From contig CM020620.1 in assembly GCA_009829735.1 (NCBI GenBank), forward strand, positions 2,669,447-2,733,446: a DNA stretch of 64,000 bases. Reading direction: 5' to 3'. A model generated the notes under the pieces. That model had not been told where the DNA came from. It made no database searches and was given only the letters and a program-made list of their open reading frames with translations. The DNA is from Pyropia yezoensis. Its lineage: Eukaryota > Rhodophyta > Bangiophyceae > Bangiales > Bangiaceae. Within the stretch, counting starts at the first letter, position 1, and the number at the start of each line of letters is the position of its first letter. A program made the translations under genes and the position numbers. Shown here one piece after another: positions 1 through 64,000 of the stretch.

Positions 1-118
1 CGCCCGCCCGCCCGCCCGCCCGCCCGGCCGCCCGCCGGCTGCCCGCTTACCCGCCCGGCTGCCGGGGTGGCCCACGCGGCAGGCTGCCAACTTGAACGGG
101 GAAGGGAGGGGGGGAGGA
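1..118. repeat. CCCG-rich simple repeat beside a scaffold gap
   Basis: The first ~30 bases are a nearly pure four-base CCCG repeat. It grades into G/C-rich sequence that stops at the run of N. It is unlike known telomere repeats, so it is read as a microsatellite at a contig edge. Confidence 0.7.
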
Positions 119-618
119 NNNNNNNNNNNNNNNNNNNNNNNNNNNNNNNNNNNNNNNNNNNNNNNNNNNNNNNNNNNNNNNNNNNNNNNNNNNNNNNNNN
201 NNNNNNNNNNNNNNNNNNNNNNNNNNNNNNNNNNNNNNNNNNNNNNNNNNNNNNNNNNNNNNNNNNNNNNNNNNNNNNNNNNNNNNNNNNNNNNNNNNNN
301 NNNNNNNNNNNNNNNNNNNNNNNNNNNNNNNNNNNNNNNNNNNNNNNNNNNNNNNNNNNNNNNNNNNNNNNNNNNNNNNNNNNNNNNNNNNNNNNNNNNN
401 NNNNNNNNNNNNNNNNNNNNNNNNNNNNNNNNNNNNNNNNNNNNNNNNNNNNNNNNNNNNNNNNNNNNNNNNNNNNNNNNNNNNNNNNNNNNNNNNNNNN
501 NNNNNNNNNNNNNNNNNNNNNNNNNNNNNNNNNNNNNNNNNNNNNNNNNNNNNNNNNNNNNNNNNNNNNNNNNNNNNNNNNNNNNNNNNNNNNNNNNNNN
601 NNNNNNNNNNNNNNNNNN
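119..618. other. Assembly gap, 500 N
   Basis: Exactly 500 undetermined bases, a usual placeholder length for a gap of unknown or estimated size. Reading frames that appear to cross it have no meaning. Confidence 0.99.
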
Positions 619-2677
619 CCCCCCCACACTGGCCGCCCTGGCCGCCCCCCCGCCACCATGCCCACCGTGGCCCCCCCGCGGCGGGGGGGCTCCCTGCTTC
701 TTCGTCTACCACTCTCCGCCTCGGCGCCGCGACTCCTCCTCCCTCCGCTTCTTCTCCAAACCCCCAAACGGGAACACACCCCCCGCCGTTGCTCCATCCC
801 AGTCTCTCCCCCTTCCCCCCCCCCTCCCCTCCCCCCCCCACCCCCCCCCCCCCCCCGACCACCTCGCCACGCGCGCCTACCAACGGTCGGCCGGCCGGCA
901 CCACCCCCCCCCCCCCCCCCCACCTCCCTCCCTTGCTTTCTTTTTTTTTTTTTTTTTTTTTCTTGTGCCCCCGCCCCCCCGGCCCCCCGCGCACGGTGGT
1001 CGTGCGCTCACCCTCCCGCCGGGACGGCGCCCCGCCGGCTGCTGCCGCCGGCCGCCGCACCGCCCGCTGCCGTGGTGCGGGCGGGGCGGCCGGGGGCCCC
1101 GCCGGTGCTAGATGATACCGACCGCCCTGCTATTGCCCGCCGCCCCGCCGCCGCCGCCCACACCCGCGCGCGGCGGCAACGCCCTTGACCTGCGCCGTAC
1201 CGGCGGCCGCGGTGGCCCCGCTGGCCGCTGACGTTGCGCCAGCCAGACACACACCCCACCCACCTCCCCCCCCCCCCCCCCCCCCCCCGGCCCCTCCTCC
1301 TCCTCCTGTGCACCTCTGCTGCCGCCGACGTGCTCGCCGCGTCGTCGTGCCACACCGCCCTGGTCGCCGTGCCGGCAGCCTACGAGGCCACACGGACGTA
1401 CCGGTTTTTTTTTGGGGGGGGGGCTGCTGCCGGGTGGCCGGCCGGGGGGGCAGTAGACGGGACGGGTAGCGGGGGAGGGACCGGGGGGGGGGAGGGTACG
1501 ACAGGCCAGCTATCCACCGTCGCTCGTCTGCCCGCCCGCCCGCTCGCCCGCCTGCCCGCCCGCCCGCCGGCCGACTGGCAGGCCGGCCAGACGCCGTGCC
1601 CACCCCTCTCGTGCACCACCCCGAGCCGCCGCCGCCGCCCCCTTCTCCGGGAGGGCGGTGGTGTGCGGGGGGGAGCGGAGAGGGGGAGGGGGGGGGGGGG
1701 GTGTGCACCACGCGTTGCCAGTGCCGCACACAGCTCGCCAACGGGCGTGGCTGGGCGGCCGCGCGTCGCACCTGCCTTACCTACACCCTCGCCCCTCCCC
1801 GCCCACCCGTCGGTGACTTCCCCCCCCCCCCCCCCCCCCCCCAACACCTTGCCCGTCGACAAGGCCTAGACGCTCATCCCTCCCTCCTCCCCTCTCCCTC
1901 CCACCCCCCCCCCCCCCCCTCTACCCCTGCCCCTCCCACGGGCGTCTTTCTGGTGTGCACGGTTCTCCCCGCCCTCCCCCCCTCCCCCCCCTCCCCTCCC
2001 GCCCGCCGCTGCTTGTTGCATCACCACCCCTAAGGGGCTTGTGGGTGGCGCCGCGGCCGCCGCGGCCGTCGTCGCCAAGCTCCCCACTGGTTGCCCCCAC
2101 CCCCGCGCGCGCGCACGCAAGGGCGGTGGGGGGGGGGCGGAGGGGGTGGACGGGTGGCGGCGCAGCAGCAGACGGAGGTTGCACCAAGGGGTGTGTGGCC
2201 CGCCCACGCACGGCGGACGGGCGAGCCCCCCCCGCCCTCCCCCACCGTCGCCGCCTGCCTGGACGCGCGGGTGGCGGCCAGCGGCGGCCGGCGGTGGCCT
2301 TGGTGCGCCAGACGACACGCCCACCCACCTCCCAACACCCCCCACGCACCGCCGCCACTGGCGTACGGCCTGGCCCGACTGCCGTTTTTCCGCCCGTCCA
2401 CCACCACCGGCGTCACCACCCACACCATCACCACCTTCCCTACGTTGTCGGGTGTCACCACCCCCCACACCGCCCTCTTGCTGGACTCGCCACCCCAACC
2501 GTCCCCCCACCCCCAAACCCCCCCCCCCCTTCCCCCCCCCCCCCACCACCCGCCATAACCAGCCGCACACCCCATTTTTTTTTGTCTCCCCTCTCCACAA
2601 GGGCGGACCAGGCGGCGCGTACCGACCGGCGGCGCGCGCCTGCCGCCTTGGCGGCTGGGCGGGCGGCGGCGGCCGGG
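619..2677. other. Low-complexity C/T-rich region upstream of the lipase gene
   Basis: Long C runs, a T run of about 22 bases near 940-961 and CCCG/CCTGCCCG repeats (about 1530-1575) fill this stretch. Open frames occur on both strands but consist of Pro, Arg and Gly runs with no recognisable domain. The last ~150 bases (about 2490-2580) are C-rich on the plus strand and resemble the leader tracts seen before other genes here. I see no supportable gene. Confidence 0.6.
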
Positions 2678-2901
2678 ATGAACCTCGGGGCGGTGGGCGA
2701 CGGCCGCCCGCGGGTGCCCCGCGGGGTGGACGTTGGCAGCCGCTCCGCGTCGTTTGTAACGGGGGAGCTGGCACGGCTAGCGTCGGCCGCCGCCGCCGCC
2801 GAAGCGGGCGGCGGCGCCCCCCCTGCGGCTGCGCCCATTGACGAAGAGGATGCCACCGCCGGGTCGTTGGCGGCGCCCCAACCGCTTGCGCCGCATTGGA
2901 A

Positions 2902-2938
<37 letters not shown>

Positions 2939-5900
2939 CCCGACGGAGCGGCAGCGGCGGCGACGGCGTCGTCGTCGGCAGCGGCGGCCGCCTCCCCCAC
3001 CGCCGCCACCACCTTTACCAGCCGCCCACGCCCCTCTGCCGGGGGGATGGTGCGGGGCAGCGGCACGGAGATTGTCAAGGGGTCGGTGCCCCCGCCGGCA
3101 GAGGACGCGGGCGCCGGTGGGGGCCCCGCGTCGGCGGGTACGCCCGCCAAGCGTGGCCGCCGCCGCCGGGCGGGCCGCCCGTTGGGGGCGGTGACTGCCG
3201 CGGCGGCGGCAGCGGCGGCGGCCGCAAGGTCCGCAGCGACCGGCGACGGCGACGGCGGCCTTGACAGTGATGGGGATGGCATGGGCGGCGGAAGGGGGGG
3301 GGGGGTGGGTGCCAAGGACGGGGAGGAGGACGATGACCGCTTCTCCGAGCGGGACTCGGACGATGAGCCAGAAGGGGTGGGCGGCAGGCACCCCCCCCCC
3401 GGTGGGGAGGATGAGGATGAGGAGGCAGTGTCGCTGCACCTGGCGGCGCGGCAGTACGTCAAGCTGGAGGTCATCCAGGCACGCGAAATCAGCTACCTCC
3501 TCCACTGGCTCCACGCGTCGGCGCTGGTGGGGCTCCTCTACTCGGTGGCGGTCATCATCCTGGCCAACACCCAGTACCTGCTGCTTCTCACCGAGTCGCC
3601 CAGCCTCCGCCCCGGCCGCCCGCTGCGGCTCTACCAGTTCCCCGCCGCCTTCAACTGGTTCACCTACATTGCCAACACGCTCGTATTCATCTACGCGGCG
3701 CTCCTGTTTATCGTCTACGCCCTGCGCATTGCGCGGCTGTCGGCGCGCAACCGCACCCACGAGCAGGTGTGGGTGCTGATGCTCACCGCCGCCGTGGCCG
3801 TCTACACCAACCCGTACGAGGTGATTGTGCGGCTGCTGCAGCTGCGGGGGGTGGACGTGTCGGTATATGGCTGGTACACCCCCGTCACGCAGGTGTACGC
3901 GGTGGTGCAGACGAGCGCGTTTACCATGTCCACCCTCTTTTACGTGTGGGCGTCGGTGCACTCGTACCGCATCCTGGACGGCCGGATCCGGTGGACGTTT
4001 TACGTGCCAAAGCTGGTCGTCCTCGCCGCGTACGTGGGCGCCAAGGCGTTTATCCACCTCTACTTTGACGTCTACCTGTCGGAGCTGCCGTTTGCATCGC
4101 TGGTGGCCATGCTGTTTGTCTACTCTGAGACGGGCATGTGGCCCCGCGCGGGTGTCATTGCCGTGTCGCTCATCACCGTGGGGGAGGTGGCGCTCGTCGG
4201 CTGGATCCTCCGGTCCATCCTGGTGACCAAGGCGGTGCTCAAGGCGACCGACTACATGAAGTTCCGCACCAAGCAGATTGGTTTCCGCTTCTTCCTCTAC
4301 CACAACCTCACTTTCTACGTCGTCTACTGGATGGTCTTTGTGATGCTGCTGTTGGCCATGCCCGTGGGCGCCCAGGTGGTCAACCTGGCCATCCACGAGG
4401 TGTCTTACCTCGAGGTCCAGTACGTCCCCTGCGGCATCCTGGTGCTGCTGCTGGCCTACGTCACGGTCGACGCGTATGTCAACCTGCCAGCCGACGCGGT
4501 GGGCTTTCGGGGCTGGTTTGTGCCGCGGCAGGCAAAGGCGTTGGCCGCTGCCGGCGGTTCGGGTGGCAACAACGCGGACAACAACTCTGGGATGCCGTCC
4601 GCATCGCAGCGCGCGGCCGAGCCCTACGCGGGCGGCGCGTATGGGGGCGGCGACGCGCCGCTCGACGACGAGATGGCGCCCATCACGTACCGGAAGCGGG
4701 AGCCGCCTTCGTTTTCGGGCATGGCGCCCGACCTCCAGACAAACTGCTTTGTCATGCAGACGCACGTGATGTTGTTCAACTTTGCGTGGCTGGTCTACTA
4801 CTATGGCACGCCCAAGCTCGAGTCCTTCACCCCCGACCAAAACACCCTCTCCTTTGTCGTGTCCGAGTACATCTCAGAGGCGTCGACCGACACACACGTG
4901 CTGGTGGTGGACGGCGCGGACCGGATTGTGGTGGCGTTCAAGGGCACCACCAGCACGCGCAACCTCAAGACGGACCTCAACATCTATCACGTGCGTGCGG
5001 CGAGTGCGCTGCCGACGCGCCTCCTGGAGGACACCCCCGACTCGATTGCCAACGAGGGGGTGCTCGGCGCGCGGGACTTTAAGCGCGCCAAAATCCACAA
5101 GGGCTTTGCGCTCGCCTACGCGTCGGTCGCCGCGCCGCTGCTGCGGCGGCTGCAGTCGCTCCTCGCCGAGCGGCGGCGGCCCATCTTCCTCACTGGCCAC
5201 TCACTCGGCGGCGCGCTCGCCACCATCTGCTCCTTTGACCTGTTCCTGCGGCTGGGCCTGGGCCGCCGCGAGCTGTTTGTGTCGACCTTTGGCGCCCCCC
5301 GGCCGGGCAATGACGCCTTTCGCCGCCTGTACGACACCAAGATCCCCATCCACTGGCGCATCGTGGTGGGCCCCGACGTGGTGGCCAAACTGCCCAAGGT
5401 GGGCTACCGCCACGTGGGCAAAAAGGTGCTCCTCAACAGCAGCGGGGAGCTCTTCCTGGACCCCAACGCGCTGGAGCTCAAGCTCTGGCACGGCGACGCG
5501 GCGAGCATCCTGTACCACCGCAAGGCGAGCTACCTCCTCGCCATGCGCGCGTGGTGTGAGCGCCACCACGGGTCGGTCTACACGCCCCCGTTTTGGTCCT
5601 TCCCCTACTCCACCGACGACTGGAAGCGGTTTGGGGGGGCGGGCACCGGCACGGGGTCGCCCAAGAGCGCCACCCGCTCGGGCAGCCTGTTTGGCGGCAG
5701 CAGCAATGGCGGTGGTGGCGGCGGTCACAGCGCTGGCAGTGGCGCCGGCAGCGTCCTCGGCCGCCGCCTGTCGCGGCGGGGCAACACACGGATACTCAAG
5801 CTGGACGCCATGGTCGAGGCGCTCGACGGCGGCGGCGGCGTCGGCGGGGGCGGGGGGAGTGACGCGGGGGGCGCCGCTGGCCACGCGGCGGGGCCATCCC

Positions 5901-6064
5901 TCGGCGCCGGCGGCGGCGGCGGCAGTGCCGCCGGGCCTCCGCCGGCGGGGGCACCCCTCACCGCCGAGGCGGCGGCGGTGGCACGGTGGAGGAGGCTGAC
6001 CATCCAATTACTCTCGTCCGACGGCGCCACCGCCGGCTCCCCATACGTGTCTGTACAGTTATAG
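2678..6064 (+). CDS. Multi-pass membrane protein with C-terminal class 3 lipase domain
   Basis: Predicted 1128-aa membrane acylhydrolase. Residues 1-255 are low complexity (poly-Ala, poly-Gly, then Asp/Glu-rich). About residues 271-602 hold 7-9 hydrophobic segments; the block around FRTKQIGFRFFLYHNLTFYV resembles the Wntless-like (MIG-14) membrane domain, which I infer from memory of the family. The lipase domain spans about residues 709-960. It has the nucleophile elbow GHSLGG with Ser842, Asp900 in VGPDVVAKLP and likely His947 in YHRKASYL, a full Ser-Asp-His set for class 3 lipases. The Ser/Gly-rich tail (about 985-1128) is disordered. The frame is open upstream to 1955 but only through Pro/Arg low complexity, and the ATG at 2678 follows a C-rich leader. 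The expected product is a membrane-bound lipid esterase; the substrate is unknown. Confidence 0.85.
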
Positions 6065-6821
6065 GTGGCGATGGCGAAGGGGGGGGCGAATTCAAGGGGG
6101 AAGGGGGGGGGGGGGGTGGGGGCGTGGGGGGGGGGAGACCGACGGAAGGGGGGGGGGGGGGAACGTCCGTGTCTATCGTGGGTCGGATGAGTGGCTGTAC
6201 CCGCCTCTTCGCTTGTGTTTTTTTTCGACTGCCGTCTCGGCCTTGGGCCCCTCGGTGCATCACACCCCTGACCTCCTCCCACCACGAAAAACGCAAACAA
6301 AAACTGCTGCGTTGCTTCCGTTACACCCCGTTACTCGCAGCCAAGGGAGCGGGAGAAGGGGCACGCGGCGGGTACATACTGCACACGAGAGCGGGAGAGC
6401 ATGACCCGTGCGACATGTCCACGCGCGCGCCCGCCCGCTCCGCCAGGACAGCAGTCTAGAGGGGAAGCGCAGACGCCTGGGTCAGCTCTTGGCTCTTCCC
6501 TCCCCCCGCGCGACGCTCGCCTTTGCCCACTCTTTTCGCCGCCCCGCACGTGTGGGTGTGATGCCGGCGGCGGCTCGTGACGTAGCCCCGTTTTCCTTGG
6601 CAGGAAGATAGAGAAGGGGGGGGGGGGGGAGAGGGCACACCCACCGCCACGGCTCAGCTAGTGGGGCAGCCAAGGGAGAGGGAGCGCCACAGCCAAGGCG
6701 GGGGTCCCGTGGCAGAAGCGAAATTTAGATGGTCGGGGGGCGGCCACAGGCAAGAGGCGGGAGACCCCAAGGCCGGCGCACCACCCGCTCGCGGTGGCGG
6801 AGGGGGACGGTGTTTCCCCCC
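6065..6821. other. Intergenic region between convergent genes
   Basis: This stretch separates the 3' ends of the plus-strand lipase and the minus-strand gene that ends at 6822. It has G runs around 6100-6165 and 6616-6630 and otherwise mixed sequence. Only short chance frames are seen, with no clear polyadenylation signal or RNA gene. Confidence 0.6.
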
Positions 6822-9023
6822 TCAAGCCGCCCGCACCCACACTGGCCGCGGCCGCCACACCCGCACCGTCCGCCGCGCCGACGCGACGGCCGCGTCGTCG
6901 TAGGCCACGTCCGGCGGCTCGCCGCAGAGGGTGGCCTGCGACGCGCCCCAGTTGCAGCACGAGCACACAATGGCGGCCACGTCGACGAGCCGCCCGCGGG
7001 GAGCCGCCGACGCGGGAGGGGGGACCTCCACCCCCCCCGCCGCCGCGCCGCCGTCGTCCTTGCCGCCGCCGCCGCCGCCCCCCGCACCGGCACCAGCGGC
7101 CGTGCCGTCGTCGCCGGCAGCCCCGCCCCCCCCCCCCTCCCCATTGCCGGCCATCAATCCGCCCAGTGCCCACCCAACGGGGGCTGCTGCTGCGGCGTCC
7201 TCCCCCCCCCCCTCCACCACCACCAGGCAGTCGAGCGCGTCGGCCATGCTCACGTGCGCGTGCCAGAGGAGGAGCACGACCGCCGCCCGCGGGGGCACCC
7301 CCACCGCCACGTCCTGCACCCGCCCGCGGGTGACGGCCAGTCGTTCCACCGCGGCGGTGGCCGCGGCGGCGGTCGCCGCCACCGCCGCAGGGTCCACAGA
7401 CGCGACTGCCCAGCGGGTGCGGAGGGCAAAGGTAGTGGCGGTGCGGGGGGTGGAGCCGTCGCCAACGGCGACGAGCAGGACGTCGGGGGAGGAGAGCGGC
7501 AGCAGCCGTGGGGGAGGGCGGGGACGGACACCACCGACGACGGCGGCTGCGGCGGCGGCGGCGGCGGCGGCTGAGACGTCGGCGGTGGCGGCGACGGCGG
7601 CGTAAACGCCTGCGGGGTCCCCGCCCTCCACCCCCTGGGCCCCTGCCGGGGCAGCCGGTACGTCGGCAGGCGGCCGCGCCAGGTGCGTCCGCGCGGCGGC
7701 GAGCGCACCAAACGACTCGGTGAGCTCCTTGGCGTTTGGGAAGAGCCGCAGCGACAGCAGCAGGGGCGCGCAGTCCAGCGCCATCAGCTCGTCGGCATAG
7801 CGCCAGGTGGCGCCCACAAAGTTTTCCACTCCACCACCCCCACCACCACCAGCCGCGGCGCCGACGCTGTCGCCGTCACCGCCGTGCCCGCCGCCGTGCC
7901 CGCCGCCGCCCCCGTCACCACCACCGCCACCACGCCCAGCACCACCAGCCCGAGCCGCCCGCCGCCGCCGCCGCGTGTCGGCCGCCGCCGCGTCGGTTGC
8001 CGCCGCCACCCGCGCGGCCGCCCCCGTCGCCCGCCCCGCCGCCCGCCACGCCGCGACCGCCGCGGGCCCGCCCGTGGACGCCACTCCCGGCGCGGAAATC
8101 GCATACGCGCCACGCCGCTTCAACGCACCGCCACCCCCACCGCCGCCGCCGCCGCTGCCACCGCCACCGCCACCGCCACCACCACCGCCGCCGCCGACGC
8201 TGTCGCCGGCGCCGTCGCCGTCGCCCAGGTGCAGCCGCACCGCCCTGCCGAGCGCGGCGCGCCACGCGCCGCCATCCAGCGGCGGCGGCGTCGGCAGCGG
8301 CGGCCGCCCCGCCGCCGCCGCTGCCGAGGCCGCCGCGTCATAGACGTGCCAGAGGGTGGCGGCGGTGGTGTAGACGCCGGGGGAGGCGGTAAAGCCCGCC
8401 GCGTCGAGGACGGCCAGCAGCGCCCGCCTGAGGCACAGCGCCCCCGGGGGGGGGCTGTCTCCGGGGGGGGGTGCCACCGCCGTCGCCGTGTCGACGCACC
8501 TGGCGCGGCTGCTGTCGCCAACGGGGCGGGGTATTCCCGGCGGCGGGGCGCCCCCGCCGGCCGCCCCGTCGGCCGCCCCGTCCGTCACTGCTGCTGCCGC
8601 CGCCGCTGCCGTCGCCGCCGCTTCGGCGGCGGCCGCCGCCACTCGCGCGTCCCGCCGTGCCACCCCCCGCGCGTGGCGGCGGGCGCGCCCCCCCCCCGCC
8701 GCCGCGTCGGCCGCCGCGGGACGGACGGTCACGGCCGGCGCGCCCGCCGCCGACGCCCACGTGGTCGCCGCGGGGGGCCGGGCGGGCCGGCGGCCGCGGC
8801 GGCCACCCCCACCACCCCCGCCACCATCGCCGCCGCCGCTGCCGACGTCGCCGTCCCCCGCGGGGATGACGACGGCGGCGGGGGCAGCGGCGGTTGCCAT
8901 GATGGTGGTGGGGGCGTCTGCGGCGGAGGGAGGGGGGGGGGGGGGGGGCCGCCGGGGGGGGGGGGCACCGTCAGGGATAACAGCCGCGGGAGGGGGGGGG
9001 GGGGGCGCCCCGGCGGCGGTCAT
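6822..9023 (-). CDS. Conserved-looking protein of unknown function, Rossmann-like segment
   Basis: Predicted 733-aa protein that I do not recognise. Its first half is Ala/Gly/Pro-rich and poorly ordered. Four better-ordered blocks follow: VGATWRYADELMALDCAPLL (about residue 400); SSPDVLLVAVGDGSTPRTAT (about 510), whose strand-glycine-loop pattern followed by AVASVDP suggests a nucleotide- or SAM-binding Rossmann-like fold; a hydrophobic block with VVLLLWHAHVSMADALDCLV; and a Cys-containing C-terminus with CSCCNWGASQATLCGEPPD (about 690-710). The ATG at 9021-9023 lies just after a C-rich sense-strand leader. An in-frame ATG at 9254 would add 77 residues that look like translated leader, or less likely a targeting peptide. 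It shares a divergent intergenic region with the HAD hydrolase gene. Confidence 0.6.
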   Translation of the reverse strand: MTAAGAPPPPPPAAVIPDGAPPPRRPPPPPPPSAADAPTTIMATAAAPAAVVIPAGDGDVGSGGGDGGGGGGGGRRGRRPARPPAATTWASAAGAPAVTVRPAAADAAAGGGRARRHARGVARRDARVAAAAAEAAATAAAAAAAVTDGAADGAAGGGAPPPGIPRPVGDSSRARCVDTATAVAPPPGDSPPPGALCLRRALLAVLDAAGFTASPGVYTTAATLWHVYDAAASAAAAAGRPPLPTPPPLDGGAWRAALGRAVRLHLGDGDGAGDSVGGGGGGGGGGGGGSGGGGGGGGGALKRRGAYAISAPGVASTGGPAAVAAWRAAGRATGAAARVAAATDAAAADTRRRRRAARAGGAGRGGGGGDGGGGGHGGGHGGDGDSVGAAAGGGGGGGVENFVGATWRYADELMALDCAPLLLSLRLFPNAKELTESFGALAAARTHLARPPADVPAAPAGAQGVEGGDPAGVYAAVAATADVSAAAAAAAAAAVVGGVRPRPPPRLLPLSSPDVLLVAVGDGSTPRTATTFALRTRWAVASVDPAAVAATAAAATAAVERLAVTRGRVQDVAVGVPPRAAVVLLLWHAHVSMADALDCLVVVEGGGEDAAAAAPVGWALGGLMAGNGEGGGGGAAGDDGTAAGAGAGGGGGGGKDDGGAAAGGVEVPPPASAAPRGRLVDVAAIVCSCCNWGASQATLCGEPPDVAYDDAAVASARRTVRVWRPRPVWVRAA

Positions 9024-9637
9024 GGCCCCGTATTTCCCGCAACGCGGCGCGCACGAAAGGGGAGGGGGGGGGGGGAAGGGGGAAAGGGGAGGGGAAAGCG
9101 GAGTGCGGAGGGTGGTGGCGTAGGCAGCGAGCGGGTGACACTGCGAAGGGAGGGCGCGCGCCAGACAAGCAGAGGCGTGCCAATGGGGACGGCGGATCAG
9201 CGCCGCCGCCGTCATTCCCCAGCGGAATTTCGTCCCACCCTCGCGCGCGTCCATCGCTACCTCCTCGTCAGCAGCTGCAGCACACGTCTACGCGTCCCCC
9301 CTCCCCACCCTTTGCCGCGACGCCGGCCGCCTTCTTCCCCCGGCGTAGGTGTCCCCACCCACCCGCCCACCCCGACACCGCCCTCCTCCCTCTTCCTCAC
9401 CTCCCCCCCCCCCCCCCTCCCGACCTCTCCTCTTTTTTTTTTTGCGGGACTTACTGCCCGTTGTCTCGTCCTACCGGACGTCGGTAGGACGGTCCACAAT
9501 CGTTTCCCACTGTCGCTTCCCCCTCCCTCCTCCTCCATCCTACGCCGCCACCATGCTCCGCCTACTTGCCCCACCGCCGTCCTCCGCCCGCACCGTCGCG
9601 GCCGCCGCCGCCGCGGCCGCCGCCGCCGCTGGCCGCC
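9024..9637. promoter_or_regulatory. Divergent intergenic region with pyrimidine-rich leaders on both sides
   Basis: This region separates the starts of two divergent genes. Plus-strand G/A tracts at about 9058-9105 are C/T-rich leader for the minus gene; C/T tracts at about 9300-9550 lead into the plus gene. An ATG in good context (gccgccaccATG) sits at 9553, out of frame with the hydrolase. No TATA box was identified with confidence. Confidence 0.45.
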
Positions 9638-10843
9638 ATGGCGGGTCGTTGCGCGGCGGGGCGGCGGCGGCGGCCGCCCCCCCCCCCCCCCCCCCCCCCC
9701 GGGCGGCGGGGGGGGGCGACCACCCCCCCCCCCCCGCGGCGGCCCGCCCCCGCGTTTGTTCTCGACATTGACGGCGTCCTGCTGCGCGGGGGCGCCACCA
9801 TCCGGCGGGCGCCCGACGCGGTGCGGCTGCTGTACGGCGCCGCCGACGGCGCGCCCACCCACCCGCTGCTGTTCCTGACCAATGGCGGGGGGGTCACCGA
9901 GGCGGCCCGCGCGGCGGCGCTGTCCGACCGCCTGGGCGTGCGGGTGCAGGCGTCGCAGGTGGTGCTGTCGCACACCCCGCTGGCGGCCATGGCCGTCGCC
10001 GAGGCGGCGGCGGCGGCCAAGGCGGCGGCCGCCACCGCCACCGCCGCCGCCGACGCCTCGGCCGCCGCGGCGGCGCCCCCCACCCCGCCAACGTCGGTGC
10101 TGGTCATTGGCGGCCGCGGGTGCGCCGACGTGGCCGCCGGCTACGGCTTCCGCAACGTCCTGGCCGCCGCCGACGCTGCCCGGGTGGCGCCGTCGGTGGC
10201 GCCCTTTTCGCCCCCACGGCGGGGGGAGCCGCTGGAGCGGCCCGACGCGGAGGCGGTGGCGGCGCTGCCCGTCGGCACCGTCCTCGTCATGCACGACTCG
10301 ACGGATTGGGGGCGGGACATCCAGCTGGTCGTCGACGCCCTGCTGGCGCCGCCGCCCCCGGCGCCCACGCACGCACCGGCCGTGCCCGCCGACGCGGCAG
10401 ACGGCGCCCAGCGGGTGCAGGTGGTTGCGTGCAACGCGGACCTGACCTTTCCCGCCGACCACCCGGCGCCGCGGCTGGCCACTGGCGCGTTTACGACCGC
10501 GCTCGCGGCCGTCTACGCGGCGGCGACCGGCGGCCGCCGGCGCCTGGCCCTCACCCGCCTGGGCAAACCCCACGGCGTGCAGTACGCGCTCGCGGCGGGG
10601 CGGCTCGAGGCGCAGCGCGTTGCGCTCCGCCTCCCCGCCCCTACGCCCGCCATCTACGCGGTGGGGGACAACCCGGCTAGTGACGTGGCGGGCGCCAACG
10701 GGGCGGGGGGGGTGTGGCGCAGCGTCCTGGTGCGGGCGGGCAACTGGGGGGGGGGGGGGGCGGCCAATGACCCGGTGCACCCGGCGCACCACGTCGTTGA
10801 CGACGTCTACGACGCCATCTCGCTGGGCCTCGATGCCCACTAA
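9638..10843 (+). CDS. HAD-superfamily class IIA hydrolase, CECR5/HDHD5-like
   Basis: Predicted 401-aa haloacid dehalogenase-type phosphatase. FVLDIDGVLLRG carries the two Asp residues of HAD motif I (Asp43 nucleophile, Asp45). LLFLTNGGGVTEAARA is motif II with the Thr-Asn-Gly-Gly run typical of the IIA/CECR5 subfamily. LGKPHGVQYA supplies the motif III Lys, and VGDNPASDVAGAN (Asp344) is motif IV. The C-terminal NDPVHPAHHVVDDVYDAI also fits CECR5-type proteins. Animal relatives are mitochondrial; the substrate is not established. The ATG at 9638 has strong context (gccgccATGg), but the first ~35 residues are Arg/Pro runs translated from 24- and 13-base C tracts. A more natural N-terminus begins at 9553 in another frame (see findings). 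Confidence 0.87.
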   Translation: MAGRCAAGRRRRPPPPPPPPPGRRGGATTPPPPRRPAPAFVLDIDGVLLRGGATIRRAPDAVRLLYGAADGAPTHPLLFLTNGGGVTEAARAAALSDRLGVRVQASQVVLSHTPLAAMAVAEAAAAAKAAAATATAAADASAAAAAPPTPPTSVLVIGGRGCADVAAGYGFRNVLAAADAARVAPSVAPFSPPRRGEPLERPDAEAVAALPVGTVLVMHDSTDWGRDIQLVVDALLAPPPPAPTHAPAVPADAADGAQRVQVVACNADLTFPADHPAPRLATGAFTTALAAVYAAATGGRRRLALTRLGKPHGVQYALAAGRLEAQRVALRLPAPTPAIYAVGDNPASDVAGANGAGGVWRSVLVRAGNWGGGGAANDPVHPAHHVVDDVYDAISLGLDAH

Positions 10844-11559
10844 TCGCCCGTGCGCAGACACACGCCACCGCCACCGGGGCGCCGCCGCTGCCGCTGTCGG
10901 GGCCGTCGCCCATCCACCTTCCCGCTCCCGTTGGCGTGGTGGTGCCCACCAACACGCCCGCGGGTGCCGTGCACGACCAGAGGGGGGGCTTTTTTCGCCG
11001 CACGCACGCGTCCCACTGCCGCAGCGACGGGGAGGGCAGGTCGGGGGGGGGGGCGAGGGGGTTCTGCACGGCTCCCGTCGTGCCGCCCCCCGCCTCTTGC
11101 CCCCCCCTGCACCTCGAGTGCCGCGGCTGCTGCGCGCAGTCGACGGTCAGCGACGGGGCGTGACGGCCGGGGCGTGACGGCCGGGGTGGCCTTCCAGGCC
11201 TGCCGGTTGATGTGGGGGATGGGCCCTCCCCACGGAGGGGGCGTGCCAATCGGCGATTGGCAGACGCGTGGAGAGTGTGCAGACCGCGGGCCGCCACGGC
11301 AGTCCAGCAGCGAGCGCGATGGGCATGCCCGCGGCGAGGCGGTGGTGGGGACAACAACCACGTAGGCGCTGCGGCACATGGAGTCCCTTTGTTGGGCAAC
11401 GGCGACAACCATCCCGGCGACACTGGACGGTGACAACCGTCTCAGCGACAAAGAAGCGTGTGGGGCCTACGTGGGCGGGCACCACCGCTTGTCCTCTCCT
11501 CATGTCCTCCACTTGGAGAACGCTCGTACGTGTCTCTTGACCGGGGAGGGCTCCCACCC
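10844..11559. other. Intergenic region between convergent genes
   Basis: This lies between the ends of the HAD hydrolase and the RecQ gene. It is mixed GC-rich sequence with a short direct duplication (gacggccggggcgtgacggc at about 11161-11185). Overlapping short frames on all strands show no domain, and I see no RNA gene. Confidence 0.55.
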
Positions 11560-14061
11560 TCACTGCTTTCGTCGTTTGCCAGGTCGCTGCGCCCCCCCCC
11601 CCCGGCGGCCATCCCCCCCACCCGCTCCTGCCCCCCCCCCACCCCCCCGCGGGTCCACCCACAGCCCCACCCGCATCTTCCCCCGCTCCACCGTCGCCGC
11701 GGCGGGACCGAGTGCCAGCTCCGCCACGTAGTCATAGCCCTTTGGGCTAAACGTGCAAGCCAGCACCCGGCGGAGGAGGAGCTCGGCGAGGAGCGCAAGC
11801 TTGGCCTCCCGCCCCGCCAGCACCCCGCCCGCCTCGCCCAGCGGCGGCAGGCCCGATCGCCACGCGGGGCCCGCCGCGCCGGCGCGGCGCCAGTGGGCCA
11901 CCACCTGCAGGGGGGTGGGTGGGTCGGCACCCGCCGCCGCGCGGGCGCGAAAGACGGCGACTATGTCGGCGGCAGCGGTCGTCACGTCGGCGGCAACGAG
12001 CGACGCGGGGCCACCGGGCGCGCACATGTCGCAGCAGGTCTCCCGGGAGGGGAGGGGGGGGGGGAGGGCGTCAGGGGCCACCCCAGCGGCTGCAGCGGGC
12101 GTGGCCGCCGCGCCGTCGTCGCCAGCACGAACGGGCAGGGGCTCCTGGTTGTGGTGGGCGAGCGCCGCCCGCCGGCACAGGCGCCAGCGGTCCCCCACGT
12201 CGGCGGCTGCCCCCCCCTTTCTCACCGCCGCTGCCCCCGCCGCTGCCGTCGTCCCATCCCGTGGGTCTGGCAGGTCCCCCGCCTCGACGAGTGGAAAACA
12301 GTAGCGCATGACGACGGTGAGCTCGGGCACCGCCGCCGCCGCGTGCTGGTTGTAATCCGTCGACGCGTGCTTCAGAACGCCCAGATAATCGGCCGCCGAC
12401 GCGAGTACCACCGACGTAGCGGGCGCGCCGTCGCGGCCCGCGCGGCCGCTCTCCTGCTGGAAGCGCTGCAGGCTCCGCACCAGCCCCGCGTGAACGACCA
12501 GCCGCACGTCGGGCTTGGAGACGCCCAGCCCAAACGCCACCGTCGCGACCATCACCTGTACGTGGTTGACAAACCAGGAGGCTGCCGACGCGGTCCGGTC
12601 GGCGTCCTCCATGTCGGCGTGGTAGGGGGTGGCCGACAGGCCCGCGCTTTCGAGGGCGCCGAGGAGGCCGTCAATCTCGCGCTTGGCGTGGACGTAGACG
12701 AGGGCAGCGGGGGGGGCGGGGGACGCACCGCGGCGGCGCCCGCCGTCACCATGCCCGTGCCCAGACGGTGAACCCGCCGACGCAGCCGCAGCGGGTGCGG
12801 GCGCGTACGTGCGCACCACATCCACCACTTGGGCGGCGAGCGCTGACGCGGCCGACGCGCCCGCCTCCCCCTCCGGCTCAGTCTTGCGGAGGACGACGTA
12901 CCGGATATTGGGTCGGTCTGACACACCCTTGAGGAACACCGCCCGCGGAATGCCTAGCGTGGTGCACACGTCTCGCCGAACGGCGGGGGTGGCGGTGGCG
13001 GTGAGGGCCAAAATGGGAACGTTGGGAAAGCGAGCCTTGAGGATGCCCAGCTCCTGGTAGGCGCGGCGAAAGTCGTGGCCCCACAGAGAGCAGCAGTGCG
13101 CCTCATCCACCACAAACCGCCGCAGCGACCCCGCGGCGGCGACGGCGTGCAGGGCGGCAAGCAGCTGCTTGTTCTTCGTCAGCGTCTCGGGGGTGGTGTA
13201 CAGCACCGTCGCGGCGGGGGCAGAGGCACCACTGCCGCGGGCGCCACCGCCTCTGCTGCTGCCGCCGCCGCCGCGGTGCCCCGCCCCCCCCCCCGCCGCT
13301 GCCCCTCCACCCCCAGCCGCGCCATGCTCGTGCAACGCCGCGAGCGCCGCCCGCTTCTCCTCCCGCGACACGGCCGACGACAAGACACGAGCGGTGATGC
13401 CATTCTCCGCCAGCGCCCGCACCTGGTCCTCCATCAGCGCCAGCAGCGGGGACACGACTAGCGTCACCCCCCCTTGGACGACGGCAAGGAGCTGGAAGAG
13501 GAGGCTCTTGCCACTCCCCGTTGCCGACTGGTACCACACGTCCCGCCCAGACGCGGCGGCGTTGATGGCGTCCAGCTGGAGGCCCCGAAAGGTGGCCAGC
13601 CCAAACGTGTCCCGCAGCACCCGCCACACCGACGCGGACCACGGGAAGGCCGACGCGGAGGACCAGTCGGTGGCCGCGTCGGCCACCTTCTGAAGGTGCA
13701 CGAGCCGCGCCTCGTGGCGGGACAGGGCGGAGCGGACGGCGGTGCGGGCGGCGGCGAGGGCGGCCTCGAGGTCGGCCACCTGCTCGCGGGCGGCGGACAG
13801 CTCCGCCTCAATGACCGTCAGCTGTGGGTCTTCGGGGGGGCGGCCAGCCGCCCCGCCGGTCACGATGCCGCCGCCAGCGGACTGTCCCCCCCCATTGTTC
13901 GCAGCGTGGTCTGGGGCGCCGCCGGCTTTGGCCCCCTCCGCCGCGTCGGCCGATTCAAGGGCGTCGAGGGCGTCGAGGGCGGCCGCGTCGGGCCCCTCCT
14001 CGCCGTCCTCATCGTCAATGCAAACAACGTCATCGTCACTGGCAGGTCGGCCAGTGGGCAT
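11560..14061 (-). CDS. RecQ-family 3'-5' DNA helicase, RecQ1 (RECQL)-like
   Basis: Predicted 833-aa ATP-dependent DNA helicase of replication and repair. Residues 1-75 are acidic or disordered; about 80-125 form a coiled coil as in the RecQ1 N-terminus, followed by the RecQ motif 0 region ([17 protein letters not shown], 158-173). Helicase motifs are complete: Walker A TGSGKS (181-186), DEAH (319-322), LTATAT (353-358), motif [14 protein letters not shown] (506-518) and motif [12 protein letters not shown] (536-545). The Zn-binding module is seen as LCRR and ETCCDMC (about 628-680). A RecQ1-type winged-helix RQC segment follows ([22 protein letters not shown]), and the tail is Gly-rich and basic. 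There is no HRDC domain. Gly/Ala-rich insertions interrupt both RecA lobes at loops. The start at 14061 gives an acidic N-terminus; the frame stays open to 14253 but that part looks like leader. The motifs support an active enzyme. Confidence 0.93.
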
Positions 14062-14714
14062 GGCGATACGAAACAGACCAAAAGAAGAAGAGGGCTGAAT
14101 GCAGCAGGGGGGTGGGGAGTGAGGCGTCTGTGGTGGCGTGGTGTGCGCCCACCGCGCAGGGACGGACTGCGGCAGAGGCTCGACCCGCCGACACGCAACG
14201 TTGCACCTGCGCGGGACAGGCGAAGCCCCCAACAAATACCTGCCTTCTGGCAATTATTCTACATGTTGAAATATCACATCGGCCAGCCACGTGGCCGATG
14301 TGCCGGCCACAGCGGGGGCGTCGTGGCCCATGCGTCGGCTGGCGTCGACGAGACGATTCTCAAGGCAGTGGTCTGGGCAGGAGGGAGGCTCCCGCATGCC
14401 CACGAGGCGTGGCGGCCTCGCCGGCCACGGCATTGGTGCATCATCCCCAGCGGTGTGCCGGCAATGCGCTGGCGTTGCGAGAGCGGGGGCGGCTGCTCCC
14501 CCCCCCTTCAAGGCGGGGAGCCTGCCTGTGACACTGCAGTACCTCGCCCCTGCAACTCCCATCGTCCGCTCATCCCCCCGTTGCCCTCCCGTCCCCCCCG
14601 CTCCCCGTCCTACTGAAGAGCCCCGCACCCCTTATTCAGCCCGCACTGTCCTATAGTTGCCACGCGCCTGTACTGGTGGTCGGCCCCTATCCCCTGAAGT
14701 GGCTTCCCCCTCCA
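14062..14714. promoter_or_regulatory. Divergent intergenic region, RecQ and serine hydrolase genes
   Basis: A 653-base region separates divergent starts. Plus-strand purine-rich sequence at about 14075-14130 is a pyrimidine-rich leader for RecQ. C/T tracts at about 14570-14612 precede the plus gene. The middle (about 14230-14290) is less GC-rich. A bidirectional promoter is likely from position alone. Confidence 0.45.
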
Positions 14715-16661
14715 ATGGCCCCCATGGCATTCTGGACGGCAGTGGCGGTGGGCGTAGGGGCAGTCGCCGTCGCTGGCGCCGGCAGCGGCGGCACCCTCCC
14801 CGTGGGGGCGTACGTCGTAGCTGACAAGATGGCCGCGGCGGCCTCCGCCGTCTCGGCCGCGGCGGCCCGGGTGTCCCTCCCGTGGGGCCTCCGTCCGCCG
14901 CCGCCGTCGCCGCCGCCGTCGCCACCGCTCAAGCCCGCCGCCGCCCCCGACGCGGCCTACGTGGCTGCCCTCACCGCCCCGCTGGTGGCCCCCCGCGGCG
15001 TCGAGCCCCCCCTCCTCCCCGCCGTGTCGGTGGTGGTGGTGGTCCGCGCCGCGGGCGGCGACGGGCAGGCGGCAGCGCCCACGACCAGCACCATCACCAC
15101 CTACCACGCGGGGGTGGGGAGCCCCACGGATGAGACCCGCTACGAGCTGGGGTCCATCACCAAGGTCTTTGCGTCCCTGCTGCTGGCACGCGCGGTAGCT
15201 GCCGGCCGGGTGCGGCTGGACACGCCCGTCGCGGACCTCCTCCCCGCCGCGGCCCTGCCGCTGCCGCCGCCCCACTGGCCCCGCGTGACGCTCCAGCAGC
15301 TGGCCACCCACACCGCGGGCCTCCCCCGCGAGCCGCCTGGCGGAGAAGCGGCAGCGGCAGCGGCGTCGGCGGCACCACCGCCGGGCGACACCCCCCCCCC
15401 AGTCGCCCAGCCGCACGCCATTCCCATGGCGGCCTGGATCGCCGGCCTCCGCGGGGTCTCGTTTCGCACCCCCCCGGGCACCCGGTGGGCGTACTCCAAC
15501 TTTGGGGCGGGCCTGCTCGGCCACGTTGTCGCCCGCGCGGTCGGCGCCCCGTCCTTTGCGGCCGCCGTCCGGGAGTGGGTGTTTGTGCCCGCGGGGATGG
15601 CCGCCGCGGCCGTTGCCGACGGGGGGGGAGCGGGTGACGGCTTCGGCGCCCCAGAGGCGGGGGGGGGCGGGGAGGTGGCGACCCCGCACGACGGCGGGGG
15701 TGCGGTGCCGCCCTCGGCCTATACCGACGCCACCGCCGCCGCCGGCGGCGCGCGCGCGTCGGTGGCGGATATGGGGACGTTTGGCGCGTTTTGCCTCGCC
15801 GCCGCAGCAGACGGGCAGCCCCAAGCAGCTGCGCCCGCGGCGGCGGCGGGGAGGGCGGCGTCGGCCACGGCCGAGGCAGAGGCGACGGGGCAGCCACACG
15901 GCGGCGCCACCCCGACCGATGCGGCCGCGCTGGCGGCGGCGGTGCGCGTGACGCTGCCCACCCAGACCCTGTCCGCCACCGGCCGGCCCATCATCTTTGC
16001 CAGCGGACAAGGCCGCCAGGCGCTGGGGTGGATGTCCTGGTATGGCGGCACCGTCCAAGGCCACAATGGTTGCGTCGCGGGGTCCGCGTCCTTCCTCTTC
16101 CTCGACCCCCGTGCGGGGGTGGCGGTCGCGGTGCTAGCGTCGGCAGCGGAGGAGCAGGTGGTGAATGACCTGGGCGTGGCCGTCTTCAAGGCCGCCCGCG
16201 GGCAGTTGCGCAGCGGCGGCGACGGCGCCATTGCTATGCCGCCCCCGCCGGTGGCGCTCCCCCCCGGCGCGCTCGACGCCGTCGCCGGCACGTACCGGTT
16301 CATAGGCCAAGAGGCGGTGCTGTCCGTGGCGCGCCCCGGCGGCGGCCGCGCCGAGCAGCTGTGGGTGGCCGTTCTCGGCGCCAGGCGCCGCCTCTTCCCC
16401 GTCGACGCGACCGCCCGGGCGTTTGACGTCCGCCCCGGGGGCCTGCGCGTCCGCTTTGTGGGCCTGCCCCCCGTCACGGGGGCAGACACAAGGGGCGGGG
16501 GGGGGGCGGGGGGACGGGCCAAGCCGGCGTTGTGGGTCAGCGGGGGGGGTCTCCCCTTTTCCCTCCGCTGCCGGCGAGTGGAGGCGGCGGAGGAGGTGGG
16601 GTGGTGGGGGCGGCTGGAGGGGGCTGTCGGGGGGTTGGTGTGGCGGTGGGCCGGGCAGTAG
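14715..16661 (+). CDS. Serine beta-lactamase-fold hydrolase (class C/penicillin-binding type)
   Basis: Predicted 648-aa serine hydrolase of the beta-lactamase-related family (Pfam Beta-lactamase type). The N-terminus MAFWTAVAVGVGAVAVAGAG is one hydrophobic segment, so the protein is probably secreted, organelle-targeted or membrane-anchored with the catalytic domain outside. The active-site set is visible: S147-I-T-K150 in ELGSITKVFASLLL, Y260-S-N262 in RWAYSNFGAGLLG, and H450-N-G452 in VQGHNGCVAGSASF, replacing the KTG box as in class C and esterase-like members. LATHTAGLP is another family signature. A C-terminal beta-rich extension (about 510-620) is common in eukaryotic and bacterial members. 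Gly/Ala-rich loops lie between motifs. Starts at 14715 or 14724 are both possible. Relatives include esterases and peptidases; antibiotic resistance should not be assumed. Confidence 0.87.
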   Translation: MAPMAFWTAVAVGVGAVAVAGAGSGGTLPVGAYVVADKMAAAASAVSAAAARVSLPWGLRPPPPSPPPSPPLKPAAAPDAAYVAALTAPLVAPRGVEPPLLPAVSVVVVVRAAGGDGQAAAPTTSTITTYHAGVGSPTDETRYELGSITKVFASLLLARAVAAGRVRLDTPVADLLPAAALPLPPPHWPRVTLQQLATHTAGLPREPPGGEAAAAAASAAPPPGDTPPPVAQPHAIPMAAWIAGLRGVSFRTPPGTRWAYSNFGAGLLGHVVARAVGAPSFAAAVREWVFVPAGMAAAAVADGGGAGDGFGAPEAGGGGEVATPHDGGGAVPPSAYTDATAAAGGARASVADMGTFGAFCLAAAADGQPQAAAPAAAAGRAASATAEAEATGQPHGGATPTDAAALAAAVRVTLPTQTLSATGRPIIFASGQGRQALGWMSWYGGTVQGHNGCVAGSASFLFLDPRAGVAVAVLASAAEEQVVNDLGVAVFKAARGQLRSGGDGAIAMPPPPVALPPGALDAVAGTYRFIGQEAVLSVARPGGGRAEQLWVAVLGARRRLFPVDATARAFDVRPGGLRVRFVGLPPVTGADTRGGGGAGGRAKPALWVSGGGLPFSLRCRRVEAAEEVGWWGRLEGAVGGLVWRWAGQ

Positions 16662-17408
16662 CAGCAGAGGACTGCCGCGGGGGGGGCGCGGGAGAGCGGG
16701 AGTCGGGCGGTTGTAGTGGCTAGTGCACGGGGCATGGACGGTGGGGAGAGGCGAGCCCCCGCCCACACCGCATACGCTCCGCCGTCCGCGGCCCCCGCGG
16801 GGCCCCCCGGGGCGCCGCCACGCAGGAAAAGCCGGCGGCTGTCGCCCCCGCGGCCACCGCCAGTGGTGCCTGGTGGGGTTCCCCCCCACGTCAATTCCCG
16901 CCCACCCCGCCTTGCCGCGGTGGCGGCGGCGGCGGCGGCGGCGGTGCGGCCGCCGGCGGGGCCCCGCCCGCCCGCCCATCTTTCCACCCACCGCCCGCCG
17001 CCGCCTCCATTGCCCACCGCGCGCCACCGCCCCGGGGCGGGCTGGGGGGAAGGGGGTGGACGCACCCGCCTCCTCTACCGATCTCGTGCCCCGCCGCGGA
17101 GGCCAGCGCCGCACCCACACGACGGGATGGGGTGGTCCCCCTGGCAGAGGTGGGGCGAGCGGTGCGCTGGTAGCGGTGGCTCTGGTGGCAGTGACGGTGG
17201 TGGGAGGGTTTTCTAGTTGCGGCCTTCCCCCCCCCCCTCCCCCGCGCGGCCACTCGCGACAGGGGTCACGGCGGGGACAGGGCGGGCGGCGACGGCATCA
17301 AAAAAAGGGTCCCCTTCCCCCCCCCCCGCCACGGCCGCGTCGTCGCGCGCGCCCACCACTGCGACCTCCCCCCCTCCCCCCCCCCTCCAGCGCATGCTCT
17401 CCCCCCCG
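16662..17408. other. Intergenic region between convergent genes
   Basis: GC-rich sequence with Pro/Arg-coding chance frames on both strands, including a short alternating GCG stretch near 16920-16945. No domain or RNA gene is seen. Confidence 0.5.
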
Positions 17409-18638
17409 TCACCCACCGAGCACAGGGTGCCTCTCGCCGGGTGGTCCGCGGCGTGGCCCATGACCCGGTGGCGGCCGCCGTACCATCCCCCCCGCCCCCC
17501 CACCCCAACGCCTCTCCCCCACGCGCCTCCCACCTGCCGCCCCACCCGCTCTCAAGTGCCCCACACGTCCCACGCACTCTGCTTGCAAGCCGACGGCGGT
17601 CAGCTGCCCTGCCCCCCCCCGGGGGAACGCCCCCCCCGTCCACCCCCGCCGAGGATGGGGGGTGGGGCGGCGGCGGCGGCGGCGGCGGACGGGCGGCCGA
17701 CACACCGCCGCCGCCGTCGCCGCCGCCGTCGCCGCCGCCCCCTTGCCACCGGGGGGCAACGAGCTCGGGCGGCGGCGGGAGGGACCACCGCCGTCGCGGC
17801 CTGCCGTGCAAGCCACCGCCAGCGTCCCCCGGGCGCTCCTTGGAGGGGGGCGGCCCGTCCCCCCCCCCCCCCCCCCCTCCCCCTCCCCCCCCTCCCCCTC
17901 TGGCTCCGCAACGGGGCGGATGGAGCACGCAAAGCGGCCGTCGGGCTCGGTCGACAGCACCGCCAGCAGCCCCGCGTCCGCGTCGGGCGGCAGCTCCACC
18001 ACCGCGTCGGCCGTGTCAATGGAGCTGCCGCCGCTGCCGCTGCTGCTGCCCCCATCCGACGCCCCCGACCCGCCGTCGCTGTCCCCGTCGCCGTCACCGT
18101 CACCGTCCCCATCCCCATCCCCATCCCCATCCCCATCCCCATCCCCATCCCCGTCGCCGTCACCGTCGCCGTCGCCAACACCCGCAGCAGGGGCGGCGGG
18201 GAGCGGCGGCCGCGGCCGTGGGGCGGTGGGGGGCAGCCCCCCGCCAGTGACGGGGGCAGCAGCGTCGCCCCCCCCCCCCTCGGCGCCCCCCCACACCTCC
18301 ACCACCTCGGCGCCCTCCTCCACCATGTCCTTCAAGCCCGCCGCCTCGGCCGCCGCCGCCTCCGCCGCCCGCCGGGCGGCGCGGACAACCAGGAAGGAGC
18401 GGGAGGGGGGGAGCGCCCAGCGGCCGCCCTCCCCCCCCTCCCCACCCCGTTCCCCACCCCCACCGCCGCCGCGGTCCGGGTAGCCACCCCCGCGGAGGTC
18501 GCCGCCCGCGTCTCTGCCAGTGCCGCACCCGCCCGCCCCTTCCGGCTCCCCGCCGCTGCCGCCGCCCCCGCCGCCCGTCTCACCCGCGCCACTGGCCTCT
18601 GTCGCGGCCCGCGCGGCCGCCGGCGAGCTCGGCGGCAT
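17409..18638 (-). CDS. Hypothetical protein with Gly-Asp dipeptide repeat
   Basis: Predicted 409-aa protein that I do not recognise. It opens MPPSSPAAARAATEASGAGE. A more ordered block at about residues 70-115 reads RSFLVVRAARRAAEAAAAEA then GLKDMVEEGAEVVEVWGG. About 17 Gly-Asp dipeptides follow, and then DTADAVVELPPDADAGLLAV. The last ~130 residues are Gly/Arg/Pro runs over homopolymer tracts, so the true C-terminus may lie in another frame. The ATG at 18636-18638 is preceded by a C/T-rich tract on the sense strand (plus-strand purines at about 18655-18700), as at the other host genes. The same frame remains open upstream to 21350, but only through low-complexity sequence. Confidence 0.4.
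   Translation of the reverse strand: MPPSSPAAARAATEASGAGETGGGGGGSGGEPEGAGGCGTGRDAGGDLRGGGYPDRGGGGGGERGGEGGEGGRWALPPSRSFLVVRAARRAAEAAAAEAAGLKDMVEEGAEVVEVWGGAEGGGGDAAAPVTGGGLPPTAPRPRPPLPAAPAAGVGDGDGDGDGDGDGDGDGDGDGDGDGDGDGDGDSDGGSGASDGGSSSGSGGSSIDTADAVVELPPDADAGLLAVLSTEPDGRFACSIRPVAEPEGEGGEGEGGGGGGTGRPPPRSARGTLAVACTAGRDGGGPSRRRPSSLPPGGKGAAATAAATAAAVCRPPVRRRRRRRPTPHPRRGWTGGAFPRGGAGQLTAVGLQAECVGRVGHLRAGGAAGGRRVGERRWGGGAGGMVRRPPPGHGPRRGPPGERHPVLGG
18081..18176. repeat. Hexanucleotide microsatellite (CCCCAT / CCGTCA / CCGTCG)
   Basis: Perfect CCCCAT units in the centre are flanked by CCGTCA and CCGTCG units. It lies inside the minus-strand hypothetical gene, where it encodes alternating Gly and Asp. 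A repeat length that is a multiple of three keeps the frame. Confidence 0.9.
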
Positions 18639-19070
18639 GACGTCGTCTGGCAGGCAGAAAGGGGCGAAAAGGGGGGGGAGGGGGAAGAAAGAAGCGGCGG
18701 CCGACGGCGGCCGCCGCGTACGAGCAGCGGCCGCGGCAGTGAGCAGCGGGGGGGCGGCTGGGTGGGGGGCTGCCACAGGGGAGCGGCGAATTCCGCCGGC
18801 GGCAACCGTGCGCGGGGGGGGACCGGGGGGTAAGGGGGGGGGGGGGAGGGGGACCCAACGACGCCGGCAGCGGGCGACAACCGACGGCCCGACGGGGGCA
18901 CGGCAAACCGCCGGCACAGCGCAACCGCACGCGCGTCGGCCCGCCGCGCGCGCACGCCGAGGCGCGGGGAGGCGTGCGAGGTGGGCCGGAGGGGGGGGGG
19001 AGGGGGAGGGGGAAAAAGAAGGGGAGGGGGAAAAAGGAGGGGAGGGCGGCGGGCGGAGAGGGGAGGGGGG

Positions 19071-19138
19071 GCGAGAGAGGGGGCGGGGCGAGAGAGGGGG
19101 CGGGGCGAGAGAGGGGAAGGGGCGAGAGAGGGGAAGGG
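19071..19138 (+). repeat. 17-bp purine-rich tandem repeat, 4 copies
   Basis: Unit begins GCGAGAGAGG and recurs at 19071, 19088, 19105 and 19122, with G/A substitutions in the spacer. It lies in the low-complexity block. Confidence 0.85.
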
Positions 19139-19711
19139 GAGGGGGGGGGTGGGGTGCGCAAAGAGGAAGGGAAAGAGGAGGGCGCCACGACCGTGACGGG
19201 GGGGCAGCCGTGGACGGGACGGCTTTTGCGGGGGGGGGGGGGGGGAGGGGGGAGGGAGGCGCGGGTGGGGTGGGTGGAGGGGGAGGAGGAGCTGGGGCAG
19301 AGCAGGCAGCCACCCGCCCGCCGCCGCCGCCCGTCGGCACGCGGTGACACGCGGCAGGGGGCGCCGCCGCCGGCACCCGTGGGGGGGGCCCGTCCCGGAT
19401 GCCACGCCGGTGGGAGCGTCCCAGACGCCACGGCGGCCGCCCGCCAGAGACGCCACGGGGGTGTGGCGGGCGGGGGAGGGGGGGGGAGGGGGCGCAAGGG
19501 GGAGGGGAGATGGGCGGAAGGGGGTGGGGGGAAGGGGTCAGACAGGCGGACGGAGGGCGGCGGCGCGGGTGCTGCCCGCCGTCGGGGCGCGCCGCCCCGC
19601 ACCAACGACGGCGGCGGCGGCCACCGGCGGGCGGCGGACGCGCAGCGCGTGGCGCCGCTGCGGTGACAGGCGGTGGCGGGCGGGCAGCGGCGCTGGCAGC
19701 GGCGCCGGCAG

Positions 19712-19712
<1 letters not shown>

Positions 19713-19757
<45 letters not shown>
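19713..19757 (+). repeat. GGCGTC hexanucleotide repeat
   Basis: About seven perfect GGCGTC units grade into GGCGGC repeats up to about 19850. Confidence 0.9.
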
Positions 19758-19760
<3 letters not shown>

Positions 19761-19774
19761 GGCGGGGGCGGCGG

Positions 19775-19809
<35 letters not shown>

Positions 19810-21595
19810 TCGGCGTCGGCGGCGGCGGCGGCAGCAGCGGCAGCGGCGGCGGTGGCGAGTGGGGGAAACCAACGTGGGCCGAGACGGAGGGGGGAGGGGC
19901 GCAGGGACGGGGGGGGTGGGAGGAGAGGGGAAGGCGGCGCGGGGGGGGACGCAGGGGGGGGGGGGGGGGGGAAGGGCGGGGGGGGAGCGCGACCGCGCTG
20001 CCTGGGAAACTGGAGGGGGGGGGGGGGCGTCCCACGCCTGGCCAGCCCCGTGGGGACCAGACGCCCGTCGGCGCGTGACGGGGTGGGACGGGCGGCGCCT
20101 CGCGGGGCGCGTCGGTCCCCCCCCCCCCCCCCCCCCCTCCTTCGGCCCTTTTCGTGCCACCTGACCCACCCCCCCCGCCGCTGACCAACCCACACGCCCT
20201 CCTGCCCCCCCCCCCCCCCCACCTCCCCCCCCCTCGCCCCGCCACCCTGCACGAACCGTGGCGGGGGCGGTGCGTGGCGCCTTTGGCGACACGCCCGTCG
20301 TGGTGGCCCCCCCCTCAATGGCGCGGCGGAGCCGCCCCGCTCCCTCCCTCCCTGCTGGCCACGGCGGTGGGGCGGGGGTGGGAGGGGGGGGGGGGGGGGG
20401 CGCGTGCCGCGCGTGACGAGATCCGCGTGGCGAGGGGGGCGACGGTGCGCCAATGGGGCGACAGCGGCGGCGGTGGGGGCGGTGGGGGCGGGGGCGGGGG
20501 TGGGTCTGGGAGCGGGAGGAGCTGGGTGCGGGGGGGGGGGGGGGGGGGGCCGGGGCGGCCACCCTCGTCCACGCCCCCCCCCCCGCCTCCGCCTTCCCCC
20601 GCTCTCACCATCCGCTGCCGCTGCGGGGGTGTCCCGCCTTCCTCCGTCCTTTCCCCCACCAGGGATCACTATTTTTTGGTTGTTGTTTGTTTTGAAAGGG
20701 GGGGGGTTGTGTGGGTTGTGTGGGTGGGGTGGGGGGGGGGGGGGGGGGGGGGAAGGGGCTGTCGCCGCTCCCGCTGCCGTCCCCCTCGTGGGAAGGGCGG
20801 GGTGGCCGGGGGGGGGGGGGGGGGGGGGGGGGAGGGGCGCGCCCCTCTGTCTGGTGGGAGCGGCGACGGGCGTGCCCCCCTGCGGGGATGGGCGGCGGGC
20901 GGGCGGGCCGCTCCGCCCGGGGGGGCGGTGGCGCCTGCCCCCCGGCGCCCCCCCCCCCCGCCCCCCCCCACCAGGTGCTCGCGCCTGCTGGGGCGCGCCC
21001 GCACCGCCGCTGCGCCGCGTGCCGCTGGCGTGGCGGTGGTGGTGCTCCCCGCCCGCCTGCGCCGGCGGCGGGCCCGGGGGGGGCGGTGGCGGAGGTGGCG
21101 AGGCGGGCGGGGGCGGTCGGCGGTGGGGGGGGGGGGGGGGGGGTGTGGGGGGGATGCAGACCAGAGCGGACCGGTGGCTGCGCAGCGCACCGCGTCTGGC
21201 CCCGCGGGAGGGGCACGGGACAGCGTGCGAGGAGCTCGTTTTTTTTTTGTTTTTTTTTTCGGATGCGACCACCGAGCGTGCCGCTGCAAGGGTCCCCAGG
21301 TCAGGCCACTCTGGGAGCCGCGTTTTTTTTATTCCTGCTGACAACAACACGGGACCAGCCGGGGACCCCCGCGGCTGTGTCCCTCATCGTGGGGCGTGCT
21401 TGGCAGCCACCCTCTGAAAAGGGGAGTCCCCCCTGCTATCGTGGGGGGCAACGCCCTCCATCGCCGCCGTCCCCGCCGGCGCAGGCGCGGGGAGGCGCCG
21501 CGGCGGTGGCGACGCGGCTCGCGTCGGCCAGCGCCCACGGCACGGGCGCGGCGGCACGGGCGCCGCCACCGCCGCCGCGGGTCGTCAGCGGTGGC

Positions 21596-21634
<39 letters not shown>

Positions 21635-21846
21635 CGGCCGGCGGGCGACAGGCGGGCGTCGCGTCGGCAGCCGCCGCGGCCGGCAGACCCGCCCACCTGG
21701 GCGGGGGTAGCAAACGGCGCCGCCGCTGCCCTGGCGGCCGCCCCCCTGCGGCCCGTCGGTCCGGGGGCGCACCCCCCATGGGCGCCCACAGGCGTGCGTT
21801 GGAGGGCGGGTGCGTCCATGGCGGCGGCGGCGGTGGCCGCGGCGGC

Positions 21847-21878
<32 letters not shown>

Positions 21879-22134
21879 CGGCGGCGACGGTCCACGTGCC
21901 GGGGGCCGCCGCCGGCACGATGGGCGGCGACGAGTCCCTTGATGGGCTGCTTGCGGGGAGGCGGCCGGACTCCGCGTCGTGGCCTGACGTTGACGCACCA
22001 GGTGTTGGGCTGTGGCCGGGGGGGGGCGGGGAGGGTAGAGGGCCGGCCCGACGGCGGCGGCGCCCCCCGGCGCGGTGGCTGGCACGCCAGCGTCCGCAGC
22101 GACAGGGAGGACGCACCACCCCTGCAGGGTGGAA

Positions 22135-22300
22135 GCAGAGGGTGGTGCGGCGCTCCCCGATGTGGCCGCAGCGGCCGTCGCCGCCTCCCCCGCCACCACA
22201 GCTGTGGTGTGTGTGGGGTGTGTGTGCACAGCTGTGGTGGTAGGGGGGGGGCGGGGACGGCCGCTGCGGCCAGGCCAGGGTGCGCCGCGCCACCCTCTGC
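22135..22300. repeat. Long imperfect inverted repeat (hairpin)
   Basis: The left arm, about 22135-22205 (starts GCAGAGGGTGG, ends CACAGCTGTG), matches the reverse complement of the right arm, about 22227-22300, with a handful of mismatches and small indels. A ~20-base GT-rich loop separates them. Weaker complementarity seems to extend outward on both sides to roughly 22090 and 22345. The arms could pair into one long stem as RNA or DNA. Confidence 0.85.
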
Positions 22301-25300
22301 GTCCACGTCGTGAACGACAGGGGGCACCCCCGTCGCTGCTGGCGACGCCGCCGTCACCGCGTGACCGCCGGCAATGGCGGTTGTGGGGATGGGGGATGGC
22401 GGCAGCGGCAGCGGCGGCGGCAGCGCTCCCACGCGCGGGAGCGCCCCGTCTGCCGGCGGCATGTCCCCGCGGCCGCCGCCGCCGCGACAACGGCCCCTGC
22501 AGTGTCTGCGCCCGTCACGGCCACCGCTGCGACGGCAGCGCCACCGCCGCCTCCCATCCAAACGGCGGCGGAGGCGACGGTGGCTGCGCGGGCGCTGACA
22601 GGGGTGTTGGCGCCGCACTCCCGCCGGCGAGGATCCCCTCCTCGTTCCCCTCATCGTAGTATCGCCGCGTATGGCGACGAAGACGTGGCTGTACGCCCAG
22701 CGCCGGCGGAACGACAGGGCGCGGCCTCAATGGATCGGACACACCACAACTACGGCTGTAGCTGGAGCGGCCCTGTCGCGAAACCGTGTCGCGGCCAGGC
22801 CGTCGCAAAATCTCCCCTATCCAAGAAGTCATGGTCTTGCATGATGCAGATAAACCTTTTATTATGCGGCTTCTCGATGCATAGTTTTACAACTTTCCAT
22901 TGAAAGAAAGTGTTTACCATCATTCGGAGGATTAAAAGTAAAAGTGGACTGATCCATCCTGACGACGACAGAGGAGCATGGCAGGCACTATAATACCGAC
23001 CACGTGCCGGACGGCGATGGGAAGGAGACCAACTATTGGGTTTCCTTCTGCCATGCCTGCGAGGCAGCACACGAGCGGTACCTGCGCGACGTAGGTAGAC
23101 GCTTGCGACGGCAACGAGGCCGCCATCTCCAATTTTGCCGTCGTTCCGTCCGCCGCGCAGGGGAACGGCCGCAGGGACGAGATGGTCCCTCACTGCGGAA
23201 GTGTCCGTTCTACCAGCAGACTAGCGGTAGGGTCGCACAGAGTAGAGCTGACACTGCGTCTTTGACGCATGGGACCTCCCGTGCTGTGTCAGGGTCGTCG
23301 GTGCGTGAGTGCAGTTGGCAAAGTTGTACTTTGAATACAGCGTAAGAATTCAAAATATCGCGGTAAGCAGGGTTGTTAAAGTCGTTATCGTGCTTTTCTA
23401 TAAAATGCCCGGACACGGGGCTGCGGCGTTTCTCATGTCAGAGGTGGACCACCAAGTCGCAGGGCGTGGGCAGCCAATGGCAGCCCAGGCCTGTCCACGT
23501 GCCTGGACCTGCTTCCGGTACTTTGGTGAGTGTCGTTGACCCAGGCCAGTCCTCACAGGAGATGTCCATATTTGATGCGAGTTGGCTGCTTGCCTGGTGG
23601 CCCCTTCTCCGCGATCGATCGAGGCCCGTTCCCAAGAGACCCAGTGTGAATGGGATTTGTAAGCATTCAAAGTCTACCCTGTACATTTCCTGGCACATCG
23701 CGATAATTCTTGAGATCGACCGATGAAGGCTCGACAGCTACACATTGGCAAGCCTCGAGTTGGCAGTCACTTTTTGAAATCCGTGGAATGCTTTTGGTGG
23801 CGGATTGTCCGCCACCGTCGGCGCCTCCACTTACCGTAGTCGCAGCGATCTGGTCCCGCGACGGCTGCCGGCGATCGGCGGCAGCTGCGGCGGCGGCGGG
23901 AGCCTTGGTGACGTCGGCGGTAGCGGCGGTGGTGGCGATCATGGTGTGCTGTCGTAGTGCTCGCCGTCCGTCTTTTTGGCGGCGGTGGGTGTCCGTGGCG
24001 ACTGTGGCGGCGGCCCCGTCCTTGGCGACTGTGGCGGCGGCCCCGTCCGTGGCGATGGCGGCGGTTGACGGTCGTGACGTCGGTGGGCGTCAGCGCGGCG
24101 ATGGCTGTCGATGGCGACCTCGACGGCATCGGCAGGTGTGCTCGTCTGTGGTGGTGGAGGGGGGGAGGGGGGGGGGGGGCGGTGGAGTGGGGGGGGGGGG
24201 CGGTGGAGGGGAGGGCAGGGGGGGGCTGCGGTGGCTGTGGGTGGTGAGCGACAGTGGGGGGGGGATGGTTGCTGTGGCTGTGGTGGTGGACGACGGTGGA
24301 GGGGGGGGATGGTTGCCATGATGTTTGATGAGTTGTCGGCGGGGGAGGGGTCGGCGTGGCTGCGGCGATGCTCGCCTGCGGCGGCGGCAAGGGCGGGTGC
24401 GCTCATCCACGGCGGTAAGTGGTGTCGACGTTTGTGGCGATTTAGGTGGGGGGAGGCGCACGACGGCGTTATTGGTGTGATGATGGGCCGGGGGGGGGGG
24501 CTGCTGTGGTTGCGATGGTGGGGGTGGGAAGGGGAGGGATGGCCTTGTGGGTGACGGGCGGGGGGGGACGGTGGTGAGGGAAGCTATACGGAGGGTGGGG
24601 GGGACTTTTTCGTAGAGCGCTCGTGGTGGTAGGGGTGGTGGATGCTTGGAGAGGCGGTGGGTGGTAGGAGGGGGATGGGTTGCGGGAAAGTGGAGGGGGG
24701 GGGGGGGGGTGCTTGGGTTGGTGGGGTGCTTGGGGGGAGGAGGTGCTCGGGGGGCGGGGGGTCGTTGGGGGCGACCCCGCCGCCTCTGTTTTCTTTTCAC
24801 TAGTTTTCCCATGTTCTCTTTTCCCGTAGCGTTGAAGTGGTGGGCAAGCGTTATGGCTGGTCGCCGTGGCTGTTTGGCAGGTGCAGCGGACTGCGGCGTT
24901 GGCGGCGGTGGGCTGGGGCGGTCGTGGACGGGGACGGTTGCGGGGATGTCGTCGCTGTGGCCATCTTCCGCGAGGGTCTTCCGCCGCGGTGGTGCTCGTG
25001 GCCGCCTCCGGTTGTGACGACAAAGGGATGGGGGTGGCGGCGGCGGCGATTGTGCTCTGGGGGTGCACGCGAGCGGCGACAGCGATTGCGGCTGGGAGGG
25101 GTGGTGACCATCGCTGCTGCGCGGTGGGGTTATGGGAGGGGAAGGAACGGCGGCCGTGAAGGTGCCACTTCTGGGGACGCTGATTGTCCTCGTCCGTCGT
25201 GGTGGAGGAGTGGTTGGGGGGGTGGACGCAACGACTGCGTTGGCGTGCTAATGGGGGCCGGAGGAGGGGACAGCTGTTGTCGTCTTGTTAGGAGCGGGGG

Positions 25301-26376
25301 GGGTCGGCGATGATTGTGCCGGCTGTGTTGGGATGACGGTAAGAGGAGCACGACGTGGGGGGGGGGAAGGGGATGGCCGCAGAGAGCTCGTGGTCGTGCT
25401 GCTTGGTTGGGTACTGGGGGGTGGCTTGTGCTGGGAGGAGCTTCGTGCTGGGGGGAAGGCGGTTGTTAGGCAGGGGGGGGGGGGGCTGGGGGTGGGCGGG
25501 GATGTAGGGGTGGTGGGGTCGCCACCGCAGGGTCTTTTTCTTAGCCCAACTGTTGTAAATCTTCTATTTCTTCTTGCGTTGTTGTGATAGGCTTGCTTCG
25601 TGGCTGTTTGTGATGGTGGAGAACGGCTGTGGAGGCGCCGCGGAGGTTGGCTCGTAGAGGGACGGGGCGACTTCCCCCTGCCGCCGGGCGCCCCCCTCGT
25701 GGGTGGTGGCACGGGGCGACGGCGACGTTGCCGGCTGCTGTGCCGCCTTGGCGCGCGCGGCCGCCGGCTCCACCGGGCGCCCGCGCTCGGGGCCGCCCGT
25801 CCGTGGCAGCGGCGGCCGCTTGCGCACACAACGGGCGACGGCGGCGGCGGGAGTCGCGGCCGCGGCGGCCGCGTCGGGGGTGACGGGACCACCTGCCGTA
25901 GCAGGGGTGGGGGGTGCGGCGACCGCGGCGCTGGACTTGGTGGATGCGGTTGGCGGCGGTGGCACCTCCTCGGGCGCCGTGAGGGCCACCTCCCCCCACC
26001 GCACGCGCGGGGCGGGCGCCGCCGCCACCGCCGCAGCTGCCGCCGTTGCCGCCGCGGCGACGGCCGCCGCCCCCTCGCCCTCACCTCGCAGCCCGCCTGG
26101 GTGCGGCAGCGGCGGCGACAAAAAGGAGGCCACAGCCTTGGCACCCGCGGGCGCGCGGGCGGCCTCCCCCCCCACCGCAGCCGCCGGGCGGGGAGCACGC
26201 GCGGCGGCCGGGGCACGGCGCCCGCCCCCGTGACCCCCCCTTCCCCGCCCCCCCCCCGCGCCCCTGGACCCTCGAGGGTATACACGGCGGTGGCGGTGTC
26301 TTCCTTTTTTTTTGTCGCATGGGCGCACAGCCCGCCCCCGCCCCCCCTTCCCGGCCCCTCCCTTCCCACCAAGACC
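22301..26376. other. Region without a supportable gene
   Basis: From 22301 to about 22660 the sequence is GC-rich. From about 22660 to 23940 it is clearly less GC-rich and frames are short. From about 23940 to 25560 the plus strand is G/T-rich with TGG and GGGG runs and contains a 27-bp direct duplication (about 23996-24049). From about 25600 GC-rich, Ala/Pro-type frames reappear on the minus strand down to 25564, without an ATG in frame. No domain, tRNA or rRNA is visible. Confidence 0.5.
23385..23415 (+). repeat. 31-bp TATA-containing repeat, copy 1
   Basis: This 31-base segment reads TTATCGTGCTTTTCTATAAA at its start and then ATGCCCGGACA. Its reverse complement occurs at 28425-28455 with one difference. 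A GCGGCGTTT follows shortly after in both copies. Confidence 0.85.
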
Positions 26377-27165
26377 ATGCCTCCGGACCGCTGCCACCGC
26401 CCCCCTCACTCGACCGCCTCCTCTGCCGCAACGGCGGCAATGGCGTCGACCCTGAGCAGATCCCCCCCAGGTGCACCCCCTTCCCCCCCTCCGCCCTCAC
26501 CTCCCCCCCTCCCCCTCTGGAGGCACCCCCCCGGCCGCCGCCACCGCCGCCGCCACCACCGCCGGGAGCGACCGCCGCGCCACCCAGCCGGCCGCCGACA
26601 CCGCCGCCGCAGGCGGCAGCGGCAGCGGCGGCGGCGGCGCCTCCCTCCCCCCCCCCCCCCCCCCCCCGACTGCGGAGCGCCCGCCGCGCTCCCCGCACCC
26701 GGCGGGGTGCCCAACGACGCACACGCCGCCCCCCCCCCCGACCGTTGCAGCCGCGAGAAGAGGGTGCCCGCGGCGCTGAGGTCTGGGCGGCCCCCGGGCA
26801 CGCCCCCCCCCCCGCCCCCCCGCCGCCGCCGGGCGTGCCGGGCGTGGTGTACCCCCCCCCCCCATGCCGGCCACCCCGGCCCCCCCCCCCCCATGCCGGC
26901 CACCCCCCCCCCCCCCCCCCCCGGGCGCCTGCCCCCCGCGTCGCGGCGGTCCTCCCTCCCAACGCGGCCGGCGGGGAAGGGCAGCGAGTGCGACCGCGAC
27001 GGGTCCCGGCCAACGCCGCCGCGGCCGTCGGCGATGCGCTTGCCGTCGGCGGCGGCGGCGGCGCCGACCGCTCTCGGCCGCCGCACCAGCTGCCGCATCG
27101 CCTCCTTCCAGCCATCGTCCGCGCCATCGTCGCCGCCGCCACCCCCCTCCCCGCCACCAACCGCC

Positions 27166-27197
<32 letters not shown>

Positions 27198-27231
27198 GCC
27201 ACCGCCACCCCCCTCCCCGCCACCAACCGCC

Positions 27232-27263
<32 letters not shown>

Positions 27264-27504
27264 GCCACCGCCACCGCCACCGCCACCGCCACCGCCACCG
27301 CCACCGCCACCGCCACCGCCACCGCCACCGCCACCGCCACCGCCACTGCCACCGCCGGCGGCGGCCGCCGCGTCGCCGTGCCTGCCGCCACCCGGGTGTG
27401 GCCGCAACGGCACGCCGGGGTGGGGGGACGACGGTGGTGGATGTGGGTGGAGGACAGGGTGGGGAACGACGGTGCGTGCACCCGGAAGAAAAAGCATCTG
27501 GTAG
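26377..27504 (+). CDS. Possible Pro/Ala-rich protein, unrecognised
   Basis: Weak candidate of 375 aa. Support is limited to an ATG in fair context (aagaccATG) following a C/T-rich stretch (about 26230-26370) and an uninterrupted frame. The product starts MPPDRCHRPPHSTASSAATA, is Pro/Arg-rich and includes a long Pro run from the CCACCG repeat. A minus-strand reading of 26980-27130 also looks protein-like, so strand is uncertain. No domain is recognised. Confidence 0.2.
27139..27354 (+). repeat. CCACCG hexanucleotide repeat with a duplicated leader
   Basis: Two copies of a ~66-bp unit (each starting ACCCCCCTCCCCGCCACCAA) are followed by about 20 CCACCG units. It encodes Pro-rich on the plus strand, or Gly/Val-rich on the minus strand. 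Confidence 0.92.
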
Positions 27505-28424
27505 CTGCCAGTGGTCAATGGGTGCTTCTGGGCCTCACGCTGGAGATCACCGTAAAGACGGGGTGCCAAACTATCTTGTACATCGTGTTCCGTGGCGAAT
27601 TTTGCGATAGGACGCTCGTCTGGAGCGTCGGAGGGAGACCCATCCGCTCCGAGGCCCCACGAAGTCACCAAGTCGATACAGGCGCGCCACGAGGACGCAG
27701 AGGCTAGCCCAGCCTCCTTTTCGAAGTGGCCGGTGCGTGTGCCATGGTGAGAAGGCGATCAGTCGGACATGGGTTCTCTGCAGAGTGACCTCACGTCATT
27801 GCCGAAAAGAAGGCAGACGACTCTGTTTCTGACACGAACAATCAACGTCCCCGCGGTTCCCACAACACGAGAAAATGGGAGATCCTCTGTGGATCAACTG
27901 CTCTTTGCTCGTCCAATGGCAAGCCGCCATGAAATTCCAACTTGTGTGGGGCAGCGTCGAAAGCTCTCTGACGCGGTCTGGAGCCTGCGGCGTTCCGAGC
28001 CCATTTCAGGCCTGGCCGGTGTCTGCGGCTGCGGCGTTCCAGCCAATTGGGGGCAGGGGCGCTCCCAGTGCCTCAGTTAGCAGATGGATCGGCCGGAAGC
28101 CGACCTGAGGAATCGTAACGTGCGGCGTTTGCACCCCATTTTAGAGGGCCACCCGGCGCAGTGCGGAGGTTTTTTCAGCGAAAAAGTGGGTCACAGAGAG
28201 GCCCACCAGGAGCAACGGAGAGGCCTTCTTTTCGGGCCAGCGGGTGACACGTCCGGCGGGGAGATACAAATCGCGAGCTTTTCCACGTGAGGCAAACGAG
28301 ATGATTGGAATTCCCGGGCCTGGTGGCTGGAACGTTTGGCCTCAGTCCGACGTAGTGTCCGGACCACCCCCGCCCAGGCTAATGGAACAGTGTCTGAACA
28401 GACACCGCAAACGCCGCACGTTCT

Positions 28425-28455
28425 TGTCCGGGCATTATATAGAAAAGCACGATAA
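28425..28455 (-). repeat. 31-bp TATA-containing repeat, copy 2 (inverted)
   Basis: This is the reverse complement of 23385-23415 with one mismatch (TATATAA instead of TATAAAA). The two copies face each other across about 5.07 kb. They could be ends of one element or promoter remnants of two. Confidence 0.85.
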
Positions 28456-28488
28456 ACGACATCGTTACCTATCTAAAGACGTTACCTA

Positions 28489-28524
28489 AAGGATCGTTAA
28501 CTCGTAGTCATCTTAACGATCCTT
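28489..28524. repeat. AT-rich hairpin, 12-bp perfect stem
   Basis: AAGGATCGTTAA (28489-28500) is followed after a 12-base loop by its perfect reverse complement at 28513-28524. It lies 33 bases from copy 2 of the TATA-containing repeat. Confidence 0.85.
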
Positions 28525-29952
28525 AAATGCCATCCTTATATTGTTGGGGGGAAGGGGTCGCCACGGACGGGCCTGCGTGGAGAGAGATGTCCCCATCCAG
28601 TCGGAGAATCGGAGGGCGGTCCGACTCGGGGCGACCCGGTCGGATCCGAGAAGTCCAACCGACCCCCCCCCGTTTTGACGCTTGAGAAAGGGGTGTGGGG
28701 GGGGGCGACTTTAAGTCCATGATTTTGCTCGCCCGCAGACGCGGGATTTTAGAAGTTCAGCGGCCCATGTGGCTGCCCCATGGGCTGGTGCGCAAAATCG
28801 AGGAGGGCAAACCCCATGTCGGGCGAGCATAGCGCGCGTCCACGCCCGTCGGACTGCCCGTCGGAGTGGCGCGCGCGGGAGCGCTGCTGTCGGTCGTCGC
28901 CGCCGCGAACCCTCCCCGCCAACGTCCCCGCTGCCCCGCAAACGCAACGCCCGGTCGCGCCGACCGAGCGCGGGGACGCGCGCGCGTGCTTTGGGCCCGT
29001 AGCGCGGGAGCCCCCTGACCCCACCATTCTGCAGGCCTCTCCGTGCCGGCGCCGCCCCCCCGATGTGCCCGCCTTGGCACCCGGCCAACCCCCCTACCCC
29101 GCCTCGTCTACGGGCGCGCGTGGCGGCCATGGGGGCCATGAGGCTGTCGCACGGCCGGCAGGACCGGGGGTGGCCGTGCGGCTCACTTTACTGTGGCCCA
29201 CACCACACCGCCTGGGCCTGGGTATTGACATCCCTTTCACGCAGAGGCTCGCGGCACCGCCACTGGCTGGTACGTGCCGGCCGTGCTTGAGTGGGCCAGC
29301 TGCGCGCCTTGGCCCGTGAGCGGGGCTGCCCGAGAGACTGGGGCAAGAGGCTGTGGCAGGGAGTGCTCCTGCGTCGAGGAGGGGTCGCAACCGGGGGGGC
29401 TCGCCGACAGGGACCGTCGGGAGGGTCCCTAACGGCGCTGCGAGCGTCGGTGCTGTCGGCGTAAGTGGAGGGGGGCGCGCGCTTCTGGGGGTGCGCGGCT
29501 GTCCGGGTTCTTCGAGGCGTGTGCGGTTGGAGGACGGCAGAGACCGGTTGAGTCATATCGGCCGCCGCGTGTGGCGGCCCTGACAACCACATCCCCCTTC
29601 TGGTGGCCCGCTCGAGCCACTGTCGCTGAAGCCTCACTCGATCGGCCTGCCACGGTGACCATCGCCGGCTCTCCCGAACGTGTCGCTTCGCGGCGTCCCT
29701 TCGGGAAGCATTGTCGATCCTGACACCGATTTGGGCATTGTCGTCGCAGGGCGGGTCGCCCTTCACGTCTGTCCATCGGATTGTGCCGGGAACGGGAATG
29801 GTCGAGCAGGTGGCGCGGAGCGCCCCCGCGGCGCCCGCTCCCGCTGCCGCCTTCGGGTGGCAACCGTAGGCGCATCAACCGCTGCTGCTGGGCCTGCGCG
29901 CGGAGGCGGGAGTGGGCAGCCCCCATACGTCAGCCAGCACGCCGTCGCAGCC

Positions 29953-32900
29953 ATGGACGCTTCTTCGGCTCCGATTGAGACGGACGTGGCGCCTCTCCCG
30001 TTGCCCACCCCCGGGCCTGAGCTCGCTGACCCCGGCTCAACGCCCAGTTCGGCAGGGGCCTCTGCGCGACCGCCACCTGCTGAGCCCCCGAGAGGTGACC
30101 TGTTGGTCGCCCCGGTCGTGCGCCTCCATGGCGGCCATATGGGTGAGCCGGTTGGCGAGCGGTCGGCCGGGTTTCTCCAGTTTGTGGATGGCGTTGAGGC
30201 GTACACGCACCGCAACCTCGTTGCGCGCTTATTTGTCAACAATCCCGAAATTGGTGGCCGGCTCATCCGGATGGGCTCTCTCTACTCGTCTGTCCAGCGC
30301 GGGGGAGACACGCCGGGAGCGACAGCGGCCAACGTGCGACCCCCGCCTGGGGACACGCGGACACCTCCAGAGCGGGAACGAGACAGCGCGGCGTACGTGC
30401 ACATGGTGGCGCTGGCTAACTAGTCTCGTGGGCTCGGCCTGTCCTTGATCAACACGCAGGCTGTGGTGGTCCAGGCGCTGTACCTCGCAGAGAAGGGTAA
30501 CCACGCTCTTGTCGGGACTGTAACCAGTGTAGTGCGGAACCACTGGCTTCAACACACCGTGAGCGCCGCCAACAAGGGTAGCAAGACAACGATCAACAAC
30601 TACAGCGGTGCCGTAGCCGCCTTCTGCCGCTGGGCCGCGAAGAAGTATGGCGATGACGCCCCTGTCATGCCCATCAGTCGCACGATGGTCGTCACATTTC
30701 TGGAGGCTGAGAAGGGCCGGCTTGTGGCGACCCGCAAGCGCGCGCGGCCTACAGAGGACGAAGACGATCAGCCAAGCAGCGACGAAGAGACTGTCTTGCA
30801 TCCATCCTCTGCGAGTGTGCGGCCGGGCAGGAGTCGTAGTGCGGGGCCAAGTAGTCGGCAGCAGGTTGTCGACAACACCACAGATGCGCCAACCACAACT
30901 TTACCTGCGCTTCATCCGCATGCAAGTGAGCGCGCGGAGGGCGAAGCCCACGACGCCCCCCCCGGAGTTGCGGCAAGCGTGTCGGAGGGCACTCCCCCGA
31001 CTGACCCTAGCGTGTCTTCTGCTGAGGCGCACGAGGCCGGAGGCGCGCTCCCGCGGCAGGTGGGGCCTCAGGTCCTGCTCAACAATGTCAACGCCCTGTC
31101 AAAGATTGCCAAAACCCTCAACTTGCTCTTTCGTGACGCGACCTGTGAGTGCTGCTCGCGCTGGTGGCGAGAAGAGTACGCATCAGCTGGTAGCTACAGA
31201 CCGGCGGTGTCCGTCGTCAAGCAGCGGAAGCGCGAGAAGGTTCTAGAGGACCAGGCGGCGGGGGCGTCCAAGGCCCTTGGGCGCCGAGACCCGACAATGT
31301 CTGATGAGCAGCGCGAAGCTGCGGTCCGCCGGCTTCTCCTCTTGCCTACATCCGCTACGCAGCACCGGCTTAGGGCTCTACTTGCGGCGCTGTTTGTGCT
31401 ATCCCTCTCGCTCGAGGCGCGCGGGGCGACCGCGCGCGGCATTGTCTGGAGCGACATGGTTGTGCGCCAGTTTCCGGCCATGTTCTCCGCGAACGGGAAA
31501 GCTCTCGACGTGCTTTGCGCTTACATTCTCGCCACCAAGACCACCGAGGGCATCACGCACTGCATCGGCAGCCTGCCGCATGTAAATGCGTCGCTTTGCC
31601 CATTCGGTGCAGCTGCAGATGCCCTGGTTGCTGCCTACCACCGACCAGGCCAGGACACGTCGCGCCCGCCCGTGTCGTTTGCTCCAGACTATAAGCCAAG
31701 CGATGCTCTGCTGTCGCTGTGTCGCGTGGACCCGGCCACGTTCCGGGCAGCGTGCGAGCGGTAAGGAAAGGCAAGGAAGCAGGGGCAAGCGAGAGCGACA
31801 ACAAGCAGCAGGGTATCTGGAGCACGAGTATGGCCAAGGGCGCATACGACGCGCCCATCCCCAATGCTGTCATGACGCTGGGGCTCTCTGGGAGGCCCCT
31901 GTCATGCTCCTCCCCGGTCACGCCACGGCTTCAGGTGGAGGTGCCAGCAGAGCTGCAGCGCACCATCTGCCCGTGGCTTGAGGCGGAGGAAGCGGCCTAC
32001 TCCCGCCGACTGAGCGAAAACAGTCGCAACACTGACGAGGCGCTTGTCAACCCACTTTCGTCTGATCCGCTTAGTCCGGTCAGTTTACTTCCAGACGTGG
32101 GCGGCACGACTAGCAACCGGGGGTGTGCCTGGCGACAGCTTTGTTCATAGGCACCCTCTCCTGACCCACCCGCTGTTTCCTTCTTTTGCCGCAACCATGA
32201 GCGCGACGATGGCCAACGTCGCGCAGGCTGCCGCTCACGCCGTCGAGCAAATGATACCGCAAATGTCCCCGTGTGTGGAGGTCGCAGTGACGGCTAGTGC
32301 AGCAGCAGCAACGGCGGAGATGCAGCGGCACGAGCAGTACCTGGTCGGGCGTCTGGACGACTCGTTCTCTGCTGTCAACGCTCAGGCAGAAGAAAACGCG
32401 ACCGCTATTCTTGCTGCCGGAACCAGCGCCCAAAAGGCAGCTTCTGAAGAGTTCGCGGCGCTGCGCTCCGAGATTGCCCAGCTGCGCGCTGTTGTGTCGC
32501 AGCTGCTGCCATCCGGCACTGCCACGGCGGCCTCGCCAGCTCGTGCAGTATTGTCAGGAACACGCGACGGGACAGCTGCCCTCAAGCCAGCTGGGAGCAC
32601 ATCACGCACGCTTTGTGGTGCTGCCGGAGTACCGCCGGGGTCGCGCGTTGAGCCTTCCGTACGGCAGCCGCCGCCAACCCCGCCCGCTGTCTCGAGCGTA
32701 TGGCTGAAGGACAGACAGACGGTGAATGAGCTTCAAGTGCTGAGGAAGCTGGAAGGCGCCCGGATTGCTAACGACGGCAAGCGTTGCGTCCTGCTGGTAG
32801 GGATGGAGGCCAACCTGTGTTGGGAAAAGGCGCTGGATTAATATGCGTCGGGCAGCCGGTCTCGCATCTCGCTTCGAGAGGCGGAGCAACACTTTGGGTC

Positions 32901-33132
32901 GCTGTGGCGGCTGTTGGAGCCTGACGCGAAGGAGAAGAAGCGGCTGATAGGGCTGTACAGCAGCCGGCTGCCACTGTATCGTGCGTTCGAACGAGAATAC
33001 TCTGAGCGCGGTCGCGTTTTGGGAGTAGCTGGCGTTGTATCCCTGCTGAAGCAGAAGTATCCTGAGAAGCGGCGTTCTAAGGAGGTCTTGAAGACCATGG
33101 CACGCGACTATCCAGCGGCGGGGCGGCCGTAA
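29953..33132 (+). pseudogene. Decayed Crypton-like tyrosine recombinase gene
   Basis: One ancestral frame of about 1,050 codons is broken at four places. An ATG at 29953 opens MDASSAPIETDVAPLPLPTP. TAG at 30421-30423 interrupts it in frame. The core-binding region has INNYSGAVAAFCRWAAKKYG, and the Ndc10/Crypton-type recombinase region has LSLSLEARGATARGIVWSDM and later NASLCPFGAAADALV. At 31762 a TAA ends that frame, and matching sequence (WSTSMAKGAYDAPIPNAVM, ELQRTICPWLEAEE) resumes in another frame. A second frame change near 32045 leads to LVRSVYFQTWAARLA and a Ser/Ala-rich part. TAA at 32839-32841 interrupts again. The same frame then continues to 33132 with a GCR1_C-like DNA-binding block (ISLREAEQHFGSLWRLLEPD). 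Cryptons are DNA transposons that use such recombinases. I do not see the HxxR catalytic box, so the copy is judged dead. Confidence 0.75.
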
Positions 33133-35168
33133 AGCTCGCAATAAAAGGGCTGTTCTCATTGAACCGCAAAGATCTCCAATAAGTCTTGTCGAATTGTGAT
33201 AGCGAGCATGCTTGAGATGGAGAAGGAAGGGGGGGGTCCATGAGAGTCAGGAGCCGGCGTGACCGGTCACTGTTCCAGGGAAGTAAAAGCACCGTACGTG
33301 AGCCGCGGCAGCAGGAACTGCGGCTGCGGCAGCGATTGTGGAAGTGGCGAGCTACAGAAGGCGGGACAGACAGACACCGCTGCTGCATCGCAAGCCGGTG
33401 GCACCCCAGCAGGGTGGGCCCACAAGGTATTGAACGGGTCGCTGTTGCGACAATCAGGGAAGCTGACTCTGCTGGCCGCCTCAGACCCCGGCCGGCTCGA
33501 AGTTCTCAGAAATATGACCTTCTAGCGGCAGCGCGTTGCCGCGGCAACTGGACTGCTCTGGTCGTCAGAGAGAGAGACCAGTCCAGATCAGCATGACTTG
33601 CAGCTGGCCCCATTCTGCATCAGCACTTGGTTGTAGGGGCGTGTGCTGTGCTACCTACTCGAGCGGTGGCGTTCGAAGGGGAGGAGGAACGGCGATTCAC
33701 GGTTCTCTTGGATGGGCGAAACCGCGAGACAGCGTCACGTGTTCAGTGAGAGAAAAATGCAGGTGGAGCTTTTGATCTGAGTGGGTGTGAGATGACAGCC
33801 CGCTACGGGATTCTCGAGATACGGTTGGGAGCACGTGGTGCGCCTTCAGTTCATTGGGCGCCTGTGATGAGAGAAGAATGCACGTGCTGTGCCTTGAGCT
33901 CATTGGGCAGGCCGGGTGAGAGAAGAATGCACGTGCCGGGCACAGAGCTGAATGGGCCGCTTGGGGTGAGAGAAGAATGCCTGTACCCACGTGATTTTCA
34001 TCACCCGGCAAAGCGCAACCCCCGCTACCGCCTCCGCCACTGCCTTGCCGGCCCCAGCCTGCCCCAGCCCGCCGCCGCCGACCCGGCCGTTGCGGCTGGC
34101 CACCGGCACGCTTGCCGCCGTCGCAGGCGTCCCGTCGCCGCCGAGCGTCCTCGCAGGGCCAGGGGCGTCCCGGGGACCCCAAGCCACCGGCAACGGCACG
34201 CCGCACTCCCGCTCTCTGCCGGGTACGCGGCGCAACTCCCCCTCGTCCCCGCGCTAGCAGGGCTCTGCGCGCTGCGTCACGGCGGCGAGCGTGGCCGTCC
34301 CGGTCGATGCCGATGGGGTCGTCGGATGCGGCGGTGCCACGCAGTGGCGGCAGCGGCGGCAGCAGCGCGAGCGGCTGCGTTAGCAGCGGCGGCACAAGCG
34401 GCGACGGCGGCGGCGGCGCGGAAGGCACACCGCTGCCGCGGGGTCCCCGCGCATCAGCTGTGGCGTGAGCGGCGACTTTGGGAGCAACGGGGCGCGCTCC
34501 TGCCGGCGGGAGTGGCCATCGTGGAGCCTTTCCGCATCGGGACGGCCGCCGCCGCAGCGACGCTATAGGGGCGGCTTATGTCGGACGTGCATGAGGGAGG
34601 GAGGGAACCCGCGGCGGTGGCCGTCACCCCCGCTGCCGTCGAAACCGCTAGCGGCGGTGGTGGCGGCTGCGGCACCGCCGCCAGCCTCGGCCGCTGCCCA
34701 CCGCCACTGGAAGGCGGCACAGACCTGGCCAACGCAGCCGCGGCGCTGGACACTTCCCGGTGGCGTGCAGGGGGGCGATTCCGTAATGACCGTCTGCGTG
34801 GCTAATGGGTCTGCGCGGCGGCGCCCGCAGGATGTGAAGGCGGCGGGGGGGCGGGGTTGAGGTCGAGCGCCTGCCGGTGGGCGGGACGTTTGTCCACCGT
34901 CCATGGCGACGGCGGTGGCGGCGGGGGTTTCGACTGCGGCGGCGGCGGTGGCGCAGATGACGGCGCGGGCGGCGGTTGGTAGGGGCATCGCCGGCGCGGC
35001 AACGGCCCTGATAGTGGCTGGTATAACGCCATGGGGGGCCGTCAACGGCGTAGGGGTAGGGCTGGAGGTGTGGCTGTGAACAGGAAGGAAAGGTCAGGGG
35101 GCCGCTGGGACGAAGGGGAGCGGGGAGGCCGAACCACGTAGCCAGACAGGCTCGGAGCGGAAGGCACT
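33133..35168. other. Region without a supportable gene
   Basis: Sequence of intermediate GC up to about 34000 is followed by GC-rich sequence with Ala/Arg-type chance frames on both strands. It contains a ~50-bp tandem repeat. The 3' boundary of the Crypton-like element should lie here, but no terminal repeat was recognised. Confidence 0.5.
33835..33985 (+). repeat. ~50-bp tandem repeat, 3 copies
   Basis: The box GAGAGAAGAATG recurs at 33869, 33918 and 33968, each preceded by a variant of a CTCATTGGGC-type segment. A more diverged box (GAGAGAAAAATGC) sits at 33748. Confidence 0.85.
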
Positions 35169-37325
35169 TTACTTGGTCTCCCAACCAACTAATCCCGTGT
35201 CGAGCAGCGCGTCCAGGTCAAGGGACTTGCTCCCGCGCTTCACAAAAGTAGAAGCGACAAGGTAAGCATGCATGCGCCAATGGAGGAAACGGGACTCGTT
35301 GGCAGCCCCAGCGTGGATGCCATCACCCCGAAAAATAAGAACAAACCCCGGAGGAATAGAAGGAATCAAAGGCTCTCCCAAAGCGCCAACCTTCCTCGCC
35401 AAACGAGGGCCCGGCCATATGGGCAGGGTGGTGCCCGGCATGAAAGAAACCAGAGCACCCAAGACTCTCGGGGAGTCCCCCACTCGCCTCCACGCTTTCA
35501 GATCGGTGTGCGCGAGCTGCTGGGCTGCTGCTCCAGCTAGAGAGCACAACAAGACATTAAAAACACTCTCGTACCTCATACTGAGATCGTTACCCAGGAC
35601 GCAACATAACTCGAGAATGGAAGCCGCGGCTGCACGGACGCCAGTCAGCAGCGCCGCCGCCCGCCCGGCTGCCCTTATAGCTGCAATTTCCACACGCGAA
35701 AAGCCCCGCTCGCAGAGCGGTAGCTGCCGCCGGCAGCTATCCCCCGCGCCGCGCAAACGCGCCACCTCCGCAGCGGGGGTTGCGTTGCCAATCACCTCCA
35801 TATCGGCAGCGCTCAGAGTGGCCACGTCTGCCACCAAGGCCCTCACCGTGCGCGCTGATAGCCCTCCAAACATATAAAAACCCGACCCGTCGGCGCCCAG
35901 CTCACGGTGCACACTGGTTGCAGCGCCCCCGAGCGCCCTGGCGTTGGTCGTGGGCCGGCCCAGAAGTGCCAACACCTTACGGGCGCTCTCCAAAGAAGAT
36001 AGCACCGCAAGGGAGTGGTGCTTGAAGCTGTCGTCGGTGGGGACGTCGGGGGGCAATGTGCGGCGGAGAGGTGGCAAACGCGCCAGAGCAATGCGCAACG
36101 CGCAGGCATTGGCGCCAAACCCAGCGAAGATGGACGCCGCCACATCCGGCAGGGGAGGGGCGGCGGCTGCCGCATCCGGGGTGAACGGGGGGGTCTTCGC
36201 TGCCAACGCGTCGAGGGAGGTCGGGGGGGGAGGCTCAATACCGGTGGCGGCGGCGACAGGAAACATCGCCACCGGCAGAGGAGGGGCGGCCGCGGCCACG
36301 TCCGGGGTGGGCGGGGGAGCCGTCGGCGCCAGCGCGTCGTAAAAGGTCGGGGGGGGAGGCTCAACGCCGTTGGGGGCGGTAACAACCGGCATCGCCACCG
36401 GCAGGGGCGTGGCGGCCGCGGCGGCGTGCGGGGTCGGCGGGGAAGCCGTCGTAGCTAGCGCATCGAGGGCGGTCGGAGGGGGGGGATCAACGACGGTGGC
36501 GGCGGCGACAGCCGCCATTGCCACCGGAAGGGGCGGGGCGGCGGCTGCCACGTCCGGGGTGGGCGGGGGAGCCGTCGCCGCCAGCGCAGCGAGGGTTGTC
36601 CGGGGGGGGGGCTCAACGTCGTTGGCGGCGGCGACAGCCGCCATCGCCGCCGGCAGGTAAGGGGACTCAACGCCGTTGGCGGCGGCGACAGCCGTCATCG
36701 CCATCGGCAGGGACGGGGCGGCGGCGGCCACATCCGGGGTAGGCGGGGAAGTCGTCGACGCCAGCGTATCGGAGATCGTCGGGGGGGGGGGCTCAAGGCC
36801 GGTGGCCGCGGCGACAGGCGCCATCGCCACCGGCACGGGCGGGGCGGCGGCGGCCACGTCCCGGGCGGGCGGGGGAGTCGTCGCCGCGAGCGCGTCGAGG
36901 GTGGTCCGGGGGGAGGGCTCAATGTCGTTGGCGGCGGAGACAGCCGCCATCGCCGCCGGCAGGTACGGGGGCTCAACGCCGTCGGCGGCGGCGACAGCCG
37001 ACATCGCCACCGGCAGGGAAGGGGCGGCAGCTGCAGCGCGTGAGGAAATGGGCGGGGCGGCGGCCGCCTCGGCCAGGGAAGAAGGGGGGCGGGGTTCATT
37101 GGGGCGGGGAGGGTGCGATGTTAGACTGGCGATGACCCGTTGTTTCTTATTCAACCATCTCCTCTGCGACTCCTTCTTGTTCCGCTTCCTTTCCTCGTCA
37201 GAGAGGGGGCGCTTCCGCCCAGGTGATCGGTTTGTGAGCAGGGATGGCAGGGGAGGCGCGCCCCCCGAAAAGGGAGCTACCGTCACCAAGATGGGGGCGC
37301 CCCTGCCAGCTGTCTCGCCCACCAA
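35169..37325 (-). CDS. Ala/Pro repeat protein with C-terminal 2OG-Fe(II) oxygenase-like domain
   Basis: Open frame of up to 718 codons. An N-terminal basic block (RKRPLSDEERKRNKKESQRR, residues 37-56) could be a nuclear signal or DNA-binding region. Residues about 90-395 are imperfect ~42-residue Ala/Pro repeats with the themes AAAAPPLPVAMA, AAATGLEPPPPT and ALAATTPPPTPD. The C-terminal ~250 residues are non-repetitive. They end with H606-T-D608, then a hydrophobic stretch, RGDGIHAGAA (distal His671) and SRFLHWRMHAYL (Arg about 679), the H-x-D...H...R order of 2-oxoglutarate/Fe(II) dioxygenases. The frame has no ATG before residue 108 (37004), and its first start-like codon is TTG at 37325. 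Since the basic block precedes that ATG, the true start is probably in an unrecognised upstream exon or was lost. Lying between two transposons and lacking a C/T leader, it may itself be element-borne. Confidence 0.6.
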   Translation of the reverse strand: MVGETAGRGAPILVTVAPFSGGAPPLPSLLTNRSPGRKRPLSDEERKRNKKESQRRWLNKKQRVIASLTSHPPRPNEPRPPSSLAEAAAAPPISSRAAAAAPSLPVAMSAVAAADGVEPPYLPAAMAAVSAANDIEPSPRTTLDALAATTPPPARDVAAAAPPVPVAMAPVAAATGLEPPPPTISDTLASTTSPPTPDVAAAAPSLPMAMTAVAAANGVESPYLPAAMAAVAAANDVEPPPRTTLAALAATAPPPTPDVAAAAPPLPVAMAAVAAATVVDPPPPTALDALATTASPPTPHAAAAATPLPVAMPVVTAPNGVEPPPPTFYDALAPTAPPPTPDVAAAAPPLPVAMFPVAAATGIEPPPPTSLDALAAKTPPFTPDAAAAAPPLPDVAASIFAGFGANACALRIALARLPPLRRTLPPDVPTDDSFKHHSLAVLSSLESARKVLALLGRPTTNARALGGAATSVHRELGADGSGFYMFGGLSARTVRALVADVATLSAADMEVIGNATPAAEVARLRGAGDSCRRQLPLCERGFSRVEIAAIRAAGRAAALLTGVRAAAASILELCCVLGNDLSMRYESVFNVLLCSLAGAAAQQLAHTDLKAWRRVGDSPRVLGALVSFMPGTTLPIWPGPRLARKVGALGEPLIPSIPPGFVLIFRGDGIHAGAANESRFLHWRMHAYLVASTFVKRGSKSLDLDALLDTGLVGWETK

Positions 37326-38181
37326 GCGGCGTCCGGACGCAACCCGCGAGGCGGAGGAAGCGGGGGGGGGCAGAGGTGGGAGGGGGCGTGAGGGACTCGG
37401 CGGTGCAGCCCCCTAAAAGTAGCCCGTGGCTGCTGGCGGCAGAGTGCAACAGTTGAGCGGTGCAGACGCCCACAGGGTCCAACCAGCAGCCCCCGATGAG
37501 CAGGGGAATGGTGAACCCCGAGTTGGGAGGGAGGGGGGGGGGGGCTGCGGGGCCTCTGCCCATGGGAAGCCCGTGGTAGCGCGCGGCGGGGGGAGAGCAC
37601 ACCGTGGCGTGGCCGGACATGAGGGCCCAGTCGCACCCAACGACGGGAAGGGAGGGGTGTGCGCCATGGTAGTCAGGAGGGGGGCGCCTGCGCCACCCGG
37701 CTCGGCTTCCCCTGTGGGTCTGGGCGGGGGCCCGGGCGCGGAAGGGGGGGAGGGAAGGGCCCAGGCGCGGCAGGGGGGGGGGGGGGGGGGAGGCAGCAAA
37801 TGGCCTGGGAGTGGCGGAGCGAGTGTGGTAAGGGGGAGTGGGCGTCTCTCGGGGAGGAGCCGCATCCCGCTGGGCCATCAACGGGGGGAAAGCGCAATCA
37901 CGCACAAGCGAGAGGGTGGTGGGTGTTGGCGGCGGTGGAGCGTGACTCTTGTTTTGGGGGGCGGCGGAGCGGCTGGGAGGTGGACTGGCCGCTCCGTTGC
38001 CATGCACACAAGAGAGGGTTGAAGAACAGTGCGCCTTGGCGCTCGCAGCAGCCCGTGTGGCATCCAGTGCACCGCGCCGGGCGCCGGGCTCAACAGCCAC
38101 TATCGGCGGTCCCGCACATACCCGATTGGCGCTCTGTCCTACCGAAAATGGCGCCCAAAATGACGTGGCGGGATGGAAAGG

Positions 38182-38268
38182 AGCGCAAGGAGTGTGGAGG
38201 CAGCTGGTCCAGCGCAAGGAGTGTGGAGGCAGCTGGCACAGCGCAAGGAGTGTGGAGGCAGCTGGCCC
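38182..38268 (+). repeat. 29-bp tandem repeat, 3 copies
   Basis: Units at 38182, 38211 and 38240 each start AGCGCAAGGAGTGTGGAGGC and differ only in the last bases. Confidence 0.92.
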
Positions 38269-39146
38269 ACCGTTGGCTGACTTGGGTGGCGCCAGTCGAC
38301 CGGAGGACTCCCACCGGGAGCCGCTCCCGTGCTTGTGCGGTTGGTGCACGCGCGCGCGTTGCGCCTCAGCCACGCGTGGTCTGACAGGGGGGCTAGTACG
38401 GCCGTGCACGGCCACCGTGGACGGCCGTGGCAGCTATTCACCGCCTCTGGCGACGCAGTAGCCGAGACGGCGTCGGAGCCCGCGGTGAGCCTGCTCTCAC
38501 ACACCCCGACACGCACGCCTGCAGCGATGGGTCGTGGGGGGGCCGTCGCCGCCGACGCCGCCGCCGTCGCCGCCCCAGCGGGTTTTCATGCCGCAGGCAG
38601 TGGTTCGGGCGGCCGAGCCGGAAGCTGAAGGTCGGGAGGCGGCGGCGGGGGCGGGCGGCGACGTTCATGGCCGCGAGATGGCGACGGGATCGGCGCCTGA
38701 CGGCGGGGCAGCAACGCTAGACTCAGCACCGGACGGCGGGGCGGCCGCTGCGCGAGGGCGACGCGGCAGCACTGCAGGTGCGGGCGGTGCGGTGGAGTTG
38801 GGGGAGGGGGGGATGACGATTTCGCTGTCGCGGCGCTGGATGAAGCGGATGTCGCGGCGGCGTGCGCGCTGAACCCTGTCGGAGGGGGTCGAGCGCACGC
38901 ATCCTTACCGGCAGGCGATGGGAGCGGCGGCGGCGTGCCCCCGCCTGGCTTGCCTTCGACGCGCGTGCCGTAAGCGGTGGCGGCGCTCTCCGCGGCGCAC
39001 TCCTTCCTCGGCCCCCTGTGGGGGGGGGGGGGGAAGTCGTGACAAGGGACTCCACGCGGGCCCGTTCCAGGTCTTGTGGCGGGCAGTTGCGGACAGTGGA
39101 CCCCTCTCGGCGATGACATTGACAGGTCGGGCTTGACATGGACAGG

Positions 39147-39151
39147 CATGG
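39147..39151 (+). repeat. Left target-site duplication CATGG
   Basis: The five bases immediately before the left LTR are identical to the five bases after the right LTR. A 5-bp duplication is typical of Ty3/gypsy integrases. Confidence 0.95.
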
Positions 39152-39620
39152 TGTGGCAAACACCACTTACACATACGGCATCCAAGTTGGGGCGGTGTAC
39201 AAGGGCTGCCTTCCGTGTCGGGGGAACCGGAAGAAGTGCAAGTCGCACACACTCTGTCCCTGTTGTGGGGCAAACCCCCCACTGACAAACAAGAGGATGG
39301 TGTGTGGTCCAACAGTTTCTTGGTCGGGACGGGGACGCAGGGCCAAGCCCCGCTGTCCCTCCCCTTATCCCCCCAGGGTCCCCTCAGAATCTCGCCACTC
39401 AGAATCTCCCACCCCAGCACCTGCCCACCGGGCCACACGAAAATTCAAGACGATAAATGCAGAAAACCCTCAAATCCAAGTTGGATTTACCACTAAGCTA
39501 ACTATCCCAAACTTAGGGAATACGGACCCAAATGCAGGGGGAGGAACGGATCAGGCTAGTGGCCTGCCGCCCCTTGCATGGCACGTGTTGCCCCCGTACC
39601 TGGGGGTCAATACTGCCACA
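39152..39620 (-). repeat. Left LTR (3' LTR in element orientation)
   Basis: 469 bp starting TGTGGCAAACACCAC and ending CTGCCACA on the plus strand. It contains the 17-nt palindrome at 39472-39488. Differences from the right LTR by eye are five scattered single substitutions and one adjacent pair. Confidence 0.96.
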
Positions 39621-39633
39621 CTCCCCTCTCCTC
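39621..39633 (-). promoter_or_regulatory. Polypurine tract
   Basis: On the minus strand it reads GAGGAGAGGGGAG directly beside the 3' LTR, as needed to prime plus-strand DNA synthesis in LTR elements. Confidence 0.85.
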
Positions 39634-40181
39634 AGTTCCGACCGACCCGGTCGGCCCTGTGAGGGGGTGCGTAAACGCACGTCTCAGCGTTGGGGGCGCG
39701 ACTTGCTGTCCCCCATTGAGTTCGTAACGCGGATGTGGAGGCGGTCACGTTGACCGCCCCTCTCCCCAAGCTTGCCCACTCGGCAGCTTGCTCTCCCCGG
39801 TTCTCACTTCACCATCACCACCACCCCCCCTTCACCTTCCACTGGGCCGCCCCACGCTGGGGAGGCCACCCGTCTACCCACGATCCGATTCCCCCTCAAC
39901 TCGAGGCGGTTCTCGTGCCGCTGTATCCAGGGCGTCTCTCCCCAACTTGGGGAGAGCCATGGCGACCCCGGGGGTGGAGACGGACTCTCTCGACGAACGT
40001 ATGGAGGACACCCCCTACGGTGCAGCGCCCGCCGGGACCTTCGGCCGGGGCTCCGCGATCGCTCCGGGGGATGGGACTCCCGCGTCACCCGGCTTTGAGT
40101 TGAAGGCGGGATCTCCCCCGGAGGCGGGACAAGTTGTCCCGCGTGAGGCCTTGGGGCGGTGGTTTTACCCCGCTTGGCCTC
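39634..40181. other. Element-internal noncoding segment between polypurine tract and opposite-strand ORF
   Basis: In element orientation this is 3' noncoding sequence; in the other orientation it is the 5' flank of the extra ORF. It contains a 21-nt perfect odd palindrome (39936-39956) and a 19-nt one (40124-40142). Confidence 0.6.
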
Positions 40182-40187
40182 TATAAG
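40182..40187 (+). promoter_or_regulatory. Candidate TATA box for the opposite-strand ORF
   Basis: TATAAG in the context GGCCTCTATAAGAGG lies 45-50 bases before the ATG at 40232. Initiation ~25-30 bases downstream would leave a short leader of about 20 bases. This is a motif match only. Confidence 0.5.
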
Positions 40188-40231
40188 AGGAGGGGTTGAC
40201 TGTTCTTCGCTGTGGCCGACTTGGCGCAGCG

Positions 40232-41902
40232 ATGGGTCGGGTATGGGACCGCCTACGGGAGAAGTATCCCCGTAGGGTCGGGCTCCGTGCCGGCTTCAGG
40301 ACGGACCAGTTTGCCTTCCTGGACGACGAGGAGGTCGAAGACGTACAGCGGGCCAAGGCCATGGTGGACCGCGGGGGAACTATCCCGGGTCCCGGCGACT
40401 TGCCGACCTTTACTTGGGACGCGGTGGCAACTCGCCCCCCGTACCTTCACGAGGCCGATCCGCAAACTCATCACTTTGATGAGCGGATGGAGAAGGACTT
40501 CCGGCGAGGTCCCTACTTGGTGACATCGGCTCAACTTGAGTTTCCTCAGCAGTCTGCTACCAGTAAGGAGCAGTGCCATCCGAAGAAGCCCGAGTGGTGG
40601 CCTCAAGTTGAGGTCCCCTACGGGTTCCCAGCGGTGCTGCCACGCTTGCTTGACCACTTCGGCTCCGTCATGTTGACGGCTGGCCCTGATCACCTGGTGT
40701 GGGCCATGTTGGCCACCCAGTGGCTCCTCGAGGTCATGTCGACCTGGGTGTCTTGTGTTCAGCGGCGGGGGATGCTCTGGCATCTCCCCCTCCGGCTTAT
40801 CCAAGGTTTGGAACAGCTCACCCCTCAGCTAGTTGCTGAGGGGTGCTCATCAGGACAACTCACTCTACTGGAGGAGATGCTCCGCCTCCACAAGTTCATC
40901 GAGTGGGAGAGCATCGAGCACAAGTTGCGCCGCCCCACTCGTGGGCCCAAGGACGATGGCGCACTTCGCCAGTTCGTATGGGTCGCTCGTGAGCTTTACG
41001 ACGGTCGTGTGGTCCTACAAGAGGGGTTGGGCATCGGGGACTACCCGTATGCCCCGGGGGTGGATCGCCACACTGCGCCACCCCCGGACAAGGCCATAGT
41101 TATGGCCGTGGCCTCACATGATGACCATATGACTCAACCCACTGCGGGGGCCCCAAGTCGGGGTCGCAGTTACACCCGGGTCCCGCCACCTCGGCGTGCC
41201 CCTCCGCTTCCTCCTGTCCCCTACCAGCCGCACGGGGACATCCCGATTAGCGTGGCCGTTGAGTCGTCCACCCCGGTGTCCCCCAACTTGGGGGCCACCC
41301 TCCTGACGGTATACCCCAAGTTGGTGTTACCGCCGACGCCTCTAACCTCAGAGATGATGATCACCACGTTGGTGCGCACCATTTCCTGGTTGGCCGCGTC
41401 GACCGCAACCCTTCGAACTTCCGAGACTCCTCAACTTGAGGAGCGCGTTCGTACTGCAGTGGCGACCGCGAGTTGCGAGTCGGTGGCGGAGTTTATGACG
41501 GCCGAGTTGGCTCGCATTGGGGCTATTATGCCCCATCCAGCCCCACTTGGGCGTGGCAAACGTCGTGCGAGCCGGGCATACTCGCCTCCTCGCCGTCGTC
41601 GCCGACGCTCGAGGCGCTCTCCCTCCGTGTCGGAAGACGAGCTGTCTTACTCCGTCTCGGAGTCCTCGACTCCGTCAAAGTCGGAGTCGGTCCGGCGTCT
41701 GCGTCGCCAACTTGCGCGCGAGACTAAGCAGAAGAGCAGCCGCGGTCGTCTCCACTTGCGCGACCGTGAGGGGCGCGACGGGTCCAACTTGGAGCCGCCG
41801 GCCCCCCCGACTGGTGGGGAGCGTTATCGCCGGGGGTCTCGCCGCTCGCCTCCACGTGAGGGCGAGGGCCGTGGGGTTGGAGAGTCTAGCATGCATGCCT
41901 AG
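40232..41902 (+). CDS. Accessory ORF of the retrotransposon, opposite strand to gag-pol; unknown function
   Basis: 556 uninterrupted codons starting MGRVWDRLREKYPRRVGLRA. I do not recognise a family. Residues about 1-140 are mixed and charged, with acidic LDDEEVEDVQ. About 140-280 is rich in Leu/Trp/Met and probably helical (LVWAMLATQWLLEVMSTWVS, LTLLEEMLRLHKFIEWESIE). About 290-390 is Pro-rich. The C-terminal ~110 residues are strongly Arg/Ser-rich (SPPRRRRRRSRRSPSVSEDE), as in RNA-binding SR tails. No signal peptide or clear membrane anchor is seen, so an envelope-like role is not supported. It sits between the polypurine tract and the end of pol, 111 bases from the pol stop. It remains fully open although gag and pol in the same copy are broken. 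Confidence 0.7.
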   Translation: MGRVWDRLREKYPRRVGLRAGFRTDQFAFLDDEEVEDVQRAKAMVDRGGTIPGPGDLPTFTWDAVATRPPYLHEADPQTHHFDERMEKDFRRGPYLVTSAQLEFPQQSATSKEQCHPKKPEWWPQVEVPYGFPAVLPRLLDHFGSVMLTAGPDHLVWAMLATQWLLEVMSTWVSCVQRRGMLWHLPLRLIQGLEQLTPQLVAEGCSSGQLTLLEEMLRLHKFIEWESIEHKLRRPTRGPKDDGALRQFVWVARELYDGRVVLQEGLGIGDYPYAPGVDRHTAPPPDKAIVMAVASHDDHMTQPTAGAPSRGRSYTRVPPPRRAPPLPPVPYQPHGDIPISVAVESSTPVSPNLGATLLTVYPKLVLPPTPLTSEMMITTLVRTISWLAASTATLRTSETPQLEERVRTAVATASCESVAEFMTAELARIGAIMPHPAPLGRGKRRASRAYSPPRRRRRRSRRSPSVSEDELSYSVSESSTPSKSESVRRLRRQLARETKQKSSRGRLHLRDREGRDGSNLEPPAPPTGGERYRRGSRRSPPREGEGRGVGESSMHA

Positions 41903-42013
41903 TTGGCAGCTGCCTTTGTTGTGAGAGTGTGAGGGTTTGGGCTGTAGTTAAAAGCCACTCTGCGTACCACTTCGACTTGAAGCACTCTCTTGGCACTGTT
42001 GTTCGGCCTTCCC

Positions 42014-45000
42014 TCACGTTGAGGGAGGGCTGTTAGGGTCTATCTCATTCCGGGCACAGTAGGCCCGGACCTTCTCAGCGGGAAGGTCCTCCACATACTC
42101 CCACGTATCATCCTTGGCTTTGTAGCCAAACCAACGCACCCTGAACATGAGGCGGTCAGTGTCCTCATCCCAGCCGTGGTCGATGAACTTATCGAACACG
42201 TACTCCTGCGGGCCCTGTTTGGCCGCAGGCAGTAAGGGGAGGCGCCACGCTTCCAACTCTCGCGCCCAAGCTGGGTCGCCTGCAGGCGGTGGTGCAACTT
42301 TGACCACGTGCTGTCCGTTCACTGTGCGGACCCCATCGTCACTTTCGATGGTGAAGCGCCGCCCATCAGTACGAAGGACCTGGTACGGCCCCTTCGTCTG
42401 GAATACCAACTTACCCCCAGTTGGGGTCTGTGAGTGGACCAATACCCAGTCACCCTGCTCGGGGACATGCTTGGCGCTGCGCACCTTTTTGTCAAAGGTA
42501 CGCTTGTAGCGCTTTTGTGCTTTGTCCATCTCAGCCCTGACTTTAGGGATGAGGTTTTCAAGCCTAGCAGCGAACTCCGCCTTACTCTCAGTAGGAGTAG
42601 GCGTCCTGCCACCATCCTCCCTAGTTGGGAGCGGCCGCCGCACGGCAATAGACCGCGCGCGACGGGGGGTCACAAAAGCGAGGGGTACTTCCCCCGTAGA
42701 TGAGTGAACCTGCGAATTGTAGGCAGTGGTAAGAATAGAAATGTATTGGTCCCACGTTTTCACGTGCTCACTCACATAGTGGCGCAGCTGCCTAACAATA
42801 GTTTTGTTGAAGTGCTCCACCTGCCCATTAGTTTGTGGGTGGTAGGGGGTGGCATAGTTTGCCCGCACCCCCAACATATCCAGCACTCCCTGAAACAGTA
42901 CGGACGCAAATTGCGGTCCATTGTCCGATAGTGTACTATCCGGAATGCCATACGCGGCAACCCAGTGATCTAGGAAGGCTGACACGACCGACATGGCCGT
43001 GATCTCTGCCAGTGGGATCGCTCGCGTAAGTTTCGTGAAGTGGTCACAGATAACCAGGAGGTACTGGTTGCCCTCCTCGGTCACTGGCAGTGGCCCAAGG
43101 ATGTCCATCGCCAACGCGGCAAAGGGCTCCTTGGCCGGGAGCAATAGCATAGCCGTAGTAGGCCGCCGTTCCATCAGACGGTTCTGTGCACAACTTGTGC
43201 AGGCAGCCACCCAACTGTAGATGTCCACCACCATGGACGGCCAGTAGTACCTGGTCCTCAGGGTCCGGTACAGTTTACTAGACCCCAGGTGTCCACCTGT
43301 GGGAGCGTTATGCTCCCTCTCAAGGATACTGTCCTTGAGGGATGCGGGGACGACAAGTTGTTCGGTCCCCTGGAATACCCCCCTCCTCATGAGGAGGCCA
43401 TCGTCTCCCAGAAAGAACCGCGTCTCCGCCACTGTATCCAGTGTATCCCTCTGCGACTTGCAGAAGGGATCCTCGGCCTGGGCCTTCACCACCTCGTCCA
43501 GGGACAGGGGCAAGTACTTCTTGTTCCCTGGCGCCTCGGGGTTCAACGCCTGACCCGAGCGCGTGACTACCCCCCCGATGGGGATGTCCTCATCGACTGG
43601 GTTAGTGTCCAGCCCCTCGGTAGGTACCCGAGAGAGGCCGTCGGCAAGGGCATGTTGCCTGCCAGGTCGGTACTCAATATCAAAGTTGAAGGGTGCCAGT
43701 CGCACCCTCCACCGGTTGAGACGAGTGTTCGTACAGTCCGTCTTGAAGATGAACTGCAACGCGTGGTGGTCACAGCGGATGAGGAACTTCTCACCCTCTA
43801 GGTAGTGACGAAGTGACGTCACCGCCCACACCACTGCGAGTCCCTCCAACTCGGTGACTCCGTAGTTCTTCTCGGCCGAGTTCAGCCCCTTGCTGAAGTA
43901 TCCCACCGGCAAGTACTCCTTGTCCGGCTGCTGCTGAAGCAACACACAACCAAGTTGGTCGTAGCTAGCGTCCACATCCAGGATGTAGTGGCCTCCCAAC
44001 CTGGGAATAGCCAGGATAGGGGGCTTCAGCAGAAGGTTCCGAAGAGCCTCAAAGGATTCCTGCTCCACCCGACTTGGGGGAGGCAGGTTCTTCGGTAGCG
44101 TTGAGCTCACTAACTCATTCAACGGTTTCGCCACCTTGGCGAAGCCCTTGGTGAAACGTCGGTACACGTTACACATCCCGAGGAAGCTCCTCATCTGGGT
44201 CTGGGTCCGGGGGTACTGAGCCTTACGGATGGCCCTCAAGTTTTTCTCGTTGACACTGAGACGCCCCGGACGGACAACATGTCCCAAGTATTCCACCTCT
44301 TGAGTGAAGAGGTGGCACTTACTCGCCTTCAGTGACACACCGGCGTCAGCAAGTAGCTTGAACACCTGGCCAAGATGGCCAATGTGCTCCTCCGGACTTC
44401 GGGAGAACACAATGATAACGTCTAGGTACACGAGACAGATCTGCCACCGTACTCCGGCCAGAATCATGTCCATAGCGCGCTGGAAAGTTGCCGGCGCGTT
44501 ACACAGGCCAAACGGTAAACGCTTGCACTGGTAGGTACCACAGTGACAGGTAAAGGTAGTTTTATGCCTGTCCTCCGGGGCAATGGGAATTTGCCAGTAC
44601 CCCGCGTTACAGTCCAGGGTAGGGAACACGTTCGCCTCCCCCAGAGAGTCCAGACAGTCGTCCATCATAGGTAGGGGATAACTGTCCTTCACCGTGCTCT
44701 CGTTCAGCTTACGGTAGTCGATACAGAACCGGGGGGTCCCATCAACTTTGGGGACGATTACCACCGGACTCGCCCACTCGGCGTTACTGGCCTCGATCAC
44801 ATCGAGGGCCTCCATGCGAGCAACTTGCTCCTTGACGAGGGCCCTTGAGCGGGGTCCTCACCTGTACGGTTGTTGGCGTATAGGGGGTGCACCGGGCTTC
44901 AACTCGTTCCGGTGTTGGGTGGCTCTCATGAGTCCCAATTGGCCATCCCACAACTTGTGATATTGGTCCAAGAGGCGTTCAACTTGAACCCTCAACCTGG

Positions 45001-45997
45001 GTGGGACACCCTCCATGTTCACATGGGGCCGAGGAGAGGCGGCCGACTTGGCTTGATGCTTCTCCTTTCCGGGCTTCGGGTCGCTACTTGCGCCCGCGTT
45101 GAGGGTGACCGCTACTACCGGTCCCTCGTGTTGGTCGATATAGCCGAACTTGGCTCCCGACTTGAAGTACTTGGGCGACGAGCTCAGGTTCATCACCTGG
45201 ATCCTCCACGGGACTCCGGCTTTGGATTCCATTGTGCCAAGGGCGACATGTACTTGGTGCTTGCGAGCAAGACGGGGGTGAGGGTGCACCAACCCGTTCC
45301 CCGTATAATCAGTTACAACGTCAACGTGCGCCACCGAGTTGGGGGGCAACGTGACCTTACGGGCTAAACGCAGGGTAGCAGTAAACCCTTCTCTCACAGA
45401 GCAAACAGGCTTCGACTGTGAGACTGTCACAGGAGCCACAGACTTTCCCTTACCAAGGATGGGGATGGTTTCCCCATTCATCAACTTGACCCAATACTCA
45501 GGGCCACAAATCAAAGGCACTTGTGTAACAACATAAGGGGTACCCAGAAGCAGGGGTACCGATATATTCTCAACTACTCCATAGGTCACGTCGACCTCAT
45601 GGGTCCCCAACCTAGCTGGTAGGGTCACGGCACCAACGATGGGAAGTACCCCACCATTGATATCGATCAGATGGTCAGCTTTAGACTTCCAGCGTTGGAG
45701 CTTCATCTCCTTTGGTAATAGCGACTTGCGTATCAAGGAGGCTCCTGACCCGTTATCAAGTACAATACGGGCACAACAGGCGCGGCCGGGGGCAAGTTGC
45801 ACACGTCCAGCCACCTGGAAGTTCTCACCCGTCAGCACCGCGATGACCCGACGTGGGTTTACGTTCTTGGGGAGTCCTACCCGAGGTGGGCGGACTCCCT
45901 TAGGTCGCCGCAGTATCCGGCACGGTTGGTTCGTCCCCTTGACCCACTTGGCCGAGGCTGCCGTTGTGAGCTTCGGACGACCAGCTCCAACGGTCAT
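42014..45997 (-). pseudogene. pol: pol: protease, reverse transcriptase, RNase H, integrase, chromodomain (interrupted)
   Basis: A single frame of 1,328 codons is interrupted by one in-frame TGA at 44858-44860, between the protease/RT-start part (379 aa) and the rest. The protease motif is LDNGSGASLI. RT has ASPVVIVPKVDG, LDCNAGYWQIPI and LPFGLCNAPATFQRAM. The catalytic box reads YLDV rather than YxDD (Val codon 44417-44419). RNase H begins ILDVDASYDQLGCVLLQ. Integrase has the HHCC region ending CTSCAQ and the D,D,E residues in AMDILGPLP, LSDNGPQF and YHPQTNGQVEHFN. The C-terminus carries a chromodomain (FRVRWFGYKAKDDTWEYVED), which in chromoviruses can steer integration to marked chromatin. 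The pol ATG overlaps the gag stop as ATGA at 45994-45997. A dead catalytic Asp plus a stop means this copy cannot supply active RT. Confidence 0.93.
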
Positions 45998-47939
45998 TCG
46001 TTTTCCGCCGACTTGGGGTCCGAATTTGAGGACGAAGGGGAAGACGACGAGTCCGAGGACGACGTGTCCGCCCCCTCCGCCGAGGGTGTGGCGACCGCCA
46101 CCACCGGTCGGGACCCACCCTCGCGGCGTGAACGTACTTCGTTCGTAGCCGACTTCTTACTCGCATTCCTAACAAGTTGTTGGATGCGTTTACTCAACTT
46201 GGGGCAATCATACGCCCAGTGTCCATCGGAGTTGCAGTTCCAACACCGATTATCAGTTCCCGGAGGGGTCTTCCCAACTGGGGAAGACGAGGAGATACCC
46301 TGGGAAGTTCCCACGGCAGCTACCACCCTCTCCTTCCGGATTCGGCGTGCCTCTCTCAACTCTCTGGCCTGGCGCGCCTCCTCCCGTTCCTTGGCCAACT
46401 CGGCTTGACGCTCCTGGCGTTGTTCCTCCCGCAACTTGCGGTAGGCCTCGCCTCTGCGGTAGGCGAACCTAGCCAACTCGGCCAGGGTCGCCCGGGCAGT
46501 GTTATGCTCCCGGGTCTCCATCCGGACTGACCAATGGAGTCCCTCCACAAACCGACTCTTCACCACAGCTTGTGGATGAAGAGACCCACAAAGATTGTTG
46601 AGCTTACGGACTCGCTCCGCAAAGGACAACTCGTCCTCTGCCTCTTCCTGATGGGCTTGCGTAAACTCCTCGACTTGAGAAGCCAACGCCGCTTCATCAA
46701 CCATGGCCCTAAACAACCAGTTGACTAGCTCCAAATAGGACGTCACCTCCCCAGCGCCTCCACTTGAGGAGCTGGGCATGACGGACATAAGTTCTGTCCG
46801 CAGGTCTCCCTTCGTAAACTCCTGTAGCATGTAAAAAGCCATGCCTTCACTTATGGCATTGTCGTCACAGGCTTTTGTGAAACGACGTAGGAACTCAAAG
46901 ACACGGAGGGGGGGAGTTCCATCCCACTCCGCTTTGTGCCCAAAAGAGTGAAGTGCATTCTTCTTGGCACGGCCCTGGCTCGGGCCTGGTCGGGACCATA
47001 CGCCACCGACTTGTTGTGGAGGGCGTAGGTCTCACAATCAAAGATCCCCTGGTAGACCGGGATGGCTACCTGGATCTTGGGCGGCACCTCACGTTGAGGG
47101 AACAGCCGCTGTGGCACTGGGGTAAGTTGACTCTCAGTGCCCTTAGTCTGGCGCGGCGCGCTTGGTGTAGCCGCCGGCGTTTCCGGGGGAAACTCCCCCA
47201 TGAAGGGCGTACGCCCCACCGAGTATGGTGTGGCTCCCTCGTTGGGAGTCACAGGTGTCGCCCCCTGTTCGGGGCGACCCGAGATAGGCGTGAGGAGGGA
47301 TTCCCCCTGCGCCTGCGGGCTCGAAAGCCCCGATCCGGTCTGGACATTAAGGCCACCTGGCAAACTCGCCACAATCTGATTCAGAATAGTATTCGTCATC
47401 GTGACCACCAGGTCCGGCAAAGTCTGCCGCAACACATTGGTCGCCTCCCGACGGACAGTTTCCGCGAGGAGTGGATTGACGACTCCAGTTGAGTCTCGGT
47501 CCGCCTCCGGGAGTCCACCTGAGGGGTGACCACGTTCCTCAGGGGTCTCAACCGGGGGCATGGGCGCGAGCCCATCGCCGACCAACGGAGGTCCGCCGTC
47601 CTCCGAAAGCCTAGTTGGCGGCGGCTCCAAGCCAAAGCTGGCTCCAACCCGAGTGGAACCCGCGGGGACAGTCCTCACCCCTTGGGACGTTCCCGTTGAG
47701 TATACCACACGGTGGCCAGACTCCGGCCCACCCACATCAGAAGTGTCACCCGAGTGAACTCCCGAATGAGTCGGGGTGGCCTGTTGCCCGCCCGCACTTC
47801 CAGTCCTGCTGGCTTGAGGGACCTCTAGTCCCTCTGCGACCCCAGGTAAACCCACCTGTGTCTCACCAGTATTTAAAGGCACTGAAGTACGTGCGTCACC
47901 CGTGTACTCCCCGGACGACGGGGGGTCCGAGCTAGCCAT
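45994..47939 (-). pseudogene. gag: gag (one frame break)
   Basis: The ATG at 47937-47939 opens MASSDPPSSGEYTGDARTSV, a Pro/Gly/Thr-rich N-terminal part that stays open to a stop at 46851-46853. Matrix/capsid-like coding then appears in another frame upstream of and through 46842 (WDGTPPLRVFEFLRRFTKAC, then MAFYMLQEFTKGDLRTELMS), so a frame change lies roughly between 46930 and 46990. The second frame runs through a Glu/Arg coiled-coil-like stretch (YRKLREEQRQERQAELAKER) to a CCHC zinc knuckle, CWNCNSDGHWAYDCP, and an acidic Ser tail. It ends in the TGA that overlaps the pol ATG. A frame break this far upstream would remove capsid and nucleocapsid from the first product. Confidence 0.88.
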
Positions 47940-48058
47940 GTTGACTGACGATCCGTATGACACGGTCCAAGTCCACCGTTCCTCTGAGGCAGAGGGCCCC
48001 CTACATCCGGGTGCACCCGGAGACAAAGTTTACCTCTGTCCCCTGCTGCTCCACCAAA
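47940..48058 (-). promoter_or_regulatory. gag leader and primer-binding site
   Basis: In element orientation, two bases after the 5' LTR comes TGGTGGAGCAGCAGGG (48056 down to 48041). This matches the requirement for complementarity to a tRNA 3' end (CCA preceded by CCCTGCTGCTCCA). The tRNA identity is not assigned. About 100 bases of leader precede the gag ATG. Confidence 0.7.
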
Positions 48059-48527
48059 TGTGGCAAAAACCACTTACACACACGGCACCCAAGTTGGGGC
48101 GGTGTACAAGGGCTGCCTCCCGTGTCGGGGGAACCGGAAGAAGTGCAAGTCGCACACACTCTGTCCCTGTTGTGGGGCAAACCCCCCACTGACAAACAAG
48201 AGGATGGTGTGTGGTCCAACAGTTTCTTGGTCGGGACGGGGACGCAGGGCCAAGCCCCGCTGTCCCTCCCCTTATCCCCCCAGGGTCCCCTCAGAATCTC
48301 GCCCTTCAGAATCTCCCACCCCAGCACCTGCCCACCGGGCCACACGAAAATTCAAGACGATAAATGCAGAAAACCCTCAAATCCAAGTTGGATTTACCAC
48401 TAAGCTAACTATCCCAAACTTAGGGAATACGGACCCAAATGCAGGGGGAGGAACGGATCAGGCTAGTGGCCTGCCGCCCCTTGCATGGCACGTGTTGCCC
48501 CCGTACCTAGGGGTCAATACTGCCACA
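48059..48527 (-). repeat. Right LTR (5' LTR in element orientation)
   Basis: 469 bp starting TGTGGCAAAAACCAC and ending CTGCCACA on the plus strand. It is about 98.5% identical to the left copy by eye and should drive leftward transcription of gag-pol. Confidence 0.96.
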
Positions 48528-48532
48528 CATGG
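48528..48532 (+). repeat. Right target-site duplication CATGG
   Basis: Identical to 39147-39151. The intact pair shows that no flank rearrangement followed insertion. Confidence 0.95.
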
Positions 48533-50737
48533 CTCGTTGACGCTCGGGCCACGATCGGGTACGATTTTTTTTTGTCTCTACAAAGCAACGACGATCGTCA
48601 TGTACGGCCACGCCAACCCCCCCCCCACCCATCCACACGCCCCCACTCGAGCTCGAATCCTGGTTTGGTTGCGTCGGACAAAAGGGGGCTACCTGTCGGA
48701 GCGATCGACGAATCCACCAGTCACAGCCGCTCCGACGCCACTCTGACCGGGATACAGGGACACCCTTGATATTAACCAGATGTGTGTTGAACTTCTATGC
48801 GTTCTTTATGGTAGGTTGCAGAAAAAATATACACGGAGCGCTCTTTTCTCATTCCTCCGAGAACCTTTGGGCCACAGGCCTGAGCCAATCAGGTGCCTTG
48901 ACGGTATGCCTCGGTGTAATGGGCCCCACATGAGCGGTGGTGGGTCCCATTCGGGAAACCCTGCCAGCGTGCTCATCAAGAGGGACAGCGGGAGGGGGGT
49001 ACACGCGGTGGGGTAGGCAACGACACGGGGGGTCGGGCCGGTGCTGCACAGCGACGACGACGGTGACGACGGTGACGACGACGACGACGATGGCGACGAC
49101 GGCGGCGGCAGCAGCAGTCACGGCGGCGGCGGCGGCGGCGGCGGCGGAGACGTCGGCGGCGGCGGCGACGTCGGCGGCGGCGGCGACGTCGGCGGCGGCG
49201 GCAACGTCGGCAGCAGCGGCGACGACGGCGAGTTTGGGGGGGGGAGGGGGAGGATGGCAGTGGCGGCGGCGGCGACGGCGATGGCCGCGGCGGCGGTGGC
49301 GGCGGCGATGACGAGTTTTGGGGGGGGGAGGGGGGGGATGGCGGCGGCGACGTCAGCGGCGGCGGCGGAATGGACGGCAGCAGCGACGACGGCGGGTTGC
49401 GGGGGGGGGGGGGGGGGGGCGCGGCGGCGGCGATGACGGCGGCGGCGGGGACGGCGACGACGCTGGTGGCGTCGGCTGCTGTGGCGGCCGGCCCGGCGGC
49501 CGAGGCGGAGGTGGTGACCACCCTGTCGGTGCCGGTGCCCGCGGCGCCGGCGACCCCGCGCACCTCGGTGCCCATGGTGGCGGCTGCCGTGGCCGACGAG
49601 GCGGCCATGTTGACCGCGGCTGCAGCGGCGGTTATGGCTACGATTTTTGGGGGGAGAGGGGAAGAGGTTGACGGGTTTTTTTGTTGGGGGGTAGGGCAGG
49701 GCGCCTGGTGGCGGCGGTGGGGATGGTCTTTAATCGAGGAAGGGTGCCCGCGATAGCGCGGCAGTGGTGACGGCGGCGGCGGCGGTGGCGACGTCGGTCA
49801 CCACGGCGGCGGTCGACGCGGGGGCGGCGGTGGCCATTGAAGAGGCGGCGGTCACGGCGACCGCCGCGGCAGCCATCGAGGCGGTCGCAAAGACGGCCTG
49901 GCCACGGGCGGCTGTGGTAACGTGTTTTGGGGAGGGAGGAGGCGGGGACGGTGTTTTGGGGGGGGGGGGGGGGGGGGGCGGCGGGCAGACGGCCGTGTAG
50001 ACTTTTTGGTGGGGGTGAGGCAGGCCACAGGAAGATGTGGCCACGTTTTTTTGGGCGGCGGTGGTGCCGCCGCCGTTGTGGGAGAGGGAGAGCAGGGCGG
50101 CAGGCGGCCGCGGGGGCGGTTCGCAGGGGGAGGGTGGGGGGACCGTGGGGACGCTTTGTGAGGGGGTCGGGCAGGTCGCTGGGGACGGCGGGGTCGCTTT
50201 TTTTCGCTGGGGGGTGTGGTGGCGGTAGCAGCGCCAGGGGGCGGAGGGGGAGGGTTCCAAGGGCTGGTAGCTGCCCATTTTTGGAGGGGGCGGGCTGGGG
50301 ACGTTGATGGCTTTCTGCGTTGGGGGCATTCTAGTGACGCATGGCGGCGGTGTTTTGTTTGGGCGAGGGCGGCTGCGGCGATGGCGGGCGGTTTGATAGC
50401 TGGATGGGGGGGCGGGGGGAGGGTCCGTAGGCGTAAGGAGAAACGGGCAGGGTAAAGTCATTGTTTGAATTGGAGTGGAGCGGGTGGCGGCGACAACAGT
50501 GGCATTGGTGCTAGCCGCCGGCGCCGGTGCCCGCGTCAGCGCAGGCGCTTTTCTTTCCATTGCGGGCGCAGGGGGGCAGGCGCGGTGGCTCCACTGGGCA
50601 GAAGGGATATGAGGGACGGGGCGGGTAAATTCTGGTGCAGCAGGACAGGGAGGAAGGTGGTGTCGGGATGGTGCAGGGCGTCGTGCGGGCCCTATTTTGA
50701 GGGGGGGCATGGGATGGTCTGCCCGATAGGCCAAACA
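48533..50737. other. Region without a supportable gene, triplet-repeat rich
   Basis: About 300 bases of moderate GC (AT-rich near 48770-48850) precede GAC/GGC triplet arrays and G-rich plus-strand sequence. Open frames such as 49370-49756 (+) encode Ala/Val-rich stretches (LVASAAVAAGPAAEAEVVTT) without motifs, and Pro-rich readings exist on the minus strand. No domain supports any of them. Confidence 0.5.
49051..49230 (+). repeat. GAC / GGCGGC triplet-repeat array
   Basis: Runs of GAC and GGT-GAC units are followed by a 15-bp unit GACGTCGGCGGCGGC repeated several times (about 49150-49205). Confidence 0.88.
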
Positions 50738-50780
50738 GCATCGAGGCACTTCGTGCTCAAAGCACGAAGTGCCTTGATGC
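50738..50780. ncRNA. Near-perfect 20-bp hairpin, possible small-RNA or structural element
   Basis: GCATCGAGGCACTTCGTGCT (50738-50757) is followed by a 3-base loop (CAA) and its reverse complement (50761-50780), with one G/T-type mismatch. It is isolated in noncoding sequence. The structure is certain; that it is an RNA gene is only a suggestion, and the loop is shorter than in typical microRNA precursors. Confidence 0.4.
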
Positions 50781-53700
50781 GATGTCGTGCACTTTCGCCT
50801 CTTCTCGAGGCATGACCCCCCCCCACGCCACGCACATGTGAGACGCTTTCCCCCTTGCCTCCTGGGCCCGTGCACTGTCCGCGCCTGTCGAGAACCCACT
50901 CCACCTGGGCATGCCCCCCCGCACTGCACTCCACCTGCCAAAGGTGGAACCGCCAGAGGGAAGCGGGCTGGGGGGGGTTGCCTCCCTGATGTGCCTGGTC
51001 CAGGAGAGGGGTCCACGAGGGGAAGGGGGGGGAGAGGCCCGCTTCATCAGGAGCATGAGGGGCACCTGCCCAAGATGCCACAACGGGCACTGGACACATG
51101 AGGACCAGGCTTCTTCGTGGACCAATCAGGCGACCCCATGACATGGAACATTTACCCCAAGAACGGCGATCTCAAAAACGGCGACCCGCACACGGAAAAA
51201 AGTCCTCAAAACAATGGCGTCCAGCCGTCCCATGGCTCCTCTCTAAAATCGACTACCCCTCTTCCAAGCCTCAGTTAGCACGTAGGCCAGGACCGACCCC
51301 CGAGCCGGGCAAATCAATGCGAAAAGGATGCCCCCATTTCAGGGTCGACAGCAGCCGGTCCACCCAGGGTGTCCCTGAAAGCGGTACGCCGTCCCGGGGA
51401 CCCAAGGACCTCATGAGTTCGTATGGGGCTCTGTGATCCTTCTGTCAGCATGGCGCCCGTGGACCCCGCCACGGCCGGTGTGGAGCCCGGGCCCGAGCCG
51501 AGAAAAACCTCCATGTATCTTTTTTGTGCAACGTACCATAGTGGGTCCTCTCTTGTGTGCCCCACCCGATCTATACTACATTTTTTTGTAAGTTCAGCCA
51601 ATCATGTTCCGTACTCGACGCACACTTGGCCCCCGGCGGTGGCGAGGCCACCCACAGCGCTAGCGACGCGTTCAGTGGGCGCCCCCCTTCACCCCCCAGC
51701 GGCACCGTCACCACCACCACCCCCCCCCCCCCCCCCCCCCCCCCCCTCCCAAGCGCTTGCAGGGCGCGCCCTGACTTTCCGGGGTGTTTTTTCCCTGGCC
51801 CGTTGCGCGTCGTGGGTGTGCGGGGAGACCTCCCCAGAGCGGCCGCCAACGCGTCGCGGACCGGCTGCTCCGCCCGGTCCCGCCAGGGCCACGCACCTCG
51901 CTTGTCCAGTGCTTAGCACCTGCTGGCCTGCAGGCCCAATGGAAGCAGGCAGCTGCCCTCCCCTCCCCAACCGCCCCCCGCGCACCTCTTCCCCCTTCTC
52001 TCAACCCCCCCTCCCCCGTCCGCACCACCAGCTGGTATCCCTCCAACCACCCCCTCTTCCACCGGCCGGGGCCTTTCCGGCTGTACCGTGGCCGTCGACG
52101 AGGTCGTGTGCCGACGTGGTGTCCATCTGGCGGCAGCCGTAGAGGCCGCGGCCATGGCCGCCGCCGCCGCTGCCACCCATGCCGCCCTCCATCGCCCGCC
52201 GCACGGCCTGCCGCGGCCGTGGCAGAGGAAACGGCAGCCGCGGCCGTGGCGGTGGCGTCAGCGTCAGCGGCGGCAGTGGCGGTCGTGGCGACGTCCGTGG
52301 CAAGGGCGGTCGCGGGGGAGGCGGCGGCGGCGGCGGCGGCGGCGGTGGCTGTGGCGGCGGCGGCGGCGGCAGCTGTGGCAGCGGCGGCGGCGGCGGCATC
52401 GGTGGCAGCGGCGCGGACGGCTGGCTGGCCGCTCGTGTCTGGACATAACCCCATGGGGTGGGCTCCCCTAGAGCATGACTCTCTCTCCAGACCATGGCTC
52501 GCTCGCTGACTGTCGCGGCCCAGCAGGGGAGCCCTCAGGGAGACGTGTGGCTGCCGCCCAAGTCGGCGGGGCACGTCATCCCCCTCCTGGGCCGCTACCG
52601 CGCACGCGGCGCTCCCCCCGGCGGCAAGCGGAAGCGGCGGCGCCCCCCGCCATCGCCACGCCCCACCCGCCTTCTCGTGGGCGGGGCCCGCCCGTTGCCC
52701 CCACCTTTTGCGCCCGTGGGGCCCCCTTTTCGCTACGTGGGGTCCCCTTTTCGCTACACACGCTCCGCTGACGCGCGGGCGCCGCAGTCGGGACGTTGCG
52801 AGGATGTGCCCCGCGTACATGCGCTTGGGGGGCCACGCGCGCCTGTGGCGCGGGGGGGCACGCGCGCCTGTAGCGTCGGCCACTGCCGGCGGCTCCGGTG
52901 GCGGCGCCGGCGCCGCCCTCTGCGGCGGCCGCTATCACTGCTGAGAACCTCCTCACGTGTCCCCACCGGGCAGTCCATCCTCTTGAGGAGGGGGAGGTGG
53001 CAGCAGAATGAGATGCAGGGGAGGGGGGGCGGCGGCGACGTGGGGGGGGAGGGGGGGTGCTGGCGTGTCCCGCCATGGCCGCGGCAGGGACTGGCGCGGG
53101 GGTGGCTGCGGCCAGATCCGACGGGTGTCGGGGCGGCAGGCCGCCCAGCCCGGGGGAGCGGGGGGGGAGTGGACCGACCCCCTGCCGAGGCGGCCACACC
53201 CAGCAGAGCCGCCAAGCGCGCACCTCGGCGCGCGTTCCGCCTCGCCTCTGCTGCGGGCGAGGCAGGGACGCGGCAGGTCCCGCTGGAGCTGCTGCCCCCT
53301 CCCCCCACCCCCCGTTGGCGGCCGGCTGATCGGAACACCTGTCGAGCAGGCGGCGGCGGCGGCGACGGCGGCGGCGGCGGCGGCAGCGACGGCGGCGGTA
53401 GGGGTGGCGCCCACCCGCCCGGGCCTGGGGCCCCACCAGCGGGGTCATCATCTCCTGGTGGCGGGCGGCAGCCGCGGGTGCAGGACCGACGGGCGGCAGC
53501 GCGGGCAGCTGGCGGCGGAGCTGCGCTGCCCCAACAGGGCCAGTTGGCACCGCGGTGGGGCGGCGGCCACGCTGGGTGCGCCTCCCCGTGCGCGCGCGTC
53601 GCGCCAAGAGCACCACACAGTGAAGGTACATACGTAAATAGGTATACGGGAAAAAAACAAGAGAAAGACGCCTGGAAAATTCCTCTCACGCCCCGCAGGG

Positions 53701-55175
53701 TCAGGCCTGACCCCGGGGCACCTCAATCCCACATCCTGCGACCGGGCTGCTGCCGCCGGCGGTCGCTCCGCCAGTGCCATCGTCGTCGCCCCCTGACCAG
53801 TCGGCAAGCGCTGCCGCTCGGGGGCCACCACACACTCCACCCCTACTTGTGTATTCGGGGGCGGGAAAGGGGTGGGTGCGTTGCGGTACGCCCAGCGGAA
53901 AGCGACCGCAGCCGCCAGAGCCGCCGGCGCCCCTTGCTCTCCCGGGTGTGGCGGTTTCTTCTCTTTCTCGAGCGCCAGGCCGTCGGCGGCGAGGCCGTTG
54001 GAAGGCACGCTGCCGCTCGTTCCGCTGGATCGGGGACCACCAACGGCACAGCCAGCAGAGGCACTGCGGCGCGGCCCCGCCGCGCTGCGGCGACGGAGCC
54101 TCGTTTTTCTCTTTACCGCGCGGGCGCGTCCCCGCCCGTCGCCAGCCAATGCCGCGTGTCCTGCCTGTCATCACGATTGATTCCCAGAGTCACCGCAGCG
54201 CGTTTATCACCCCCCGGCCACGCAGCAGCGGGCGCCGCGCCCGCGAAAGGGGAGGGCGCCCCCACCCAAACAGACACTGAGGGCAGATCCCCCACTTTGC
54301 ACCCCTACCCCCTTGCCCCCCCCCCGTCAGGGGCAATTCCCCCCTCCCCTTCATAACGCCGCCCGCCTCTGCCCCACCCCAACCTCCTCCACCCTTCCAC
54401 CACCGACCCACCCATAACCAACCAACCATCCACAAAAAATACAGAAATCAGCAAAAGCAGACGGAGAGAGCGTGGAAAGAAAAAAAAATAAAAAAGATTG
54501 CACTAATGGCCACCGCCGCCACTGGGGTTAGGCAGAGGCGGCCTGCCGACGGGCGGCCGGGCGGCCGGCCAACCAGCAGCCGCAACGGCACCCACCCCCA
54601 CGGAGCGGCCCACCCGGCAGCATCTGCCTGGCGAGGGGCAGACGTGGGTGGTGACAAAAAAGGGGGATGGGGAGCGGAGAGGGTGGGGTAGAGGGGGACA
54701 ACGCCCCCCTAAACCACGCCCTCGACCGCCTCGCCCTCTGCTCTATCCACCGCCGACGGCAGGTGGGGTGCAGCAGAGGACGGGAAAGTAGGGGAAAGCA
54801 GGGGTAGGGAAAGTAAGAGGCCAAGGGCGGAGAGGGGACGGCATTCACAAGCCCCAGCGACCTGGTGACTGGCCATCCGCTGCCATCGACGCCACACCGG
54901 CGTGCACGCGCGGCAGCAGCCAGCGTGTCGGTAGGGCGAGGACGCCGCAATGGATCCCCGGCCGCTGGACGCCAAGCACCGGTCCCAAGCGCCGCACCGA
55001 CGCGAAAATCGCCGACCGCGTGACCGGCCGCCGCAGTCAGTACCTCGGTCGCCGCCTGAGTGCGGGCTTGTGGCCGCGTCCCCCATCCCGCCCCCGCCCC
55101 AACCAACCACCAACCAGGAAGCGCAGCTGCAGCGCCCACCTTGGCGATGCCCCGTTCCCCCACCCAGCACCCGCC
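50781..55175. other. Region without a supportable gene
   Basis: Mixed GC-rich sequence with a lower-GC patch at about 51130-51300 and at about 53620-53680. Long open frames occur on both strands (for example 52494-54356 plus, 51708-52883 and 52754-53689 minus), but they are Ala/Gly/Pro/Arg-rich, mutually overlapping and without domains. A short tandem duplication of a CCCCTTTTCGCTAC segment lies at about 52725-52758, and GCG-triplet arrays at about 52310-52405 and 53345-53400. A GTCPRCHNGHWTHE reading at 51061-51105 hints at a zinc-knuckle fragment. Confidence 0.45.
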
Positions 55176-55670
55176 TCACACGCACACGCCCTTGGGCGCT
55201 ACCCCACGGCTCGATGGCGGGGGCCCGCCCGGCGGCGGCAGCACCGACGCCCACCACGCGTCGGCCGCCGCGGCGGCGCCGGTGCGGCACACCCCCGCCC
55301 CCGATGATGGGGGAAGTGGCGGAAGCGCCGCCGAGCACGTCCGCCCCGCCGCCGACCGTGCCGCCCCTGCCGTCGCCGATGACGGCAACAATGCCGACAT
55401 CGACGACGACGACGACGACGACGATGAGGCGGGGCCGCTGGCTGGTGGTGACGCCGCTGACCCGGCTGCAGCCGCTTCCGCGGCTGCGGCTGCGGCGGCT
55501 TTCCGGTAGTGCCGTGCGCGGGCGAGGAGGGGCAACGCCAGCGCCGCGGCGGGCAAGGCAAGCAGCGCCGCCGCCGCGGCGCCAAGCGAAAACGACAGCA
55601 CCGCCTGCGTCCACGCGCCGCCGTGGGAAGGGGAGGCCAGCTCCCCCAGTAGTCGCCCGGCGGTCGCCAT
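55176..55670 (-). CDS. Small single-pass membrane protein, unrecognised
   Basis: Predicted 164-aa protein starting MATAGRLLGELASPSHGGAW. The segment VLSFSLGAAAAALLALPAAA plus LALPLL is a good membrane span at about residues 24-50, followed by basic RARHYRK, an Ala-rich stretch, a Ser run of about nine and a Gly/Ala-rich C-terminus. A short N-terminus before one span with basic residues after it fits a signal-anchored or organelle inner-membrane protein. The ATG has good context (GGCGACCATGG), and a C-rich sense-strand leader precedes it (plus-strand G tracts at about 55690-55760). The last ~60 residues are compositionally weak, so a downstream exon or a different stop is possible. Confidence 0.5.
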   Translation of the reverse strand: MATAGRLLGELASPSHGGAWTQAVLSFSLGAAAAALLALPAAALALPLLARARHYRKAAAAAAAEAAAAGSAASPPASGPASSSSSSSSSMSALLPSSATAGAARSAAGRTCSAALPPLPPSSGAGVCRTGAAAAADAWWASVLPPPGGPPPSSRGVAPKGVCV

Positions 55671-58600
55671 GGTGGTCAGCGCCGTGGAGGTGTGGTGGGG
55701 GGTAGGGGGGGGTGCGCAGTGAGGTGGGGGGGGGTAGGGGGTGGGGGGTGGGGGATAAGACGGGGAGGGGGGGAGAGGGCACAGGAGGTGGTTCAAGTTC
55801 AAGGTTGATCAGACGGGGGGGTGGGTGGGTGGGGAGCGGGGGAAGAAGAGCGGCAGGGGTCCACGGCCGCGACGCCCGCTTGGCAGCCGCCTGAGACGCC
55901 GCCGGGGTGGACTCAAGAACGGCAGCGCCGGGTGGTTGTTCACGAGAGGCGGGGGGCGGGAGAGAGGGGGGGTGGCGAGGGGGGGGGGCGGCGGAATGGC
56001 AGTGGGCTAGGGCAGCGCGGGGTGGTGGTGGGATAGGGGTGTGTGATGGACACCGCGACGGGCCCGCAACAGGCGAGAGCGGGTGTGCGTCGACCCACCC
56101 CGCTCGCACCCACCTCCCGCGTCGGGTTGGTAAAGGCAGCCGGGGGGAGGCGGGAAAGGGAGGGGAGACGGGGAGGGACAGAGGGTGAGTCGGGCGCGAC
56201 AAGAAGGCTTGGAAAGGGGGAGGGAGGGAGAGAGGCGGTGACTCCAGTACCCACCACCGCAACAACAGTTGGGGGACAGGGATAGCGGTAGGTGGCGGGC
56301 GTGTCGGGGGAGCGGGAGCCGTGACGCCCACGCGCCGTGGCGCCCACGAGCTGGGCTGCTGGCCAGCGACGGCGCCCACGGCTGGCGCACACCCACGCGC
56401 GCGGGCGTGTGGGCGCACGGGGGGGGTGGGGCGAAGCCGGCTGCCGACGCACCAGCCAACAGTGGAGGGGTGGCCGCGCATACAGAGGCAGCGGATGGAA
56501 CAGGGAGCGGGTGTGTCTGCGACTGACCCCTGGGACAGAGGCAACACAGCGGGGAGGGAGGGGGGGTGAGAGGGTGACAGCGGTGGTGAACGCCGTTTGC
56601 AAGGTGTGTGGGGGCCGCGGCCCGCAGCTGCGGGCAGGTCCCCTCCTCATCTGCCGCGCATCCGAATTGAGGCGCCCCGCCCCCCCTTTGAAGGGGATGC
56701 CCAGCCGCGTCTACGTTGCGCGGCCATGACAGATGGGGTCCGCGCGGCGGCCGATTGGCCGGCGTGGCCGGCGGGGGCTGCGCCAACGTTGGCGGCCGGT
56801 GCCACCCCCGCACCGCTCGTTCGTCGCTCGTCTTCGTCCTCAACGGGGATGTGGCGGTTTTGGGGGTGAGCGCGTGCACGGCGCTAGTGGGGCACCCACC
56901 GTGCAAGCCCCTCGCATGCAAGACGAATCGACCGGGCTGGGTGCGCTCGTGGGGGAGCGCTCGTGGGGGAGCGCTCGTGGGGGGCAGCAGGGGGGAGGGG
57001 AAGTGGCGTCCAACGTCCCGTCCACGCGCGCCCCCCACCCACTGGGACGCGGATGTTGAAAATGGGAATTGCTGACAGCGGCTGAGCGTTGGTCGAACGG
57101 CTGCAGACGCCTGGCGTTTGAGGAGACGAAGAGCGGGTGGGAGGCACAGAGTGAAAGCCTTTCGCCTGAGGCCTGTGGGTAGGGGGCGGCGGTGGACGGA
57201 AAAACGCCAGCGGCCCCTCTTTTTTGGGCACAGCAACCAACCCCCCCCACCAGATTCTGCTCCTCGCCCGCTCGCGGTCAGAGGCGGGTCGCCCACGGGG
57301 CGGCCTCTGGTGGGCTGGGGTGGACAGACGGCCTCGATGGCCCGCACCGGCAATGCGCAGACCGGCGCGAGAGCGCGAGCCTGCGCATACTGTATGTAGA
57401 ATTGATGTGGGGGGGGGAGTTCCGATCCAAGCTGTAATCGGCCACTCGCCCCGCACGCAGAGGCGTCAGTGCATTCGCGGGTTCCGAACTTCCCTTCCTA
57501 CGCGCGTGTGGGGGGGGGCCCGCGGTGAGACGCGCTTGAAGGTCGAGAGGGTGCATTGTCACGAGGCGTAGCTACGCCAAACCCTGCTGACTCGAACGAC
57601 AAGAGGAGGAGAGGAGCCGCACACATGCGCCGTGCGTGTCCACGGGATTGGAGCGCGGAGGTCTGGAGCGGACCGCTCCGAGCGGGTCGCCGTCTTCTGC
57701 GAGGGAGGGCCAATTGCGTACAGTACGTTGGATGTTGTGGCCGAGGTAATTTGCCTGCCTTCCATTCGTAACAAGCGCCAGGATGACTTGGAGTAACAGC
57801 CAGCAGTATAAGTATTTGTATTTACAAAATGCATGTCTGAGCAGTTGTAGATTGAACTTCTGACAAAAGAACGTTGGTCGCGCGCTTAAGCTTTCGTCCA
57901 ACTTCGCACCGCTTTCAATTGAAGATCGCCGGTTGCGAGTACAATGTAGGTGCGACAGCGGTGACGACGTCGGTGACGGCTTTGCTAGCCGTCGATGCAC
58001 CTTCGGCCAAGGTGTGGCGGGTTGCGCTGGCTGGGAAAGGCCCGGGCGGGAAAGGGACAGGGTTTTCTTTGCGCAAAGAATGTGCAGCGACCGTAGCGCT
58101 AAAATGTAGTAAAGGCTGTGTCGTGCGGTCTGTGCGAACCACAGCAGCCACGTGGACGTTGACCATGCCCAGCTGGCGGGCGTCACTGCTAGCATGTACA
58201 TACAGCTGAGAAGGACCTCCTGCGAATGGTCGCACCTTGGTAGAAGAGCTGTGGGCCCGTGCGGACTCCTCATCGTGGGTGAGGCAGATCCTATTGACTA
58301 GAAAGCGGAGTTGTGGAGAGGTGGTCGACAATGTGGGGACGTCTCACATGCCTCCGCCGCCGAGGGAGTCGGCGCCCTCGGTGGCTGGTGCTGGGAACGT
58401 GATGGTGATCAGTGGCGTGGCCTGCTTGCACAGCAGGGGGGGGCGAAGAGGGGGCGACCAGAAGCGTTCCAGTGGAAGCTCACCGAAGTCCCCGAGTATT
58501 CTTTAATTGCAGGACTGGCTCCCCATGGTGCAAAGTTTGGGCTCTGTCCCGGATAGAGCCTCGCTCCTCTGCCGCCACCCTCATGGACAGGTGGAGGCCG

Positions 58601-59071
58601 CGCCACCACCAACGCCCAACAACGGGCGGAGGATGACCGGCGCCGTTGTCTCCTTGCCTCCTTTCTGTGTCCACCAGCGTCAGCTGTCGCCACCTACCGG
58701 CACGCAGCAAGGGCCTGCCGCCCCGGCGCGGGGTGTCGCACCGTCACGAGCGACGCAGGTGGGGTGTGGCGAGCCTGTCACACCACCCTTGCTGCCCCAG
58801 CGGCCGTCCAGGCCTCCGCGGGAAACCCCAGCCCGTCGCAATCAGCGTCCCCTTCGAAGGGACATGAGTGCTTGACCACGGTGCGGAGCACGTCGCTGCC
58901 CCACATCCGCCGACCACTCCCGTCCCGCGCCCCTTCTCCACGACTGTTCCGGCTCACAGCTCGCCCACACCATCGACGCTACTCTCGGTAACGTCACGTG
59001 GTAGCTCCCTACCTCCTGTCCCCCTTTGTCCCCCTCTTCTACCCCCCCCTTCGCACCCCCACCGCTTTTCG
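55671..59071. other. Region without a supportable gene
   Basis: The first ~1 kb is plus-strand G-rich and serves partly as leader for the minus-strand membrane-protein gene. From about 56550 to 58870 GC falls, most clearly at 57720-58220, and frames are short; one minus-strand frame (57572-58273) lacks any motif. A 14-bp unit GCGCTCGTGGGGGA occurs three times at 56943-56984. C/T-rich sequence at about 58990-59070 leads into the next gene. Confidence 0.5.
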
Positions 59072-61150
59072 ATGGCCGTTGCCACGGTGGCGGGAGGGCC
59101 CCCGCCGTCGCAGCCGTCGGCCCCCCTGGCGCCTTGCCCCCCGTCGTCAGAGTCGCTGCTCCCACCCCCAGCACCTCCGCCGCGGCCGCTCCCCCCCGTT
59201 TCCCGCCCCGCTGACGCGGCTGCGATTGGGAGCGGCGGTTCGGACGGGGGCTCCTCGGCGGCCACCTCCTCGTCGTTGCCACCGCCGCCTCCCCTCTCCC
59301 GCGTCAGCACCGCCACTGTGGCGGGGGTGCTCGCGGCGCTGCCAGAACCCCACGGGGTAACAGCCCGCCCGCCGCCGCCGCCGTCGCAGGCGGTGGCGGT
59401 CGTCACTGCCAGCCTGTGTGGCGTGCCGCCAGCTGCTCGGGCACCCCTGTACGTGGTCGCCTACGAGGGGGGTGGTGGTGGCGGTAGCGGCGGCGGCGGT
59501 AGTGGCGGCGGCGCGTGGAAGCGCGTCGGAGCCACGGCGGCGGTCCGCGGGGTGTCGTGCCACTCCTTTTGTGACACCCCCATAACGGTGCCCCTCCCCG
59601 CCGACGGCAGCGGGCCGGATGATGAGACGCCGCCGCTGCTGCGGGTGGACGTCGTCTCGGCCGCCCGTGAGGCTGGGGAGCACGGGGTGGTGGCGTCGGC
59701 CACGACACGGGTGGCGGCGCTCGTCGCGGCGGGCGCCACGCGCATCCCCCTGGCCATAGCGGCGGGGCCCAAGGGGGGCGCCCCCACGCACCGGCCGCAC
59801 CGCCGCACACCGCAGCGGGCGCGTCGCGCCGCCGCCACCGCCGCCGCTGCCGGCGGCGTGCCGGGAGTAGGGGGAGGCGAGGCCATGGCCGCCGTCGGCG
59901 GCGTGGCCGCGGCGGCCGCCGACGGGGCGGCTGCGGCGGTGGTGGCGGCGGCGCACCCGCGGCGGACGACAGGGCTGGTGCGTGCCGACGAGGCCCCCCC
60001 CGACGGCCAGCTTGTGCTAGGCCTGTGGGCAGAGCGTGGGGTGGCGGGCCCGCCGGCGCCGCCGCTGAGCCTTCACCTCACCCTCGTCCTGCCCGGCGGG
60101 GGCGGCGACAAGTGGCGTCCCGCCACCCGGCTGGCCGTCGAGGTCCACCGGTGGGTAGCCACACCGGGGGAGGCACCGCCGCCGCTGTCATCGTTGTCGT
60201 CGCCGTCGCCATCGGCTGCCTCTTTGACGTCCGCCGCGGGCGCGTCGTCGTTTTCCGCGTCGCCACCGCCACCGCCCCCCGGCGGCGCCTTCCGACCCGT
60301 GTGGCGGTCGGCCTACACGCCCCCCCGGGTCATCCCCCCCCCCGGCGGTGACACAGCCGCCCCCGCCTTGGCCCTCTCCCTGCGGGGCATCCGGCTGCCA
60401 CTGCGGCGGGTGCTGCCGCTGGGCGCCGCCGACGCGTTACCACCCTCGCCAGCGGCGGCGCCCCCCGGCGGGGCCACCCCGCTACGGGTGGTGGTGTGGG
60501 CCCGCCGCGGGCGGCGGCGGCCGCCCACGTGCTGGGGGGGGGTGGACACGACCTACGCGTCGATCGTCGCGGCGCACTACCCCTCCACGTCGCCGGTGCG
60601 GCTGGTGGCCATCCCGGCGGACAGCGGCGGCTGCACGTGTGGGGGGATGGGGGGGGGGGGGGGGCTGCAGACGGGGAGGCAGCGGGAGGGGGCGGGGGGG
60701 GGGGTGAGCCGCCTGACGCACCTCCCTCAACGGGAGGGGGAGGGGAGGGGCGCGGAGGGAAGCGCCGGCGGCGTCGAAAGCAGCCCGACCCGCTGCCCGT
60801 GGCTGGAGCGGTTGTCGAAGGGTTCTTGTTGGTCGGGTAGCGAGTCTGGCGCAGTGGAGAAGCGGGGTGGCACGAGACAGGCGCATCTAGGGGGCGGGGG
60901 AGGCGGTTGCGTTTCTCACGAAGGCTGCGTGTCGCCCACACTGACGCTCATAGACGCGTCGGCGACGTGCAGTCCAATCCCATTACCAGACACGCAGTCG
61001 CCGTGGATGGTAGGTTGCTGCGTCCCACTGCTCGAGTTTCTCGTTTTTGCTTTTTTGAGGACAGGAGGAGGGAGGGGGCAGGGTGGTGGCGGAGCAATGG
61101 ACAAGAGGGCTGTGGCGTCGGTGCGCCTAGCGTCAGGCCTCGCGTTTTGA
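59072..61150 (+). CDS. Putative tandem C2-domain protein (copine-like N-terminal module)
   Basis: Predicted 692-aa protein starting MAVATVAGGPPPSQPSAPLA after a C/T-rich leader. After a ~100-residue Pro/Ser-rich region comes a beta-rich block. It runs from VVTASLCGVPPAARAPLYVV through GAWKRVGATAAVRGVSCHSF, then LLRVDVVSAAREAGEHGVVA and TTRVAALVAAGATRIPLAI. This follows the strand order of a copine-type C2A domain but lacks most Ca-binding Asp residues. A second similar block covers about residues 320-520 (LSLHLTLVLPGGGGDKWRPA ... LSLRGIRLPLRRVLPL). C2 domains bind membranes or lipids, and copines add a VWA domain that I cannot find. After about residue 525 (poly-G at 60645-60665, GTGAG at 60704) coding quality collapses. 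A frame error or an intron probably separates the true C-terminus. Confidence 0.45.
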   Translation: MAVATVAGGPPPSQPSAPLAPCPPSSESLLPPPAPPPRPLPPVSRPADAAAIGSGGSDGGSSAATSSSLPPPPPLSRVSTATVAGVLAALPEPHGVTARPPPPPSQAVAVVTASLCGVPPAARAPLYVVAYEGGGGGGSGGGGSGGGAWKRVGATAAVRGVSCHSFCDTPITVPLPADGSGPDDETPPLLRVDVVSAAREAGEHGVVASATTRVAALVAAGATRIPLAIAAGPKGGAPTHRPHRRTPQRARRAAATAAAAGGVPGVGGGEAMAAVGGVAAAAADGAAAAVVAAAHPRRTTGLVRADEAPPDGQLVLGLWAERGVAGPPAPPLSLHLTLVLPGGGGDKWRPATRLAVEVHRWVATPGEAPPPLSSLSSPSPSAASLTSAAGASSFSASPPPPPPGGAFRPVWRSAYTPPRVIPPPGGDTAAPALALSLRGIRLPLRRVLPLGAADALPPSPAAAPPGGATPLRVVVWARRGRRRPPTCWGGVDTTYASIVAAHYPSTSPVRLVAIPADSGGCTCGGMGGGGGLQTGRQREGAGGGVSRLTHLPQREGEGRGAEGSAGGVESSPTRCPWLERLSKGSCWSGSESGAVEKRGGTRQAHLGGGGGGCVSHEGCVSPTLTLIDASATCSPIPLPDTQSPWMVGCCVPLLEFLVFAFLRTGGGRGQGGGGAMDKRAVASVRLASGLAF

Positions 61151-61934
61151 GTGTCGGTCGTAACGGTGCGTGCGTGAGAGCTGTCGTCGGCGCCGTCGAG
61201 GCGTGCTTTGGCAGCACCTCACCAGGTCACGCCTAGAGCAGGGTGCCTTCAGAGCGGTGGCGTCGTCGGGACCCTCTGGAGTGCCCCCCGCCGGGGCTCG
61301 GATAGCGACGAAGTTTAGCGGCTCGCGGAGGTGGTCGCGACGTGGACCACCCGCGGCTGTAGGCCAGGCGGGTGAGCACCCTCCCAGGGTATCCCTCGTC
61401 GGGGTCGGTGTATGTATGCATACAGCACACCTCGAGGGAAGCGATAGAGAGGACGGGATGTGTGTCGAGGACAGTACAGGAAGAGGACGCCCTGGGGAGG
61501 TTGGCGAAAAGGGGAACCGCAGAAAGGGAAAGCGGTGCATGGCAGGGGAGGTGGGCAAGGAGCGCCACCCTTCCAGTCTCCAATGCCACTGACACACACG
61601 ATGCTTGCTGCTTGCTTTACAAAGCACCGATGCGCTTCCGTCCCCCGTGCATCCACGCGGGCGCATGACGAAGCTTACCCACACCGCCGCGTGCACCCTC
61701 ACCGGCAGCATCTCCCCCATCTCGCTTCCGGCACGACATCCGAGAACACCTCCCTTTGCCCACCACAGAAAAGCCATCGCCGCGGCAAAGCCCCCCCCCG
61801 CACCCACCCGCGCCACTTTCTCCACTCGGCAACAGGTGTGCCCCACCGCCACCTTCTCTCCTTCACAAAGGAGGGCTTGAACGTCATGAGAGCGGCCGAC
61901 CCACGCGCCAAGGCGCGTAGAGGCTGGCCCACGC
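61151..61934. other. Intergenic region between convergent genes
   Basis: Moderate-GC sequence with only short frames on both strands. No repeat or RNA gene was seen. Confidence 0.5.
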
Positions 61935-62690
61935 CTAGGCGCTCAGGAACTGCACCACCTCAAACGACTGGGTAATCCGCTTACAATTGTTGCACCGGTT
62001 GCCAGACCGCCCCCCGTCACAGCGCAGGAACGATGGCTTTTGGATGCGCTGGCAGTTCAACCTCCCCGCGTCGGTGCACCGGTAGCCACGAGCGCACTCG
62101 CGAATAAGACACGCAGACGGCTTGTCGGGCAGCTCATCCAGGCACAACCCCCCCAGCGGGAGCGGCTCACAGCGACAAGGCACCCCCGACCGCGTGGCCG
62201 GCCCGCCCGACCGCGCCGACGACGAGCCGCCCGACCCCGACGACGAATGGTGGCTCGCCGGCGCATCATTGAGCTCAAACGTCTCCTTGGCGTTGTGCTT
62301 CTGGGGCGAAAAGGTGCCCATCACCATGCCCCCACAGTTGCGCTTCTCCATCGCGTACCAGCACGGGTAGGACTTGATGTAAAAGTTGAAGGCCACCGAG
62401 CTGCCTGGCGCAAGGTTGCGTTGCAGCCTCAGGGTCTGTCCATCCCCCGACGCCCGGCAGAGGGAGCCCCTGGTGGCGCGGTTGTTGACCAACGACACCC
62501 GCGCAATGGCGCGCGGGTGGATATTGGACGGCGGGCTGCAACCGCCGAGCGGCGCCTGCGCCCGCACGTTGGTGTGAAGGAAGAGAGAGGACGCCTTCCA
62601 AGCGGTTGCGGAGCTCGACCCCACCAGCAGCAGACCGGCAGAGAGGAGAACACCCACCAGCAGCGACCGGGGGGTACGCACGGCAACCAT
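61935..62690 (-). CDS. Secreted cysteine-rich protein, unrecognised
   Basis: Predicted 251-aa protein. MVAVRTPRSLLVGVLLSAGL followed by LLVGSSSATAW is a textbook signal peptide with probable cleavage after Ala-rich SSATA. The mature protein has about 15 Cys residues in two groups. The first is spaced (GGCSPPS, GSLCRASG, SYPCWYAMEKRNCGGMV). The second is dense at the C-terminus (VPCRCEPLPLGGLCLDEL, LIRECARGYRCTDAG, LRCDGGRSGNRCNNCKR). A Ser/Gly linker (SSSGSGGSSSARSGG) separates them. It is probably an extracellular or cell-wall protein stabilised by disulfides; no enzyme motif is seen. The ATG at 62688-62690 follows a C-rich sense-strand leader. The frame is open upstream to 63302, but that part would bury the signal peptide. 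Confidence 0.72.
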   Translation of the reverse strand: MVAVRTPRSLLVGVLLSAGLLLVGSSSATAWKASSLFLHTNVRAQAPLGGCSPPSNIHPRAIARVSLVNNRATRGSLCRASGDGQTLRLQRNLAPGSSVAFNFYIKSYPCWYAMEKRNCGGMVMGTFSPQKHNAKETFELNDAPASHHSSSGSGGSSSARSGGPATRSGVPCRCEPLPLGGLCLDELPDKPSACLIRECARGYRCTDAGRLNCQRIQKPSFLRCDGGRSGNRCNNCKRITQSFEVVQFLSA

Positions 62691-63873
62691 GGCAGCGACG
62701 ACGAGGGGGCAACACAAAGTACGGGAAAGGGGGGGGGGGGCAACAGAGGAGCGTTGCGGAAGGCGCAACCGCGGCCAGCCGGGCGAACCGGGGTGCTTGG
62801 CAAGCGGGGGTAGGAAGGAGGAGAGGCGGGCGTGTCCCGGTCGACCGGCACCTAGGACCACCACCGCCACCGTCTGACGCCCCGACGCGCCGTGCTGCCG
62901 GGCCGGGGGGGATGAACAGCGAAGAAGTGCAGACCGCCCCCCAAAAGCAGCCGCCGACAGTGTTGCGGGGGCGCCCAGACCGCTCTCCCTGGCACGCCGG
63001 CCTGTGTCACCCCCACCACTCTCCAACGCGCACAGGCTCACGGACGGGTCGGAAAAGGGCGCTGACACTCGCCTGCATGGCCACCAACCCAAAGTGGAGC
63101 GCTCATGGGGTCCACAGAAGGCTCCCACCGGGCTCCACAGTGGTAGATTAGGGGACCACAGTACTCCCCTCTGCCTGCAGGAGATGAGCGACGGGGGGGG
63201 GAGGAAAAAGGGGGCGAGCGGCCGGGGGGCGGGCCGCCGCCCCGCCCCGGCGACCTCAGCCAGGCGCCCAGGTCGCACCAGGACCCGCCGATAGCAAGGC
63301 ACAGGAGGGGGGAAGGCAAACGATCACCCCAGTAGAGTACATCAAGTGCTCATGATGGCGCAGACCATACGGTCCTTCAGGGTCAGAGGCGGTAGGCAGC
63401 CGAGGGGGGGCGTGGGGGAGGCCGGCGCGTCGTGCACTCAACTTGTCTACGGAACGGGCGTGCACTCAAGTGAAGCGGTCGAAGACGGAAGGAATGCGCG
63501 GTTTCATTCCCGACTCCGCAACTCCGCTTGAGCATTCCAGAATTCTTCGTGAGAGCTTGGCGTGTACATCATGTATACATGATGTATCGGAACGTTCGAT
63601 GTTCTGATGTTCGAACGTGTTTCAGTTCACGGTCCATCAATACATACTCGTGCGTTGCGGGATCCCACAGCGCAGACTGCGGTGGCACGCGAGGCTGCTC
63701 CACGAAGCTCGGTCGCCCAGCATTGCCGCGCCGTGAGCGTGCTGTGGCGCGTGCATCGCCGAGGACGGTCCGGCGTGCTTGGATCACCGCTGCGTGCGCC
63801 CCCCGTCTGGCTTCTGGCGCGCGCCGCTAGTGCCTCCGGTCGACCGCGCCTGCGTCTTCTGCCTAATCCAGCC
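62691..63873. other. Right-end region without a complete gene
   Basis: GC-rich up to about 63330, then lower GC with palindromic sequence at 63565-63618. The first part includes the leader of the Cys-rich protein gene. No domain-bearing frame is seen. Confidence 0.5.
63565..63618. repeat. Perfect 22-nt palindrome followed by 8-bp inverted repeat
   Basis: TACATCATGTA and its reverse complement abut at 63565-63586. ACGTTCGA (63592-63599) is then mirrored by TCGAACGT at 63611-63618. It lies ~260 bases before a possible start codon. Confidence 0.85.
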
Positions 63874-64000
63874 ATGCCCAACACCACCACCGACGCTCCT
63901 GCCAGCTCAGTCGTCAAGCCCCATCCGCCGGAAATGGAGAACAAGTCTGCGGACGCGGACGCGTGCGGCGCGCCCGCTGTGCCGGCGGCTTCCCCCCCCA
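63874..64000 (+). CDS. Possible start of a gene running off the window
   Basis: The ATG at 63874 opens a frame that is still open at the window end (MPNTTTDAPASSVVKPHPPE and onward, 42 codons). The composition resembles the N-termini of transposon or regulatory proteins, but nothing is diagnostic. Confidence 0.25.
   Translation, partial: MPNTTTDAPASSVVKPHPPEMENKSADADACGAPAVPAASPP

Follow-up and report, generated by a model that had tools for sequence, protein, structure and literature searches.

Cyanobacterial HIP1 is a highly iterated even palindrome that occurs genome-wide. Retroviral and ColE1 kissing loops are complementary hairpin loops, and known kissing-loop signals consist of a single site, or a small number of them, close to one terminus. 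Dispersed viral packaging signals have stems that are free in sequence. As far as the accessible portions of the published accounts go, single-stranded RNA viruses and hepatitis B virus carry dispersed packaging stem-loops with a short common loop motif (PMC6281560, PMC7612645), Ty1 has kissing-loop RNA dimerisation signals (PMC5454406), and the VANC21 motifs of Arabidopsis VANDAL elements form mainly non-coding, same-orientation arrays that arose from tandem repeat formation (PMC5735166).

We analysed a window of 64,000 nucleotides of Pyropia yezoensis (GCA_009829735.1, contig CM020620.1, 2,669,447-2,733,446, forward strand). Positions 39152-48527 hold a retrotransposon whose direct LTRs have TG...CA ends and which is flanked by a short target duplication (Table 1). 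The LTRs, the duplication and the pol order of reverse transcriptase (RT), RNase H and integrase identify it as a Ty3/gypsy LTR retrotransposon. The chromodomain match in the pol frame (PF00385, E 5e-5) scores 23.6 bits against a curated cut-off of 25.1, and the frame between gag and RT is, judging by its position, probably protease-like. For the antisense frame, the sole homologue found is a protein with 95% identity, and its AlphaFold model, with a mean pLDDT of 38.6, tells nothing about its structure. The family is abundant, with about a thousand copies, and the 17-mer of the LTR palindrome has 2,108 exact occurrences in the genome.

This element resembles the systems above only in part. 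Like dispersed packaging signals, it has many stem-loops, by predicted pairing, throughout its genome with a common loop motif; unlike them, its loop consensus is self-complementary and has the same strength on either strand, its density is about 7.5 per kb, it lacks a G·U signature, and its carrier is an LTR retrotransposon. Complementary hairpin loops are shared with kissing-loop dimerisation signals, but the element has dozens, of one common odd-length loop type. A single palindromic core at very high density recalls HIP1, whereas these sites are odd, belong to one retrotransposon lineage and have arms that differ between sites. As with VANC motifs, in the part of the source available, a short motif is dense in its own family and rare in other transposons (PMC5735166), two other families (L032 and L036/L039) being compared here; unlike those motifs, the sites extend into coding DNA, occur in either orientation without a tandem arrangement and have complementary arms. 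Same-orientation tandem arrays in non-coding DNA are not what we see: 36 sites are C-centred and 31 G-centred, at irregular spacing. We found no account in the literature of such sites in a retrotransposon, or of a code of pairing between such loops in a retroelement.

Table 1 Features of the retrotransposon and selected palindromic sites (window positions).
Feature	Position	Strand	Details
Target duplication, left	39147..39151		CATGG, 5 bp
Target duplication, right	48528..48532		CATGG, 5 bp
LTR	39152..39620	-	469 bp, TGTGGCA...TGCCACA; 3' LTR relative to gag-pol
LTR	48059..48527	-	469 bp; 5' LTR relative to gag-pol
Open frame	42014..44857	-	RT, RNase H, integrase; weak chromodomain (Pfam)
Open frame	44858..46156	-	between gag and RT; no Pfam match
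Open frame	45994..47031	-	gag-like; CCHC zinc knuckle (PF00098)
Open frame	40187..41902	+	element-specific, antisense to gag-pol; no Pfam match
LTR site	39472..39488		perfect 17-bp odd palindrome, 8-nt arms, CAAGTTG
LTR site	48379..48395		second-LTR copy of 39472..39488
Site	39740..39758		CACGTTG (one mismatch), 8-bp stem
Site	39936..39956		10-nt arms, CAACTTG
Site	40124..40142		9-nt arms, CAAGTTG
Site	40530..40540		5-nt arms
Site	40601..40613		6-nt arms
Site	40819..40845		CTAGTTG, 11-bp stem around loop TAGTT
Site	41280..41294		7-nt arms; stem continues past 1x1 mismatch
Site	41427..41443		8-nt arms
Site	41783..41793		5-nt arms; stem continues past mismatch
Site	42010..42026		CACGTTG, 7-bp stem
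Site in pol	43187..43201		7-nt arms
Site in pol	43949..43959		5-nt arms
Site in pol	44127..44143		CACCTTG, 7-bp stem
Site	44367..44381		CAAGATG; compensatory G-C to A-T in older relative
Site	44477..44497		AAAGTTG, over codons APATFQR; residues invariant in 15 aligned relatives
Site	44818..44830		6-nt arms; identical in 86%-identical relative L031
Site	44949..44959		5-nt arms
Site	44977..44989		6-nt arms
Site	46171..46181		5-nt arms, outer stem bulged
Site	46268..46288		CAACTGG, 8-bp stem
Site	46429..46441		6-nt arms

An earlier note on this DNA had listed 15 perfect odd palindromes with the centre CAA-C/G-TTG, and all 15 are exact. Its three decayed forms are also present, the first a few bases from where it was placed (42010-42026, centre 42018, core CACGTTG, not 42013-42027) and the others centred at 47093 (CACGTTG, 4/7 arm pairs) and 47241 (CTCGTTG, 6/7 arm pairs). 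CAASTTG occurs 25 times in 39152-48527, 22 of them with arms longer than 3, and four times in the rest of the window, each with an arm of exactly 3, in agreement with the remark that there were almost none elsewhere. Markov shuffles of the element (200 each at orders 1, 2 and 3) contain 1.2, 3.2 and 6.5 occurrences (maxima 6, 10 and 15), and 0.07, 0.22 and 0.47 with an arm of at least 5. The set proved larger than first described: counting one LTR, 66 further places are one base off the core, and their arms are paired almost as frequently as those of exact-core places. The core words themselves exceed the shuffles (23 exact vs 1.2-6.7; 66 one-off vs 20-43). Taking k as the number of bases from the palindrome centre and paired arms as at least two of three pairs at k=4-6, we find 67 sites with at most one core mismatch in 8.9 kb, and 3-9 in shuffles. 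The element is enriched over both shuffled sequence and host DNA. As had been claimed, sites occur in LTR, coding and noncoding DNA, on both strands and in all regions, and neither chance nor coding accounts for them. Genome-wide, CCAASTTGG is found at 10,347 places and the same word read backwards at 1,174; most of the remaining places are probably other sites of the same family, because those listed repeat its internal spacings.

Synonymous-codon shuffles of pol retain 1.7 quasi-palindromes vs 14 observed (maximum 6 in 300 shuffles). Of five frames, three (pol, gag and the plus frame) lose the sites under such shuffling, and the other two show no site excess over it. Across 15 relatives, pol residues at site codons are conserved much as elsewhere (0.506 vs 0.527), and gaps there are nearly absent from the alignment; overwriting of coding sequence by the sites was not seen in pol.

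Each site is built of two zones: a core (C, AASTT, G) set by sequence, and arms, reaching 4-9 bases out from the centre, set by complementarity without fixed sequence, which bears out the claim that arms are complementary yet share no common sequence. Pairing at k=4/5/6 is 0.87/0.74/0.57 with an exact core (n=23), 0.76/0.74/0.53 with one mismatch (n=66), 0.34/0.41/0.36 with two (n=152) and 0.26/0.25/0.26 with four. Among half-cores with a C/G centre and at least 20 near-core places, CAA ranks top (67/89 with paired arms); the runners-up, CTA (12/21) and CGA (29/55), are each one letter from CAA and hence overlap with it. When core changes preserve the palindrome, the arms are at chance (12 sites, mean 1.75/7 pairs). 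Even-centred CAA-TTG near-core places have paired arms in only 5/23 cases, vs the 67/89 odd-centred, and even-centred palindromes show no excess in the element comparable to odd ones.

Stems continue past a 1x1 mismatch in 9 of the 67 sites (permuted 1.4; reached in 0/3000 permutations) and past one-sided bulges in 14 events vs 5.6 (p 0.0023), although 2-nt one-sided bulges taken alone are not significant. Pairing beyond mismatches and one-sided bulges resembles a folded single strand. The loop consensus is equally strong on either strand; on a fixed strand, position weights are symmetric, with C/G at the centre strongly preferred. There is no enrichment of G·U pairs on the gag-pol strand: 14 vs 18 of the mirror type at k=4-6, and 8 vs 4 at internal mismatches, a second scan leaning the opposite way (2 vs 6). 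With no consistent strand difference, G·U asymmetry speaks neither for nor against an RNA-only structure. Folding z of the gag-pol strand in 60-nt windows is -1.05 with a site and -0.71 without, and -0.17 (L032) and -0.08 (L036) in other families; in 80-nt windows it is -0.99 for the element and -0.13 and -0.12 for two host stretches. The element's strands differ by only 0.12 +- 0.09. An Rfam search of the element gave no match at gathering scores.

Among the DNA tested, the sites are restricted to this element lineage. L031, an older, 86%-identical piece, carries them. L032 (pol 51% identical) shows no site excess; its family's pol copies lie 5.4 kb apart, apparently too close together to accommodate the extra open frame. 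L036 (pol 34% identical), of the L036/L039 family, shows none either; both families are at or below chance. Each of 30 other Ty3 loci can be aligned with L036, their one representative, along more than 1.5 kb. A whole-genome property is not seen: the window's host part and two fixed stretches (L033, L034) have sites at or below shuffle level, and the flanks of 54 near-core places in host DNA are unpaired. Viral contigs searched with the site patterns gave no match.

We examined variation between copies, calling a variant shared when two or more of 30 copies carry the minor base. Depletion of shared variants is seen at k=0,1,3 (3/175 vs 334/4602, p 0.0023) and at k=4,5 (1/140 vs 336/4637, p 0.0006), and is absent at k=2 (6/70). 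Singletons at k=0-6 are as frequent as elsewhere (81/455 vs 716/4322); a mutational hotspot in the genome at the sites is thus not seen. Requiring at least 3 copies gives a weaker depletion over k=0-6 (7/455 vs 146/4322, p 0.035) and 0/175 at k=0,1,3 (p 0.0067). Only third codon positions show the depletion clearly (1/120 vs 75/1261, compared with 6/335 vs 71/3061 at the remaining positions). Site changes are seldom passed on between copies, and the sites therefore probably have a job, with selection rather than repair the likelier cause. The earlier note had suggested looking for compensatory changes, and one clear pair exists, at k=5 of site 44374 (G-C to A-T): among 100 listed of 1,008 places, 98 are G-C and 2 A-T, one of these being L031 itself, with no single change. 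Among further two-sided changes (k=4-7, 39 aligned sites), seven do not preserve pairing, in a comparison where most copies are too similar to each other for covariation.

We propose, at a little short of an even chance, that selection on the element as it replicates preserves some 67 dispersed stem-loops, which act on a single-stranded intermediate. Each would comprise a closing C-G pair, a five-base loop near AASTT and a stem of arbitrary sequence with about 4-9 further pairs, sometimes bulged, and would work in the single-stranded replication intermediate, genomic RNA or cDNA. The repeated loop may be the recognition element, bound by a candidate element protein, with Gag/nucleocapsid as a first guess, or through loop-loop contact, which is possible because a CAACUUG loop complements a CAAGUUG loop; the outcome could be genome packaging, compaction or dimerisation. 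More specifically, though doubtfully, the 36 C- and 31 G-centred hairpins may pair within the same molecule and so condense or dimerise the RNA or cDNA genome. Because the loops are all near the self-complementary CAASTTG, such kissing contacts would be interchangeable and number in the dozens. A strand-equal loop is what loop-loop pairing predicts, and not what one would expect of a protein that recognises a single RNA polarity. If the proposal is true, an LTR retrotransposon has a distributed signal of the type argued for RNA viruses, adjusted mostly by the choice of synonymous codons and rarely changed where lineages went on spreading. The thousand-odd copies and the related families, one of them shown to lack sites, would make its origin, its reader and its action on RNA or DNA testable, and the compact motif C-AASTT-G with self-paired flanks can be searched for in other elements.

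The earlier note's interpretation holds in part: the site properties stand, while both causes it proposed are less likely. The first, binding of a dimeric protein (taken here as acting on double-stranded or cruciform DNA, and as element-encoded or a host silencer or architectural protein), is unlikely but the strongest competitor. The two-fold symmetric core with its preferred C/G centre and symmetric weights fits it, as do sites in LTR, coding and non-coding DNA in either orientation, the lack of G·U preference, and an L032 family without sites and apparently without room for the extra frame. However, ordinary dimer binding gives no role to variable yet complementary arms, and one-sided bulges misfit rigid two-fold sites; both point to strand self-pairing. 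Stems of 6-9 bp are also short for cruciform extrusion. In one variant, the antisense open frame would be a candidate anti-silencing factor, for example like VANC, but VANC motifs, in the available part of the source, form same-orientation, mainly non-coding arrays, unlike the sites here (PMC5735166).

The second proposed cause, in which template switching by the element's reverse transcriptase at hairpins would convert one arm to match the other and so make and repair palindromes that have no function, is distinctly improbable. It explains arms without sequence preference, occurrence in all regions, the family restriction, the few shared arm variants and the two-sided change at 44374, and the arms may still be made in this way. 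Yet the core words are themselves in excess with a strict odd centre, shared variants are depleted also at the centre and in the loop, where copying between arms would hardly bring back the original base, even-centred palindromes have no comparable excess despite lending themselves better to strand switching, and pol residues at site codons are conserved as elsewhere and almost gap-free.

We reject the idea that the sites are preferred landing pads for the family's own integration with AASTT as the 5-bp duplication, which has very little chance of being right. The length of the duplication agrees with the odd symmetry, and plant LTR elements show a weak palindrome preference, in the part of the report available (PMC6911290). 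At the LTR-start junction, which the search covered, AASTT followed by the LTR start nevertheless has one genome-wide match, as does the reversed-word control, where the LTR 17-mer occurs 2,108 times, and the target of the window's own copy is CATGG. An origin in composition, codon usage or duplicated sequence is likewise rejected as next to impossible: core-blind odd quasi-palindromes do exceed shuffles in the left host part, which is rich in GC (138 vs 64), as do even ones (107 vs 63), but order 1-3 shuffles, shuffling of synonymous codons in pol, gag and the plus frame, and host and other-family controls for core-plus-arm sites all fail to reproduce the excess, and the paired arm letters vary from site to site.

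Within an LTR retrotransposon, the earlier note had described 15 odd-length palindromes with a CAA-S-TTG core (S, C or G), nearly absent from the rest of the window, and we found all 15 of them to be exact. CAASTTG occurs 25 times in the element, compared with 1.2-6.5 times in shuffled sequence and 4 times in the remainder of the window, where it is never extended. At distances of 4 to 9 bases from the centre, 22, 19, 14, 11, 15 and 9 of these 25 sites are complementary, and at distances of 12-17 bases 2-7 are. The palindrome family extends beyond the set first described. We counted odd centres at which 8 or more of the 10 flanking pairs are complementary, irrespective of the core. The element has 34 such quasi-palindromes (about 4.5 in shuffles), together with 7 even-centred ones (3.8 in shuffles). 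The GC-rich host DNA on the left contains 138 odd and 107 even quasi-palindromes (64 and 63 in shuffles), and the host DNA on the right shows a smaller excess (30 versus 18 odd, 43 versus 19 even). Since odd and even centres are in excess alike in the host, the specific features are the core and the odd-only pattern rather than quasi-palindrome density by itself.

Perfect stems of at least 6 in the element number 13, 13, 11 and 8 for spacers of 1, 3, 5 and 7 (2.3-2.6 expected), and 5, 6, 2 and 5 for spacers of 0, 2, 4 and 6 (1.9-2.8 expected). Spacers of 12 and 14 are also in excess (9 and 10 stems), several of these being outer stems that enclose bulged core hairpins. A composite set comprises 67 sites in 8.9 kb, 36 centred on C and 31 on G; shuffles of order 1, 2 and 3 give 3.4, 6.4 and 8.6, with maxima of 9, 13 and 16 in 100. 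Host DNA holds 6 composite sites on the left and 2 on the right, under the shuffle means.

When places were selected by their arms alone, the loop emerged as CAASTTG, with C or G at the centre of 41 of the 51 places. Arm pairing is 0.87/0.74/0.57 around an exact core (n=23), 0.76/0.74/0.53 with one core mismatch (n=66), 0.34/0.41/0.36 with two (n=152), and about background with three or more. Nine one-mismatch places have lost the C or G three bases from the centre (k=3), and their arms are little paired. At 12 sites where two-sided core changes keep the palindrome, 0-5 of 7 arm pairs are formed (mean 1.75), which is chance level. The fall in arm pairing as the core departs from CAASTTG, together with the chance-level arms at altered cores, indicates that the core is read as sequence and the arms as complementarity. 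The centre is strongly, not absolutely, C or G: there are just 12 A/T-centred near-CAA places, 6 of which have paired arms.

Pairing continues past the first mismatch, with a mean extension score of 4.74 versus 2.30 ± 0.55 in permutations (0 of 2000). The stem resumes after a 1x1 mismatch in 9 of 67 sites (1.4 expected) and after one-sided bulges in 14 events (5.6 expected, p 0.0023). Bulges of 1 nt account for 4 on the left (p 0.048) and 5 on the right (p 0.023); resumption after 2-nt bulges in the 67 sites (2 and 3) is not significant. Predicted DNA hairpin energy averages -4.1 for site 21-mers versus -1.5 for random element 21-mers. In 80-nt windows, the folding z of the element against its own shuffles is -0.88 on the plus and -0.99 on the minus strand, and that of host stretches -0.1 to -0.2. 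In 60-nt windows, z averages -1.05 with a site and -0.71 without any; two stretches of other families, L032 and L036, give -0.17 and -0.08. As site-free element windows still fold better than shuffles, more degenerate hairpins probably exist. TACTG, CAGTC and GAGTG were noted as candidate loops of such hairpins.

Protein coding does not account for the excess in three frames. Across 300 synonymous-codon shuffles per frame, odd quasi-palindromes fall from 14 to 1.7 in pol, from 6 to 0.5 in gag and from 6 to 1.2 in the plus-strand frame. No quasi-palindrome excess was found in frames 44858-46156 (1 versus 0.5) and 46851-48029 (1 versus 0.9); in the former, CAASTTG occurs 4 times versus 1.2, equal to the shuffle maximum. 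Residue conservation at the codons of 18 pol sites is similar to that elsewhere (0.506 versus 0.527, using 15 of 120 listed relatives).

We compared variants among 30 copies, the window and 29 other loci. For k=0-6, private mutations are equally common in sites and elsewhere (81/455 versus 716/4322), whereas variants common to at least two copies are depleted in sites (15/455 versus 322/4322, p 0.0005), and none of 1584 shifted masks gave so low a value. Such variants number 3/175 at k=0, 1 and 3 and 1/140 at k=4 and 5. No depletion was found at k=2 (6/70), an internal control because it also belongs to the site definition, nor at k=0-3 of sixteen core-only sites lacking arms (5/112). For variants in at least three copies the depletion is weaker (7/455 versus 146/4322, p 0.035). 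Sites defined from the window alone give 1/399 versus 152/4378, a definition biased in favour of depletion. Depletion is clear at third codon positions (1/120 versus 75/1261, p 0.011) and was not found at the others (6/335 versus 71/3061, p 0.70). Shared variants would have been inherited through elements still replicating, and singletons would be post-insertion mutations. In the flanks at k=12-20, shared variants are above average (33/610 versus 120/4167).

Among the DNA tested, the sites are restricted to one lineage. In L031, an older, 86%-identical piece with 0.8 kb of homology, 1.28 kb contain 5 strong sites, and many sites are kept in the 87-90% copies of L035 and L037. Identity in sites and elsewhere is 0.922/0.849, 0.912/0.899, 0.889/0.870 and 0.983/0.928 in four alignments of these relatives, and 0.617/0.684 for L032. 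The L032 family (pol 51% identical; nucleotides 69% over the best stretch) shows no excess, its 9.5 kb containing 6 strong sites versus 3.5-5.6 in shuffles, and none was found in L036 and L039 (pol 34% and 33%). The next-nearest families in the genome have frames of 1343, 1355 and 1380 residues, and public protein sets include proteins whose pol identity is 58-66%. L032 (G000:C1:8000001-8010000) also carries two same-orientation pol copies 5.4 kb apart, which suggests a tandem or LTR-sharing array without palindromes. Compensatory change between copies is shown once and not in general: across 39 sites in five alignments, pairing survived one two-sided change at k=4-7 and did not survive seven others, and arm pairs are present only in the window in 12 cases and only in the relative in 6. 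The sole pairing-keeping change is at site 44374. Among the 100 genome places listed for it, 2 carry the A-T version, L031 itself being one of them, and none has a single change.

The best explanation for a loop read as sequence, a bulge-tolerant stem read by complementarity, the depletion of shared and not private variants, and the confinement to one lineage is that the sites are stem-loops that would matter during replication of the element. The oddest feature of the sites is the strand symmetry of the loop, which implies either that DNA is read (cDNA hairpins, cruciforms or dimer sites) or that loops pair with each other. No consistent lean toward RNA or DNA was found in G·U versus A·C counts within sites. 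Bulged, self-paired stems and shared-variant depletion narrow the original proposals, sites for a dimeric protein or scars of template switching, without settling them. The nearest concept is the dispersed packaging signals of RNA viruses, and among transposons the closest precedent found for motifs dispersed through their own family is VANC; the literature searched, covering few subscription journals, yielded no comparable feature in a retrotransposon.

The element and neighbouring features in the window.
Feature	Position	Strand	Remarks
Ty3/gypsy LTR element	39152-48527		gag-pol on minus strand; 469-bp LTRs; TSD CATGG
Antisense open frame	40187-41902	+	between pol and 3' LTR
Open frame	42014-44857	-	reverse-transcriptase active-site motif unlike relatives' in window copy; frame open nonetheless
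Short tandem repeats	49032-49888		just right of element; long, imperfect, CGG-type, mostly 9-bp steps
Short repeat	38182-38272		AGCGCAAGGAGTGTGGAGGCAGCTGG in three copies, 29 bp apart

Gag-pol matches RT, RNase H and integrase; its chromodomain match scores below the cut-off. The antisense frame has a single homologue found (P0121, 95% identical), whose start lies upstream of the stop-to-stop frame, so that the window copy appears interrupted; its C-terminal part is rich in arginine and serine. At least 40 pol copies are 98-100% identical over 1.8 kb (of 1,720 candidates, 40 were scored). In the 107.5-Mb genome, a 22-base word from pol, two of its positions being ambiguous, is present 1,008 times, and the LTR 17-mer has 2,108 exact copies. 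At G000:C1:94901-120664, four LTR palindromes form a chain with spacings of 8.9, 7.9 and 8.9 kb, which looks like adjoining elements with common LTRs.
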